A model generated the notes under the pieces. It worked only from the letters and a program-made list of their open reading frames with translations, did no database searches and had not been told where the DNA came from. Positions 1 through 64,000 of a stretch of DNA of 64,000 nucleotides are shown in pieces. The position numbers and the translations under genes were made by a program. Position 1 is the stretch's first letter. Each line of letters begins with the position of its first letter. Origin of the DNA: Mesodorylaimus sp. YZB2_4 (Eukaryota > Nematoda > Enoplea > Dorylaimida > Dorylaimidae); assembly GCA_030248295.1 (NCBI GenBank), contig JASANH010001563.1:124001-188000 (forward strand), read 5' to 3'.

Positions 1-1810
1 AGGCCCCAGCCGAACACTACAGGAGCCTGTTTTCAGGGGTAAGTTTCAAAACCTGCACGCAAAATCTAGATGCTGAGGGGAGCTGGTGACATACACGCAA
101 ATTTACCCACCATTTTAAAAATTCGATTCACTACCAAAAAAAGGACACAATTTCATCAGCTAATGACTTTTCTGAATCCATCATCTTATTAGGGCAGGTA
201 TGAAACATACTTTCCATGAGCATTGGTGGGCGGGTGCGTGAGAATAAAAAAGCTGCCTCCTTTTTTCGTAAATGGCAGGCACATTTATTTCTACGTCAAT
301 GCTGAAGCAGAAGAAACGGAAAAAGAGGAAGCCTAGCTGAGAACTACAGCATCCAGGCCCTTGTTCCTAGCACCTACAGTAGAGATCCGGGTTCAATTCT
401 TAGCCAGGGCTCCACTTTTTCTATCTCTCCTGCTTAAGCACTTTGTTTCCAAGCATTCTTGACAGAATCTTTGGCCAAGATGGTAATCTTGGGGGTGCGG
501 GTTCGACTCCTGCCCAGGGTTTACGTTTTTCATTTTGTTTGCTTCTTATCCACTTACTTAACAATTCCCGTTCGTTCATTCAGAACTGTGCTTGTCACTG
601 TGCCCAATTCCCGTTTCCACTCGTCCACTTTCTTCGTCGCAGCACTGGCCATTGCCACCGGGCGATCACCACTATTGCCCATTGCACCGAGTCCCATCAG
701 TTCGGAAGGTCGTTTTTGTTGGTGTCCTCGCTCCACTGACGTTCTTTCTGGCTCGCCATCAGCCAACGAGGAGACGGGACGCGGCAATTTTTGCGCCGAA
801 TCAATTTTTAGCGAGACCGCTTGAGTTTTACCCTGAAAAATCATGATTATACTGCGATTGAGATTTTTCTCGAGAACTACCACTGAAAACCCCTTTATTT
901 CTGCTTTAAATCTCACCTTTCGTTTTCCAGTATGCTGAACGAGTAATAAGAATTTCAAAACGGCAGAACGATTTTTTAATTGATCCTAAAAAATAAAATT
1001 TTTAAACCTCTCGTCGGATTGGAAAAACCATGCATTACCCTTTCTTGCAATTTTGTGCATAATTGACCGAATCTTAGCGCTGCTTCTTGCTTATTAGCTC
1101 GAAATACTGAAAAAGATAACAGTTCTCCACATTTTAAATGACTCAGAAATCAAAACTATGAAAAACCCTGACACTTTCTTAAAAAATTAAACCAGTTTTA
1201 AGCCATGAAAAAGTTTTCACCAAATACTCAAGCAGGGAACTTACATCTTTTCTTGACACTATCGACCAATTTAAATTCATCGAATTCTCCACTACCAACC
1301 GCAAATATCGGACTAAAAAAAGTCCCTCAAATTTGTTTTATTCACAAAAACAGTACAGTATATTCTCTTACTTATTGATTAATTGTGAAACTGAAGTATA
1401 CCTTTTTCGAAATTCGTCTAAAAAAGTCACCATAAAAACTTTAAAAAATACTCTTGTTGAAACAAGAAACCCCTACCTGACGGATACGAATCGCCTAAAA
1501 TTAAGCGACATAATTTTCGAAGATTTTCTGAGACATCTTTTGAATGTTCCATGGTCATAATGATCTGAAATACAGAAGTTTCGGAAATAATAAAGAATCA
1601 ACAGCTAGTTTTCAAATTTGTACAAGATGATAATTTTCAAAAATGTGGGGCAATGCAAGTATCAGAGAAATTTCTCCAAATCAACAAACAAACAAAACCT
1701 ATTTTTCAAGACCTTTTACTGATCGTCAAGTGAAGTTTCGTTCAAAAAAACCGTGTCATACCACAAAAAATACGAGTAAAATATCGATAATGTTGGATCG
1801 ATTTTTGTCA
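1..1810. other. Intergenic, no gene recognised
   Basis: I see no convincing exon here. The stretch is AT-rich from about 900 onward, and the open frames in it (for example 1333-1560) look like low-complexity noise without recognisable motifs or splice sites. The only structure I can support is the pair of tRNA-like boxes listed separately at about 380-520. The 3' end of PHF5A lies at 1811. Confidence 0.5.
378..520 (+). repeat. Pair of tRNA-like box B motifs (possible SINE)
   Basis: Two close matches to the RNA polymerase III internal box B consensus (GGTTCRANYCC) lie 110 bases apart: GGTTCAATTC at 390-399 and GGTTCGACTC at 500-509. Both are followed by a similar C-C-C-A-G-G-G or A-G-C-C-A-G-G-G tail. 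A box-A-like GGCCAAGATGG precedes the second. No full cloverleaf with a pairing acceptor stem can be drawn, so this looks like a tRNA-derived short interspersed element or dimer rather than a working tRNA gene. Confidence 0.35.
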
Positions 1811-2440
1811 CTATCGTTTCTTAAACCCGTATTTCTTCCTTTCGTAAAATAAGTCCGTTTTTGCACTTCCTAAATTGACAATCTTTGGGCATCCGTCGCG
1901 CTAAAACAAAAACATTCTGATCGTTTTTTATCATTATTTTCCAAAAGAGAAATAAGTAGCCTAAGCGGTAAAACTGAGAAACTACAGTGAAATTTCATAG
2001 ATAGGCAAACTGCACTGTGATAGCCACCAAAAAAAGGCGAAGAAGAATGCTTACGTCCTTTTCCATAATAGTGCATTCCTTGCAATAATAGGCGTCGCTT
2101 ACACCCGGACCACCACAAATCACGCATCGTCCTTGATACGATCCATAATTGCATTCATCGCAAATTCGAACCAATGTGCACGGACGAACGTAGGAATCGC
2201 AAATTACGCATTTTCCGTCGCCTAAAATATATATCGGAAGCATATATTTGTGGTTTTGAGTTTTTGTAGAAGGAAAGCCAACAGGTAAAGGAGCGAAGCT
2301 GGTTAATGCGGCCAAAATACTCTTCAGAAACTGTGTCCAACTTGCATGAGCCAGTCCTACTTACACTTCTCACATAAACGACCAATCGCCACGCCGGGTT
2401 GTTTCCGGCAAAAAATTAAATCCGGATGATGTTTAGCCAT
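1811..2440 (-). CDS. PHF5A: PHF5A, SF3b complex PHD-finger-like protein
   Basis: PHF5A (SF3b14b, yeast Rds3) is a small zinc-binding protein of the SF3b part of U2 snRNP that helps recognise the intron branch point in the nucleus. Three exons join in frame: 2365-2440, 2055-2221 and 1811-1900. They give 110 residues, the family's exact usual length. The start is [11 protein letters not shown], followed by the CxxC zinc knuckles ([24 protein letters not shown]), and the end is Y-G-F-K-K-R. The protein differs from the animal consensus at only a few positions. Both introns have GTAAG donors and TTTTAG acceptors. The first intron lies inside codon 26 (Cys). Nothing is odd; this is a clean single-copy housekeeping gene. 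Confidence 0.97.
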
Positions 2441-2756
2441 TATAAAATCAATTCAGTTTTTCTCGAAACAGGAAACGGAACGGATAAACGCTCTCAAATT
2501 TCAAGCGAAAAGCGAAAAACGTGCAGTGAAAACGTGATTTCGGTTGCGTTGGCGCTACTAGCAGACAACTAAACCTGAGTGTCACAAATTGGCGGTTATA
2601 TTAAAAAATTGAAAAAACCTTGCTATAGATGATGTTGGTAACGGTTTGATGTTGATTCACGTCATATCCATTCTCGCAGTCGTTCTCCTGGTGCTCCTTC
2701 CAGTCGTGGTCGTTCTCGTTCTCGCACCGTTCGTCTGCTGGTCCTGTTACCCGCCA

Positions 2757-4325
2757 GGCCGTATTCCAGAAACTCGAAGGAAACCTCGAGGTGAAAGGAA
2801 AATTTTCCTTCAAGGTCACTGGAACTTTCCTTCAAGCTCGCAGGGTAAAATCTCTTGGAGCTCGACGGAACTTTCCTGTGAGCTTAAAGGAAAATCGCCT
2901 GGTGAGGTGACCCTATTCCAGAAGCACAGTGACCTCAAAGGAAACTTCCAGTGAGCTGGAAGGAATTAGCTCAGTGGATGTTACGGTTTCAACCAAGTGA
3001 CTACATGTTCAGGCACTCACTCATGATATGGGATGAAATGGAACTGCGTCAGTCTCGTCGCCTAAGCCCAGAAAAAGTCAGTTGATCATTTTTGTTGTCA
3101 TCAGCGATCACGGTGTCCTTCATCTGTGTTGTTTTCTCCAACAAAGTCAGGCATGCGCCAGTCGAAGCACCGTGCGGCCAACCATATCCATGCAACCAGT
3201 TTTGTGCCCAACGAGACTCAGAATGAAGTGATCAAAAATGCCGCTTCCACTTGTCGATTGTGCTCTCGATTTTCACCCTCGTTTTCTTGTGAGCCTTGTT
3301 ATACTTCCGTTGACTCTCATTTCAAAGAGGCTCTTTGAATGGTGTCATACTGGAAGCCATTTTCGGCATGGATAGGCCGAGTCGACTGAAATGATCCCTC
3401 GCTGGTAATACCTCCACGATATCCCGCAGGCAGCTTTGTCGAAAAATGTGCGAGTTGTGGGATGACTCCAACTGTGTATGTACAGTATATTAGTGAATTC
3501 ACTATGATGGTCGTGAGCTACTTGCACGTTGACAGACGTGTACTCTTTTGATTCCGATATTGCTTGGGGTTTTCTCGAAACGTCTCAACCGCCCAGCCTC
3601 ACCAAAATTTGCTCACACCCAACCTCGAACACATTCTTGAGCATAAGCGCCTTCAGGGACTTTAAAGTAACTGACTTTTTTGCAAAATGCTTCGGAGACA
3701 GCTGTAATCATTTTCGATAGAGCTGCAGTAGCTGTGAAATGATAGGCTAATCACCATCGAGCAATTTATATGGCTCATTGCTTGCATAAAATCAAAGCAC
3801 AGTAAGCAGCTGCTGCTCAACTCTTCATCAAAGCATTATGACGACGAGTCTTTCGCCTTAGGTCGTGGCTAAGCAAGAATGACAAGGGATTGCCTCCATC
3901 CTTCGTAACGATAGCGAGTGATACATTTTTGGTCATCGTAATCTTTGTACGAATCGATGCGGTAATTAAAAATTGCTGGACGTTAAATTCTACAAATATT
4001 TGTTCTCATCAAGTTCAACGAGATCCATTTCAGCAGCACGACTATGGTAAAGCAAAGACAAACCTCGCAGGAAACCCGATTTTAGGTGCTCTCGACCACC
4101 GAAACGTTTTTTCCAGCGAGGTGGTCAAACTCGCAGGAACTTTTCTATGAGGAAAGTTTCTGGAATAGCATTTTGTGTAAACCCTTTCAGCTCGCTGGAA
4201 AACTTGACCCGCTGCCAGGAAAACAGTCAGCGGAATTGTTTCTGTAATAGGGTTTACTGCGACCTCGGAGGAAACTACTCAGCTGACTGGAAATCCTCAC
4301 AGGAAAACGCTTCTGGAATACGGCC
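2757..4325. mobile_element. 1.57-kb element with terminal inverted repeats
   Basis: The ends are a perfect 15-bp inverted repeat: GGCCGTATTCCAGAA at 2757-2771 and its complement at 4311-4325. Roughly 200-250 bases inside each end are crowded with short GGAAA/TTTCC and AGCTCG-type subrepeats. Extra internal copies of the terminal word (TATTCCAGAA near 2912, TTCTGGAATA near 4158) also occur. Subterminal motif arrays of this kind are typical of non-autonomous cut-and-paste transposons. I found no clear target-site duplication and no recognisable transposase. The open frames inside (for example near 3345-3527, minus) give no family signature, so the superfamily is left open. Confidence 0.55.
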
Positions 4326-6100
4326 CCTGCGTCTTCGTCGACATGGCCGCGTCTGCTCAGCGTCACCGGCCAGCCATCGCCATTCAGCGATTTGGAATCT
4401 ATCCGCTACTTTCTTGGACGAGTGTTAGTGGCTGATTCTACGTTAGGTCGGGACGTTCTGCCAGTGCTTCCATGCAATCACTTGCAGCTGTTTTTCGATA
4501 TTGACGACAACATCGAGGCTGAAGTCCAAAGCTCATTTTATGCGGCAGCATAAAACAAAATTTGAGAAAAAATATATATTTCGATGCATTTACTTTTTCT
4601 ATTTACTGAGATTTAAAAATCGTATCATTGTGTTCATTTTCCAAAACCCTCAGCGGCTGCTAAGGGTGTTTGCGTTTTCGCTCTCATTCTTCAACAGATT
4701 GAGAAGCGCTCCACCGCTGTATGAATTTGTTTTTGATGTAATGTCTGCCTCCTGCAGGTTCACTAGTTATCAGGTAGCCTTGCTCTTAAACGCAAACACT
4801 CATACTCAGGATTACTGTGTGCAGGTGAAGCTAATGGTCCATGATGTCAGAGATGATTCACTATAAGCTTATTTTTAGGGGCTCACGATCAATAGCGGTA
4901 GCATTCTACTCCAACGACAATTGCTCTTTTGTGGATAGTCTAAGCTCAGTTCAACCTTTCATTCCTTATTCGCTACATCCTTTTCACAAACGCTCGATTC
5001 CGAAGTTGTGGCCATTAAACGGGTGCGGGAGTCAAAAACTGTCCTTTGGGTTAGACTCCTTTATGGATGGACTCAACTGCCATTTTTACTTTTCCAACTC
5101 TCCTGAGCTCTTCTCGTCATACAACCTGGTATTTCGCAGAGTCTTTTACTCTTTTCAGCTTCGTCTCAGAAAGTCTTCCTCGTTCGGCATTCCAGTGAAT
5201 CTTGAACTATTTTACATCACGTCATAGAGCATACACCTTGTGTGCTCTTGAAGCTTTGTTATCTGTCGTTTTATGTGCTTGTGAATTACATAACCGCGCG
5301 TACACCAACTTATTCTCCTCATATTTTCATACGCGTGTGCTCTTAGAGTCACGAATCTTTGAATCTACTCGCCTCTTTGCGCCGCGATTATCAGGAACCG
5401 ACAAGCCTGGCCGAAAGCAGAACATACAGTACGTGCATATAATGAGACCGAGATTGAGATCGAGGTCGAGTGACTAGTGCGCTATCATAAATGCGGATGT
5501 TCGTGATTGTGTGGTCTGCCCTTGCGCAAGACCTACCAGAGGATAGCGCAAGTCACAGGAACGATAGCTTGAGTCTGCTGGCAGTCAGTTCCTGCCATGC
5601 CCAAATGGAGTCTCTGATGGGCAAGAATCACAGTGCCATTCTGAGGAACTGAAGACTGGTCTCGCTCGACTTCGTGCCAGGCCCTGATACAGTAGAGTTC
5701 CCTGAACCAGAGCCAGTGGAAGTGCAGACGAGGACACCCACACGCCCATTACAGCCAGAAGGTGTATACGCTCTCTAAACCAACGGGCAAGTATTTATTC
5801 GAAAATATTGCAAAGGAAAATTGTAAAAAGCAAGAAACCACCAGTGTCGCTATGACTAAACAAAATCAAGTCAAATAGAAATGCACCTCTTTGCAAAGTC
5901 AGATGCAAATAATGTACATTTTGCAAAAATGGCATACGAAAATATCGCTTTTGCGTAATTTCATAAACTCAGGTGTCATAAATTTCAATTCTGTGCTGTC
6001 ATCCAACTGGTCAGTCGTCCATTGGCTGGTCTCTAGACCACGGGGTGAATAAACTCAATATCCTCTTCGCAAATGCTACAAATACGCACAAAGTTTAAAC
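4326..6100. other. Intergenic, includes a degraded repeat
   Basis: No gene is recognised. About 5440-5770 has the texture of the dispersed repeats seen at 12.8-13.6 kb. For example, a shared word around CGTGCCAGGCCCTGA recurs as CGTGTCAGGCCCTGA near 13075. The open frames at 4501-4866 and 4841-5227 look like translated low-complexity sequence without domain signatures. Confidence 0.35.
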
Positions 6101-9100
6101 TTATATTTTGGCGGGAAATATTTCAAGTTTACTTTTAACTCCGCTTTTCTCTAATTTGTGCGGAATACACATTTGGCCTTTGACTCGGGTACCAGCAGGA
6201 CATTCGCGCCCTAAAGGGTGCACTCGATTACACAATGTCTCATCAATATGTAAGCTGGGCCTGTGATAATACATACAGCATTTATGGGCGAACTCGAACC
6301 GTCCTTCATCGCATTTGCACATGGTCATGTTGACCGAAGTCAATTGCGCGCACACGCTACCCGGGCACGTTCGATTGCATTGCTCGTCGAACTGGCAGTG
6401 GTAATCTCCCGGTCGAAGATCTGAAACAGACCTAGTTAGGCCAGCCACCAGTACTTCTTACCCGCTGATCCACCAATGGGTGGAGAATACTGGTGGTGAT
6501 AAAGACTGATAATGATCCGCACTTTTTAAAGAATTCAAGGAATCACCGAGCTGTCAATTTTTCCACAAGTAATGAAATAATAAAAAAATAGTGCTTCGCG
6601 TTATCACCCGACTTCTGTCAGTCACTTCTCATTCATTCCTGGCACAGGAATGCTGTACTAGTCAGCGGATCTTAGGTGCAACCTCTCGAGTTTTCTCTCT
6701 CCATCAACATGCGTGAGTGATACTGCCATTTTCAACAGGTGAGAACTACTGCATACTTACAGTGATAACATTTGTGATCGATGCACATCATATCGGGTGT
6801 GCATTCTGCATCAGTCACGCAATTATTGGATAAGCTCTGCCACCACAAAGGCTCTGTGTCGTTCGAGATTCCCAACTCGTCCATGCTTGGCTGCTTACGA
6901 CGCTCGTGCCGATCGCCCAACGCTTTGCAGTGTGTACCGAATTGATTGCACGACTCAGCAGGGTCGTATCGACGACGACGCAAGGCGCAGGTGAAGCCGT
7001 TCGAACGAGAATCACCGATGCATACACAGTAGCCGTTGTTGCACTGACCAGTCTGAGGATGACCTGGGCACTCTTTGGGCTGCGTGCAACGATCACCAGG
7101 CTTGAGCACATTCGAGTATGACGACTGCGCTGAAATGGAAAGGGTGTTTTAGTCAAGGAATTTGCAGGCTTGTCTTTCAAGCTGCCGGGCTTCAATGTGA
7201 GTGGTCTGTTCATACCCGTCAGTCCACCTGGACCCAAAGCCTAGCAGTCTCCCAAAGGCATGATCACAGGTATCAACCCGTCACTCATCACTACTGATTC
7301 CCCATCATGGACTCACCTGGGGCGCAGCAAGTGCCTTGGTTGCAACTTGCTCCTGTCGGGCACACGTTGTTGAGCTGGGCGCACATGCACAACGAGACTT
7401 GCAGCACTGGGCAACATGTCTGGCATTGTTGGGTGGGAGGCGGGCAGGAGGGACACACGGGCGGTGGGACGGTAGGACTGAAGCAGCACTGTCCTCCCAT
7501 ACACATGTACTCTGGTGGGCACGACCCTCCTGGCCCGCACGGTTGGAGGGGCATATGCCCGTTTGGACACAGGGGCTGGGTGGGTGGCAGTGGACAGCAT
7601 CCGTTATTGACGCATACAAAATTGGCTGGACATGCGCCAGACGGACCGCAGAACTGTATGGCAGTCTGACCGTTAGGACAGATGGGCAATGGAGGCGGCG
7701 TCGTGGGGGGCAGAGGACAGCATCCATTGTTCTGGCATATGAATCCCGACGGGCACGACTGGGCGGCACTGAAACAGAAACCCTTACAATGTGGACTGTC
7801 GAAAAGTCGAGTTATCCGCACGGACTTACCCGCACGGCGAGATGGCGGGCTGGCCGCTGGGACAATTGGGCACTGGACAACAGCCTTGTTCGCCGTTGGG
7901 TCCTGTTTGACAGAAAAAGCCGGCTGGACAAGTGCCTGGACCGGTGCAAGGCGTCGTTGCCACTTGACCATTTGGACAAGTGGGCGGAGGCAACGGGCAA
8001 CAACCACCCCCTTGGCACGTAAATCCGGTCGGACAGTCCGAAGTAGTCGTACATGGCTAAACACAAACACGCCCACCCTGTCGTCGGGTAGAAAATACGA
8101 GGCACACAAAACTTACCTGAGATGCCATCTGACCATTGGGACAGTTGGGGATGGGGCAGCACCCGCCATTAAAGCAGAAAGCGGTCGACGGGCAGGTGCC
8201 TGGCCCTGAACACGATTGGATGGCCGGCACACCGTTCGGGCACAGGGGCAAGGGACAACATCCGCCGTTCTGGCATTGGAATCCAGCAGGACAGGTACCA
8301 CCAGGGCTGCAAGCCTAGAAACACGGAGAAAACAAGTTCGACGCTGGTCCACCTTGTCTTCGTCGATATGTACTTGCGTGGCTGTCTGACCGTTCGGGCA
8401 CGAGGGCAATGGGCAGCAGCCTCCATTGGCGCAATAAAAATTAACTGGGCATGTTGATTGGCCAGTGCCAGTGCAACGCTAAAAAGCCAAGCACGTGCAG
8501 TGCTCTCTGCCGTAACTCCTGTGGGAAAGCATAGGTTTGCCGAGTAAACAAATTCTATTGCAGCTTAGCACAGGATACAAAGCTGGCATGCAGGGTCACA
8601 CCGGACAAAATTAACCTAAAAGCTGAGATATGGGAAGTCAAACTGGTAGCAGGTCATACCTGAGTAGTAGGTTGTCCATTCGGACACAGGGGCATGGGCA
8701 TAGGACAGCACGCTCCATTGATGCACTCGAAGAACTGTTGGCAGCTGCTTTGTCCGCCGCCGATGCACGGTGTGCCCGGCCCTCCAGGGGCACCGTTCGG
8801 GCAAGTAGGTGGTGGCGGTGGAGTTGTTGGAATTGGGCAGCACCCGCCATTAACGCACATGAATCCGGCTGGGCAAGGGCAGAATTGAATAGCTGTCATG
8901 CCGTTCGGGCAAATGGCTGCAAAAATACGTAGGATCTCTTACATTTTGCTGCAGGTGTTTTCATTGCGTACGGGCCAGGGTAGACGATCATTGGCACAGT
9001 TCAGAATTCCTGTTAATCATGGTCACTGAGTTCACAGGCTAGCCGTATTTATTCCCCATGCATTCGTGCAGATTACATAAAAGATGTTTCTTACGTAGTG

Positions 9101-9362
9101 GTCTCGGCGTGGTGATAATTGGCGGTATGGTGATGGGTGGTGGAGTAAGCGGCACCGTCGGCTGACAACAAATACCAACAAAGCACACGCACGCGCCAGG
9201 GCACAAATTCAACGGTCCGCACGGGCATACCGGGGTGTAGCCTTGTTGACACGTGCCTGGCGCAAAGCAAAAACGGTTGTCAGGTATGGACATATATGGT
9301 AGTGCTGGTCCCCCACTACAGTACGCCCACACCCCTTTGTCCAGTCCACAAACTTTCGAGTG
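6101..9362 (-). CDS. Secreted cysteine-repeat (CC/Lustrin-type) protein, 5' end unresolved
   Basis: Eight exons read in frame for 731 codons plus stop: 9095-9362, 8660-8916, 8374-8478, 8117-8314, 7830-8056, 7317-7768, 6761-7129 and 6101-6420. The middle holds about ten copies of a cysteine module of the form C-P-N-G-Q-x-A-x-Q-x-C, then C-P-x-G-F-x-C-x-N-G-G-C-C-P, separated by proline/threonine linkers. This matches the nematode CC-domain/Lustrin cysteine-repeat families. The last two exons carry EB-like cysteine spacing (for example P-G-D-R-C and C-V-C-I-G) and an Arg-rich spacer. Such proteins are extracellular, probably in matrix or cuticle; their biochemical role is unknown. Three introns split repeats at the same point, just after A-T/S-Q, in phase 0, which points to growth by exon duplication. 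No signal-peptide exon fits in phase upstream of 9362, so the true start is missing from this model. Confidence 0.8.
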
Positions 9363-10339
9363 CTAAAAGTGACAGTCTAGAAGAGAAGGAATTTGTTTAG
9401 TAAGTAGCAGAAGTGTGGACAGGGACTGTTGTTGTCACGAAAAGATAGACGAGTCGCTAATCTAATGGACGAGACGGTTCTATTTTCGACCACCAACGAG
9501 AGTGGACGTTCTGTTTAGTTTGTCAGAAGATCGAGTTCAGTTACCTGGAGGCAAGGCTACCGTCACGCACACTTGAAGTTGCGGCTAGAAAAGAGAAAGT
9601 AAATATAAAATTAGACACGATCCACTCGCTCTCATTCCAACATGAAAAATCGCACAATCTCTTCAAAAAATGTAGCGCCAGTTTATTTGCTGTTCTTTTT
9701 TTGACATAAAGCCTGCCGGCATTTTGTAATCATTTATTTTTGGATATCATACTCCAAGACGAGTTCGGGGTGGACTGCGAATTCGATACTGGGAAAAATG
9801 CTAAAATGACCAAAGTGACCATTCCTCTGTGTTAATACATAGAGACCGTTTTTGTCCGGTGGATTCGGACAAATGGTCAAGTGTGAGTTTGGCCTGTGTA
9901 GAAGGTTATGTGCTGCTGCCAAAGCTGGCCGCTGATCACAAGGGTCAGAAACCCGTCAGGATGGATGCTTTTGAGACCATCGGCTCTTTCAGGTATCTTT
10001 TCAAATGTACCAAGCACACCTAATGTCACTGTCCTCATCCCTAACTTCATGACATGAGCACACAATATGTATGCAGCTAAAATGGTTTACTGTGCCGTTG
10101 ATACTTGTCCTGATATCAAAATTCACTTCCGCCCTTCCCCCCCCCCCCGTTAGGTATCTTTTACCGCCTTCCACCGTCCACCTTTTCGCTGGCTCACGGT
10201 CAGTTTCAGATATTTTGAAAGTCTTAAAAAATCCAAATTTTCGAAAAGGAGCCAAAACTTTTTTTGCGCGGACAGAAATTTTTTAATAAAAAATCCCTGA
10301 TTTAGAAAAAACTAGCCTCAAGTGCCTGCTATTGCCAGT
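9363..10339 (-). other. Unresolved stretch with exon-like fragments
   Basis: Two things stand out on the minus strand. First, a 40-nt exon-like piece at 9546-9585 has a TTTTCTAG acceptor and an AG|GTAACT donor. It resembles part of the last exon of the upstream chitin-binding gene but does not join in phase to the neighbouring exons I can place. Second, 9733-10030 contains two overlapping open frames with non-repetitive composition (one ends E-Y-D-I-Q-K) that I cannot assign to a family. It may hold the missing 5' end of the cysteine-repeat gene or a decayed exon. Confidence 0.2.
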
Positions 10340-11627
10340 TTAGGTACTCAATCGAGCGTGTATAAACATATGTAAAAAACACACTTGAAATTGCGATCCA
10401 GCCGCGCATCCCATTTGAGTCCAAACTCCACATGGAGCCCTAAAGGACGAACAAGCAAAAAAGTGTGCAATGTTGTAACGGAGCAGGGCTCGATTGCCCG
10501 CTTACCCGGTCGTAGCCGGAGTGCATTGGAGAAAATAGCTGGGATTGGCCGGGAAAGGGATCAGGCCAGCTGTCGCCCAATTGCAAGCACCTCCGATCAT
10601 CGGATTCGCATTCGAGACTGAAACTAAGTGGCTGAATCGAATCAGAAAAACATTGTGAAATGCAAGTGGCGAATTCACCTGGGCATGACATCGGAGCACA
10701 TCCAGACGAATAGGGTTGCAGCTGGCACAATGACTGCTGCCTGAAAATGGAAAAAATCCACGACCCAAAACGTAAAAGTATAAAAATGCTCCGAAACCAC
10801 AAAATTTTTGCAGTTCTCTGAATTTTTATTCTGGCACCCGCTTTACGCCAGATCGATCTGCATACTGATTTGCTCTATTTTCAAAGGGCAAATCTGACAA
10901 ATCTGATGCTTTGGGTCTTTGTCTCCCAGTCCATAACACACAAAATACAATGCACAAACGATGCGTTTCATACCTGCGAACTGCACTGGCAGGTTTGCAT
11001 TTTTGACTACTCTGTACAAATATTTCGCCTTTTGGACAATGTAACAATTCCCACTCTCCGATTTGGTCTCTGAAAAAATTAAGATATTCATCAGTAGAAA
11101 TAAACTTATGCTCATCTATACTCGTTTATGAAGCGGTAAAAATATGCACGCAAAGTACATATAACTTACACTTTGGGTGTGCATTGAATGTAAGCGCTGG
11201 GATCGCCCTCGACTTCTTTGTAATACTCCCTCGGTTCGCATATGCCCCCCTTGTCCGGCAGGCAGCTAAGCCCGCCTGAAGATAAGCTGATTATAGAATC
11301 GAGGAAATCTGGTCGACGAGTGTCATAAGACGATTTGAGAGGGGGATTTAAGGACTCGTGTAGTGATCAAGGTGCGGTGACAAGGAATACCTTCACGAAA
11401 ATTCTTGGGGATGAGGATCTCTCGAACGAGGAGCAGCCCAAAATTAGAAGGCCCTGCACAAGAAGACACAACCGCCCGCGCGAGAGGGCCTATAGTTGGT
11501 GGAATAAAGCCATTTTGGACTGGTTGGGGAATGTGATGGTAGCAATCCAATTATAGCGGCCTCGTGACTTACCGAACAAAAGGAGTCCTATGGCCAGCCT
11601 GAACAGCACCCTGGTGGCCAGCATCAT
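10340..11627 (-). CDS. Secreted protein with two chitin-binding type-2 domains
   Basis: Six exons join in frame to give 176 residues: 11573-11627, 11170-11275, 10974-11069, 10679-10740, 10506-10617 and 10340-10439. The first exon encodes a signal peptide (start M-M-L-A-T-R, hydrophobic core L-A-I-G-L-L-L-F). Two peritrophin-A-like (ChtBD2) modules follow. The first has A-Y-I-Q-C-T-P, then G-E-W-E-L-L-H-C-P-K-G and a final Q-K-C. The second has S-Y-F-L-Q-C-T-P, then G-V-W-T-Q-M-G-C and Q-V-C. Such small secreted proteins bind chitin in eggshell, cuticle or pharyngeal lining; the chitin role is inferred from the family. The second domain is less regular (G-C-A-A-G in place of C-P-x-G). All five introns have GT-AG ends and phases agree throughout. 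It lies just upstream of the cysteine-repeat gene on the same strand. Confidence 0.8.
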
Positions 11628-14600
11628 CTTTGTTGAATGCGGGGAGAGCAGTAGTTGATGGCGGAGCGGGCAGGGCTGGTGGCGGCTCGTTCGACCACTG
11701 ATCGTTTATTCGAGGCGGCCGAGACGTTATTATGCAAGTTGGACTGGTCTATGGGCGCGCCAGAGCCGAAAAGTCGAGTGTCCAGGCTTCGGCTCGTCGA
11801 CTTCGAGACTTGGCGAACGCAGTTTTTTGAACTGCTCTGACCGATGGTCTCGTGACGCCCCTAGCCGGTCCCCGACAGCACGCGACCAACGCGCGACGTT
11901 GAACAAGGCGACTCACGGCGAATACGAGTGGTGTTTGCACAACGGCTACTCTCATCATCAGCCGATTACCCCGTACGTGATCCGGCACACAGTGTACACA
12001 CCCACACCACAAAACATAATCCCTATCATACTTTTCACCCGTATATTTCTCGGATTTTATTATTAACGCCCTTCAACCGTCGCCCTCCCCAAAACCCACA
12101 TCACCCAGGAACCCATTTCTTCACAAAAAATGCCAGCGGCTTGGTCGTGTTTTTTTGCGATATAGGTATGTTGGCGGGGCGGACAAACCCATCAATCACA
12201 TCTCGAGCATCGGCGGGAAACGCACTCGTGATGAGCCAACGATGCGCACGAATTGCTTGGCAAGATCGTGATTGAACGAAAGAAACAGCAACAACAACAA
12301 CAACAATACAAACAAATCCTCGGCACTGGTCTTGTGTCTCAACATTTTTTCCGAGGAGAATGCTAAGAATTTTTAGCTAACCAGTAGTCGCAAACTCCTT
12401 TGACCATGCCTATCGACTATGAGCTGAGGATTTGATAAAAATAGTACGCCAGTGTGAGGAGGTGGCGGGCGAGGATGATGCACCACTACACGAATCGTGA
12501 TCGCTAGCTTTTCCTATGTGCGCTATTTCCTCGAATGAAAGACCCCGTGGCATTGATGCTGTCATAAACTGGCCACACAGACCATGCATGGTTGTGCATG
12601 TGCATTCTTTGACTAGCCACATACACAGTGTCTGCCGTGCCGGGTCGTCGTATCGTAGAGGCGTGATATGTATGCGTGATTGTGGAAATACAGTTCAGCT
12701 GTTGTTAAGGAGAGCAGAAATTTGGTGAGCTCGACTGGTAAGTGATGTACATCGATACAACTAGAATGCACTTTTGAACTTTATCCTGAAGAATTTTTGG
12801 ATTGCGTCTGCATGATGCACTCAGAAGATCAGGCGGCACACTCGCCATCCTTTGCCTGCCCTGTGGAAACCTCAAGCCGCAGGAACAGCCCCACAGTGCT
12901 GACTTGTGGGATCATTGCCAACCATACCACGAGGCTCGTATAGGCTCTCGGCTGTAAATGGGGTTCTGACTGACATGGGATCAAACTGCTCACAGGAACT
13001 CAAAGTCAGCATTCAACAGATACCTGCAAAAAATGAGTCATTCGACCACGATCTCGCTCTCAGTCTCGTCTCGTGTCAGGCCCTGACTTGGGAAAGGCGG
13101 ACCGGCACCCTGAACCAATGCACTGATAGATGCGGATAAGTTTATGCACACGCATGTTACATTAACTTCCCTACAGCAGAAACATGAAACCGATGTCCCT
13201 AGTATGGTGATACTGGACCAGCGGATTATGGCGTTGGTGGCGGTGGAGGGACGATCACAATCACGCAGCCCAAGTGACCATCACCGTGCCACTACGCCGA
13301 CATGCAAGGGACCCACAAAGGTCCGACTGCGCGCGTCAGTCCATCGGAAGAATCTCTGCTCTGATGGGCCAGTGGAGGAGGGCCTTAATATAGGCGACCC
13401 TCAGTCCAGGAACGTAGTGTCAATCTCTCAAAACAGTAGGAAAACCAGTCGAGCTCGACCACTCCGACCGGGCAGAGAGAAAGATAGATAGCCCGGGATC
13501 AGGTGCATGCTAGATTGTAGAGGCTCGACTGGTAATCAATGCACTGCACGGAACCAGCAGCTGGGAGAGAGTCACCCGTCAGAGTGATGTTTCAGCAATG
13601 GCTAGGTCGGCAGTCCCCTGGGTGCCCAGGGTTTTGGCGTGGTGCATAAGCTACACCCGTCACTTCCAGGAGCACGGACCCAGGCGTATTATCCGTTCAA
13701 GATGTACGAGTATTCTTCAAATAGGAGGCATCGAGGCACCTATTACGTAACCTCACCCAATACCAAACACGATCCTTTGATTGCTTATTGGCGTGTGCGT
13801 CCACAGTCAAAATACAACTCTAATCGTCAGCAGCAGTTCAGCCGATCGCCCGTGTGTGATACAGTAGAAGCAGTGGGGTGAGCAGAGTCACAACAAAATC
13901 GTTTGGTTTAGGTTTACAGTCAGCTAATGTATTCCAGTCACCAAATGGCAAACCAATAAAATGATCTTTTACGAAAGCATGTAGTGTAGACTTGGCTAGA
14001 TAGGCCGTTGTAATCAGCAGCCATGTTGTCGGACGGGCCTCATCTACATATACACTTACACTAGTGCAGCTTATCGCGTTATAAAATGTTACTGACTTGA
14101 GTGCAAGTATGTCTTGACGACTCCTTAGATGTGCCGTTGTGGCGGTATGGCGCTATACGTATGTAGCCTGTAGTCAGCTCTCGTCATACTTGTCAGACGC
14201 TTGTACGGCACTCTACACTCAAATTTTCGACCTAATATGGAGCAATAAAGCAAGGAGATGCCTAACAAGCTTTTGTCTTCCAAAGGCTTATTTGATGAAT
14301 GAACAACTCTCAGATTCTAGAAGTGTCACCACGGTCGACTCCCTCGTGAGCACACCTTCATTGAGCGAAGTGCCAGCCGCCTCCTCTTGCTATTTTAGGC
14401 TTTTATTTATCATGGTGTGTCATGCTCATGGTATTTATCATGTACGCTCTTTGTGATTCGGACCTGGAAGGCTGGTCGTTAGTCATGACAATAACACAAT
14501 ACGAAATTAACGCAGAACTAGTGATAACAGAAAGGGCACACTTACCCATCCAGACAGCAGCTTTTGTACAAACCAAAGTCTGGCAAAGCTTCTGCCGTTA

Positions 14601-14999
14601 ACTAGCAAATGTCGGTGCTATGATCAGACATTGCTGATGCTCGCACTAATTGTAAAAAGGTTTTGCAGCGACGGTAGCAGAACTTCGGCACCTCCATTTT
14701 TTCCCTGTCACACATCGCAATCTTATCACCATAGTATACTGTATGCCGCCTCCAAGAAACTACAGCGTGTATTGTAAAATTTTTTAGAAAGACTCGTTGT
14801 CAGGTTTGTATTGAGAAATAGAAGGCAATGGAAAACATATGATCGATCGGCAGTTGAACCCTCTCTGGGATCTGGGGTCTTGATAATATAACTGGGTTAG
14901 CACATTAGATCAGAGATCGCAGTGGTGATCACAGTAGTGGTGTTTTATTTCTCAACCACCCACAATATAATAATATTGTATATTTACATACGAAAACTG
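11628..14999. other. Intergenic with dispersed repeats
   Basis: No gene is recognised. A short (CAA)n tract lies at about 12283-12305. From about 12700 to 13700 the sequence is built of repeat-family pieces shared with the 30-kb region; the clearest copy is listed at 13517-13600. The open frames at 13144-13491 and 13639-13881 lie in or beside this repeat and lack domain signatures. Confidence 0.4.
13517..13600 (+). repeat. Dispersed repeat family A, copy 1
   Basis: Starts with GTAGAGGCTCGACTGG and runs through C-A-G-C-A-G-C-T-G-G-G-A-G, then a small stem-loop (GTCACCCG ... AGTGAT) ending in GTTTCAGC. A second copy lies at 30302-30388 and a third partial one at about 30591-30645. The copies share block order with scattered differences, so this is a diverged interspersed family of unknown class. 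Confidence 0.6.
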
Positions 15000-15185
15000 T
15001 CAGCACAAGTGCATAATCGAAGCCTTGAATCGGCCCAGGTTATCCTCGCTTAAAACGCCCGGCCTTTTGCCATTCTTTAGAACCTCATTTATGCAGTAAA
15101 TACTGTAACAGCCAGGGTGATGCTCTTGTGCAAGACAGGCGCAGGACAGTGATAAAATCATTAAAATCTCTCGCAAAATGATCAT
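15000..15185 (-). CDS. Possible small secreted peptide precursor (61 aa)
   Basis: A single open frame begins M-I-I-L-R-E-I-L-M-I-L-S-L-S-C-A-C-L-A, which reads as a good signal peptide, and has stop TGA at 15000-15002. The mature part contains a C-Y-S-I-Y-C pair and then N-G-K-R, a Gly-Lys-Arg signal of the kind that yields an amidated neuropeptide after processing. It matches no family I can name. The frame is short and stands alone between repeats, so chance is a real alternative. Confidence 0.3.
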   Translation of the reverse strand: MIILREILMILSLSCACLAQEHHPGCYSIYCINEVLKNGKRPGVLSEDNLGRFKASIMHLC

Positions 15186-16130
15186 ATTTTTGTTTTAAAC
15201 CCTGTCCAGAAGGGGCTTATTCGAGGGGCCCCCCTACAAGTTTTCAGCTCACGCCAGTGTGACAATTTCACATTCCAAGCCCAGTTTTAGCCACTTGTAT
15301 CAGCCAACAGCTCTACGCCAAAAACATGACGTCATTCCATAGCGCTACATATTATTCCATTAGACCCGGGGGACATATTCGGGGGAGGACATAATCAAAT
15401 ATTTTCAACAGATCAGGTTCGCACTCTTCCGAAACGTTGATCAAGAGTGGATTATTACATACATTATTATGCTCTCCAGAGTCTATCGGGGAAAATAAAA
15501 TTTGAATTGGTGTCCAGTTTTGGGACATACTTGAGGGAACTGAAACTTCCCATGTGTACAATATCTCATTACATTTTGACCAATTTCTGAGCAATTCTAA
15601 TAACCCACTACGTGTATTTACTTAATGCACTTCCAGGAAACTAACCAAGAGCTCTTCAGACCAGAGTCGGCTAAATCATATCAGTTTCAGCCTCTCAGCT
15701 TTTCAACTGCACGAAATATTAGCATAATCAAGTCGCAAGTTTTAAACAGTTAGGGAGACAAATTCGGCGGAGGGCTTCCGGGTGAACAAGACTGTGGGGT
15801 TGCAGTGGCACATGGAAACCAAAACAGTATCTGCTAGCCGCTGACAATAACAGGATCGTACTCGTATGTTATTTCTTGAAGCCTCGTCACCTAGCCCCGG
15901 TGACAATCGTGTGAGCCCGTGAGAGGCTTTACAGTGAGGGTAGCGAATGTTTCGATTCCTGGTTTCATTTTGATTTATTTCCTGAACAGCCGACAGTTCA
16001 TGCGGTAACAAAATAGTTGGTTACTGCAGTGCCTATTGCATTCATTACTTATACATACTGTGCATTTTGATACGCAGTTGACGCAATCTCTGCGATTGGA
16101 CACTAAACACGATGTGACAGTGCAGAAAAT
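15186..16130. other. Intergenic
   Basis: No gene is assigned. A minus-strand open frame at 15352-15594 has three or four cysteines and a complex composition but no signal peptide, family match or good splice sites, so I leave it out. The 3' end of the collagen gene is at 16131. Confidence 0.35.
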
Positions 16131-17529
16131 CTAGTCTTCATTGAACAAGCTGACGATGAAAGATGATTCTTGTGAGCGAGCACGGGCAAATCGATTCGGG
16201 CGTTTTGGGCAAGGGCAGTAGCGCCCATCTTTTCCGGCTTCGCCAGTGGAGCCTACAGTAAAGCATATTTATTCGATCTTCTACACTCGATGTGCGATAA
16301 AGCGCAAGCACTAACCTGGTTGTCCATATTCGCCCTGCCGACCAGATGGTCCTGGATTGCCTGGAGGACCAGGTAATCCGGGCAGTCCAGAAACACCGAT
16401 TTCGGGTGCAGGCACGCCTAAAATGGACATTCTTACCGTCTACTCTATGTTACTGATGTAATGACCAACCTGGGCTGCCTTTGGGTCCTGGTGGTCCCGT
16501 TTCTCCCGGTGAGCCTGTAAACTGCCGAATCTTGAACTGGGCATCGACAGAGACTACCTTACATACCCTTCGATCCCTTTACTGGTTTGCTGTTTCCCCT
16601 CGCATCCTGTCCAGGTGGACCGCGGGACCCGGGCTCACCTCTCGCGCCTGGAGCACCGCGCTCGCCAGGGAGACCCTAAAAGACGATCGCCATTTCCTGC
16701 AGAAGCAATAATGAAACATATGAAAATGATCATACCGGGGGTCCGATGCCAGTGTCTGCAATAGAAAATAATCTGCCAAAACTAGTTTTAGCCAGGAAAC
16801 TAGACCAGTTTTGCTTACTTCCAGGCATGCCCACGTTGCCGGGTGATCCATGAAAGGAAAATAGTAGGGTTATTGCACATGCAATCTTGAGGGATATCAT
16901 GGCTTACTGGCATTCCTGCTGGTCCCGCTGGACCCTGAGGCCCATCGGGGCCTGGCGCACCAGCTGGGCACGCCTTCTTGGCGCAACGGTCGATGCTGAA
17001 ACGAGAATTCGGACATTCAAGTTAGTTAGTCAAGTTAGTCAAGTAAGAATTTAGTGAAGCACTACCTCGGTTGCATATTTTCCAGTCCTGGAAACCCTCT
17101 TTTCCCTGGGTCGCCTGCAAGCAAACAGTGTCAAACAGTCAAACAAGTAACGAGCACTGGCAATCACTGACCTCGCTCGCCAGGCATGCCTGGTTCGCCA
17201 GCTTCCCCCGGCGGTCCTGGTGGCCCCTTGGGACATTGGCGTCTGTCGGGGGTGCACGAACACCCGTCCTCCTCGCCGGACACCTCGTATCCATTTTGTC
17301 TCAGAACTCTGGGTGAGACTGGCAAGTGCTTGTTGATGACAATCAGGTCCGCTGTCATTTGCCTGACCAGATCTCGAAATTCCAATGCCCCCGAGTCGAA
17401 GTCGTCCAATGCTTCTTCTAGCACCAGGCGGCAATAGGGGAGGTACACGCTGAGAATGAGGAGCACTAGGCCACTCAGAGAGATACTGATCGAAGCGACG
17501 AATTTTATCGAGGCACGATCTTCCTTCAT
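16131..17529 (-). CDS. Nematode cuticular collagen
   Basis: Cuticle collagens are secreted, trimerise through Gly-X-Y repeats and form the nematode exoskeleton. Nine exons join in frame for 307 residues: 17172-17529, 17066-17114, 16908-16995, 16819-16849, 16736-16755, 16567-16675, 16470-16514, 16316-16417 and 16131-16252. The N-terminus (M-K-E-D-R, then a hydrophobic segment at about 11-32) fits the nematode cuticle collagen N-terminal domain. Gly-X-Y blocks begin with G-P-P-G-P-P-G and are broken by short cysteine-containing gaps (D-R-C-A-K-K-A-C). The tail G-R-Y-C-P-C-P-K-R is a family hallmark. Many intron phases are 1, splitting glycine codons as expected for collagen exons. The boundary before exon 4 shows TTTCAT instead of TTTCAG at 16850 (see findings). 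The ATG at 17527-17529 is preferred to an upstream TTG in the same frame. Confidence 0.93.
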
Positions 17530-18009
17530 GGCTCCTATCTCAGACCGAGGCAAGTGAGTGACAGGAACTCTCGCTCACCCCCTTTTATGGCCTGGGTGTG
17601 TTGACCGGCTGGCCTCGCTGTCCTCCGGTGGCCCGCACTTGTCACTAAAGGCTGCCACTTTGTCCCCGACCCATCGCACGATGTTGTGTGATTAGGTGCG
17701 TTTAGGTGCAAGAATCGAGTTGACACGGTCTCCTCCGGGTAACACGCAAGAATCGTGCATTATTGGCCGACAAAAGCGACATTCATTCATTCAAAAAATT
17801 ACCATCTAACATCAAAAACGGACACACAAGGAAAATAGAAAAACTAGCAAATTCTATGGAGCCGCGTATGGCGCGTATGTACAGGGCACACCGGACTAGT
17901 AGACTACCTTCCAAATAAGGTGTATATATTGCCGCACGATATGAATACACGGACGAGTGGTGCAGCCTATTTATATCACAACGGGCCTACGCGAATCAAT
18001 AGGCTACTA
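17530..18009. other. Spacer between collagen and potassium channel genes
   Basis: This 480-base gap lies upstream of the collagen start and downstream of the channel stop, both on the minus strand. I see no exon. It should contain the collagen promoter and the channel 3' UTR, but no motif stands out. Confidence 0.4.
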
Positions 18010-20255
18010 TTAGATGGGCCTGGGCTCGGGAGGAGTGAGTTCGTGTTTGTGGTAAGTGTCCGTCACCAGCGCCGTAAAATCCACCTCTTGGGCATGCGGA
18101 GGCATGCTGGCCCTGGCTGCGTTGGCCCTCGCGGCCCTGGAGTGCTGCCTGTGCTCGGAAGACCTCTCGCGATGGTGGTGGTGGTGTACGCCTTGGCGGG
18201 TGCCTCTCCGCTCGGAGCGATCGCCAGGTCGTTCTCGCTCGCGAGCACCAAGTACGGCGCTGGCCATTGAGGAGCAGCTGTTGAGGGAGTTGTGGCGGTA
18301 GGTTGAGACTGCACTGCTGGTGTCGTCGATATACTTCCACAAGTGGACGTTTCTGGGGATAAAGCTAGATAATCGGCCTTCCCAGCCGGCGCCCGCCTCG
18401 CTCTCCATGTATTTTTTTAGATCGTTCCACGTCACCTTGCCGCCCTTCTTTTTGCGCATAGCCGCGATCAGGGCCACCATTTCGCGAATGTCCTCGCTCA
18501 TGCCCAGAAAACGACGACGCGCCCGACCGAAATAATGAATCTTCTGGAAATAACGCTGCAAATGAGTGCTGGCCAAATCGACGCACATGGTGACGACGGC
18601 CAGGCCGATGATAACGTAAGCGACGATCATGCATAAATAAAATATATCATTCACCACCACGTTGCCCATGCCCACCGTCACCACCGTGTTGAACGCAAAG
18701 TGGAAGGCGTGCACGAAACCCCAGTCCTGCTCGTAACTTCGAAATAATATGGCCCCGATTGAACAGTACAAACACATCAGGAATAAATAGGCGCTAATCG
18801 GAAACCAAAGACCGGACTCCTCGCCTGGATCACCCGCCTCGCCTCCCCCGCCCTCAGGGTCCATTAGATCGTCGAGCGCGTCGCCCGATTTGTTATTGTT
18901 AGCTGAGGCGGCCATTGCCTTCTCCCGCTTCTTCATTCGACGACGACAAAACTTCCACAGAAATGCCTGATTACATCGTCGCCACAACTGACAAACCTTC
19001 TTAAACGTTTCCGATAAAAATTTGCCGATATCGGCCGCCGTGATGAACATTAGCGGAATTCCGACCAACGCGAAACCCACGGCGAACAATTTGCCCGTGT
19101 CCGTCAATGGATCGATGTGGCTATAGCCTGGACAGAATGCATAAAACATGCGCATATTTATGAGAGAACCAGGAAATCAGTCGCCCTCCCGCCCGCTCTA
19201 CTCTCAACTCATCGTAAGCCCGACAAGGTGCGGCATCGGAAGAGGAACTTCCCATTTTGGCAACCATTGTGCGAGATCGTGAGCTTGCTAGGCCAGCCAG
19301 GTTCATGTCCTCTACCGCCAGCGAGCCCCATGTACTAGGCCATAACTCATTGATTTCTAAATGCCTACTTTCCGCTTGTTTTCTTCAAGAAATCCACTGA
19401 AACGCATAATCTAATCGACCATTTTGGCTCTATTTCCCCCCGCTAGGGCTCAGTCTTTGATTTTTGAGGACACTAAATGCCATGTCTGGCATTATACGCC
19501 TTTTAGATGTGTGTTTTGAGTAACTCTTATCTAGGCACCATGCTGGTCATTTTCCCAAAAATTGGGCAATAAATTGTGGCTAAATAACTCAGATGATGGG
19601 ACCTAAAATTACCGCTATACAAATTTAAAAGAGGATGGGTTTCTCAAATGAGAATGAACGGACGATAGAAGTCTTGCCTCTGGGGGCACCTCAGCGCCCA
19701 GGATGGCTGGTCACTTACCGCACGCAGTGAGTACTGTGAGTGTGTAAAGAACGGCCGTCGGGAACGTCCATTCAGTTTGCAGTTGCATATCGTCTCGTGA
19801 AAGGCGACGTTTTTCATACATGAGAGAAATGTTCTGCAGCAAGTCGTCGTAAACGTATTTGTGCCAGTCGTCATAGGTCAGGTTGCGATGTTGTTTCAGT
19901 CTCCATGTCTCGTTGACGATTGATCGAAACGTCTGATCCAATCGAATCAGCCGGTCATACCGTTGCGTCACCTCTGTCCCGTTCTCCAGCCTTTGCAATA
20001 TCAGCGAGCCAGCCGCCACGTAGGATAACAGTATACTGATTAGGATGATATGGGGAACGGCCATTTTGAGCAGCTGAAAAGCAGAGGGGTGCAGTGAACG
20101 GTACCTGAGCGGGGGGGAGCGCAGAGGGGGGTGAGTGGAACCTGTTTGGAGTTGGAGTCGTGCTCGTCGTCGACGTCGGACTCCTTGAGCGAGGGCAGTC
20201 GTTCCTTGATGACCTGGTAGGCGATGGAGTATCGTTTAATATCGTGTTGTATCAT
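18010..20255 (-). CDS. Two-pore-domain potassium channel (TWK/K2P type)
   Basis: K2P channels are dimeric background potassium channels of the plasma membrane with four membrane segments and two pore loops per subunit. Three exons read in frame for 528 residues: 20142-20255, 19719-20073 and 18010-19127. M1 is K-M-A-V-P-H-I-I-L-I-S-I-L-L-S-Y. A long extracellular loop with N-x-S/T sites follows, then pore 1 (T-L-T-V-L-T-A-C-G-Y-S), M2/M3 with the family signature G-I-P-L-M-F-I-T-A-A-D-I-G-K-F-L, pore 2 (T-V-V-T-V-G-M-G-N) and M4. The cytoplasmic tail ends in a low-complexity Arg/Ser/His region and then E-L-T-P-P-E-P-R-P-I. Both selectivity filters differ from the usual T-I-G-Y-G and T-V-G-F-G. 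The start used here (ATG at 20253-20255) may be internal: phase-compatible exons exist farther upstream. Confidence 0.9.
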
Positions 20256-20627
20256 GGTGACTGCAGCTAGCACTACAATGCGACTGGGTCGGGATAGAAG
20301 GCTTAAGCTGAACTGACGGCGGCGGACTGGCAAAACGGGATTAGGGCCAAAGAAGGGCCGCGTCCGGCCGACTGGGTCGATGAATTGGCGTAATTTAGGC
20401 TATACTTGGTGCTCATCGCTTGAGTCTGGCCCCAGTCAAAAAGTTTCAGTCGATGTCGTCGTGGTGGTCGGTGCGGGTCCAGTAATCACGCCTTTCACGC
20501 CCCATCGCACTCGGCGTATTAAAAAACATGGGCGCGAGAAAACTGGCCGCCCTCTACACCAAATTTGATTGGGAATAGACGGAGGACGAGCATTTGGATA
20601 GAGAAGGGGCTAAGAACAGAGCATTAC

Positions 20628-20776
20628 CTTGAGGGGATGCTTCTTGACGGAGTCGTCCTGTTTCTCCTCCTCCTCCTCCTTGACACCGTCGACGACCAGG
20701 GTGGCCCCGCCGTCCTCGCCACCGTCCACACTGTCGACCGAGGTGAGCGGCAGTCCTTCCCATCGCGACACGTGAT
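20628..20776 (-). CDS. Candidate upstream exon of the K2P gene
   Basis: The exon has a CATTCCAG acceptor and an AAG|GTAATG donor. It encodes an acidic stretch around G-G-E-D-G-G-A-T-L-V-V-D-G, then E-E-E-E-E-K, and ends K-K-H-P-L-K. It enters in phase 1 and leaves in phase 0. It can join in frame to an alternative acceptor at 20213 (TACCAG|GTC) inside the channel's first exon, bypassing the ATG at 20255. Protein-like composition and matching phases support it; there is no family match. Confidence 0.4.
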
Positions 20777-23700
20777 CTGGAATGGTTAGAGATGAGTCCG
20801 AGTGCCATATTAGCATCATAGGCAAACTGTCCACTGCATCGTTAGTCGTGCTCTTGTCGGCCGACAAGGACGTGTCCAGGGTGGTCGACCGCCACAGGTT
20901 CAACAATGCCATCGACTGCCCGCCCCGCACTGCTCACACCGTGCCGTGTCGGGCCAGCGGGGCGACTGGAATTAAGTCTACGTGCATGCCGAGTTAAGGG
21001 CCTCAAAAATGTCTCCTTGACGTCCTCTCCACATACGAGGGTGTCGGGCAAAAGATACTAGCGGTCAGAAAAGTATCCAAGCTGTGCGAGCAAGGAATAA
21101 TGGGACCTCCTGGACGGCTCATTGCCGACCTACTGTAGTTGATCAGTGCGGGGGATAAGCCCTGATCTGGACACGACGCCTTTCCGAAATCCGATTCCGG
21201 CCATAATAAGCACTCGAAAAGTGAAACGCACTTAGGAGGACACAGTTTGGTGGGCAAGAAGGGGCGAGAAAACGAGAAGACGCCCGAGTCGATGCTCTAA
21301 GCCGTTGCCTGGCTATTCTTAATGGTGCCTCGGACGCGTCCCGTTTGCTTTATTTAAACGTCCCGTCCGGGGCAGTCGACCGACGAGAAGTTCGATTAGC
21401 CACTTTTATTCGCTTGCCTTGTCTTTTCTAACGCGCCTTCCTCGCCTACGTCCAACAAGTAGCGGCTGGGGCCTTGGTCCGCCATGACCGCGCAGACCAT
21501 TCTTCATCGGGCCCTTCCTCTCCCAGTCCCAACTCTGCGGGGGGCCGAACAGCCGAGAAACCAACTACCTTGCCCATTTCAAAGCCCCTTCGTAAATTTC
21601 GATGGTTTTCTCATAAGCTGAAGCCGCCATAAATATCACACTGCCATCACACCCTCCCCAACACAACATGCCTGACTGCAGCCTGGTGGAACATGAGCAA
21701 TTCAGGCCTGATTTACGCCCTGGCCAGCAGCAGATGGTGCCCAAACGAATTCGTCCATGCTCCCCACTCTCAGCAGAGCCCACCTTATTCGTCAAAAGCG
21801 TCAGAACGCGGTAGCTGTCCATGCGAATCACCTGCCGCCCTCTGGCTTCTCATTAATCTTGTATTGGGTCGTAAAAGGTGCTAAGCTATCCCCTAATTCT
21901 ATGGGACCGTCGGAGCCGTAATCAAAGGGAAAATGGGCATAATAAAATCCAGCAGCGTTGTAGCGAGGAGTGAAAAACAAGTTGAGGGTATTATTGAATA
22001 AAGGCAGTGGCGGACTCGTTGCAACAAGTCCGTGTTCACTGGCCTTCAATGGAAATGCAATAAACGAAGCCAATGCTTTCAAAAAAAGCCTCCACTACAA
22101 GCTTGGCGCAAAGCGTTCGTTTCCTGACCACACAAAAAGAGCAAACTCGTTGGCCTCGGCTTATCGAATAGACTAGGCCAATGTAGAAAGTGGAATTGGC
22201 CAAATTAGGCGAGTGGTGCCTGGCTAAGAAAGAAAACACTGAGGCAATCTTTGGCAATCTATGTATTTAGATCCACGTGAAAACGCCTCGGTAATGCCTA
22301 GCAAAAACTGCGTAGTTTTCGAAACACATCACTCGTGCCGTATATGAGGCATAGAAAAGTGAGCGCGAGCACGAAAAGGCATGCAATAACTGAGTAAACC
22401 TTCGACAGCCAGTCTAGAGGACAGTGATTTGACTAAAACAATGCCAGAACTATATCGCAGTGCATCGTGGACAAAGCAGCCAAAAAATTGTAAATCAAGT
22501 CGAAAATGACACGGGCCCTCTCTAATATCAAAATCGGCTAGTTACCACAGCTGGCATGATCTTTTCGCAAGAGAGCTGATTGTGAGAGCACGTCACTGGG
22601 ACGGAGTGCTGCCGAGAAAAAACTATTCTGGATAAGCCGCAAAAAGTTGCTACAAATCGGTTTTTCTCCTAGTATAAAATATGAAAAGCCTGCCTTTTTT
22701 GACGTCGCTGGAGGTTGTAGCTGCGATAATACCCAAGGCTTGTAGGATGCCAGCGGCGGGCGTGTGCGACTGTCGATCTTGCAGAGGTCGAATGGCCTGA
22801 GCATAAATCATATTTGCTTGCTGCTCATTTCATCAACGCCCATCCATCAGCTGCGAAGATGTTTGAACGAGATTGTCCAGACACAATATTTCTAGCCTTC
22901 GCCTACCCACCAACCAACAAAAGGAAAGTTAAAATTGAATGAAATCGTATTCTCGGCGGCAGCTGACCTAATAAGGTGCACGTGCACAATATTAATCACC
23001 TCGGCCGAGGCTGTGTGCCAGCGGCTTACTGGCTTACTGGCTTTCTGAGATGGCGAGCACAGTTTCGTTCATCTCTTTAAAAATAGCAGAGGCAGGTCTC
23101 GATGAGGAAAAAGGAAAGGGAAATCAAGCGGACCAATTTCGGGTGCATTTAGTGGCACGCATCTTTCCGTGCTTTCCGCGTGGTCGAAAAGTGATGGTTT
23201 AAAAAGGGGCAAAAATCTGAAGGCTCGATCCATTCTGTCGTCCAGTCATATCGACTAGAAGAAGAACAATTTGAGCATTAGGACGGAGTCGGAGTCTCGG
23301 CGGTGGGACTGCCGATAGTAACGAGCATCGTTCAACTAGAAAATCGTGTTAGCCTTGAAGCGACCTTTTACGTGCTACATTATACCATATTGGCCCTGTT
23401 TCCGGGCCCCGCCCCGTCCGCCGGCCAACAAAACAAGAATTCGTTTCCGTCACCACACCCGTCCATCGAACAAGCTGAGAAGTTGTAAGAACGGGCAGCA
23501 CTAGGCCCACTGCCAAACTAAATGCAACTAGCCGACAGGTCCACTATGTACAGGAACATGGACACGGAATATTGATAGCCGGATCGAGTACACCTGGTCA
23601 ACAGGAAGCACCCAAAACCAACGGTCCAGGTCGATTTCAATCAAGTGTACGCTAGCTTTCTACCCAGCACTCTATTATTCAATATTCATTCAATAACTCC

Positions 23701-24370
23701 TACCGCGGGGAAAGTGAGCAACAAAAAATAAAGGCCACGATCAATAGTTACAAAATGATTGATTTTTTGCGGTAAGAAAATAGATACGACTCGGCGCTTC
23801 TCGCACTGGGAATACGGCTAGTCCTTTGGTGCTGGATGAGCAGAGATCACTTTTACCACAAAGAAAAAAGACGTGTGCAGCTTGGGGAAAAAGGCATTGG
23901 GTCAAAAATGGTAACGGTTGAGCCAACAAAAAACTGGGCTATTTGTTAAATAGAACAAAAAAATTGTTATCGATTTTGAGCTAGTTTACGTAAATTTCGG
24001 CCAAGATTTTTTTGCCAAAAAAGGACTGGTGTGCAAGATTGATTTTTCAATAGGGCCAACGAAACTTCGTCTTCCGATACCAGTCCAACGTTTAGTGAAC
24101 AGCACCCCACTGGATCCATTTGTTTTGAATTTTTTAGCAGAAAAACCGCGAAACCCACTCCTATTCATGTGCCTACATTTTAAAATTATCAGCATTTTTG
24201 TACGGGACTGTTTCCTTGCCGATGGCATTTCTTGCAGCTCATTAAAACTACTGCTTCTTCAAACAGTGCTTATTGGCATGAGTGAAATCTTGTAGAGTGC
24301 ATTCCCGGGCAACCACCCGCCGTCAATCAATTAGTGTGTGTTGTCAGAGCGGGGCTAAACGCTCGCTTAC
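20777..24370. other. Probable long intron or intergenic stretch
   Basis: I find no supportable exon. The frames present are short and overlap on both strands without shared boundaries. If the candidate first exon at 24371 belongs to the channel gene, this is its first intron, far longer than the 50-100 nt typical of this window. Confidence 0.35.
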
Positions 24371-24737
24371 ATCCGGACAATGGAACACTAATTCCCAAGG
24401 CGTTTCGACCCGAGCCGACCACGACCAAGGTGTGACACGAGACCGCACTGCGCGCCGACGCCGAGACACCACCCGCAGCGGCCGCCGCGGCGTCGGCGTT
24501 GGAAATCGATTGTTCGCTCGATTCGTCCAAGGCGTTCAGAGCACCTCGATTATTGGCCAGCCTCCACGAATCGATCACTTCCAACAACGAATCGTTGTCC
24601 GCCCCCGACGCTTCGTTATTGTATGTCCTCGCGCTGAGGCCGTGCTGATGCGCGTGATGTTCGATGGCCACGCCCGGCTGCCTGGGCGAATGCCGGGCGG
24701 GCAAGATTAAAGTCCGATCCAAATTTCGTAAATCCAT
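24371..24737 (-). CDS. Candidate first exon (K2P gene or another gene)
   Basis: An open exon starts at ATG 24735-24737 (M-D-L-R-N-L-D-R-T-L-I-L-P) and ends at a GGAT|GTAAGC donor in phase 1. It includes a run of alanines (A-D-A-A-A-A-A-A-G-G). The phase equals that required by the exon at 20628-20776, and no other minus-strand exon lies between them. It is therefore a plausible 5' exon of the potassium channel about 3.6 kb upstream. The intervening sequence shows no coding signal. The assignment is by position and phase only. Confidence 0.35.
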
Positions 24738-27700
24738 TTGGCCGATCGTGTCGGCAGCCAACCAAACTAAATGTGCTGCTCTGCCAATTGCACTTGTTTG
24801 AGTAATGACACGCTATTCAGCCAGCGACGCTGTGCTCTCTGATACACCCCAGAAAATTATGTCCGACATTGGGAGAGCTGCATAGTTTTGACTATTTGAG
24901 GACTTTGAGAAAATGCAAGTTGCATGGAATAAATTCAGCCCGTTGACTTCTGTTTGATCTATCCTTGCTCATTCCACAATCGAAGAATGCCCATTGAAAT
25001 GGCAAAGCGAGGATTGACCGGGGATGTAGTCAGTGTAGACTTCAGAAGAGGCCTAGTCAAATCACACGCGAACCGGTCCAGTGTACTTAGGTTAGGGACA
25101 AGTGGAATAATCAAAGTCGTTTTATTGAAAGTGAGAGCCGAGGGGAATTCGTCGAGAGATTTGGGAAAAAATGAGGAAGCGTGTGGATTGTAGGCTGTGT
25201 CCTCGACATAAATGGAGAGACCGGGCCAAGGAGGCGAATAAGACGTTGGTGGCAGCAATTCCAATATACTCGTCAGTCAATGGGCCGGCTTTTGACGACG
25301 AGTGCTCATAAATGTCGACGCTTAATCGGCCGAGACCGTTCGAGCAAAGTAGGAGAAAAAATGCCCGATGCCTAGCCGCCTTAATCAAAGGCCCGAGTGT
25401 CCCGTGGGCATTAGCATGCATGCAAAACAGACCCGTGCCTCCACCGTCCCACCGACGCGGCGACTCGAGCGCACTAAAGCGTCCAGGCGATGAATGAAAG
25501 CACGCTTCAACGAATTCTCATGCCCGAGAGCCAGGCGCGAAAAAAGCGCCCTTCTTCCAACGATCGCTCAGGTGTACGCGCATCATCATTATCAGTCTTC
25601 TTCTAGGGCATGCCCGCCTCGAATGTAAACGAGCCCAGGGCTAATTAAGTTCCGGCCGGATCTCCCCTTCTCGTCACGGCGCTCATCGTTTTGACGCCTG
25701 CCAAGTGCTGCCGTCGTTTAGGATTATTCCCTCGGCCACTCGACTGTGCAACCACGCCCCGCCTATAAACCTTGCCCACTAGGCCCAACTTCCTAACCGA
25801 GTCAATGCGATTACACGGCCCGCGGCTGAGGATGACGTCCGACACCCCCAGGCCACCCATGCAGTTAGTGTACGCACCGCACTATAAAGACAACGGCGCT
25901 AGCCGTGCCTAATTAGTCAATTCGACCTACTCATTAGTTCTAGCATGTCAAAACCTGCTGAAAGGCATTACCACGTCTTTGAATGTCTGGTGATAAACGC
26001 ACGGGCCAATAACCGATGGCCATGACACCCAAAGAACAGGGGCTCAGTACTCTGACTAGGACAAAGCTGGAAACGCAAAGCCGTTTGTCGCCATTTGATC
26101 AACTTGAACTCGCCGTCAAAGTAAGGCCTAGTCGGTTGACGAGACTTCCAACGAGCTTCCTTTTCGTTTTGCGTGTTTTCACGACTTAACTCATACTTCA
26201 CACTTTTTGCAACCAAAACTTTAAAGTCTAGTTGGCTTTCTCTGCTTTGCCAGGATTGCATTGCATACTCCCCCGACAAGCCCAGTAACAGGTGACAACA
26301 CACGGAAACATCGTTCTTCGTTGACAAATCGTCCATTCCCCAGTCGACAGGCAGCCAAAGGACGTTCTTCCAAGGATGAAGAAACTGGAACACGGGCGAT
26401 TAGGTTTAGGCTAAACGGCTTTATCTTTCACGCAAGAAGAATTCCAGTATGTGCAATTTTGCCCCCTGGTTGAACGGCCAATATAAACCACGATCTGACT
26501 GCAAAACTACGGGCTCCTGGGTCTGCACTTTTTAATATCGCAGGTAGTCTTTCTGGGTTGGTAGGCAAGCTAGGCGTTTTCAGGTGAGTGCAGAGCGAAA
26601 CAAAAAATAGAGTAGGCACGAAAAAGAGATTAGGAGGGACTAGTGGCGAGAATATAAGGAAGCTTGAAGCGTGACTATATTGGGCGGCCATCAAAAATAC
26701 AAATGCCTTTGACGTCACTGTAAGCAGTCTACAGGGAGAGATGCTGTCTTAAAAATCAAAAATCTGTTTCCTCGGCACAGTGTCCGCACTGATTCGATGT
26801 GCCTTTTCCGTAAAAGACGGGCATACTCATACACTACAGTAAATAGTACATGCCGAAATACGTACAAAGAACCTTCCTGCAGGTGAATCTCTGGACGGTG
26901 GTTATTACGCACTAGTTTTATCGCTAAAACAGGACATGTGGTTCGGTGACGTGAACAACAGGCCTTGTTTGGCAGGTAGAAGACATTACCCCGGAATGAG
27001 CTTCTCCATCATTAAGAGACAAAAAAGTAGACATGGGCTTGGACTGCGCTAGAGTTAGTTTTTTAAATTCAAAATCGACACGTGTGTAAGATCATTGCAG
27101 CTTTGAGTTGTCAAAATAATTCGTGTCACAAGTTCGTATTCTGGCCAAGCCTAAGTCACCGTGCCCCCTTGCTGTCTAACCGATAAAAGCATGCCATATT
27201 TGGGCAGACAGCAGTCAAAAGTATGAAACAGCGGAAATTGAGGGGATTTGAGGGTATAATGATGCAAATGACATACTCAGAAGGAAGCTCCAGGATACGC
27301 TTTGAGGTAGACGACAATAGCGTGCAGCTGCATCGAATCTACTGTCGTCCAGTCCGTACTCTTCCAACAAGGCCTGGAAACCCTCCACGTCGTTCATCAA
27401 GCAAGGACCCGAGATTATCCGAAATTACATAAATGGAACGGGGCGAATATGATTTGTCTCCGCCCCCTCGAGCAGAGAGCAGAGAACGGGCGGAAACTAG
27501 CTGGCAAAAAGGAGCCAGAGTTAAAAGTGGGATACTCCTTTTTTGGTGAGTCGGCTGGCGGAGTGGAGGAGGGGATGGGTTTGGGGGGGGGGGGGGCTCG
27601 TATTTATTTTCTTGCCTTTTCCGCGGGCGCTCAATGATAGTGAGGCCCGTTTCCGATGCTCCTTTTCTTGAACCGCGCTTTGTGCCAGTTGGGATTTTCG

Positions 27701-29756
27701 CCCGCCAAGGCCGGAGATTGATCAAACGTCACGCACAAAACTTGGCGAACGCGTACGCGTGTTCTTGCTCCACTAAAAACGTAGATTTTATGCGTATAAA
27801 AAAGGAAAACGGCTTTTGTCATTTCGAAACGGGCTGGTCCATTTTCGATGGAATCCGGATTGATGGACTTGAAGCCGGAAGAGTCAACGTTTTTTCGCCT
27901 CTTCGCCCTTCGGCCGGCCGGCCGGGCGGTAATTATTGCGGGCCACTCGAGCAAGGTCCCGCAACGGCCACTAATCTACTCGCACACTCCGATGACCACT
28001 TGCTACAAATAACTATTTACAGAGATCATAGTGCGGCCAATAAGATAGCAGCACACTGCCATAAGTCGGCACTCAAGTGTCACGACTGCACCCTGGTTAC
28101 CCTGGGGGTCACCACACCACAACCAAGCACGTGACCTACCGGCACCAATCAGCTCCTTGCGTGATTCTTTCCTTGCGATCTGTTTCTGGCGATCGTGTCG
28201 CAATAACCAATCGGTGAAGGAGCCGCTTCGTAACAGGGCCATGAGCAGCGATGAGCCGAGTCGACTGTGAGTTGCATGCGACAGAGCTAACAGTAAGCGT
28301 GTCCGGGGTCAGGCCGGGGACGGGGACAAACCAGCAAAGCAGGAAACGACAGACCGCTTTGTATGAAGATACTAAATGAACTAACGTAAATTGGGCCAAA
28401 TTGGGCCTAGGGCGGGCACCAACTGGCCTGTTACGATTATTTGCAGCCCACTAATTTCATCAATTCAACATTTCTTCGAGGCAGCGACAACTGAATCTGC
28501 TCTCTTTTTATCGTCTTTCATAGACGCTGCCGACAAGCGAGTCCGGGGTCGGAGCGTGCCTCCTCATCAAAGCCAAAAGTATAAGGAAGAAGAAAAATAC
28601 AAATCGAGTTCCTCTTATCAACGCCTAAAATCGCCTTTCGTCGGCCTAAAATATCAGATTCGAGCACCAACTCTGCCCATCGTTCTGAGTCCAATTTCAG
28701 ACCAAGTCTGATCTGATAAAAGCCTCAAGAACCATTTATCACACACTACTTTCTTGAGGATAGCTATTCCCGCCTCCATGACAAAGACAATGCCGCTGCT
28801 GGGATCAGCTCAGCGAAGAAATTCGGAACAAAAGCTATGCGAACCGTGCGACTATTCTATTTCGGTTGATCAAAGGCAAAGAGTTGTTACCTAAAAGCAT
28901 TTGATCTTCAGCCCTTTTATCGAACATCAATGAGAAAAATTTAAAACTGTATCGAAATGGCATAATGACTAGGTGCAAATCCAGTAGTCCACTTTCTCAG
29001 GCTGCTAGGCGTGGGATGCCTTCATTGAATAAGAGGTCGGATAACGCAAACGTGATCCGCTGGTTCTGCCGCGTTTTCCTCTGAAAGGTAAAAGGTCTCT
29101 GATTTTAAAAACTGGTTCTACAATCTACATGTATGTTCTTTGTTGGCCAGTAGTCCGAGGAGCAGACTACATAATGGGTTCTAAGCTGGCATGCCATGTT
29201 GACTCACTTTCAGACGACGAGAGAGCCCATGTCTCCTTGGCATACTCTATGATCAGGGTATCTGCCTGGATGAAGTTCTAATTTGGTATGACTGCTTTGT
29301 TTTATTTTTTGAAATGTCTGGCGAGCACAGCAAAGTAAACTGAATTATACTCCATTTTGTAAATTTGTCAAATTTTTTATAAAATTTTGTATATTCTGGT
29401 CATAGAAAGTTATGTCAAACGCCGCATGTTCTGATGACCTTGGTATGTAAGTTTACTTCACAAACACAGCAAAGCGCATCAGCACTAACAACTTCTAAAA
29501 AAATCTGTTATCAGACAACGAAAAGGTTAGCCCAGCTACCCTACTCTAACCAAATGCAAGGTGAGACGAGGCTGGCTGGGCTCCATCGGCGGCGTTTATA
29601 TGTAGATAAAGTGGGATCAAACAGAATTGTTACACTGCCACTAATAAAAAGTGTAACAGGGCATCCCCTGCCTCAGCCACTTCATTCAGGCAATATAGGC
29701 CGATGGCCGTTAGTTCTATTGCAGAATGTTGTACACCGAAATCTATTAGTATGCTA
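24738..29756. other. Gene-poor stretch
   Basis: No confident gene. A homopolymeric G run lies near 27583-27596. Long open frames at 25968-26393 (minus) and 27634-28134 (plus) have no recognisable domains, signal sequences or splice partners and are probably chance frames. One exon-like segment at 28140-28242 is listed separately. Confidence 0.35.
28140..28242 (-). CDS. Possible isolated first exon
   Basis: It starts at ATG 28240-28242 with M-A-L-L-R-S-G-S-F-T-D-W-L-L, continues through a basic stretch rich in Arg, Lys and Gln (R-Q-K-Q-I-A-R-K-E-S-R-K-E-L), and reaches a GCCG|GTAGGT donor in phase 1. The composition is typical of a cytoplasmic N-terminus. Phase 1 again matches the exon at 20628-20776, so it could be an alternative first exon of the potassium channel gene. 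It could also be chance. Confidence 0.22.
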
Positions 29757-29826
29757 GGCAGCACAAGCACAAGCACCAGCACAAGCATCAACACCAGCAC
29801 CAGCAACAGCAACCAACAACAGCACC
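29757..29826 (+). repeat. CAGCAC-type hexamer tract
   Basis: A variable six-base tandem repeat (A-G-C-A-C-A/C) of about 70 bases decays into CAACAGCAAC at its 3' side. On the minus strand it gives a spurious Leu-Val frame. No gene is implied. Confidence 0.85.
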
Positions 29827-30301
29827 AGGGGAACTACTGACAAGCACGGCACTGTTCGCTCGTCTGCTGCGCTCGCCAGCAGAGCAGGCATTTCATAGAG
29901 TAGCGGAATTTTAATAGACTTGTCCAGGCTAGGAAATGACCGGTGCAAGCAGCTACCGCATCGCACTTCTGCCTGTTACAGACAGTTCCGTAGGTACTCG
30001 TCACAGTTTAATGTCCACAAATTGACACACTCTGAATATTGAGAATTACTTCGGCTCTGGTTCCTCCTTGGGTACTCGTGCAACGCCTCACCATACAAGC
30101 AAGCGCATATGGAAAAGTACATACCCAGCCTAGGTTACTTTCCCAGATACTGCTTTCCTTAAGCTTCCATTTTGCCTCCATGCGCAAACGTGTGGATACA
30201 CAGATTTTCTATGTAACAAGGTTGCCGGCTATCTACAGTACAAGGATTCTGAACCAACAAGTCCCTGAAAGGGTGACATGCTTTATAATTGTTTTGACGG
30301 T

Positions 30302-30388
30302 GTAGAGGCTCGACTGGCAGTCGATATTCTGCACGGAGCCGGCAGCTGGGAGCGTCACCCGCTTGGGTGATGCTTTAGCCAGTGATGC
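30302..30388 (+). repeat. Dispersed repeat family A, copy 2
   Basis: Begins GTAGAGGCTCGACTGG as at 13517, then the same ordered blocks (GCACGGAGCC, GGCAGCTGGGAG, and a stem GTCACCCG...TTGGGTGAT). A partial third copy sits at about 30591-30645 (GCTGGGAGACGTCGTCAACC ... GTTTCAGCC). The compensating changes in the small stem (CACCC/GGGTG here, CAACCC/GGGTTG in the third) suggest the hairpin is a conserved part of the element. Confidence 0.6.
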
Positions 30389-30553
30389 AATGCAGTAATT
30401 CAACTTAACCGGTCACTCCCTCCAGTAATACAGACCCAGTTGTATTACATCGGTGTAGGCACGTGGATGGACGCCAAACTCGAAGTAGGCGCCTACAGTA
30501 CCTATGTGCAACCCCCCCCCCCCCCCCTGGTAGGCCATGGCGAGTAATCGATA

Positions 30554-30598
30554 CTCCCAGCCAGGGGAGAGTAATCGATACTCTCCCCTGGCTGGGAG
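30554..30598. repeat. Perfect 20-bp inverted repeat around ATCGA
   Basis: The arm CTCCCAGCCAGGGGAGAGTA is followed by five bases and then its exact complement. A C-homopolymer run lies just upstream at about 30510-30527. Perfect palindromes of this length are often young or unstable. It sits inside the repeat nest and its function is unknown. Confidence 0.9.
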
Positions 30599-31574
30599 AC
30601 GTCGTCAACCCCTTGGGTTGATGTTTCAGCCGTAGGTATGGTCCCAAGAATTGTCTGCTCCAGTCGGAGTTTTTTGACCTGCTGACTTCGGTCGGCCACG
30701 CACCTCCCTCCTACACTTGCCAGGCTTGGTTACATATTTATGTATACAAGCAAGAGGTTTATAAACAGGTTCAATTGAACCTCATCCGGGCCTGATTGGG
30801 CCGTAACTGAGCAGGTTATGCAAGGTATTTTAGTATAAGTTTTTATGATCAGGTTTTAGTATAATATTTGAAATATTGATGAAGATACGTTTTCGATAAG
30901 GCCGCTACATGAGACGTGTACGTGCAGTATTTTACTCATTGTGTTAAAAAAAATTGCTATTAATCTCATGATGAGAAAATTCCAGCCTTCCAGAGTTCTC
31001 GTGCCTAGATCAGAGAAAGGATGCCTTCTTTCGCCCCGCTATTAACCAACGGCCTTTGAGTCCCTGTAGCCTGATATTGTTAGATGATTTGGACGAAGAG
31101 GCGTAACAAAATTTGATGATATTACAGTAGGACATAATGGAAATTTCCTCGGTTTATGCCCCGTTAGTAGTTGCTCTTAGGTGAGGTAGCGGCAATCATA
31201 TTCATTGAAGGATATTGTCGACGAATCTTTTGTTTGACACCCAGCCTGTCTTTCTTTCTTGATTTTCTCTGCTCAGATTTCAAAAAAAGCTGATTTTTAG
31301 GATGGATTCCTTGCCATAAACGTGCGGCTTCACATGATTTCCAGGATGGAAGCCATGTGGATTCTACATGTTTTCCACAACGGAGAGAATGACACTTAGG
31401 TCCACGTAATCCTGCCTAACCATGTCTAAGCCTTCGGTTGCTTTACAAGGAAGTCTTTCCTCCAGGTTCCTCTACCTGATATCCCCCGACTGCCTATCCT
31501 CATCTTCATGTTCACGTTTTGCCACATTACGAATCCTTATGCGCGCTCGAGCGTGAAGGGAAGGGGCATATACG

Positions 31575-31672
31575 AAAGGATTTGCCCATACGCGAATCGA
31601 ACTCTCGCCATTGCACACTGGCGCGGGAGACCGACGCCTAACCCGCCAGACCACGCCACCGGCCAGGCTGGG
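31575..31672 (-). repeat. tRNA-like segment (SINE head or degenerate tRNA)
   Basis: On the minus strand a box-A-like TGGTCTGGCGGGTTAGGCG is followed about 35 bases later by a box-B-like GAGTTCGATTCGCG. The 5' GGTGGCG has no pairing 3' strand, so no acceptor stem forms. The element most likely derives from a Leu/Ser-type tRNA and is not a functional gene. Confidence 0.35.
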
Positions 31673-32671
31673 CCATCCTTGACATATTTGTAACACATAT
31701 TTGAATTGATTTAATTTATCCAGTCTTTATTGCGCACCAGCCAACTTATTCCCAACTCATCGAAACATACTGCACACCAGAACAGAAGGAATGGCCTTGA
31801 AAAGCTATCCGAGAATACTATAATGAACAATACATGACTTTGGTACATCACTGATTTCCTGACGGCCGGCTATTTCTCAATTATTCTCATTCTTCGTCTA
31901 GTTATTACTCTCAACGTGCTCATTCTGGATAAAGCTTCTCAATTTCTGGTCTAACCTCCATTATATTACATATCACTTATTCCTTAATTTTATCGGGAGT
32001 TACCCATGGCAACGACAATGACATAAAAGGGAATTTTCTTCGAAAGCCATAAATTGCATTTACTCAGAACCTACATCTCATGGTCAGTCACTCAGAAAAC
32101 TGTAGCGGCTAGATTTTAGTTAGACCCACGTATGGATAGGTAGCTGAGATATTTTACATCAACGGCTCTTTCATCAGGCCTGCAATTATGTCAGTAGACA
32201 CAGGCGGTAGCTAACAAGATGCTTGGTTTTCTCTTGTGGCGCAGTGCCTATTGTCAGAACGGGTAGCGTACCATCAAATACACGAGGCCAAATCGCGAAG
32301 CTGACATGTATTGTACCTGCACCTGCATACTTCATGGCAACAAATTTTACCCTTTTTATAATGAATATGATAGTACCCAAAGTGGATATGCTCGAAAAAC
32401 AATAAAATTTTTCTCTACTACTTTCAGCCGATATCGATTTTTTGTGCGATATCATGCTTATCCTACGGCTACAGTTTAGTAACCCCGTTCTCAGAGTGGG
32501 AATCGGTCTTCGACTGCAGTTTAGTAAGTCCGTCGTTGGGCTTGCACACCTAGCTCTAGGCCGCTGACGGTACTGCCACGTGGCGGACGCCCCAGGAGTA
32601 GAGAATCAGGAAGCTGGTTCTCGAACACAAGTCGGGATGGTCCCTCCCTTCTCGCCCAGGATCATCCTGGT

Positions 32672-32792
32672 ATGCTGGTGCTGGCACAGGATGCCCTCGC
32701 GTGGAGGTGCTCCTAGTGGAGACGCACAGACGGAAGCTGCCGTGAGAGCTGGTCACCTCACGGCCTCGCTTATATGACTGCTGGCCGGCCAC
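32672..32792 (+). repeat. Dispersed repeat family B, copy 1
   Basis: This stretch, centred on CAGGATGCCCTCGCGTGGAG, is similar to the reverse complement of 33515-33640 over roughly 120 bases, including the end GACTGCTGGCC. The two copies are inverted about 0.9 kb apart and could pair in a transcript. Reading frames run through both copies with similar residues (R-M-P-S-R-G-G-A), hinting at an old coding piece of a retroelement, but no domain is recognisable. Confidence 0.6.
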
Positions 32793-33514
32793 AGGCAAAA
32801 CGGGTTGGAAGTGTAACCAGTCCTGGTAGACGTAGGAGGGAGGTGGCCGACCGAAGTCAGCGGGACAAAAACTCCATTTTTAAATTTTTTGGCATTTTTT
32901 AAATTATCCAAGCTTAATCATTCCTGAGTCGGAAATCAAAACAAAATTATATTTTTCCTTTCCTTATAAACAGATAAGGTTACAAATTTCGTTTGCCTAG
33001 CCCTTATTCCCTGTCGTAGAACAACAGCTAGGCACATTCTGATGCACAAATTTTTGCTGTTTTGTCCTTAGATTAGGAACAAGCCTTGTTGCAAGAGTTT
33101 AAGTGCTGCTGCTAATCCTTAACTTTTTCATATTCCATTTTAAATAAGACAAGGAAAATAATGAGAAAATATTATTTACAAAGAAACAAACGAATCCATT
33201 TCAATTTTTGAAAGTCTTCTCTTGAAATTCACGCCGTTATCAGCAGATTTCAGTCTCAACAAGCTTCTTTCAAATTTCCTGCCATAATAAATCGAAACAC
33301 GGGCGTGTGGAAAAGTATGGTTTGTTGGCGATTTTTACTTTCCCTTAAGTGGACATACTAGCCCTTAAAAGTTTCTGCTGATGCACCCTTGGCAACGAAA
33401 AATGCAAAACTTGTCAACGCTCTTTGTGGCCTAAATGGTCGATATACTGTAAATGCCTGAGAAAGTCTTTTTTTAAAAATCTTTTGACATCGCCAACTTG
33501 AGCGGAACCTTTCC

Positions 33515-33640
33515 TTTATACCTGGCCAGCAGTCACACCAAGCGAGGACGTGTGGGGACTGGTCAGACGGCTGCTTTTCCTCTGTGTCTTCATTAGTAGC
33601 ACCTCCACGCGAGGGCATCCTGGACCACACACCGACTTCC
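33515..33640 (-). repeat. Dispersed repeat family B, copy 2 (inverted)
   Basis: Reverse-complement partner of 32672-32792. Downstream, at about 33772-33860, a box-B-like word on the minus strand (GGGTTCAATCCC) suggests that a tRNA-like SINE is attached or adjacent. Confidence 0.55.
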
Positions 33641-33860
33641 TCGAACGATGGCGGGTGGGCTTTGAACCCTGTCGGTGTTCGGCAGCCAAGACTGTCTCCT
33701 CGTTTGGCTTCCTTGTCTCCATTCGGAGCACCCACGGCCTGGCGTGCAAGGTCAGCGAGGGTTTATGGTTCGCAAACCGACCTTAATCACCAGGGATTGA
33801 ACCCAGGTCGCGACTACTTGCTACCGCAATACGGGTAATTTGAGCGCCAAAGACCGAACC

Positions 33861-34751
33861 CCTTTGGCACACCGTGTCCGTCTCCTGTGCAAAACTTGCG
33901 TGTTGCTGATGGAATGTGTCGGAATGCTATCCAAAGACATGGTTTAGACATGATGAGGACAAGAAACTTATTTCAGGGAGGTCCCTACCATCCCCACGCA
34001 CTGATAAAAGCTAGTCGACTCGTGTGCAGGGCAGGTTTCGTTCCCATAGTTTCTTTGAATTAGACCTTTTTTACAAGATTTAAACATAATCTTGTTTATA
34101 TCCGGAAATAAGACCCTGACTTTAATAGGATCATGCCCTGAAAGGTTTCAAATGTCTTTGCTGTACGATGATCGAGAGCAGCCGTTTCCTACCCGCTATT
34201 TTCCTGCCTTGACAAATGTATAGTATACTTCCGAACAGCTTTGCTAGGACCCCTAGGTGGACTTCTCTAGGTGGGCCGCCAGGAAAGGATTCAACACAGT
34301 AACCCTCTCTGCCCTGACAATACTGAAAAAAACAGATATGCCCTCGTTAGTCTTACAAGATATGTCAGATAAATTTTATACGCTATGCGCTGTATTTTGC
34401 GAAAGAGTCATATGTCTATCCACTAATCTACTGTACAGTTGCCTGCTAGCCCATCAAACCAAATTTCAGGTCAGCCACAAATCTGTTCGTCATCACCATA
34501 ATTGTATCATTTCTAATATGATCACTTTCGCTCTCTAGGTTTGCATCGATTCGATACATTATGACGAGGTGACGAGAAAGTTTAAAGGCCACTACGAAAA
34601 TGGTTATTATACCAGTCATAACTCGAAGTGGCTGATACCCGTCGAATTATGAACAGAATTTACTTCGAAGATCAATGTCGCGGTCTCTGGAGCCCCAATA
34701 TTTATTTCAACGGTTGTTTTACATCTCTTCCTTCAAACTTAAGGGTTGGAG
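33861..34751. other. Upstream region of the receptor gene
   Basis: No exon is assigned. An open frame at 34257-34538 has no family features. Upstream exons or the promoter of the receptor beginning at 34752 may lie here, but I cannot identify them. Confidence 0.3.
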
Positions 34752-35823
34752 ATGTTACGAACGAGTGTGCTTGGAAGTGTACGGATATTGAACTATTCTG
34801 CGAGACACAAACAGAATCCCGAACTCATAGCCTTCACAGTGGTTGACTTCCTCGTCACATACAAACTCGTGGAAGGACTTCTCGCTCCCATCGGTATGAT
34901 TTGTAACGCTTTACTATTCGTGACTCTCTTTTCACCCAAATTGACGGGCAACATGTTTATTTTTCTTCGCTTTATTTCTCTAGCATTGTCTTTGAACGCT
35001 TTCCTCATCTTCATTCAGGACTATATTGGAAACCCACGTCAGAACTGGAAACGCTTTCGTTGTTTTTTCATATTTTCATGGATTATCAATCTGGCAAGAC
35101 GCTGTCAGGCTGTATGTCAGCATGTTAGCCTTTTTCATGATGCTCGATCGGTTCCGGGCGGTCTGCCGGATAACACAATACAATACACAGAATATGAAGA
35201 AATATTTTGCAGTCCCCTTCATCGTATCCGTTTTGACGAGTTGTGTGGAATTAGGGCAACATTTCGAGACAATCCTGGTCTACAGCACGGGACGAAACAA
35301 CACACGGCCACCAATGCTGACCATTAAAACTACTAGCCTTGGGCAAATGCACATACATAAATATTATATGCAGCATTTCCTCGGATCAATACGAGCTGTC
35401 CTGGTCATTTGCCTGATATATTTCTGTGCAGCAATTGTTGTTCGGCTGCGTCGGCGATCACGACAGGTTGCGGACATGATGGACGCCCAGACAAGTCTGA
35501 CTGAGCATAAAAATTCAGTTTTTCTCTGCAGATTCCAAATAATCGACACCTTCGTCATGATCATCGATCTGCTGGCTTCAAGTTATCAAGCATTTTATGA
35601 TATGGTCCTGATACTAAGATTAAGTTGTGACTTTCAACGTCAACTTTTGTTCATAAAGGTTGCTTATTGGGCCGTTCGGTATCAGATAATAGCCAAGATA
35701 TGCGTCATGCTTTCACAGGGAGAATTATTTTTCATTTATTTAATTTTTTTTCGAATGTTTCGATCTGCTTTTATTGATTCAACAAAAAGGTTGAGAAAGC
35801 GTAAGCGGATTTTTAAAAAATGA
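34752..35823 (+). CDS. Orphan seven-transmembrane receptor (rhodopsin-like)
   Basis: Two exons, 34752-35037 and 35099-35823, joined over a 61-nt intron, give 336 residues. Hydrophobic segments appear in order. TM1 (F-L-V-T-Y-K-L-V-E-G-L-L-A-P-I-G) is followed by an I-C-N-A-L-L motif. TM2 is F-L-R-F-I-S-L-A-L-S-L. TM3 ends in M-L-D-R-F-R-A-V, a D-R-F in the place of the DRY motif. TM4-TM6 follow, with a basic third loop (R-L-R-R-R-S-R). TM7 precedes a short basic tail (K-R-L-R-K-R-K-R). An N-Y-S glycosylation site lies near the N-terminus. I chose ATG 34752 over the upstream TTG. The intron has a weak donor (CAC|GTCAGA), so the alternative is a frameshift in the first extracellular loop and a pseudogene. 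The ligand class cannot be told from sequence. Confidence 0.65.
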
Positions 35824-35889
35824 AGGAATGAAATTAAGATTAGATGTCAAGATGTCGTGTTGCTCACGGTATAATGTTGTAACTGTTTT

Positions 35890-36036
35890 AAGCTGGGAGT
35901 ATAATTCGATGCGATGCGTCAAATAAGCTTGCGATGCGCCGTTTTAGGCACCTTTTTATGCATTGTCAGTTGACCCAAAAGTGTCGCATCGCACGCTTAT
36001 TCGACGCATCGCATCGAACTATACTTCGGGCTTCAG
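35890..36036. repeat. Foldback element (MITE-like), arms about 58 nt
   Basis: The left arm at 35890-35950 and right arm at 35978-36036 are inverted copies sharing TTCGATGCGATGCGTC, then AATAAGC and TGCGATGCG, with only a few mismatches and a loop of about 27 bases. It lies just after the receptor stop codon. Its size and structure fit a short non-autonomous inverted-repeat element. It contains a direct GATGCGATGCG subrepeat. Confidence 0.8.
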
Positions 36037-39000
36037 TGTTCCCGCTCGAGTAGTCTAGCTTATTATAACCAGGTGAAAATTCCTGGACAGCACTTGGCAC
36101 TGAGGTATTACTGTATGTGTGTCAAACTGTAAAATATACGAGTAACTGCCGAGTGATCTCTCGTACAGTAGCCGCAATTTACAGCAGTTCCAATCCCACA
36201 TCTGATTTTTACTTACGTAGTTATTCAACAACAGAGGTCCAACTGCGGCCTGGTAAGAATAATGCGTGATTGAAGGCGTATAAGTCAGTGAAAAATGCTT
36301 GGAAAAAAAATGGTAATGAAATCTTTTTTGTTTGGCCAGCTGTCACTTGCCAGTTTTATCTTTCTGAATCTCAATAAGCTAGGCGACATACTGTAGTTAA
36401 ATTTTGTTTCTTTGCAAATAAGCAGTTTCTACGTGTTCTACTGGCACAGAAGCGCCATCAATAAAAGGTGTCGCGCTTGGGAATTGCAGCTGCCCCAGAA
36501 TGCAAAATTAGTGAGAGGAAAAACATGCAATAAACTCAAACACTGAGGTACTAAGATAAAGGATGCAAAATAAAAGTCAAAGTCAAAAGCTTCAGCACGA
36601 ACAACCGATAAGCTGCTGAATCAAGACGCAATTAACGTTCCTGAAATATGAGAAAGCACTTGGTGACCTAATCAGCTATACGAAATATAAGAGATTGCGA
36701 TCGCATCATTGATTTTTCGAGATCCGACGTACTCCTGAAGATCGATGAGCTCATCCACATTGCGACTGAACGTCCAACTTTGAATCTGCTGCAGTACTTC
36801 GAAACACTCGATGCTGCAACAGCCAAATGTAACATGGAAAACACCCTATCAAGAAGCATCCTGTTTTAAACGACTCACAAAGATTAAATAAACATTGAAG
36901 GCTCTTGATTGATTTAAGCATAACATAAAATTCGAATTGCGTCTAATTTTTGACGCTTTCGATCCAATCGAAAGATATGGATATACCCTAGATATGATTA
37001 TGATATCCATATCTTTTGGAATATCAATATCGATATAGATATGGAATCCATATCAGGAGTACTCTGCACAGAACGAAAAATGAGAGTGGTGATACTGCTC
37101 CGACCTCTACTTTGAGAGTGTCTTTCTGCGCTTCGGCAGGAGTCTCGTCCAAGATCAGATATGACTTCATGAAATTCAATAAATCGACCATGCAGGACAA
37201 GTTTGTCATCTGCTCACAAATGTATCAAGAGGTAGCCATGCATAAGCCGAGTTTGGTCTGCTCTAAGGACACCCTTCTTCACATACTGTCCATGTATCTG
37301 TGCCACTTGGGATAGGCTGATATGTCTTTTTGGCACAGTAAAGTGCCAGTCAGTCCAGGAGGTCATGTCTTGAAATTCCTGCAAGTGGGTCTCCGTTTCT
37401 CGTCTGATGAACACGGGAGATTCCCGGCCGATGATGCCCTGATTAGGTCCGAGCATGCACCAACCCACTTTTACCATCCGCGGGGGGCCCGGGGGGGGGG
37501 GAGAGGAGCGGGAAAAGCCGGGAACCCCCCAGCCCCCCCCCCCACCCCACACACCCCACCACCCCCACACACCCACAACACACCCCCCCCACACCCACTA
37601 AGAAGACGTAAATCATGAAATCGATTTATTTCATTGATCAGTAGTTTGCTGGTGAATAAGGTGCCATGGACCGCTAAAAATTAATACTGAGTGAGCGATC
37701 AATGCTTCTCAAGTCACGCGAACTGCTGACAGCAGTATGCATAACGCAATCGAAATCGTTTTTGCTTGCTCAGGCTGTCACTGGAAAGTATTCTGAAGCG
37801 ATGTCGCAAAATCTGAGATGGACTTGCCCAATCTGCTGCTCATCTGTCGGTTTCTTCCAGCTTGCTGTTGGTGGGACTATCGTCAGTCAAGCCGGCCCCG
37901 ATGGAGACCAATCCGCATCTTGAGGCTATATGCAAGAATGCACTTCAAGGCGCCAATGAGGGTATTCTAGTCTGGTCGTGCTAAAAGACGCAGAGGCGTG
38001 ACCCTCAACGTGACAAAAGTCCTGCCTCGGTCGACTGAGCACAGTATTGGAACAGTGCTGAAAATACCCTAGTAAGAGTCATACAAACTTTTAGGCTGAC
38101 TGAAATGGTTTTTTGCGGCATCGATCAAACCCAAAATCGTCCAGGTTTCAGGCTCTTTTGAGACACAGGACAACAGGGACGTATACTTCTTGTTATTGAA
38201 AACTCTGGTTTCGGAATGCGCAATGCTATCTTGCAAGGCCCAATATATTCTAGTCTGAAAGAGCCTTCTCGTTAGTACCTGTGTACATAGACGCAGACAA
38301 GTGATTATTTTTTGCTTCTGCGAATACAGCACCATTCGCCTTTTTGACTTCCAAGACAGAAAAAACTTTTTTTAAGCTTTAAAATCTGCTGGGCTGGATT
38401 TAGGCTTCCGATAAGAATTACAGCCCAAAGGTGTAGGAAGGTCGCCTGGTGTAGCTGCACAGCTGTTGTGTGACGAAGCTAATTAGTACTGTACATATTT
38501 CATGCACATGCGTGCCTTTCTTCGACGAGTTGTATTGTAATCCATACTGCGCGGTGAACCCGGTCGCTTCGCAGTCGTATTCTAGTCCGCAAGAGCTTTA
38601 GTAGGTACCTGTGTACGTTTGAGAGTTTTGTCATCGCTAATGTGAATCTTAGGTTACATACTGTAGCACGCAGATATAGTGCCGAAGCCTGGACGATAGG
38701 TAATGCAAGATTTCTTTCCAGTGTTAAGCTGATAACGCCTGCCTAGAGACTGAAGATTAGACTGGAAAAAATTAAGAAGGCTAAGGAATTTCGCATATAA
38801 TATAGCCTTTTAGCTGAGCAAACCTTATCTGAAACTAACGATTACACACCTTGCAGGTATGCGCCAAAGCGAGCAGGTATCCGCAAGAGGTCGAAATGAG
38901 ACCCACAACAATGACAACGAGCCCCGCAAAAACAGAATGTTGGTGCCAGATCCATTGCCCTTCCTGTAGTTCGTTCCATCGTCGCCATCAGCGGATTTGT

Positions 39001-39173
39001 TTTGTCCCGAATCTGAAACTCATTTTTACCAACCAGCGACTAGTTGTAAGAACCGCGGTCTCGGTTGGCTGGTTGGGCATTGGGCATACGTACAACGCGT
39101 GTTGGATGGGGAGAGTAAATTGAAAGGACACAAGTCTTGCAATTAAAATTTCATTCAAGTACTTTGATTCATT
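36037..39173. other. Intergenic with hairpins and a low-complexity block
   Basis: No gene recognised. At 36971-37017, AAAGATATGGATAT pairs with its complement across 18 bases, next to a second small palindrome (GATATGGAATCCATATC) at about 37038-37054. At 37483-37600 lies a block of G runs followed by C-rich CCCCACA repeats that looks like sequencing or assembly noise as much as biology. Frames such as 37214-37594 are translations of this block. The MTSS-like gene starts at 39174. Confidence 0.45.
37483..37600 (+). repeat. G-run / C-rich CCCCACA low-complexity block
   Basis: About twelve G residues are followed within 35 bases by runs of C interspersed with A (CCCCACA-like). The strand asymmetry flips within the block. 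Such tracts are hard to sequence, and the exact sequence may be unreliable. Confidence 0.8.
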
Positions 39174-42100
39174 ATGGACGGAAATTTGGAAAAGGAGTGC
39201 AGCGCACTCGGAGGATTATTTCAGTGCATTATCAACGATTTGAAGGTGAGCGTTGCAGTTTCGAGCAGCTGTCACGGCTGGAATGAATGTCACGTTTTGT
39301 TTTCACATTTTTAGAATGGTTACCCAGTTTGGGATGACTTCGCGCAGAAAGCTACGAGAATGCATGTGCAGCTCAAGTACGTCTTCGCACTTCATTTAAT
39401 TGCCCAGAGCTTATCGTTCGTGGTCTGTTTTTAGAGCAGCGGTCACTGCCGTAAACGTGTTTTTGGATGCATTGCAACGCGTAGCCGACCTGGCCACCAA
39501 CGCGAAGGGTAAGCCCGCTTGCCAATTTGCATTTTCCCGTGTTCTTGGCAGCGCGAACGCTGTTTGCGCAGTTCGGCGCGTGATGTTGGGATGAAAATTA
39601 TTGCCGATAGTTGGCTGGGCAGTGACAGCTACACGGCCGGACTGGCGTTGGGACTACCTACAAGTGACTTGGTTGGGCTGCCTCTATAAACTAGGGTGCT
39701 CGTGATACGCGCGGGCAGGTGCGTGCGTGGTCTACCGGCTCGAGTAGCAGTAGTCAGTCGGCGCCTGGCCGGTGTTGATGGATGAGAGGTTTTATATAAG
39801 AAGTTTGAGTGCGCGATTGAAGAAGCTGCGGGCCTGGCACGGGGTCAGTAATTGGGTGCCGAGGCCCGAGCGGCTCGGCCGGCGGCGGCTAAAATTATGT
39901 CCGCCGGCCGTTGGTCGAATACAATGGACCCGACGTCCGAATTTTATGCAAACACCCTCCAATCAATAGCGCGTCCGCCTTAGGCAGACACGCTTCGAAC
40001 AATACTCGTCTCGGACCTGTATCGATTTCCGTTGCTCGTTGGCCCGCCCGCATAAATCGGCAATGTTTACGATCGGGCGTGCATTGAAAGCGGCGCGAAG
40101 AAAGGTCGTGCTCGCTCAGGCTTTATTGAACTTAATTGAAAGCGAGTGGCCAGATTCGCTCGTGTCGTGCGCACCAGGAAGCATGGAGTGCTCATTAGGA
40201 GAATAGTTCCGGCGAGACGCGTCTAATGCTTTCCGCTTGTCGCGCGAAAAAAAAAGCACAAGGTCTTTGATTTGAGTTGACATAGCGAACAATTACGGTC
40301 AGTGAATCTTGGCACTGTGTTTCAGGGGCTACGAGGGACATCGGAACGGCTCTGACTCGGATATGCATGAGGCATCGATCGATAGAGAACCGCCTTAAGA
40401 CTTTGACGAGGTGAGAGTCTCCCAGCGTTGATGAAGGGTGGGAAAAGCTTTTTCGTTTTATTTATATGTTCTGAGAGTCGTGTTATTGTTTCCAGCGCGC
40501 TTATCGATTGCTTGGTGTTGCCTTTGCAAGAGAAATTGGACGATTGGCGCCGGTCTGTGGCCACACTGGACAAAGAGCACGCCAGAGGTGGGAAGTCGCA
40601 ATTGCTATCTTGTTGCCGATATGAGTATTGATTTTGTAGAATACAAACGAGCCAGAGCCGAAATAAAGAAACGATCCGTGGATAGTGGTCGTTTGCAGAA
40701 GAAGGTGCGCAAGGGTCAGAACAGCATGCAACGTATGCTGGACTCGGCCGTGCAAGAGGTCAATGATCGTTACTTCGTGCTCTTGGAGACGGAGCGACAG
40801 GCCGTGCGGCAAGCTTTGACTGAGCAGCGTTCTCAGTTCTGTATATTTGTATCGTGGTTCAAGCCAGTCATGGTGAGCTAGCCCTTTGATTTGGTTGGCG
40901 AATCTCTCCCATCCTCACATAACTGATGTTATCTCTTTCAGGATGGGGAGTTGTCTCTTTTGAACGAAATATCGCAGCTTCAAGAAGTAGTGGATTTGCT
41001 GTACAAACATTCGGCCGATCCGTTCACACTGCCTCCCGCCTCGGAAGCAGTTATCGCTGACATAAAGGGATTGGAGAATACGTGGCGTTTCCAGACGCCG
41101 CCCAGCTCGCCGGGTAGCTCGCTAGGTTCGAGGAAGTCGAGTTATTGCTCGTTAAGCAGCGCCGAAAGTTCGTCTCAAGCTCATACTCAGGCGCCTGTGC
41201 AACCGCCCGTCAGGTTGTTGCATAATCCAGTAAGCTTGTTCGGAGAGTCTTACTGTTTGCACTAGATTTACGTCTTCCCTTTGTGTACTTTCAGGTCCCA
41301 GTCAGCCCGAGATTTTCGAGTATGAGTTCGCAAGATTCCGGGTTTACGTCGCAAGATGCCATCTATCACGCTCTACGTCGGCCACCTTCGCCCAAGCCTG
41401 TTCAACAAAGCAAACAAGTGAGTGTTGTCTCTTTATATTGTTTCGCAGTAATCACTGGGACGCCTTGCAGGGAACGATAACGTCTGACGAGGATGGGTCA
41501 ACTCCCGAAAGCTACGATGACAGTCAACAATCGACTCCGTCGCCATCGCCCAGCTCGGCCACCTGGCCAGACGGAGGGGTGGCTGCAGCTGCCGTGATAA
41601 ATCGGATCGTTCAAATGACACCACCTTTGCAACGTCCGCACACCATATCCGCTGCTTTCAGCGGCCAAGTTTCGAAACGCCCGCTACTGAACACGGCCAC
41701 CTTCGTCCCCCCACGACCTACTAATCTGTTCAGGGTAAGTCTTTTTACTTTTATCTCTACAAAATGCTTGGTAGCACTAGGTGGTTTCAGGGAAGCCCAA
41801 AGCCGAAAAGGTCTTCCAGTCAGGATCCCGGCTCTCAACGTCCGCCCTTGCCACAGCAGCAGAAATCTATGGCTGGCCGTGCTACCCCCTGCTCGAGCGC
41901 AACTACTACTCCAGTCATACCGGATTTCAACTTGGTGCAGCCGAACCAGGTCATTCCGCAGCCCATATACGCCAATCTGCAAGATTTGAAGCAAGGCGAG
42001 TCTGTGCCAGCGGAGACGACGGTGCTGAGCAGGCAGGGCACGATGGTCAGGCAGCGCGCGACTCGTCGTCCGCTGAGTTTCGCCAGTGCGGACGACACCA

Positions 42101-43039
42101 CGTCGCTATTGAGCATGGCTTTAGACGGATGCGGGGCTATTAGGGACGATGACGAAGGTGAGTGCGCATGCTGTGGCCCTTCTTGCATGTTACGATATCT
42201 TCTTTTTCGATCTTCTGTTCTGTATTGGAGACTGATGTGTCTTATGTTTGTTTGGTTCAGACACATTGATCGACGAGTGCATGGACCAGATCGATCAGAT
42301 GTCGTGCGAGTTGGGACGGTACTGCGCATTGAGCGAATGCTGCTCTTCGGTTTCGGACGTGTCGTCCTCTCACACCCACCCGGCCGATGGTCGCTTTGAG
42401 GGAGTGAACACCTATTGCACTCTGCCTCGTCACCAGGGCGTTACTGCTCGTCGGGCCCCGTTGCCGCAACTGACTCGTTCCAGCGTCGCTCTAGAAGGTG
42501 CACGTCTTTTCTTTCTGCTTTTCTCACTCGTAGTGGTGGGCGGCTGCAAAACGGCGAGGACAGTGCTCATGTAGCTATTTTCAGGTGGTATGGCCACTCC
42601 GTTGGTGAATTCGAACCCGTTCGGAGTGAATCGTCGCCAGTCGGCTTGCGGACGTGCCCCGCCACCTCCCGTTCGGCGTAATTCATCCATCACGGCAGCC
42701 ACGCCCACCGCCCCAGCCGTTGATGTCGTGCGCAGCCGTTGCACATCACCGGGTAAGGAGAGCTGTCTTGGTCGCGATTGACCCGATATGCGATGTGCCC
42801 TTTCTTTAGACGAGGGTAATTACGCGGCAGTGGCCGCCACCGACGCGGTGACTCGCCAAGTGGAACAGGAAACGTACAGTCAACCCCGATTCGGGCACAG
42901 GGCCAACAGCGAACCGCCTATCCAGGAGGCTGCAGTCTATTACCCGCAGCGCAGGGCCCCGTCCGCCAGAGACAGCCTGCTGATGGAGATTCGCACTGGG
43001 GTCCGTCTCAGACCCGCAACCGACGTGGAGAGAATGTAG
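39174..43039 (+). CDS. MTSS1-like: MTSS1/MIM-like I-BAR protein with C-terminal WH2
   Basis: MTSS (missing in metastasis) proteins bend plasma membrane through an I-BAR (IMD) domain and bind actin through a C-terminal WH2 motif, shaping protrusions and cilia. Thirteen exons join in frame for 764 residues: 39174-39245, 39315-39376, 39435-39508, 40326-40410, 40496-40587, 40640-40872, 40942-41229, 41295-41417, 41471-41734, 41791-42157, 42261-42497, 42585-42752 and 42810-43039. The start M-D-G-N-L-E-K-E-C-S-A-L-G-G-L-F-Q is diagnostic. The IMD covers about 1-240, with R-M-H-V-Q-L-K, A-L-T-R-I-C-M-R-H-R-S-I-E and I-D-C-L-V-L-P-L-Q-E. A Ser/Pro-rich linker repeats the family's Q-T-P-P-S-S-P and S-S-Q-D-S-G-F-T-S-Q-D-A motifs. 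The last 25 residues (D-S-L-L-M-E-I-R-T-G-V-R-L-R) form WH2. The large third intron (817 nt) is the outlier. It converges on EPC. Confidence 0.95.
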
Positions 43040-43183
43040 GCTACCTACCTCGATGAACGATTCTTGTGTGCGCAGTGCATAGCTTTACTTCCTGGGGCAT
43101 TCGAATGTATAAGCCTGCTTTTAAATGCTGTAGTGTGTTGTGTACCTAAGTTGGCACTTTGAACATTTCATGTATGATTCTCC

Positions 43184-43189
43184 AATAAA
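43184..43189 (+). terminator. Poly(A) signal AATAAA of the MTSS-like gene
   Basis: AATAAA lies 145 bases after the stop at 43037-43039, inside the 336-base gap to the convergent EPC stop (43376). No other feature is seen in that gap. Confidence 0.6.
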
Positions 43190-43375
43190 GAACTTTGTCA
43201 ACCGATCCATCAATCAAGCTCAACAACGAACAACGAATGCTCATTCAAAGCGGGTTTCACCGAATCGACGTCCAACGAGCACAGAAAAGCTGCCACTTTG
43301 CAAGTCGTCCAATCTTGAGCCTAGTTCTGAAATCAAAGTGAGCCTGGGAGTACGAGCAGTGGGCAGATAGCCTCA

Positions 43376-46300
43376 TTACATACCCACTGGTGTTATCCCA
43401 GACTCACCAGAGTCAATGGCTCCGGGCGATGGGGATGGTGTGGGCAACGGGTAACTGAAATGTACCAATTTCTTGGCTGGGTTGCAGAAAATATCGTCCA
43501 CCCGGCCTTCTATTGCTGAAAAAGCAAAGGATGCGCACGGTCGCGCGGTGTCAGCCACTAGACAGCTCACCTCGAGCCATCTGCATCATTTCACCACTGA
43601 ACCGCACGTTAGTGTGAACAGGATGCGGTGGCTGCGACGAGTAATAATTGCTATGATCGTATTTGGCGACCGACCCGATATCTCCACTCATCAGCTTGTC
43701 GAACTTGACTTTTCGTAGCGAGGCTAGAGACGAGTGCCTGGTTCGTACTGGCAGCAATGCGGCCTTGGGACCGATGCGGACGTGGCCAGGAGGGAGAATG
43801 TAGGGCGCGTCGACAATAACTCGCCTCGGACTGGCTGCAGTGAGGTCAGTTTTGGCGCTTCTTACCGCAATACCCTTTCGTAGACTGGCAGAAGAATGCG
43901 ATGCACGACTTGGTCCCAACGGCAATGTGTGAGGTAGATTCGAAGCGAGCAAATATGAGGGCATTGACGAGTCGCTCGTCTTGGGCGCCATCGGAAGGAG
44001 TGGGATGGTGGAGGATAACACCGTCTTTGAATCACTGCACGGCACAGTCGCCTGCTTAGAATCCCCTAAACTGGAAGTCGAACTACTCCAGTCCAAGTCG
44101 ATTGTAGAGCCAGAATTCATTCTGCCGCCATCCCACTGCTTGCGGACGGGACTCGATGTTTCCAAGGGAAAGTCGCCAGGAGACGCTGGCGCCCAGGCTA
44201 CTTCTGTGCGCGGCCATGACGTATCAGCATGCTGGCTTGGGGAAGAGTCGGCCTCTTCGCTGGTCACTGGATGTTCATCTTCCACGTCCACGGTTCCCGC
44301 TGACAACCCTAGAATCAACGAGCCTTCGGGTCCAACGATAACAGCCGACTGTTCTTCAGTTTCATCTTCTTCAATCTCCATAAGCGATTTTCTCTCCGTG
44401 CCATCATCGCAGAAGAACGGTTGGTAAGTAGTGCTGAGCATAAGATAAGAAACGTTCACTCACAGCCTTCCATAATATGAAGCACACGTCTTACCTTTCA
44501 TCTCTTACGCACCTAGCTGCCTCGCCATTGGAATCCACATCGCCTACTGAGGTGGCAGGATTGAAGTCCGATGCGAAAGCATGAATTTCCCTATCATGTG
44601 GTGTCCAACGATCCAACAAGACTCTGAAAGGAGAAATCGTGGGCATAGAACTGGCTATACTGTAGGTACCTAAACCGCATCTAAACTCACCTTCCGCCGC
44701 GTCCAACTCGACGCCTGGCAAATCCAACAAATGTTGTGGAAGCAGAATATCTCGAGTGGAGACTAACAGGACGATAGATATTGTGCTCAGTATTTTCATT
44801 TTCACTGGGCTGAAATACCACAAAAATGGGATGACATACACACAAACGTGAGATGAAGTGATAGCGCTTACCGAAAAATAGCGACATCCCCGCTTTCGTG
44901 TGAACGTGTACCGACAGTTCTCGTTAATTGCATGACCATCTGCCGCGTGAGCCTACAAACAAAGACAACATTACGGAAATGCGATTCCATTGTCACCCTG
45001 TGACTTACCTCATAACTCGGACTAGCAGAGGCCACCTTATTAGTACCCATCCTTTTGTTGAACTTCGCTCTGTCATGCAGAGACGTCCGAGCCTCGTTGG
45101 CACACTTGCTCGTCTTAAATACGACTTGCTTGGACACGCAGCTGGCCTAAATAAGAACAAAAATTACCCTGGGCGACAGGGAACCATTTCGCCTATCAGC
45201 TGAGGCATGCCTTAATTCTTTAGACATCCTAAAGTATTGTCCAATCTCACAGCTTCATGACCGTCATTGATTTCAGGAAGTCCCCACCTAATTCGGGCGC
45301 TGCACCCAGAATCCTGCAGTCATTACATGATGAGCAAAGCTACTCGCCTTTGCGTGATCGAGCTGAGCGTTAGCAGGCTTTCCGCTCCCATCACGAATAA
45401 ACGCAATATCACCGAAATCGTTTCGCCTGTATCGCTCCTGAATGATGTCCCATGTTGTGTTAATCAAGTCCCGTTTTGTCGATTCACGCTGTTTGACAAA
45501 TTCAGCCAACATACTAAAAGTTCTTTATGCAGAGAGTCACCATATACACTGAATTCTAACCTTAAACTTACACCGCTTTTTCCAAATCCGAACGAAGCTT
45601 GAGAATCTTTTCGTAAGATTCTTCGTCGTTTCTTCGATTCTTCCGAGTCTGCATCTTCTCGGCTCGCCGTCGGAAGGCCACGTAAGGGTTATTGGCATTA
45701 GCACCGACTGCATCTCGCTTTTCGATTTTTACCCGCGGAATTAACTGTCGTCCCTGAGTCTGCAACCAGGCACACCTGCAACAGTCCAGCATACGAGGTA
45801 AGCACGCCGCATACCGCCGCCTGGTATCGCTTCGCGAGCCAGTAATCGTAAACGGGCAAAAGCACATCTTCGTCGACATCCAACAACGATTTTGCTTCAG
45901 ATGGTTTAATTACCTAAATCGAAACAGTTCTAAGTTTGGGCAATCAGTGACAACAGTCAACTGCATTCTACCTGCAACTCGCTCTGCTGCTCCAACATAT
46001 TCATGACTTGCTCGAACTGCAATGGTGAGATGGCTAGGCCTTCGTTCCCTTTCGACCGAAGCCATGCTTCGTCCTCTGAATCTAAATCATAATCCGGCGC
46101 ATCAGACTCCAAATTCAAAGAAGCTGAAAGAATAAAACTAGTGAATTGCAAGAACCACGGCTGTGTTGCAGCGGCAGTAAAGCTGCCGAAACTGACCTTG
46201 CACCTTGATCAATTGCTTAGGCAGCCTGTATTCGGTTGAGCGTATTCTCTCATAATGTTCCTCATCGATGATAACTTTTGGGATTGGTATAACGGCTACC

Positions 46301-46897
46301 GTCTTCCCTTCGTTGTTGCCTGCGCCCTGACGCGCTGAGATCGCTTCTTGTAAATGCCTTTCCTGAAAGTATAGGATCAATCACCTGAAGTTACAAACAG
46401 AATACTTGCACTTTGCCCCCACCTCCCCTTTCCATGACACACCAACACATGCAACAACAGTCAGCACACTTGAAGATTTTGACACAGCTTTCAAAAATTT
46501 ATATTTGGAGTCAAGTGCAAGATGCACATGCACCTGTTTTGTTACCTCAGCCTTGTGACAAGGGCCCATTCAACTTATGAAACTATACATCCCTGACTTG
46601 CTGGAATTCAAGGATCACTATTGTTTAAACAGCAGGTTTTACGCCTTCCGAAGAGATATTTTATCGTTTCTATTCAATAGAGCAGCCGTAAAGGACTTCG
46701 CACAGGGCGCAGCGATTACCGTAACCAAGATGGCCGCCACTTACCATTTCTTCCTCTTTATCCATGCCTGTAGGCATTTGAGGCATGGTACGATTGATAC
46801 TGACATATTCGGACAAATCAGGAATTTCCTCCGCCAAAAATATTGGTAGTTGCTTATTAGCATCCACTATTCGCGCTCGAAATGACACTTTGCTCAT
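43376..46897 (-). CDS. EPC: Enhancer of polycomb (NuA4/TIP60 scaffold)
   Basis: EPC is the nuclear scaffold of the NuA4/TIP60 histone acetyltransferase complex. Twelve exons join in frame for 791 residues: 46745-46897, 46197-46362, 45972-46123, 45815-45913, 45572-45759, 45348-45513, 45009-45146, 44872-44952, 44691-44809, 44513-44623, 43571-44433 and 43376-43515. The EPcA region starts M-S-K-V-S-F-R-A-R and contains M-P-Q-M-P-T-G-M, the acidic D-Y-D-L-D-S-E-D-E, N-P-Y-V-A-F-R-R-R and K-M-Q-T-R-K-N-R. The later block Y-T-F-T-R-K-R-G-C-R-Y and the signature V-G-F-A-R-R-R-V-G-R-G-G-R, followed by V-L-L-D-R, are conserved in animal EPC. The last 300 residues are Ser/Pro-rich and not conserved as far as I can see. 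The intron after exon 6 begins with GC (AAG|GCGAGT), a GC-AG intron. Conserved residues on both sides confirm it. The Gln-rich tail of vertebrate EPC1/2 is absent. Confidence 0.95.
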
Positions 46898-46924
46898 TTT
46901 GCTGACCTCCAACTTTGTAACTAC

Positions 46925-47160
46925 CTATATCGTACGTCGAGTCACCCCCGCTTGACTTCTCGAACAACAGCTCGTGAAGATCATCAATAAAATCGTGAAT
47001 CATAGAAAGTCTCAGCCGAAACTCTTGTCTTCTCCAAGTAAGATTTCATAAGCTTTACAGATACCGCCAAGAACTTCCAGGAAAAAGGAAACCAATATGA
47101 CATCTTTACCTGCCAGGAACTGGCGCACACGGGGTCATTTGTTATACGCAGCTCTTTACT
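46925..47160 (-). other. Coding-like fragments upstream of EPC
   Basis: Two protein-like segments lie on the minus strand between the small ORF at 47367 and the EPC start. One, around 47103-47160, reads S-K-E-L-R-I-T-N-D-P-V-C and ends at a CAG|GTAAAG donor. The other, around 46930-47040, reads F-R-L-R-L-S-M-I-H-D-F-I-D-D-L-H-E-L-L with a possible donor at GATATAG|GTAGTT, and runs openly into EPC exon 1 in a different frame. I cannot join them in phase. They may be exons of the 47367 gene or of an EPC 5' leader. Confidence 0.3.
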
Positions 47161-47366
47161 TGCTGAATTTATGCCGCCAATTCAACTATTAACACCATAC
47201 AAAGACGTATCATGCAAACAGTAATAAACATGACACGTACCGTTCTTACTACAGCATACACACAAGAAAGAGTGAAAATTTTACAGTTTTTAGCAGGAAA
47301 AAGCCACACAAACCAATCCTTATTTTTGGAATCGCCACCACTTCATTAGAACACACAAAAACGCCA

Positions 47367-47681
47367 TCATTTATCGGCTTGCGGGGCTCGATTATTTACG
47401 GTTTCTTGATATTCTAGCAGCTTTTTCAAATTCTTGACCGTAAATCGGGTCAGAAGCAGGTTTCTGGCGGCCCGCTGTCTTCGACTCGTTTTGTTCAACG
47501 CCATTTTGAAGGACAAATTTCTTGAGCCCGCCATGGCCATCTCAAACTTGACACCCACACCGAAGTAATCCCGGTTTCGAAACCGGACATAATCCCCAGC
47601 GAAACTTATTTTGCTCGTTGGACACTGGTCACTTGGTGAAGAAGCATGCTCGGATGTGGACGTATCAGACGACTCGGCCAT
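47367..47681 (-). CDS. Unrecognised small basic protein (104 aa or N-terminal exon)
   Basis: The start is ATG 47679-47681. The N-terminal 20 residues are Ser/Thr/Asp-rich and acidic (S-S-D-T-S-T-S-E-H). A denser part follows (D-Y-V-R-F-R-N-R-D-Y-F-G-V-G-V-K-F-E-M-A-M-A-G), then a strongly basic helix-like region (R-R-Q-R-A-A-R-N-L-L-L, then K-N-L-K-K-L-L-E). I do not recognise the family. The composition fits a nuclear or ribonucleoprotein partner, but that is inference. A donor-like GAAACC|GTAAAT near the end means this could be the first exon of a longer gene using the fragments at 46925-47160. It is divergent from HAT1, 404 bases apart. Confidence 0.55.
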   Translation of the reverse strand: MAESSDTSTSEHASSPSDQCPTSKISFAGDYVRFRNRDYFGVGVKFEMAMAGSRNLSFKMALNKTSRRQRAARNLLLTRFTVKNLKKLLEYQETVNNRAPQADK

Positions 47682-48085
47682 TTTCACAGAATAAAATTCA
47701 CTGCTACTTAAAAATATTTGACCTTTTCCTAATCTTTTCCGATAAACACGCTAGCTGGGGTAAAATCTATAATAGTCGACGAAATTTGTAGCCGCTTATA
47801 TCGATAAAAAGGTTATACAGAATATGATTAGCCTTTATCCTTTATCTGGTCCGCGCACAGTTTGAGCAGTTACCAATCGCGGCGCCCCCTAGCAGCCGTG
47901 TCTGCATATTCAAATTTAGCGCCCTTTTGTTCCATGATGTCTGCTAAGAGCGCGGAAAAGCTGATGAAGCTTTGCTTTTCAAAATTTTTGTTTAAATTTT
48001 GTGTTTTGTTTTTGTAGCCTCTTTTCCGATTTCGTTTGTTGTTTGGGGAATTGGGACTTGCATTTCGGAAAATTAGTACTAAGCG
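47682..48085. promoter_or_regulatory. Probable bidirectional promoter region
   Basis: A 404-base gap lies between the divergent starts of the small gene (47681, minus) and HAT1 (48086, plus). It holds AT-rich and T-rich stretches but no motif I can name. Its role is inferred from gene arrangement only. Confidence 0.4.
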
Positions 48086-51000
48086 ATGGCGTTAGACATT
48101 GGTGAACGGAATCGTTTTGTTGTCGATGCTAATTCAGCTGTTTGTTTCAAACTTAGTAAGATTCCTCCTTTTTCCTGATGCAGATCGGTACCAGCCAAGT
48201 ATAGGAAGCAGTGTGACTGTAGAATCCACATATGCTTTTTTTTTAGTTCGTCGAGAAATCGATATAATCGGAACCAACAATGCGTTTCACCCGGACTTTT
48301 CCCATCAATTTTTTGGACAAAAGTACGTTTGGAATTCCAAACGGACAGCAGGGAGAAAGTAGCGTTTCCGGAAACGCTACATTCTTCCTAGTGTCCGTAT
48401 TAATAGTCCTCTTGTACTGTGCCTAAAACCCACATTTAGGCCTGTAGTACAGCAATAAATCCTTACTCTCCATTTAAAAATTTTTTTACCGGGCCATGCT
48501 AGGGATAGGTCGGGATCCCGATCCCATCTGGATTTGACCGCTTCCGATCTGATTCCGACATTGAGGCATCGGGATTCTGCGGTCGGCGTCTATAATTATA
48601 TACAGTAGGCATAAGCACGCTAGGCACACTCTGATCCATCATATTTGCGATGATGCAGTAACAGCAGTAGCGATGAAGAGGCAGATGTCTCTTCTTTTTG
48701 CGGCATCTCAAACTCATTCAGCTCTCGTTTCGTCTCCTTCTCGATTCTCACCAAAGAACCTGGTCTCTCTGCGTATTTCTGCGTATGTGATCCCGAAGAT
48801 CACTGACAACACTGTTCGTCCCATGGCATCCTCTGGTCCCGAATCTGAACGATTTCTGCAGTCGTACGATCTCGCCGACACGATCCCATCCGCTCCCGAA
48901 TATCGCAATGTTGACGTTCTGCTCGGTGCAGAATACTGGGATCAAATCTTCGCTGACTCCAGCGTTCCAGTACTTGTTAGTCCTTCGTTATCTCTTATTT
49001 CCTCTCGTCTCGGGTGGATCCTTCCCGGAAAAGTAGAATCACCAACCCTTTCCTACAAACGAATCTGCGAACATCATCTCGCATACGACGCTTCTCCTCT
49101 CGAACACTCACTCTAATCGGTTCGCCTAGTCTGAACTCTTCCGATTCGCATGGTCGATCTTTCAGCAATTTAGAATCCTTAACAGAATCGGAATCCGCGA
49201 TCGTTCATCTGATATTGACAATAACTCTGTACTACGCAGTCCAAGAACGATCTACACTCTACGATTTCGCTTCACTTCGTCCCTGGAAATTCGAGTCCAG
49301 CCGACATAGCATCTCGAAATGACACCATCCCTAATCTCAACTCGTGTTAAAAAGAACCTGATTTCCTCCCCAAGTCGCGCAGCGAATGGCCCACTTCTGA
49401 AATATCATCTCCCTCGCCTGATATCGTAACTCCAACTTTCACGCTTCCGCAACGCCGCTCTCGCTACAAGCTCAAATCGGTGATCCCGATAGCCACACTG
49501 ATTTTGCTTAAACCTAGGCTGACCTTGCTGGACGTATATCGAAAGTGCAAATTAACTGAACCATTTCAGCTTATACAGCAAATAATGCTTGAAAATCGGT
49601 CTAAGAAAAAGCTTTGTAAAAACCTGGAACCTGGTACTAAAGTGGGCTTTAGTGAGGAAAATACTTTCATAGGCAAAAAACAGAAAAATGCATAAAATCC
49701 TGATCCCGACCTATCCCTAGGCCATGCATAGGCACTAGGTTAAAAGTGCTCAAATCCGGAACGCCTAAGACTCAAGTCCGTCTCTGTCTAAAAATTAACA
49801 AGACTGCGATGAATTTTTAATTTTGGTTGAACCGCAGCTCCTTACTTGGCAAAGGTATTTTTTTAGAACTGCTCACTCGTTCTGCTTTAGGCTCACTTCG
49901 ATCCTAATGCGGAACACCCAAAAGGCCTGGGGTTTTGACTACCTAAGGAATAAATTTTAGTGTAGCTTTTGTTTAAAAGTCAAGATTAAAGCAACACTGT
50001 TTCTGTCTTGTTCCTTGGCCAAAAACAAAGTTAAACATTGCTTTTTTCAACAAATTTAAAGCCCGCATGTCCACCTTTACTTTTTCTGTGCAAAAATGAG
50101 AATCACATTAGCAGGACCAACCTTTCGTATATGGTAATATTTTTGCCATAAACACGCATTCTCGCCTGCTCAAATTGGAGAAGTATCCGATCGTGAGCGT
50201 AGGAAAAGCAGTTCTTTCTTTCAGCGAGACCATCTACGGTTACACCGATCTTCGCGTAAAACTCTACTACGCGGCCTGCACGTTGGACATCTATTTGGCA
50301 CTGTCCTACGATCAGAAAGTAAATCCAAAAACCGCTGATGCTGTTCAGGTACACTGATCCCACTTTTCAAAAAGCTTCTCCGATTACTGACTTCTTGTTT
50401 AAGGCCGACGATATCGTTTCAATTGTGGGCAAAACGTTGCCTTCCAGTTTTTGCACCAATTCGGACTCATTCTTGGCACTGTTACCGAAACAGCACGAAT
50501 TTCGCCCGTTCGGTCAGATGTTGCACGCGTACGATTTTGAGCACGGTTAGAACTGTTCCCATTTTTTACTTGATTCCAATTTTACTTACAGTTAGTCCAT
50601 GTTGTGTTTAGGGAGCGAGAAAAAACGATTTGAAATCTACAAAGTGAACGAATCGACGCCCGCTTTTGTCTCGTATTTTGAAAAAATGCAAACGTTTGCT
50701 TTGTGGTTCATTGATGCGGCTTCTTACATCGACATGGACGACCCGTTGTGGAATTATTACGTCATGTACGTGCAGCGGTTATTAGCCGTGGGTAAATGCT
50801 TTGTGCATGTATGTCTTGTTCAGGTACGAAAAGTTCAAGGATGACGATGGGCAGACGTGCTACGCGTTTTGTGGGTATTCTTGCGTCTATCACTACTACG
50901 CGTATCCCGAGCATATTCGACCGAGGATTGGGTGAGTCTTGACTGGTCGTCGTGTGGATAAGGTCGAGGTGCAGTGCTGAGATATGGGCATACATGCTGT

Positions 51001-52828
51001 GTCATCTTTCCACCTTGATGAGCCGTTAGGGGTTTCGATTTTTATCGTTAGGGAAGCTAAAACATGCACGCGAACCCGTGGTAACTTTAGCCGACCAACT
51101 CCAGGGTCTACTCCTAACTACGCCCACACATGGTGGCTTGTGTACAGGATATGATCAAAGATCTTTATCTGAGGAATGAGTTTCAGAAATATGTAGGTCC
51201 AGCGAAGCACATGGGAATATGATGTGCACAGTCGTGACCTCTGGCCGCCCCGCGTTCCTGTTTGAAATGTTGCAGTTTCGCGAAACCACCTTTTTATTTT
51301 AGTCATATTCTGATCTTGCCGCCGTTTCAAAAACGGGGTAACGGAGTTCAGTTGCTCCAAGCAATCTACAACGATTTGGTCCCAAATCCTAAGATCATCG
51401 ACATCACTGGCGAGTACTTTTTTCCCAGCTCGCTTATTTTATGAACTTGATTTTGTTTTCAGCTGAGGATCCATCTGATAATTTCATCCTTTTGCGGGAC
51501 TTTGTGGATAGTGTCAATTGTTCTCGTTTGGCTAACTACCAACCGGCCGAATTGAAAAAGGGTTTTTCCAAGGCCATGATCGATGAAGCTCGAGCGAAAC
51601 TGAAAATGACCAAAGTGTGTCAGAAGATAAGGTTAGCTTAATGCGGTCTTTTAATTAAGATGGTTTCAGAAGCAGGCAAGGCGTGTCTATGAGATACTTC
51701 GTTTCAAACATTTGAACGCCGGCGATGCAAACGAGTTTAAACAATTTCGTTTGGAGATCAAACGACGTCTTTACGCTCCTTTCCAGGTGAGTTCTCGATG
51801 TGAGCATAATCACTCGGGGGAATGGCGCCTTGGCGGTGTGGTGGCGAGGGCGTCTGCCACAACCTGCTTGGCAGAGCCCAGACCCAGCATCGACCGAACC
51901 GATCCGACTGCTTGATCGGCCGGATCAGCAACTAAAATTTTTCACGCTTTATCAGCTGGAAAATGATAATTTATGGCATACTAAAGTGAGAAAATCCCGT
52001 CTTTTCCTCCCAAATCACCATGTAATCCCACTTCAGGCGCTGGTGTCTCCCCTGTCTCCTTTGGAGTGGTCTGGTAGCGAGGAAACAGTGCCAGAGATGT
52101 CATCCCATCAATCTTCTACTTTTTGAAGCGGATCGGCCAGATCGGATCGGGATCGGGCCGATCCTGACCCTGGATCGGATCGGGATTAGGATCCGGGCCC
52201 AGGGTCGGATTGGTCGATGAATGGCCCTGACTGGATTTCAGTCGTCACTGGAGGCGTGCTCTTTGGCAGTGGGCGACTCACCCTTCGTCCGCCTCGGAGG
52301 AAGGGCCTGTGTGTGACTCGAGCCAGTCCTGTCACAAGGAATGGCTGGGTACGGTCGCCCTACTGATATTGTGGAGTGGGGACTAGTGCGCGCTCTTGCC
52401 TGTTCTTCCTGGACGGATCCTTGGTTGATGGCCGGATAAGTCCCCTTCCTTGAACCCGCGTGGAAAAAAGTCAAAAAGCGGAATGGTCAGTCATGCCCGT
52501 CTCTTCGTGTGTTGATAATCCTTGACCTATAGGAGTCTTGCTCAGATGTGCTGCTCTAGCACATAAAATGCTGCACTGGCCAGTACTGTATTTTTAGAAA
52601 GACAAGAGAGACTGGAGCAAGATCAGGAAAGCTTTGAATGAGCAAGAACTGGCGGCCACTGCGGCAGTGCAGATGTCGGTCGAACAGCGGATGCAAACGT
52701 TGCAGAAACAATTCGAGGAGACATTGGACGTGTATCGAATCACGTTGAACAAGTTGGCTATGAAATACGACACGCCTTCCTTGAACATACGTAACGAGAA
52801 TGGCCAGCATGCAGAGAATGGCAAATGA
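48086..52828 (+). CDS. HAT1: HAT1, type B histone acetyltransferase catalytic subunit
   Basis: HAT1 acetylates newly made histone H4 at Lys5 and Lys12 before chromatin assembly, together with an RbAp46/48 partner. Ten exons join in frame for 426 residues (family about 420): 48086-48155, 48247-48322, 50225-50348, 50404-50545, 50612-50765, 50824-50931, 51303-51409, 51463-51614, 51670-51786 and 52598-52828. Landmarks are H-P-D-F-S-H-Q-F-F-G, F-C-T-N-S-D-S-F-L, the acetyl-CoA loop I-L-P-P-F-Q-K-R-G-N-G-V-Q-L-L and the catalytic I-T-A-E-D-P-S (matching human Glu276-Asp277). The C-terminus is K-Q-A-R-R-V-Y-E-I-L-R, then a coiled-coil-like tail. The position of human Glu187 is Asp here (W-F-I-D-A-A-S-Y). 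Intron 7 starts with GC (ACTG|GCGAGT). Intron 2 (1.9 kb) holds a hAT-like transposon, and intron 9 (0.8 kb) holds GATC-rich repeats. Confidence 0.96.
48500..49719. mobile_element. hAT-like DNA transposon in HAT1 intron 2
   Basis: An 18-bp perfect terminal inverted repeat, TAGGGATAGGTCGGGATC, starts at 48500, with its complement ending at 49719. The element is flanked by an exact 8-bp direct repeat GGCCATGC (48492-48499 and 49720-49727). An 8-bp target duplication and TIRs beginning TAGGG are hallmarks of the hAT superfamily. No hAT transposase is present, so the 1220-bp copy is non-autonomous. The intact ends and duplication indicate a fairly recent insertion in the sense intron of HAT1. Confidence 0.85.
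48673..49330 (+). pseudogene. Decayed BEL/Pao retrotransposon fragment inside the hAT-like element
   Basis: A frame at 48673-49116 encodes a stretch with Y-D-L-A-D, then V-D-V-L-L-G-A-E-Y-W-D-Q-I and L-G-W-I-L-P-G. This is the order and spacing of the aspartic-protease-like domain (DUF1758/Peptidase A17) of BEL/Pao polyproteins (consensus D-L-A-D, D-x-L-I-G-x-D-Y-Y, L-G-W-I-L-S-G). Similarity appears to continue in another frame after about 49140, so frameshifts have accumulated. No reverse transcriptase or long terminal repeats are seen. It is described only as a broken remnant. Confidence 0.7.
51787..52597 (+). repeat. GATCGG-rich repeat patches in HAT1 intron 9
   Basis: This intron is longer than its neighbours. 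At 51890-51930 and especially 52129-52216 it carries irregular GGATCGGATCGGG repeats in both orientations, which can fold back on each other. The word set resembles the ends of the hAT-like element in intron 2 (GGTCGGGATC), so a related, more decayed insertion is possible, but I see no clean terminal repeats or target duplication. Confidence 0.5.
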
Positions 52829-53454
52829 CGTTAATCTAAATTAACTGCATTTAAAATTTTTGTATGCATCACTCGGACATTTTCAAGATCTTGTGGACTC
52901 TTTATCTTCTGCGTTAATCTGGTTTTGACGAGCCTCTAAACAAGCATGTGTATTTGAATATCTGTCCTACTGTATCTTCAATGCTCAGGCTCGACTGCTT
53001 ATGACAATAGAAAAGCAGCCTTTGTCGATTTGTGTGCGCGCACTTGCACGTGTACACCCGGCTGCCAGAAATTTTGTCATTCAGTGATAAATTTCCACTT
53101 CCTAGGGTGATCGATGTTATCGGGAGGAGAAATGTGATTTGGGTATCGAAGGGGTTTCCTCATCGAGCACTTCCAATAGTTAGGTGAGTCCGTTTCAGTG
53201 GTCGAATGTGTAGCTGCGAAGTAATGATACCCGTAGCCCTCTTGTAATTTGCCACCATGAGTGCACATTGATCTGTTTCGGTAGGAGTGTAATATACTGG
53301 TAGTATATGCCCTGTTGGAAACTTGGAGAGGGCGTACACATGATCGGATGACGATTTAGAGCAGGTCTATGCGTGATCCTCTAGTTGCCTTCTGGCCCAA
53401 ATCTTCAACTGACTTGTTCTTTAGAACCCTCGCCGACTGATCCTAGGTTTTGGC
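52829..53454. other. Gap between HAT1 and ATG1
   Basis: 626 bases without a recognisable exon. A TTCTTTAG acceptor-like site lies at about 53417-53424, 30 bases before the ATG1 start codon, and could serve a 5' UTR intron or trans-splicing. No AATAAA is seen directly after the HAT1 stop. Confidence 0.4.
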
Positions 53455-56400
53455 ATGGAATCGGTTGGCGAGTTCGAGTACAACAAGAAGGACCTGATTG
53501 GCCATGGCGCCTTCGCAGTTGTTTTCAAAGGTCGATATCGAGAGGTAAGTATGTGTGGTCAATCGAAAGTGACTCCCATCGGGTGTTTGCGGGTGGGCCA
53601 GTGTTTTTAGCCAGGGTGTAGGGGCTGTAGTTGCTGTGAGGTCAGCCTAATTTACTTGGTTACAGGAACCGATCCCCGTAATTCAGTGAAGCTCCCCTGC
53701 CAGACTGTCTGTTACTCTAATGTTCGCTCTTGGACTGGACCGTGCTTCTTTTCTGGGCCCTTAGTTTACACACACACACACACACGTAACAAGTAGTTCT
53801 TGTTTTAGCGCCATGATATGCCAGTTGCGATTAAGAGTATTACCAAGAAGAATTTATCAAAGTCGAAGAACTTGTTGGGCAAAGAAATCAAAATCTTAAA
53901 GGTGAGGGGCAGCCGTAGCTTTAAATCCGATTGATCCGTTGCCGCGCTCGAATTATTCGATTCCATTCGGAGACAGCGGGGCTTTCGTTCTAACGGCGCG
54001 TGGTCGGTGGTAAAGGAAGGGATGGGGTTATGCCGTCCTCCTGCCTCGGCGCGTCGAGCGGCCTCAGCCGGATCGATAGCGTGTTGCATGCGCGGGGGCG
54101 CTTTTGTCGTTGTGTTGGGAGAATATCGATTTCGGAGCCGGTTTAACTTCAATTTCTTGCGCACCCGGAAGGCTGCCCCGATGGCCATTTCCTATTTATT
54201 GTGCACTCAGCCTGCTTTTTGTGTTGAAGATGGGGACCGTCGTTGGCTTGCTTCTGTGCTGACTCTCTCTGCACCTTGTCGAAGAACACTACTGGTGGAT
54301 TTGTTGAAAAAGACATTTTTAGGAACTAAGCGATTTGCATCACGAAAACTTGGTGGCGTTATTGAAATGCATCGTAAGTGTTGAGTTTTCAGTTTTATGA
54401 AGTGCCGTGTAGTGAGTCATTGCATTGCTCTGTAGGAGACGCCGACGCATGTATTCCTCGTGATGGAGGTGAGCTCGCTTTTCTTACCTTCGTCTTATTC
54501 TTTCAATGTGACGTAGCTCTTTCTATTTTAGTATTGCAATGGCGGTGATTTGGCCGATTATCTGCAGGCTAAGGGCACCTTGAGCGAGGACACGATTCGT
54601 TTATTCTTGCGGCAAGTGGCGGCCGCAGTGCGGGCAATGAATTCCAAGGGGATTGTACATCGGGATATGAAACCTCAGAACATCCTGCTCTGCAACATCA
54701 CCAGCAGACCCAATCCCTTACCGCACGAGATTCGACTGAAAATCGGTAAGCTGCCTCCTTACAGGATATGGTTGAATGATCTGATGATGCTCATCCTTCG
54801 CATTACAGCCGATTTTGGCTTCGCTCGGTTTCTGGAAGGCGGTGTAATGGCGGCTACTTTGTGCGGGTCGCCTATGTATATGGTAAGCTGGTTGGCTTCC
54901 ATCTTTCTGGCCTCTTCTCAACTGCCTTATTTACAGGCGCCAGAAGTAATCATGTCGTTGCAGTATTGTGCCAAAGCCGATCTGTGGTCGATTGGCACCA
55001 TTGTATTCCAGTGTCTGACTGGCAAGGCACCGTTTCAAGTAAGATTTCCATTTTTTGGTATGAGTTGCTCTTGCTATCAATTCCTGTTTTATTATCTAGG
55101 CCCAAACTCCGCAGGCGCTGAAGCAGTTTTACGAGAGGAACAAGGAATTGAAGCCCAAGTAAGCTTTTGTTGCCTTGGTGTTTTGCTATGACAGTCCAGC
55201 CTGACCTCATCAGTGTCACACGGCAATGGCCTTCTGTGCGTTGTTGATTGTAAAATATCTTGGTTATTCTAGTATTCCCGAGTCGACTTCCTCCGAGCTG
55301 CGGAGCTTATTGCTAGCCCTTTTGAAACGGAATGCCAAAGATCGAATAGAATTCGGTAAGTGCTTTCGATCAGCCGCTGTAGCCTCGTTGGTACGAGTTA
55401 GCTGCAATGTTCTGTTGTTTTGTAGATGAGTTTTTCGACCACCCGTTCCTGAAAGAGAAGTCGAAACCCGTTTTGTCGCCGTCGGTGCCAGTCAGTGATC
55501 GTCAGCCGATGGCAGCCAGTCCAGTCTCGGCGCTGCCTCGTTTGGTAGGAGCCACTCCAGTCACCTCCTCTCCACCTTCGGCCGCTGCCGCGATGCAAGA
55601 CAAGCCGTATCCGAGCGCTGACGCTGCTCCTGCGATCTACTCGCGGGTCACTTCCGAAGGTGCAGCAATCCAAGCTGCAGTGCCCAATTACGGTTCTCCT
55701 GTTAAAGTTGCTGCGACGAATGCGAATGTGATGTCACCCAGAACGGTTGTCGCGTCGAATGTCAAACCCCCAGCACCACCCATGGAATGCGAAAGCGATT
55801 TCATCATCGTATCTGCAGCGATGAACGCGCAGCCACCCGTTCAAGATATGACGAGGTAAGTTGTGGATGCGCCTCCAATCGGATCGTATTGACGATGTAT
55901 TGTTTCAGAGCCCCCGTGGTCGTTCCACGTTCCCCAGCACGTCTGCAGAGCGGCGCGTTTAGTGGCCAGTCACCAGTCAGACCCGCCAGTCTGCCGAATG
56001 CATTGGAGCGCGGAGCGACAGGCAATGTTCTACCTCGTCCAATGGTCGACGCGGCCGTGGTCGGTCCTCGCATTTCTCAACCAGTCCCCGTTCCTTCGCA
56101 GAAAGAGAATTATAAGCAGATGGAAGAACAACGACAAAGGCGAGAACGGTCGAGTTTGGAGAGCTGCGAACAATCTGCAAAATTGCAGGTGAGATGGCTT
56201 TTGTTGTCTGAAATACCTTGTCGTTGAGAATGCCTGTACATTGTAGAAAAGTTCCTCGGAGATCATTCAGCATCATATCAACGAGGCACGCTCGTCGGTT
56301 GCGCTTGAGCAGCAGCAGGTCAAGACGGCGGGCCCCGACAAAACCACCGTGTCAGAATTTGAACAACAGACGCTCGCCGCAAAACAGACGCAACCGACTC

Positions 56401-58062
56401 CCGGCGGCGGATTCCGTCTGCCGTCTGTGGCTGAAATCGCAGTTCCTGAAAGTAAGACCTGAGATAACGTGATCTCTGAACTGATTATCATAACGCTCCA
56501 GTTTCAGAACGCTTTGATATCGGTCCAGTCGTGGGAGTGATGCAAACTCCTCGTAGAAGAACCGTTTCCACGACACCGTTGGACGAGAGGGCAAATGCAA
56601 ATGTGATTCCGTTCACTGGAAGAGGTAAGGACTACGCCCCTTTCCCCCAATGCTTGATGGATTCGATTCGGGCTCATTTCAGCTCGAACGGCCAGCGAGC
56701 GGTTGGGCAGCTTGCCGCTGATCGCATCGGATGAAGATTCGCCGGACGAAGATTTCCGAAAACCTTTAAACTTACCATTCGCAGGAGTGACGCCCTCGGC
56801 AAATCTAGAACGAAGTAGTCGGTCCATGATGGACGAGTCCGAGCACAGTCAATTGATGGAGAGTTTGCGAGAAGAGGTTTGCACGGGCGCTCCTGTTGGT
56901 CATTTTGCTGCTGCCACTGGTAGAGAAGGTAAGCTCGGGGAAGGTGCAGCCTTGCTTTGAAGTGATCACTCTATGACCCGTCATTTTCAGTTGCGAGTGG
57001 GTCGGAATCTTCCCGTAATCCTTCCGACTCCAACGAACACCAGCAGGGCAATGTGGCACGCGATCTCCACGACTCTCCCGACATTCAAATTTCATCAGCG
57101 AGAAAATTCAAACGCCCTCCCGACTTGAAACCAGAAACGCTTTGTGACGTATGGCCTTTTCTAATGCAGCGAGTGGGATAGAGAAATGTTTTGTGCTTTC
57201 AGAAGGATCACAATGATACGCTGGCCAAGTTGCAGTTCGTACTACAGTTGGTGGACAGTCTGATTCAGCTGGCGCAGAGTCGGTCGAGTCCGTTATCGGT
57301 CATGTTGCAGTCAAGGAAGGTAAGCTGGCGCGCTCGCTCGATTCGTTCTTGAGTTATTTCGGCATATTTGCCTTGCAGACACCGGGCGTGGACTTTGGAG
57401 TACAACTGAGCGAGGCCTATCGACGAGTCGAGCAGTTGGTGGTCTACGTTCGGGCGCTGCACATGCTGTCGTCGGCGTTGCAACTGGCGCAACAGGAACT
57501 TACGGCCAAGCGGCTCCATTTGACTCCCTCAGTCAAGCAGGGTAGGTGCGGGTTTGAAATGGGCTTTGTCAGTGGCTGACTGTGTCATCGTTTCAGTGCT
57601 GAACGAGCTCAACGAGCGATATCACGTCTGCTTGATACGTTCGCAGGAACTGGCCAGCATTGGTCTGCCGGGCTCGGACCCGGCCCTATCGCTGATATCG
57701 GCCGAGAGGTTGATGTACAATCACGCGTTGGAGTTGTGTCAGTCGGCCGCCTTGGACGAGTTGTTTGGCAATCCGCATTTGGTAAGCACCTTGTGCTTCT
57801 CGATCGGGGATCGTGAGACCGGCATGACTTCTCGTTTCAGTGCTGCCAACGGTACCAGACGGCCTATATCATGCTTCATTGTTTGTCGCAGCAGGTCACG
57901 TGCGAGGAGGATAAAGTGCTGCTGCAGAAATGTAGGTTCTTGTTGGTGTTTGTCGTGGGCCATCATGTAGGACACTTGTCAATTTCAGACAAAACTGCTG
58001 TCGAGAAGCGACTGCACATTCTCGGGCGACAAGGCTACGTGTCTGTGAATCATAATTTGTAA
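53455..58062 (+). CDS. ATG1/unc-51: ATG1/ULK (UNC-51) autophagy-initiating Ser/Thr kinase
   Basis: This kinase starts autophagosome formation and, in animals, supports axon growth. Twenty exons join in frame for 954 residues, with boundaries 53455-53544, 53809-53901, 54323-54373, 54436-54468, 54532-54745, 54809-54882, 54937-55038, 55100-55158, 55273-55355, 55426-55855, 55909-56188, 56247-56451, 56508-56624, 56683-56928, 56991-57148, 57203-57319, 57379-57541, 57597-57781, 57841-57931 and 57989-58062. The kinase domain (about 6-275) has the Gly loop [15 protein letters not shown] (Lys39), H-R-D at 132-134, D-F-G at 162-164, [12 protein letters not shown] and D-L-W-S-I-G. All catalytic residues are present. 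The Ser/Pro linker contains D-F-I-I-V at about 391-395, where ULK1 has its LC3-interacting motif. The C-terminal helical domain (about 745-954), which binds ATG13, is complete. ATG 53455 aligns with the family start. Confidence 0.97.
53769..53786 (+). repeat. (AC)n microsatellite in ATG1 intron 1
   Basis: About nine AC units lie just upstream of the exon 2 acceptor at 53808. Confidence 0.9.
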
Positions 58063-58428
58063 CCATGTGTGCTGTGAGTTTGCCTATTTGCAATGGCGAT
58101 CTTCGCGAGACACTGCTTTCGAATGCGAAACTCGGGCGCCGCTTGCGATTATTTTTCCAAATTACGGTCGTGGGATTTGTCGTAGTGCATGGCTTACCGG
58201 TTTCACTAGTCCTACTTGATCGATCGGGCCGCGTGGGGCTGTTTGTATCTTCGCGCTTTCACGCATCCTATCGAAATGGGTCGTACTTTTTGTGTAAATT
58301 GGACACATAGTCAGTGAGTAAATCGTGCAATCTCGATCCGCCCTCTTTTGCTGACTCGGACTGAAGGTCGACTTTGCTTGCTGCCTTCTCACTCGACTCT
58401 TCCCCTTGGTGACGTGTGTCCGTTTAGC
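58063..58428 (+). promoter_or_regulatory. ATG1-CCZ1 intergenic, possible trans-splice acceptor
   Basis: This 366-base gap has no AATAAA or other clear cleavage signal. It ends in GTCCGTTTAG one base before the CCZ1 ATG at 58429, which has the form of a splice acceptor. With no coding exon upstream to pair with it, it could accept a spliced leader or a 5' UTR exon. The role is inferred. Confidence 0.4.
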
Positions 58429-59796
58429 ATGGTCTACGTTGCGGCCTCGGAGGTGCTGCGTCAGTTCTACGTGTTCAATCCGGATTATGGGAGCAAGGAC
58501 GGCGAGGAGCACAAGAAATTGCTCTTCTATTATCCCAAGATAGACTCCCTGGACACGCAGATACAGAACGTGGGATTCTGCGAGGCGGTGGTCAAATTCT
58601 CGGACAACTTCACGGGCGGCCAGGCCCCCTTCCACGAGGTGAATACCGACAACGAGCTGCATATATATTCCAGCTTCGAGGACAAGTTCCTGATCGGCGC
58701 CACATTCAGCAAAGCGGCCGCTCTTGAGCGCAAGTATTTTCTGCACGGCAAAGCGCTTAGCAACGTCCTGGTCAGGGCCTATGACACGTTCCGACTATTC
58801 TTCGGTACCTTCAACGACGTGCTGACGAGGGCAGGCGCGGACGGAGTGAGTTGTTTGAAGGAACGGTTGGACTATTTCTTTACTCGATATTTGATGTCGT
58901 TGAAACTGGCCCCGATCCCTCTCATGGACGCCTTGGAGTGGATCTCGTACTTGAAGGTGGACCCGACTAATTACCTCAAGGCGCAGACGTTCGCGGACAG
59001 GACGGTGGCGGAGTTCCCGGTCATTCGACATTTCCTGTTCCTCTACAACGACCGTCTCCTCCTGCACAACCTGTTCACGGCCAACCTGCCTTGCCTCTAC
59101 CGCTACTTGGTCCAAAACCTGTTGCCGATTTCCCTTCGATCCGAACTGCAGCCCGAATATGGCGCGGCGAGGTCGTCGACGGAGCCGAGCGCGCACGGCA
59201 AGTTCATCACTGGCCCCGGCACCGATCACGACTGGTCCAAATCCAAGGCCGGGGTCAAGCTGCCGTCCGTCTTCCTGTTGCGGGAGGATGGTCAGGGTCT
59301 GGACGAGTATTACCTGATCGTGTACCGTGCCCACAATGCCATTCTGGCCATGTTGGTGCCCGTGGGAGAATCGTCGTCGTTGGACGCCGATTTCTTCCGA
59401 ACACTGGACGCTTCGATCGGTAATCAACTGGCCAGTCTGGCCTCGACCCTAGTGGACGTTTACGGCAAGGAGAGGGACGAGCCCGGGACGCACCAGTACA
59501 TCTACTACAACGAGGTTAGTCTGGCCCTGACCACCAGTATCAACGAGCAATCGCAGGGCATCCCGTCCGAACTCGCGGCCGCCCTGTGTGACTTCAGGGA
59601 CAGGATGGCCGAGTCGGACTACTTCGGCGACATCGTGGCCAAGGGAGATGGTGACTACTGGATCGCGGCCAAGAAAGCAGGCCAGAGGGAGCTCTACGTG
59701 GTCGCCTTCCAGAAAAACGCCAATTTGACTGACGTGCACGAAGAAATTAAACGATTCTGTAATTCCGTTTTTGAGAATGTCTTTCTGTTGGAGTAA
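58429..59796 (+). CDS. CCZ1: CCZ1, vacuolar fusion protein (Mon1-Ccz1 Rab7 GEF subunit)
   Basis: CCZ1 pairs with MON1 to activate Rab7 on late endosomes and autophagosomes so they can fuse with lysosomes. One uninterrupted exon encodes 455 residues, close to the animal length. The first longin region has F-Y-V-F-N-P-D-Y-G-S-K-D-G-E-E-H-K-K-L-L-F-Y, and N-V-G-F-C-E-A-V-V-K-F follows. Later landmarks are L-K-E-R-L-D-Y-F-F-T-R-Y-L, F-L-Y-N-D-R-L, H-G-K-F-I-T-G-P and the end R-E-L-Y-V-V-A-F-Q-K-N-A-N-L. The ATG at 58429 is used; the open frame extends 81 bases upstream without an ATG. It is intronless and more GC-rich than its many-exon neighbours, which is odd for this locus. Confidence 0.93.
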   Translation: MVYVAASEVLRQFYVFNPDYGSKDGEEHKKLLFYYPKIDSLDTQIQNVGFCEAVVKFSDNFTGGQAPFHEVNTDNELHIYSSFEDKFLIGATFSKAAALERKYFLHGKALSNVLVRAYDTFRLFFGTFNDVLTRAGADGVSCLKERLDYFFTRYLMSLKLAPIPLMDALEWISYLKVDPTNYLKAQTFADRTVAEFPVIRHFLFLYNDRLLLHNLFTANLPCLYRYLVQNLLPISLRSELQPEYGAARSSTEPSAHGKFITGPGTDHDWSKSKAGVKLPSVFLLREDGQGLDEYYLIVYRAHNAILAMLVPVGESSSLDADFFRTLDASIGNQLASLASTLVDVYGKERDEPGTHQYIYYNEVSLALTTSINEQSQGIPSELAAALCDFRDRMAESDYFGDIVAKGDGDYWIAAKKAGQRELYVVAFQKNANLTDVHEEIKRFCNSVFENVFLLE

Positions 59797-59908
59797 AGTG
59801 TTTGAGATTGGCTCGATCTCCTTTCTGCTGTGACGCGTTTCAGAACGCCAGTCGTATTTGATAGTGCTGTTTGAGTGTCCTGTGGATGGGTGTGGTTCCG
59901 TTTCAGCG
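59797..59908 (+). promoter_or_regulatory. CCZ1-VPS37 intercistronic region with TTTCAG acceptor
   Basis: Only 112 bases separate the CCZ1 stop from the VPS37 ATG. Two TTTCAG words occur, at 59838-59843 and 59901-59906; the second is two bases before the ATG. No AATAAA is present. Spacing near 100 nt with an acceptor right before the downstream start is the classic nematode operon arrangement. Confidence 0.55.
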
Positions 59909-60673
59909 ATGATGGCTACTTACGAGTCGTTACTCGACTCCGCCGTCGGCAGTGCCATGGCCCAGGTTCAGCGAATGTCGGCTGACGAGTTGAAGACGCT
60001 GTTGAACAACGACGATCAACTGAACGATCTGGTCAAGGACACGCCCCAGGTGAGCCCTGTGTGCCCCCTCCCGTGCTCGTCAACCATTCCTCGTCCTTTG
60101 CAGGCTAAGCATATCGCCACTGAAAAGGAGATGCTGCTGGCTCAGAACAAGAGCCTAGCCGAGTGGAACTTGTCGCAAGAGCCCAAATTGAGAGAAGCTA
60201 AAACACGGCTACTCGACGTGTATGAACAGGCGGCGAAACTGAAGGAGGAGGCAGAGGCTAAGAGGGCTCAATTGAGTACGTACGTGGACTCCCTGGTCAG
60301 TACGTCGTGTCTCCAGTATCTTTTTGCAGACGCCCTGGTCAATCAACGTTCGTTGGACACCACGCTGGCCTTGTTGCAGACGGCTGCCGCGCAAGCCGAG
60401 GAGGAGAGCGAGGTGAGCAGATCAATCGTATGTCCTCAAATATCGATACTTGAGTCTGCGTTTTAGAAAACAGCAGAGAGTTTTGTGAGTGGGGACATGC
60501 CAGTGGACAGTTTCCTGACCGAATTCAAAGCTAAACGTCAGCTGGCTCATTTACGAAAGCTGAAAGCCGAAAAGTTTTACGAGTTAATGAGAAACGCCGC
60601 TCGTCAAAGCGCCACTGCGGCTGCGCCGCCGGCCAGTGCTGTCCCGCAACCGCCTTGGAATTACCGACGATGA
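59909..60673 (+). CDS. VPS37: VPS37, ESCRT-I subunit
   Basis: VPS37 is a subunit of ESCRT-I, which sorts ubiquitinated cargo into multivesicular bodies and helps close phagophores. Four exons join in frame for 200 residues: 59909-60049, 60104-60275, 60330-60412 and 60467-60673. The core Mod(r) domain shows the family's L-N-D-D-Q-L-N-D-L-V-K-D-type motif (here L-L-N-N-D-D-Q-L-N-D-L-V), then L-A-Q-N-K-S-L-A-E-W-N and a long helical coiled coil (K-L-R-E-A-K-T-R-L-L). The C-terminal block D-S-F-L-T-E-F-K-A-K-R-Q-L-A-H-L-R-K-L-K-A-E-K is the conserved F-x-x-x-F-x-x-x-R motif region. It ends with a short Pro-rich tail. Two ATG codons are adjacent (59909 and 59912) and either could be used. Confidence 0.92.
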
Positions 60674-60999
60674 GGATACCCAATTGATAATTCCCTTTAC
60701 TGCTCTTTTGTTTGTCAGAAACAAGACACGTGTTTTGTGTAAAAAGGAAAACGCATAAAAGAAATGTCATTTGAGATTGGTCTAGCTCTTTCCTCGTTTT
60801 GTGCCGAGTGGTGGGTTGAGGAGTTGGAGAGAGGCGACTGGAGAAACGCCTTGCTGCAATGGTGTGGCCAATCCTAAAAAGACGCCCTTATTATTCGCAC
60901 GTAGTTTACTAGAAAAATATTGACTACATGAGCACGGACGCGAACTCGAGTGAAATCATTGATGAGCATGCAATGGAATGGCAGTGACTCGTGACACAT
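60674..60999. other. Convergent 3' region of VPS37 and Nup58
   Basis: 326 bases between the two stop codons. No exon is seen. Both 3' UTRs must lie here. A near-match poly(A) signal (CATAAA) lies at about 60755 on the plus strand. Confidence 0.4.
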
Positions 61000-63924
61000 C
61001 TACTGACCTAGTGGCTTTACTGCTCCCACGTTCGTCGCCGTCCCACCGAACAGTGTGCCTGCAACGAAACTAACCTTAGCCCATCGACCCGCCAGCACTA
61101 GCACACGCGTACCTGACGAGCTCGTGTTGAAGGGACTGCTGAAGCGCCAGGTCGATGTAGTGGTCGTCGTGGCCAACGAGGTGGTTGTCGTCGCCGCTGT
61201 TGTGCCTGAAATTGGCGTTTTAGAAGAAAATGACACGACCAATGAAGACCCTGTTTTAGGGGCACCCAGCACCACGCTCTCCTTACCCAACGGTGTACTG
61301 AAGCTGAGGGCACCACTTGCGAACGGAGTCACAGTGGCCGTGGTCGTCGAGGCGGTTGTGGCCGCGCCGAACGGTCGGAAAAGGGGCTGCGACAAAGAGA
61401 ATGGTTGCGCCTGCTGCTGCTGCAGGCCAAACCCGAGGAGTGGCTGAGACGCGAATGTCGGCTGCTGCGGTTGTACTGGCAGGCCAATGTTTGGTACGAG
61501 GCCTAAGAAACACATGCTCAACACTTCCACAGATGCAAACCTGAAATAGAAGCATACCTGTTCCAGCCTGCGCTCTCGACAGCGCATTGGCGATCACCAA
61601 GAGGGCGCTGTTGGACGAAGATGAGAATGGACTCGGGCCCTCGATGCGTTCAAATCGCGAATTCGATGTATTGCTCATCGAAGGGCCGTCAGTAAAGTAT
61701 TTAGCTTGATCTCCGTACACAGCACGACGATATTCCTTGAACGACTGCTTCACTTCCTGCGAGTGAAAAGAGTTAGTTGTAGAACACCTAGGCTCCTCAT
61801 CTCACTGCATCCTAGAAACCTTCCTGATCACACGACTCACCTGAACTTTCTTATCCAACTCGTATACTTGAGCCGTCACAAAACGAAATGCGGAATCGAC
61901 CCGCTTCAAATGAGCTGCAATATCTAAAATCCAAACAGCAGCAATTACTATCCGACTGACTCCTTCACTCAAGCACGTTTTACCATCCAAGGAAATGGCC
62001 TTTTGCTGACCAAAAATTAGTTTTTCCAAGCTTCGAAGCTCCCCATCGTACGCAGCGAGCAAATTCTCGTAATTAGAAGCTAGTCGATACAAATAGCTGA
62101 AAAAGATTGCAACGATGAATCAGAGGCCCAAAAACGAAGACAATCCAGAGGGATACTTACTTCAAGGGAGCACCGTATTCGAAGTTGATGGTCATATTGT
62201 CCCGAAGACGGAGAGCCAGTTCGCCGTCGAGCAAATCCTAAGACAATAAAGGTGGACGGCTGCTGTTGCAAGAGTGCACTACTTCTTACTTGTCTCGATT
62301 CGGCTTGCAGTAATTTTGCAGACTGCAGCGTTTTCTGCACGTTGTTGATCGCCTTGCTATAATCGGCGCAGGCCGATCGATAACTGTTGTCCACCACGTC
62401 CAGCATCTTAGTATCGACGGATGATATGGCTTGAGACAGATCACGATTCTCCTTTATCCGATCCCTGAAAGTGATCAATTTACCTGAACTATCCAAAGCA
62501 GATAAGCTTCTACGATCAGAGCCAGACATATGGCATGATATACAAAAAGAATTGGCGACTTACTCAAGTACTTTTACGATGGCCATGATTTCTGGTGGCA
62601 CATCCGTCTCCTTCGGTGTCTTGACGCTGCAAAACTCACGCCAGTTAGATAACCATCACTTCATAGATGGAGCATATGACATGCCTACCTTTGGCCAGAT
62701 CCCGCTACTTGAGTTCCCGACAAATTTACGTCGCCGCGTGCTCCTCCTAAACCAGTAACTGGAGCTGCTTGGGTCGACTGTGCCTGTAATTGAGGCTGTA
62801 GTTGTTGGGGCTGTTGCTGCTGCTGCGGTTGACCAAAGCCTCCGAAGGTGGGCATTGTTGAAGCCACTGACGGTGTTGCGGCAGCGAAGGGAGACGCAAA
62901 ACTAGCCAGTGGATTCTGCAATTGCGTTGTCGAAGTGGCTGCGGGTTGGGCTCCTAAAGCAGCAAGGAGTTTGCAAATCATCAAGGCATTCAGAACGACA
63001 AATAGTGACACTTTCTTGTTCCTTTGCAACCCCTAGTACAGAGCAAACGGACAGATGCATCAGCCAATATTCAGAAAACGGATCAAAGCTCGACCAGATA
63101 TCCTTTTGTTACTTCAGGGTTGGACTTATCCAGTTATATTTAAATGTAGCATATGCCATGGGTGGATTTGTACTTACATAAGGTCAATGCACCTTTCTCT
63201 AGTTCGAACAAGAAAAATTCATGGTTTCAGCTGTAATTTAGGTTATTGTTTAGCCAGTGGTCCAGGATCAACTAATCCTGATCACGTCTGTGCCGCTGAT
63301 TTGAGATCGTAGTTTAGTCCCCACATAGAACGAGGCTGCAATACACTCGAATACACTACAGTAGTCCTAAAGGCGCATTTATAGTCGACAAAATTTCTAC
63401 TCCTACCCCTAGGGTAGGTGTAATGGCCATATACTTAAGCGTATGCTATTACACCGGCCCTAGGGGTAGGAGTAGAAATATTGTCGACTATAAATGCGCC
63501 TTGAGCGAGTATTCTGACCCAAACGTGCAGGTTGCCTGCAAGAAACTTTCGAGTAACCCTCAAGTTGTGTCTAATAAATTAGATTTTTGCGCTGGTACTC
63601 AAGGCTCGCTTTGTTCGGAGAATTGATAGAAAAATCCAGTTCTCCACCATGTTGTCTGAAAGTGAAGACCACAAGCTAACGTGAAACATGAAAGGTTTTA
63701 AAAAACCTATTATGTTTCACGTTTCATGTTTCGCGGTTTTAGGCATATTCTACTATCCGGTGAATCCGGCCGGATAATTGGCTAGGACTAATTATTCGGA
63801 CGTATTCGATGAAAGGGCCTCTCGTGGACGAGATCTCGAGGAGCTTACCGAAATTCCAACTGGTCGATAGTCCGCTTGGAGTTGTACTGGCGGCTGGAAA
63901 TGGCGATGTTCCAAATAAACTCAT
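61000..63924 (-). CDS. NUP58: Nucleoporin Nup58/45 (NUPL1)
   Basis: Nup58 is an FG nucleoporin of the central channel that forms the Nup62-Nup54-Nup58 coiled-coil complex. Ten exons join in frame for 499 residues: 63849-63924, 62689-62953, 62564-62626, 62290-62464, 62161-62237, 61984-62096, 61841-61923, 61558-61756, 61113-61502 and 61000-61058. The N-terminus has S-L-F-G-T and scattered FG motifs (F-G-G-F-G-Q) in a Gln/Pro/Thr-rich context. The central coiled coil includes I-S-S-V-D-T-K-M-L-D, the family block N-F-E-Y-G-A-P-L-x-Y-L-Y-R-L and V-K-Q-S-F-K-E-Y-R-R-A-V-Y-G-D. The C-terminal FG region has G-F-G, P-F-G and L-F-G-G. Intron 1 (895 nt) is much longer than the others and contains a large foldback. 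Nup54 is the alternative, but the Y-R-x-x-x-x-G-D block favours Nup58. Confidence 0.88.
63370..63502. repeat. Long foldback (near-perfect hairpin) in Nup58 intron 1
   Basis: The arm from 63370 (AAGGCGCATTTATAGTCGAC) runs about 47 bases with one mismatch against the complement of 63456-63502. Imperfect pairing then continues (GTGTAATGGC/GTGTAATAGC) to a tiny loop near 63436. At 133 bases with arms of about 60, this is a MITE-like foldback or a potential precursor hairpin. No clear target duplication is seen. Confidence 0.9.
63681..63720. repeat. Short hairpin GTGAAACAT...ATGTTTCAC
   Basis: GTGAAACAT and AGGTTTT pair with AAAACCT and ATGTTTCAC across 40 bases. The outer word is repeated in direct orientation just downstream (GTTTCATGTTTCGCGG at 63721-63736). 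It lies in the same Nup58 intron as the larger foldback. Confidence 0.7.
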
Positions 63925-64000
63925 TTTTACGATTTGATTGCGGTTTTCCTTCTTTCTCTTGCCTTCCCAAAAATTCAAACAATCAGCCAGACGACGGAGC

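Follow-up and report, generated by a model that had tools for sequence, protein, structure and literature searches.

Operons in nematodes are resolved by spliced leaders (SLs) and take the form of tandem genes on one strand, separated by short gaps. Their members are often unrelated housekeeping genes. The described systems closest to the locus reported here are the SL2-type operons of Caenorhabditis elegans, Trichinella spiralis and Trichuris muris. In C. elegans operons the poly(A) signal precedes the next acceptor by about 100 bp, and in other nematodes the poly(A) site lies 89–838 bp from the SL site (PMC1657053). Median intercistronic distances of 105 bp, for one C. elegans run, and of 517 bp, for T. 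muris, are given in PMC7986045.

We analysed a window (the whole stretch of DNA studied here, 64,000 nt long), located at 124001–188000 of contig C25 in an assembly of 145,146,385 bases in 1067 contigs. Three of its genes, ATG1, CCZ1 and VPS37, resemble the SL2-type operons in their tandem same-strand order with gaps of 366 and 112 nt, in a poly(A)-like signal that precedes, by about 110 nt, a candidate acceptor (strong for VPS37, weak for CCZ1) abutting the next ATG, and in the presence of candidate SL2-like SL RNA genes in the genome. Unlike the operons described, this cluster has a possible fourth member, HAT1. Both operons of this kind and SL2-like leaders are familiar from nematodes, and it is the set of members that is unusual; ATG1-CCZ1-VPS37 did not appear as an operon among the papers listed by text searches of the open literature, which is weak evidence of absence. 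On balance, we regard these three genes as a probable nematode operon.

Three intact genes in tandem

The cluster comprises the following features:

53455..58062, + strand, gene for an ATG1/ULK-like kinase of 956 aa, 20 exons, splice model open from start to stop
58063..58428, + strand, ATG1-CCZ1 gap, 366 nt
58429..59796, + strand, CCZ1, 455 aa in one exon, model open throughout
59797..59908, + strand, CCZ1-VPS37 gap, 112 nt
59909..60673, + strand, VPS37 (ESCRT-I), 3 exons, 218 aa, Mod_r domain, model open

The original prediction had named these genes from the letters of the sequence and described them as three complete genes on one strand; the open splice models bear out their completeness and both stop-to-ATG gaps, and the names agree with Pfam and PDB comparisons. 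In the predicted ATG1 protein, Pfam recognizes a Pkinase domain (1.2e-65) and ATG1-like_MIT2 (7.2e-11, above its cut-off), while ATG1-like_MIT1, at 21.9 bits, falls just below its cut-off of 22.5; the kinase domain matches ULK1 in the PDB at 2.8e-125. The predicted protein has the ATG1/ULK layout of an N-terminal kinase followed by C-terminal MIT domains. The CCZ1 protein carries three longin domains in Pfam (Intu_longin_1, 2 and 3) and is closest to CCZ1 among solved chains, with CCZ1 homolog B matched at 2.6e-67. VPS37 is identified by Pfam Mod_r (2.6e-37) and by VPS37B in the PDB (6.3e-15). Elsewhere in the window, a cuticle-collagen-like open reading frame was seen by eye at 17164-17571 on the minus strand, with a weak Pfam Collagen match (E 0.002, below cut-off), and Pfam also gives a weak CC domain match (E 0.025). 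Together with the SL2-like leaders described below, these features suggest, but do not prove, that the DNA is from a nematode.

Poly(A)-like signals and gap geometry

Both gaps contain a variant poly(A) signal at a similar distance from the end of the candidate acceptor:

58317..58322, + strand, AGTAAA, candidate ATG1 poly(A) signal, beginning 111 nt before the acceptor end
59792..59797, + strand, AGTAAA, candidate poly(A) signal that overlaps the stop codon of CCZ1, beginning 115 nt before the acceptor end

A poly(A)-type signal therefore stands about 100 nt ahead of the next gene's acceptor in both gaps. That no AATAAA lies between the genes, as had been pointed out in favour of a single transcript, is correct for either gap, but the argument drawn from it is weak because the variant AGTAAA is present in both.

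How unusual this arrangement is depends on how narrowly it is defined. The pattern AGTAAA, 90–120 nt, TTT[CT]?AG and an ATG within 2 nt, framed after the hexamers had been seen, has two matches when both strands of the window are searched, one in each of these two gaps, and in 40 Markov shuffles has a mean of 0.025 and a maximum of 1. When any of ten hexamers was allowed, 80–125 nt before acceptor and ATG, there were four occurrences, three of them in these two gaps, and the shuffles gave a mean of 0.98 and a maximum of 4. One of 13 listed kinds of hexamer is found 108–116 nt upstream of an arbitrary window position at a rate of 3.65%, a range that was fixed after the spacing values were known. 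Local alignment of the two gaps with each other did not rise above shuffles, 229 of 300 of which reached the same score.

Candidate trans-splice acceptors

The splice-acceptor-like sites noted earlier are where they had been placed, GTTTAG ending one base before the CCZ1 ATG and GTTTCAG two bases before that of VPS37:

58419..58427, + strand, TCCGTTTAG, weak candidate for the CCZ1 trans-splice acceptor, 1 nt upstream of the ATG
59897..59906, + strand, TCCGTTTCAG, candidate for the VPS37 trans-splice acceptor, 2 nt upstream of the ATG

Their quality differs. Scored with a matrix built from the 21 introns of the cluster, which themselves score 4.3–11.0, the VPS37 candidate TCCGTTTCAG reaches 11.46, above all 21 introns, and the CCZ1 candidate, scored as GTCCGTTTAG, reaches 2.85, below all of them. 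TTT[CT]?AG within 2 nt of an ATG was counted 17 times for 2003 ATGs (both strands); four of these counts are doubles, which leaves 13 places, the CCZ1 and VPS37 sites being two.

This difference bears on an arrangement in which a promoter within the 366-nt gap drives joint transcription of CCZ1 and VPS37 only, ATG1 forming a unit of its own. A gap of 112 nt offers little space for a 3' UTR, a promoter and a 5' UTR, 366 nt is roomy, and the strong VPS37 and weak CCZ1 acceptors fall on the corresponding sides; the nearly equal spacing from AGTAAA to acceptor in both gaps (111 vs 115 nt) speaks against such a division, which we judge unlikely. The three-gene operon remains our preferred reading, with its two links held unequally: we are more confident that CCZ1 and VPS37 are transcribed together, because 112 nt leaves very little room for separate units, and less confident of the link from ATG1 to CCZ1, with its longer gap and poor acceptor.

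The upstream neighbour HAT1

A HAT1-like gene, that is, a histone acetyltransferase gene absent from the original prediction, precedes ATG1 on the same strand:

50216..52828, + strand, HAT1-like gene, start approximate, junctions by eye, possible first gene of the run
53086..53091, + strand, GATAAA, variant poly(A) signal between HAT1 and ATG1, beginning 113 nt before the acceptor end (53198)
53189..53198, + strand, TCCGTTTCAG between HAT1 and ATG1, 256 nt upstream of the ATG1 start
53415..53424, + strand, TGTTCTTTAG, second candidate acceptor for ATG1, 30 nt upstream of its start, score 7.48

Its joined exon pieces match HAT1_C (2.5e-19) and Hat1_N (9e-15) in Pfam and solved HAT1 chains in the PDB (1.1e-59). 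The stop codon at 52826-52828 sets the HAT1-ATG1 gap at 626 nt. Repeat-like sequence was noticed by eye within the last HAT1 intron.

The sequence TCCGTTT[CT]?AG occurs three times, once in each of the three gaps of the HAT1-ATG1-CCZ1-VPS37 run, in a search that covered both strands of the window and some 276 kb from other loci (L001 omitted, some loci overlapping); the restriction to these gaps was noticed after the fact. As a general mark of trans-splicing the motif was rejected: genome-wide, TCCGTTT(C)AG with an ATG within 10 nt was found 107 times, against 74 in the backwards control. Twelve of the 107 sites were read (ATG at 2 nt in 11 and at 1 nt in one; L113 and L118 represent the same repeat), and none of the 12 had a listed poly(A) hexamer at 108–116 nt; one of them, L110, has AATAAA at 98 and AATACA at 117, and another, L120, AAGAAA at 96. 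From the genome-wide count and this reading, TCCGTTT(C)AG is treated as a local feature.

These observations raise the possibility of a general four-gene operon, HAT1-ATG1-CCZ1-VPS37, whose autophagy theme is coincidental. The 626-nt distance on the same strand is near the operonic median of 517 bp for T. muris (PMC7986045), and in the HAT1-ATG1 gap, as in the other gaps, a poly(A)-like hexamer precedes the end of the acceptor-like site, here GATAAA by 113 nt before the end of TCCGTTTCAG. Against this, that acceptor copy does not adjoin ATG1, 626 nt could house a promoter, and the last HAT1 intron holds the repeat-like sequence mentioned above. GATAAA is, moreover, a weaker poly(A) signal. We consider such an operon possible, if somewhat doubtful; it overlaps with the three-gene reading, so that the likelihoods of the readings do not sum to one. 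The presence of HAT1 on the same strand with similar gap features would dilute the autophagy theme.

Spliced-leader RNA-like genes

The genome appears to encode the SL RNAs that a trans-spliced operon would need: 15 SL-RNA-like genes, carrying 12 different leaders of 22-23 nt, were found in the assembly. Simple pattern matching did not set them apart. The pattern GGTT...ACC...AATTTTTG gave 177 matches vs 131 in the backwards control, with three look-alike sequences among about 100 of the 177 matches listed; an earlier SL pattern (42 matches vs 39) was discarded, and the one family among its matches that was inspected closely (L037, L046 and L053) was set aside as a repeat, its homology extending into the flanks. 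A sharper pattern, in which GGTT, ACCC and a GTACGT donor were required and the length was only bounded, found 18 places vs 17 in the control. Because pattern and control are thus equal, the evidence is not the count; it is the anatomy common to 15 of the 18. The other three (L104, L106 and L107) match the pattern without SL-RNA anatomy and were rejected.

The predicted leaders are about 22 nt long (22 nt in 13 genes, 23 nt in two), start with GGT and run directly into GTACGT, which would provide the GT donor. They end in TGACTG in nine genes and in GTTGAG in five, L105 being divergent. With a relaxed expression, an Sm-like site was found 42-48 nt after the donor in all 15 genes, some sites being variants such as AGTTTTTG, ACTTTTTG, AATTTTTA and AATTTATTG; this lies inside the 20-60 nt after the donor that SLIDR uses as its criterion for an Sm-binding site. 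Upstream, the element GTTTC stands, by eye, 43 nt before the leader in 14 genes and 44 nt before it in L105, and a stricter expression caught 12 of the 15.

Folding models predict stem-loops of the snRNA type in these genes. Stem-loops appear in single-sequence folds, and the RNAalifold consensus predicts 12 pairs. Six of these, which all belong to a single stem-loop, stay paired in at least one sequence although both sides are changed; the consensus recovers neither the stem between leader and intron nor a third stem. For the leader-intron stem, 5.27 of 6 positions are paired when each gene is read with its own partner vs 4.4 with swapped partners (210 swaps); L105 fits poorly, with 2 of 6 pairs.

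Six of the 15 genes, representing three leaders, begin with the 12 bases GGTTTTAACCCA, as does C. elegans SL2. The genes thus resemble C. elegans SL2 and the SL2-like leaders of Trichuris and Prionchulus in leader length, in the donor followed by an Sm-like site and in the stem-loop snRNA shape, and differ from them in the 3' half of the leader, which is TGACTG or GTTGAG, followed by GTACGT. At E 1 or better, none of the 18 pattern loci matched an Rfam model. The 145-Mb assembly has no match to canonical SL1 with GTA directly after it, three mismatches being tolerated, and the Rfam SL1 model had none among the 50 of 31302 genome-wide candidates that were scored, which is uninformative. Reading 5S rRNA repeats by eye at three loci, we recognized no linked SL RNA.

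The SL-RNA-like genes also weigh on the view that ATG1, CCZ1 and VPS37 are merely neighbours, each with its own promoter, in which case the AG before an ATG would be the acceptor of a 5' UTR intron or a chance occurrence. Each gene is indeed followed by a poly(A)-signal-like hexamer, and a lone TTT[CT]?AG near an ATG is, by the count given above, not rare; a 5' UTR intron, a promoter and a 3' UTR would, however, hardly fit into 112 nt, and a genome with SL-RNA-like genes argues the same way. We hold such independence to be improbable.

The operon model

Taken together, the SL-RNA-like genes and the operon geometry in both gaps make a nematode-type operon likely for ATG1, CCZ1 and VPS37. In this model RNA polymerase would start upstream of ATG1, or further up before HAT1, and read through all genes; the transcript would be cleaved and polyadenylated at the AGTAAA signals, and a spliced leader of about 22 nt would be joined at the AG just before the ATGs of CCZ1 and VPS37, its donor being one of the genome's SL2-like SL RNAs. 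The trans-spliced polycistron originally proposed has thus gained the 15 SL-RNA-like genes and the spacings of 111 and 115 nt, and is weakened at CCZ1, whose acceptor is poor.

Attempts to recognize known operons in the assembly gave nothing to compare with. Upstream of aph-1, in a 6-kb stretch read by eye, the conserved nematode operon reported in PMC7986045 was not recognized. For a second pair intended as a positive control, nuaf-3/cpt-2, a family search found nothing.

What the sequence shows is the identity and order of the genes, their gaps, the acceptor-like and poly(A)-like signals and the SL-RNA-like genes of the genome; co-transcription, the leader used and any shared regulation of autophagy and endolysosomal traffic are inferred. 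The further proposal that the polycistron couples successive steps of the same route is weaker than the operon reading itself; as a hypothesis, autophagy may be regulated in this nematode through shared transcription.

An intronless CCZ1

Within the run, CCZ1 stands out by its lack of introns, of which ATG1 has 19 and VPS37 two, and by a third-position GC content of 0.776 vs 0.588 and 0.644 for its neighbours. It is its own sole match in the assembly; the idea that it is one of several copies was dropped, a second match being absent. No direct repeat flanking CCZ1 was listed. A retrocopy that replaced its parent would explain these oddities, and so would intron loss.

The retrocopy idea may be combined with the longer run: HAT1-ATG1-CCZ1-VPS37 would be a polycistron with one gap layout, and CCZ1 a captured retrocopy that replaced an intron-bearing parent. 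In all three gaps TCCGTTT(C)AG would then end 111-115 nt downstream of the point where a poly(A)-signal variant begins, and the retrocopy, having landed in the operon, would be expressed via trans-splicing, without a promoter of its own. This combined account strikes us as quite unlikely. Were it true, a Rab7 activator would have come under the transcription of the kinase that starts autophagy.

Significance

If the three-gene operon is confirmed, a kinase, a subunit of the Rab7 GEF and a subunit of ESCRT-I would be made from one transcript, and the locus would allow the question whether genes of one pathway are ever grouped in nematode operons to be tested in nature. With its intronless CCZ1, such an operon would also allow the capture of a retrogene by an operon to be tested. 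The repertoire of SL RNAs, with its two leader classes and 12 leaders, would in addition permit an RNA-seq scan of the species for operons.

Short motifs of the HAT1-ATG1-CCZ1-VPS37 run

Each of the three gaps in this run of four plus-strand genes, a candidate operon, holds one copy of TCCGTTT(C)AG, which was confined to these gaps in a search of the window and about 276 kb of other loci of the assembly. An 11-mer, TTTGAGATTGG, closely follows the poly(A)-like signal of CCZ1 and likewise that of VPS37; it occurs twice in the window and is absent from the other loci, and the stretches around both copies aligned locally better than 300 of 300 shuffles.

53189-53198, 58419-58427 and 59897-59906, plus strand: TCCGTTT(C)AG
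59801-59811 and 60770-60780: TTTGAGATTGG

On either side of the run, an ORF upstream of HAT1 (48565-49116, plus strand) resembles by eye a BEL/Pao-type retrotransposon polyprotein, and FG-rich, nucleoporin-like exons (61000-62600, minus strand), by eye NUP58/p54-like, are convergent with VPS37; Pfam searches of the ORF and of the exons returned no match.

SL-RNA-like genes and a mitochondrial sequence in the assembly

The assembly carries 15 SL-RNA-like genes with 12 leaders among them, most belonging to two classes, ..TGACTG and ..GTTGAG. Their donor is GTACGT, and an upstream element includes GTTTC 43-44 nt 5' of the leader. An Rfam search of these loci matched no model.

L090-L103 and L105, on contigs C1, C3, C7, C9, C20, C24, C26, C58, C71, C74, C116, C156 and C176: SL-RNA-like genes

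Separately, mitochondrial cox1 (L002, L004, L008) is present in both orientations at 249945-256168 of the 488 kb contig C73, with TGA in its frame and, by eye, accompanying rRNA-like sequence; either a misassembly or a nuclear insertion would account for it.

Origin of CCZ1

CCZ1 (58429-59796) has no introns, whereas the adjoining genes carry them; its GC3 is 0.776 and it is single-copy in the assembly. CCZ1 may be a retrocopy that has replaced its parent gene.
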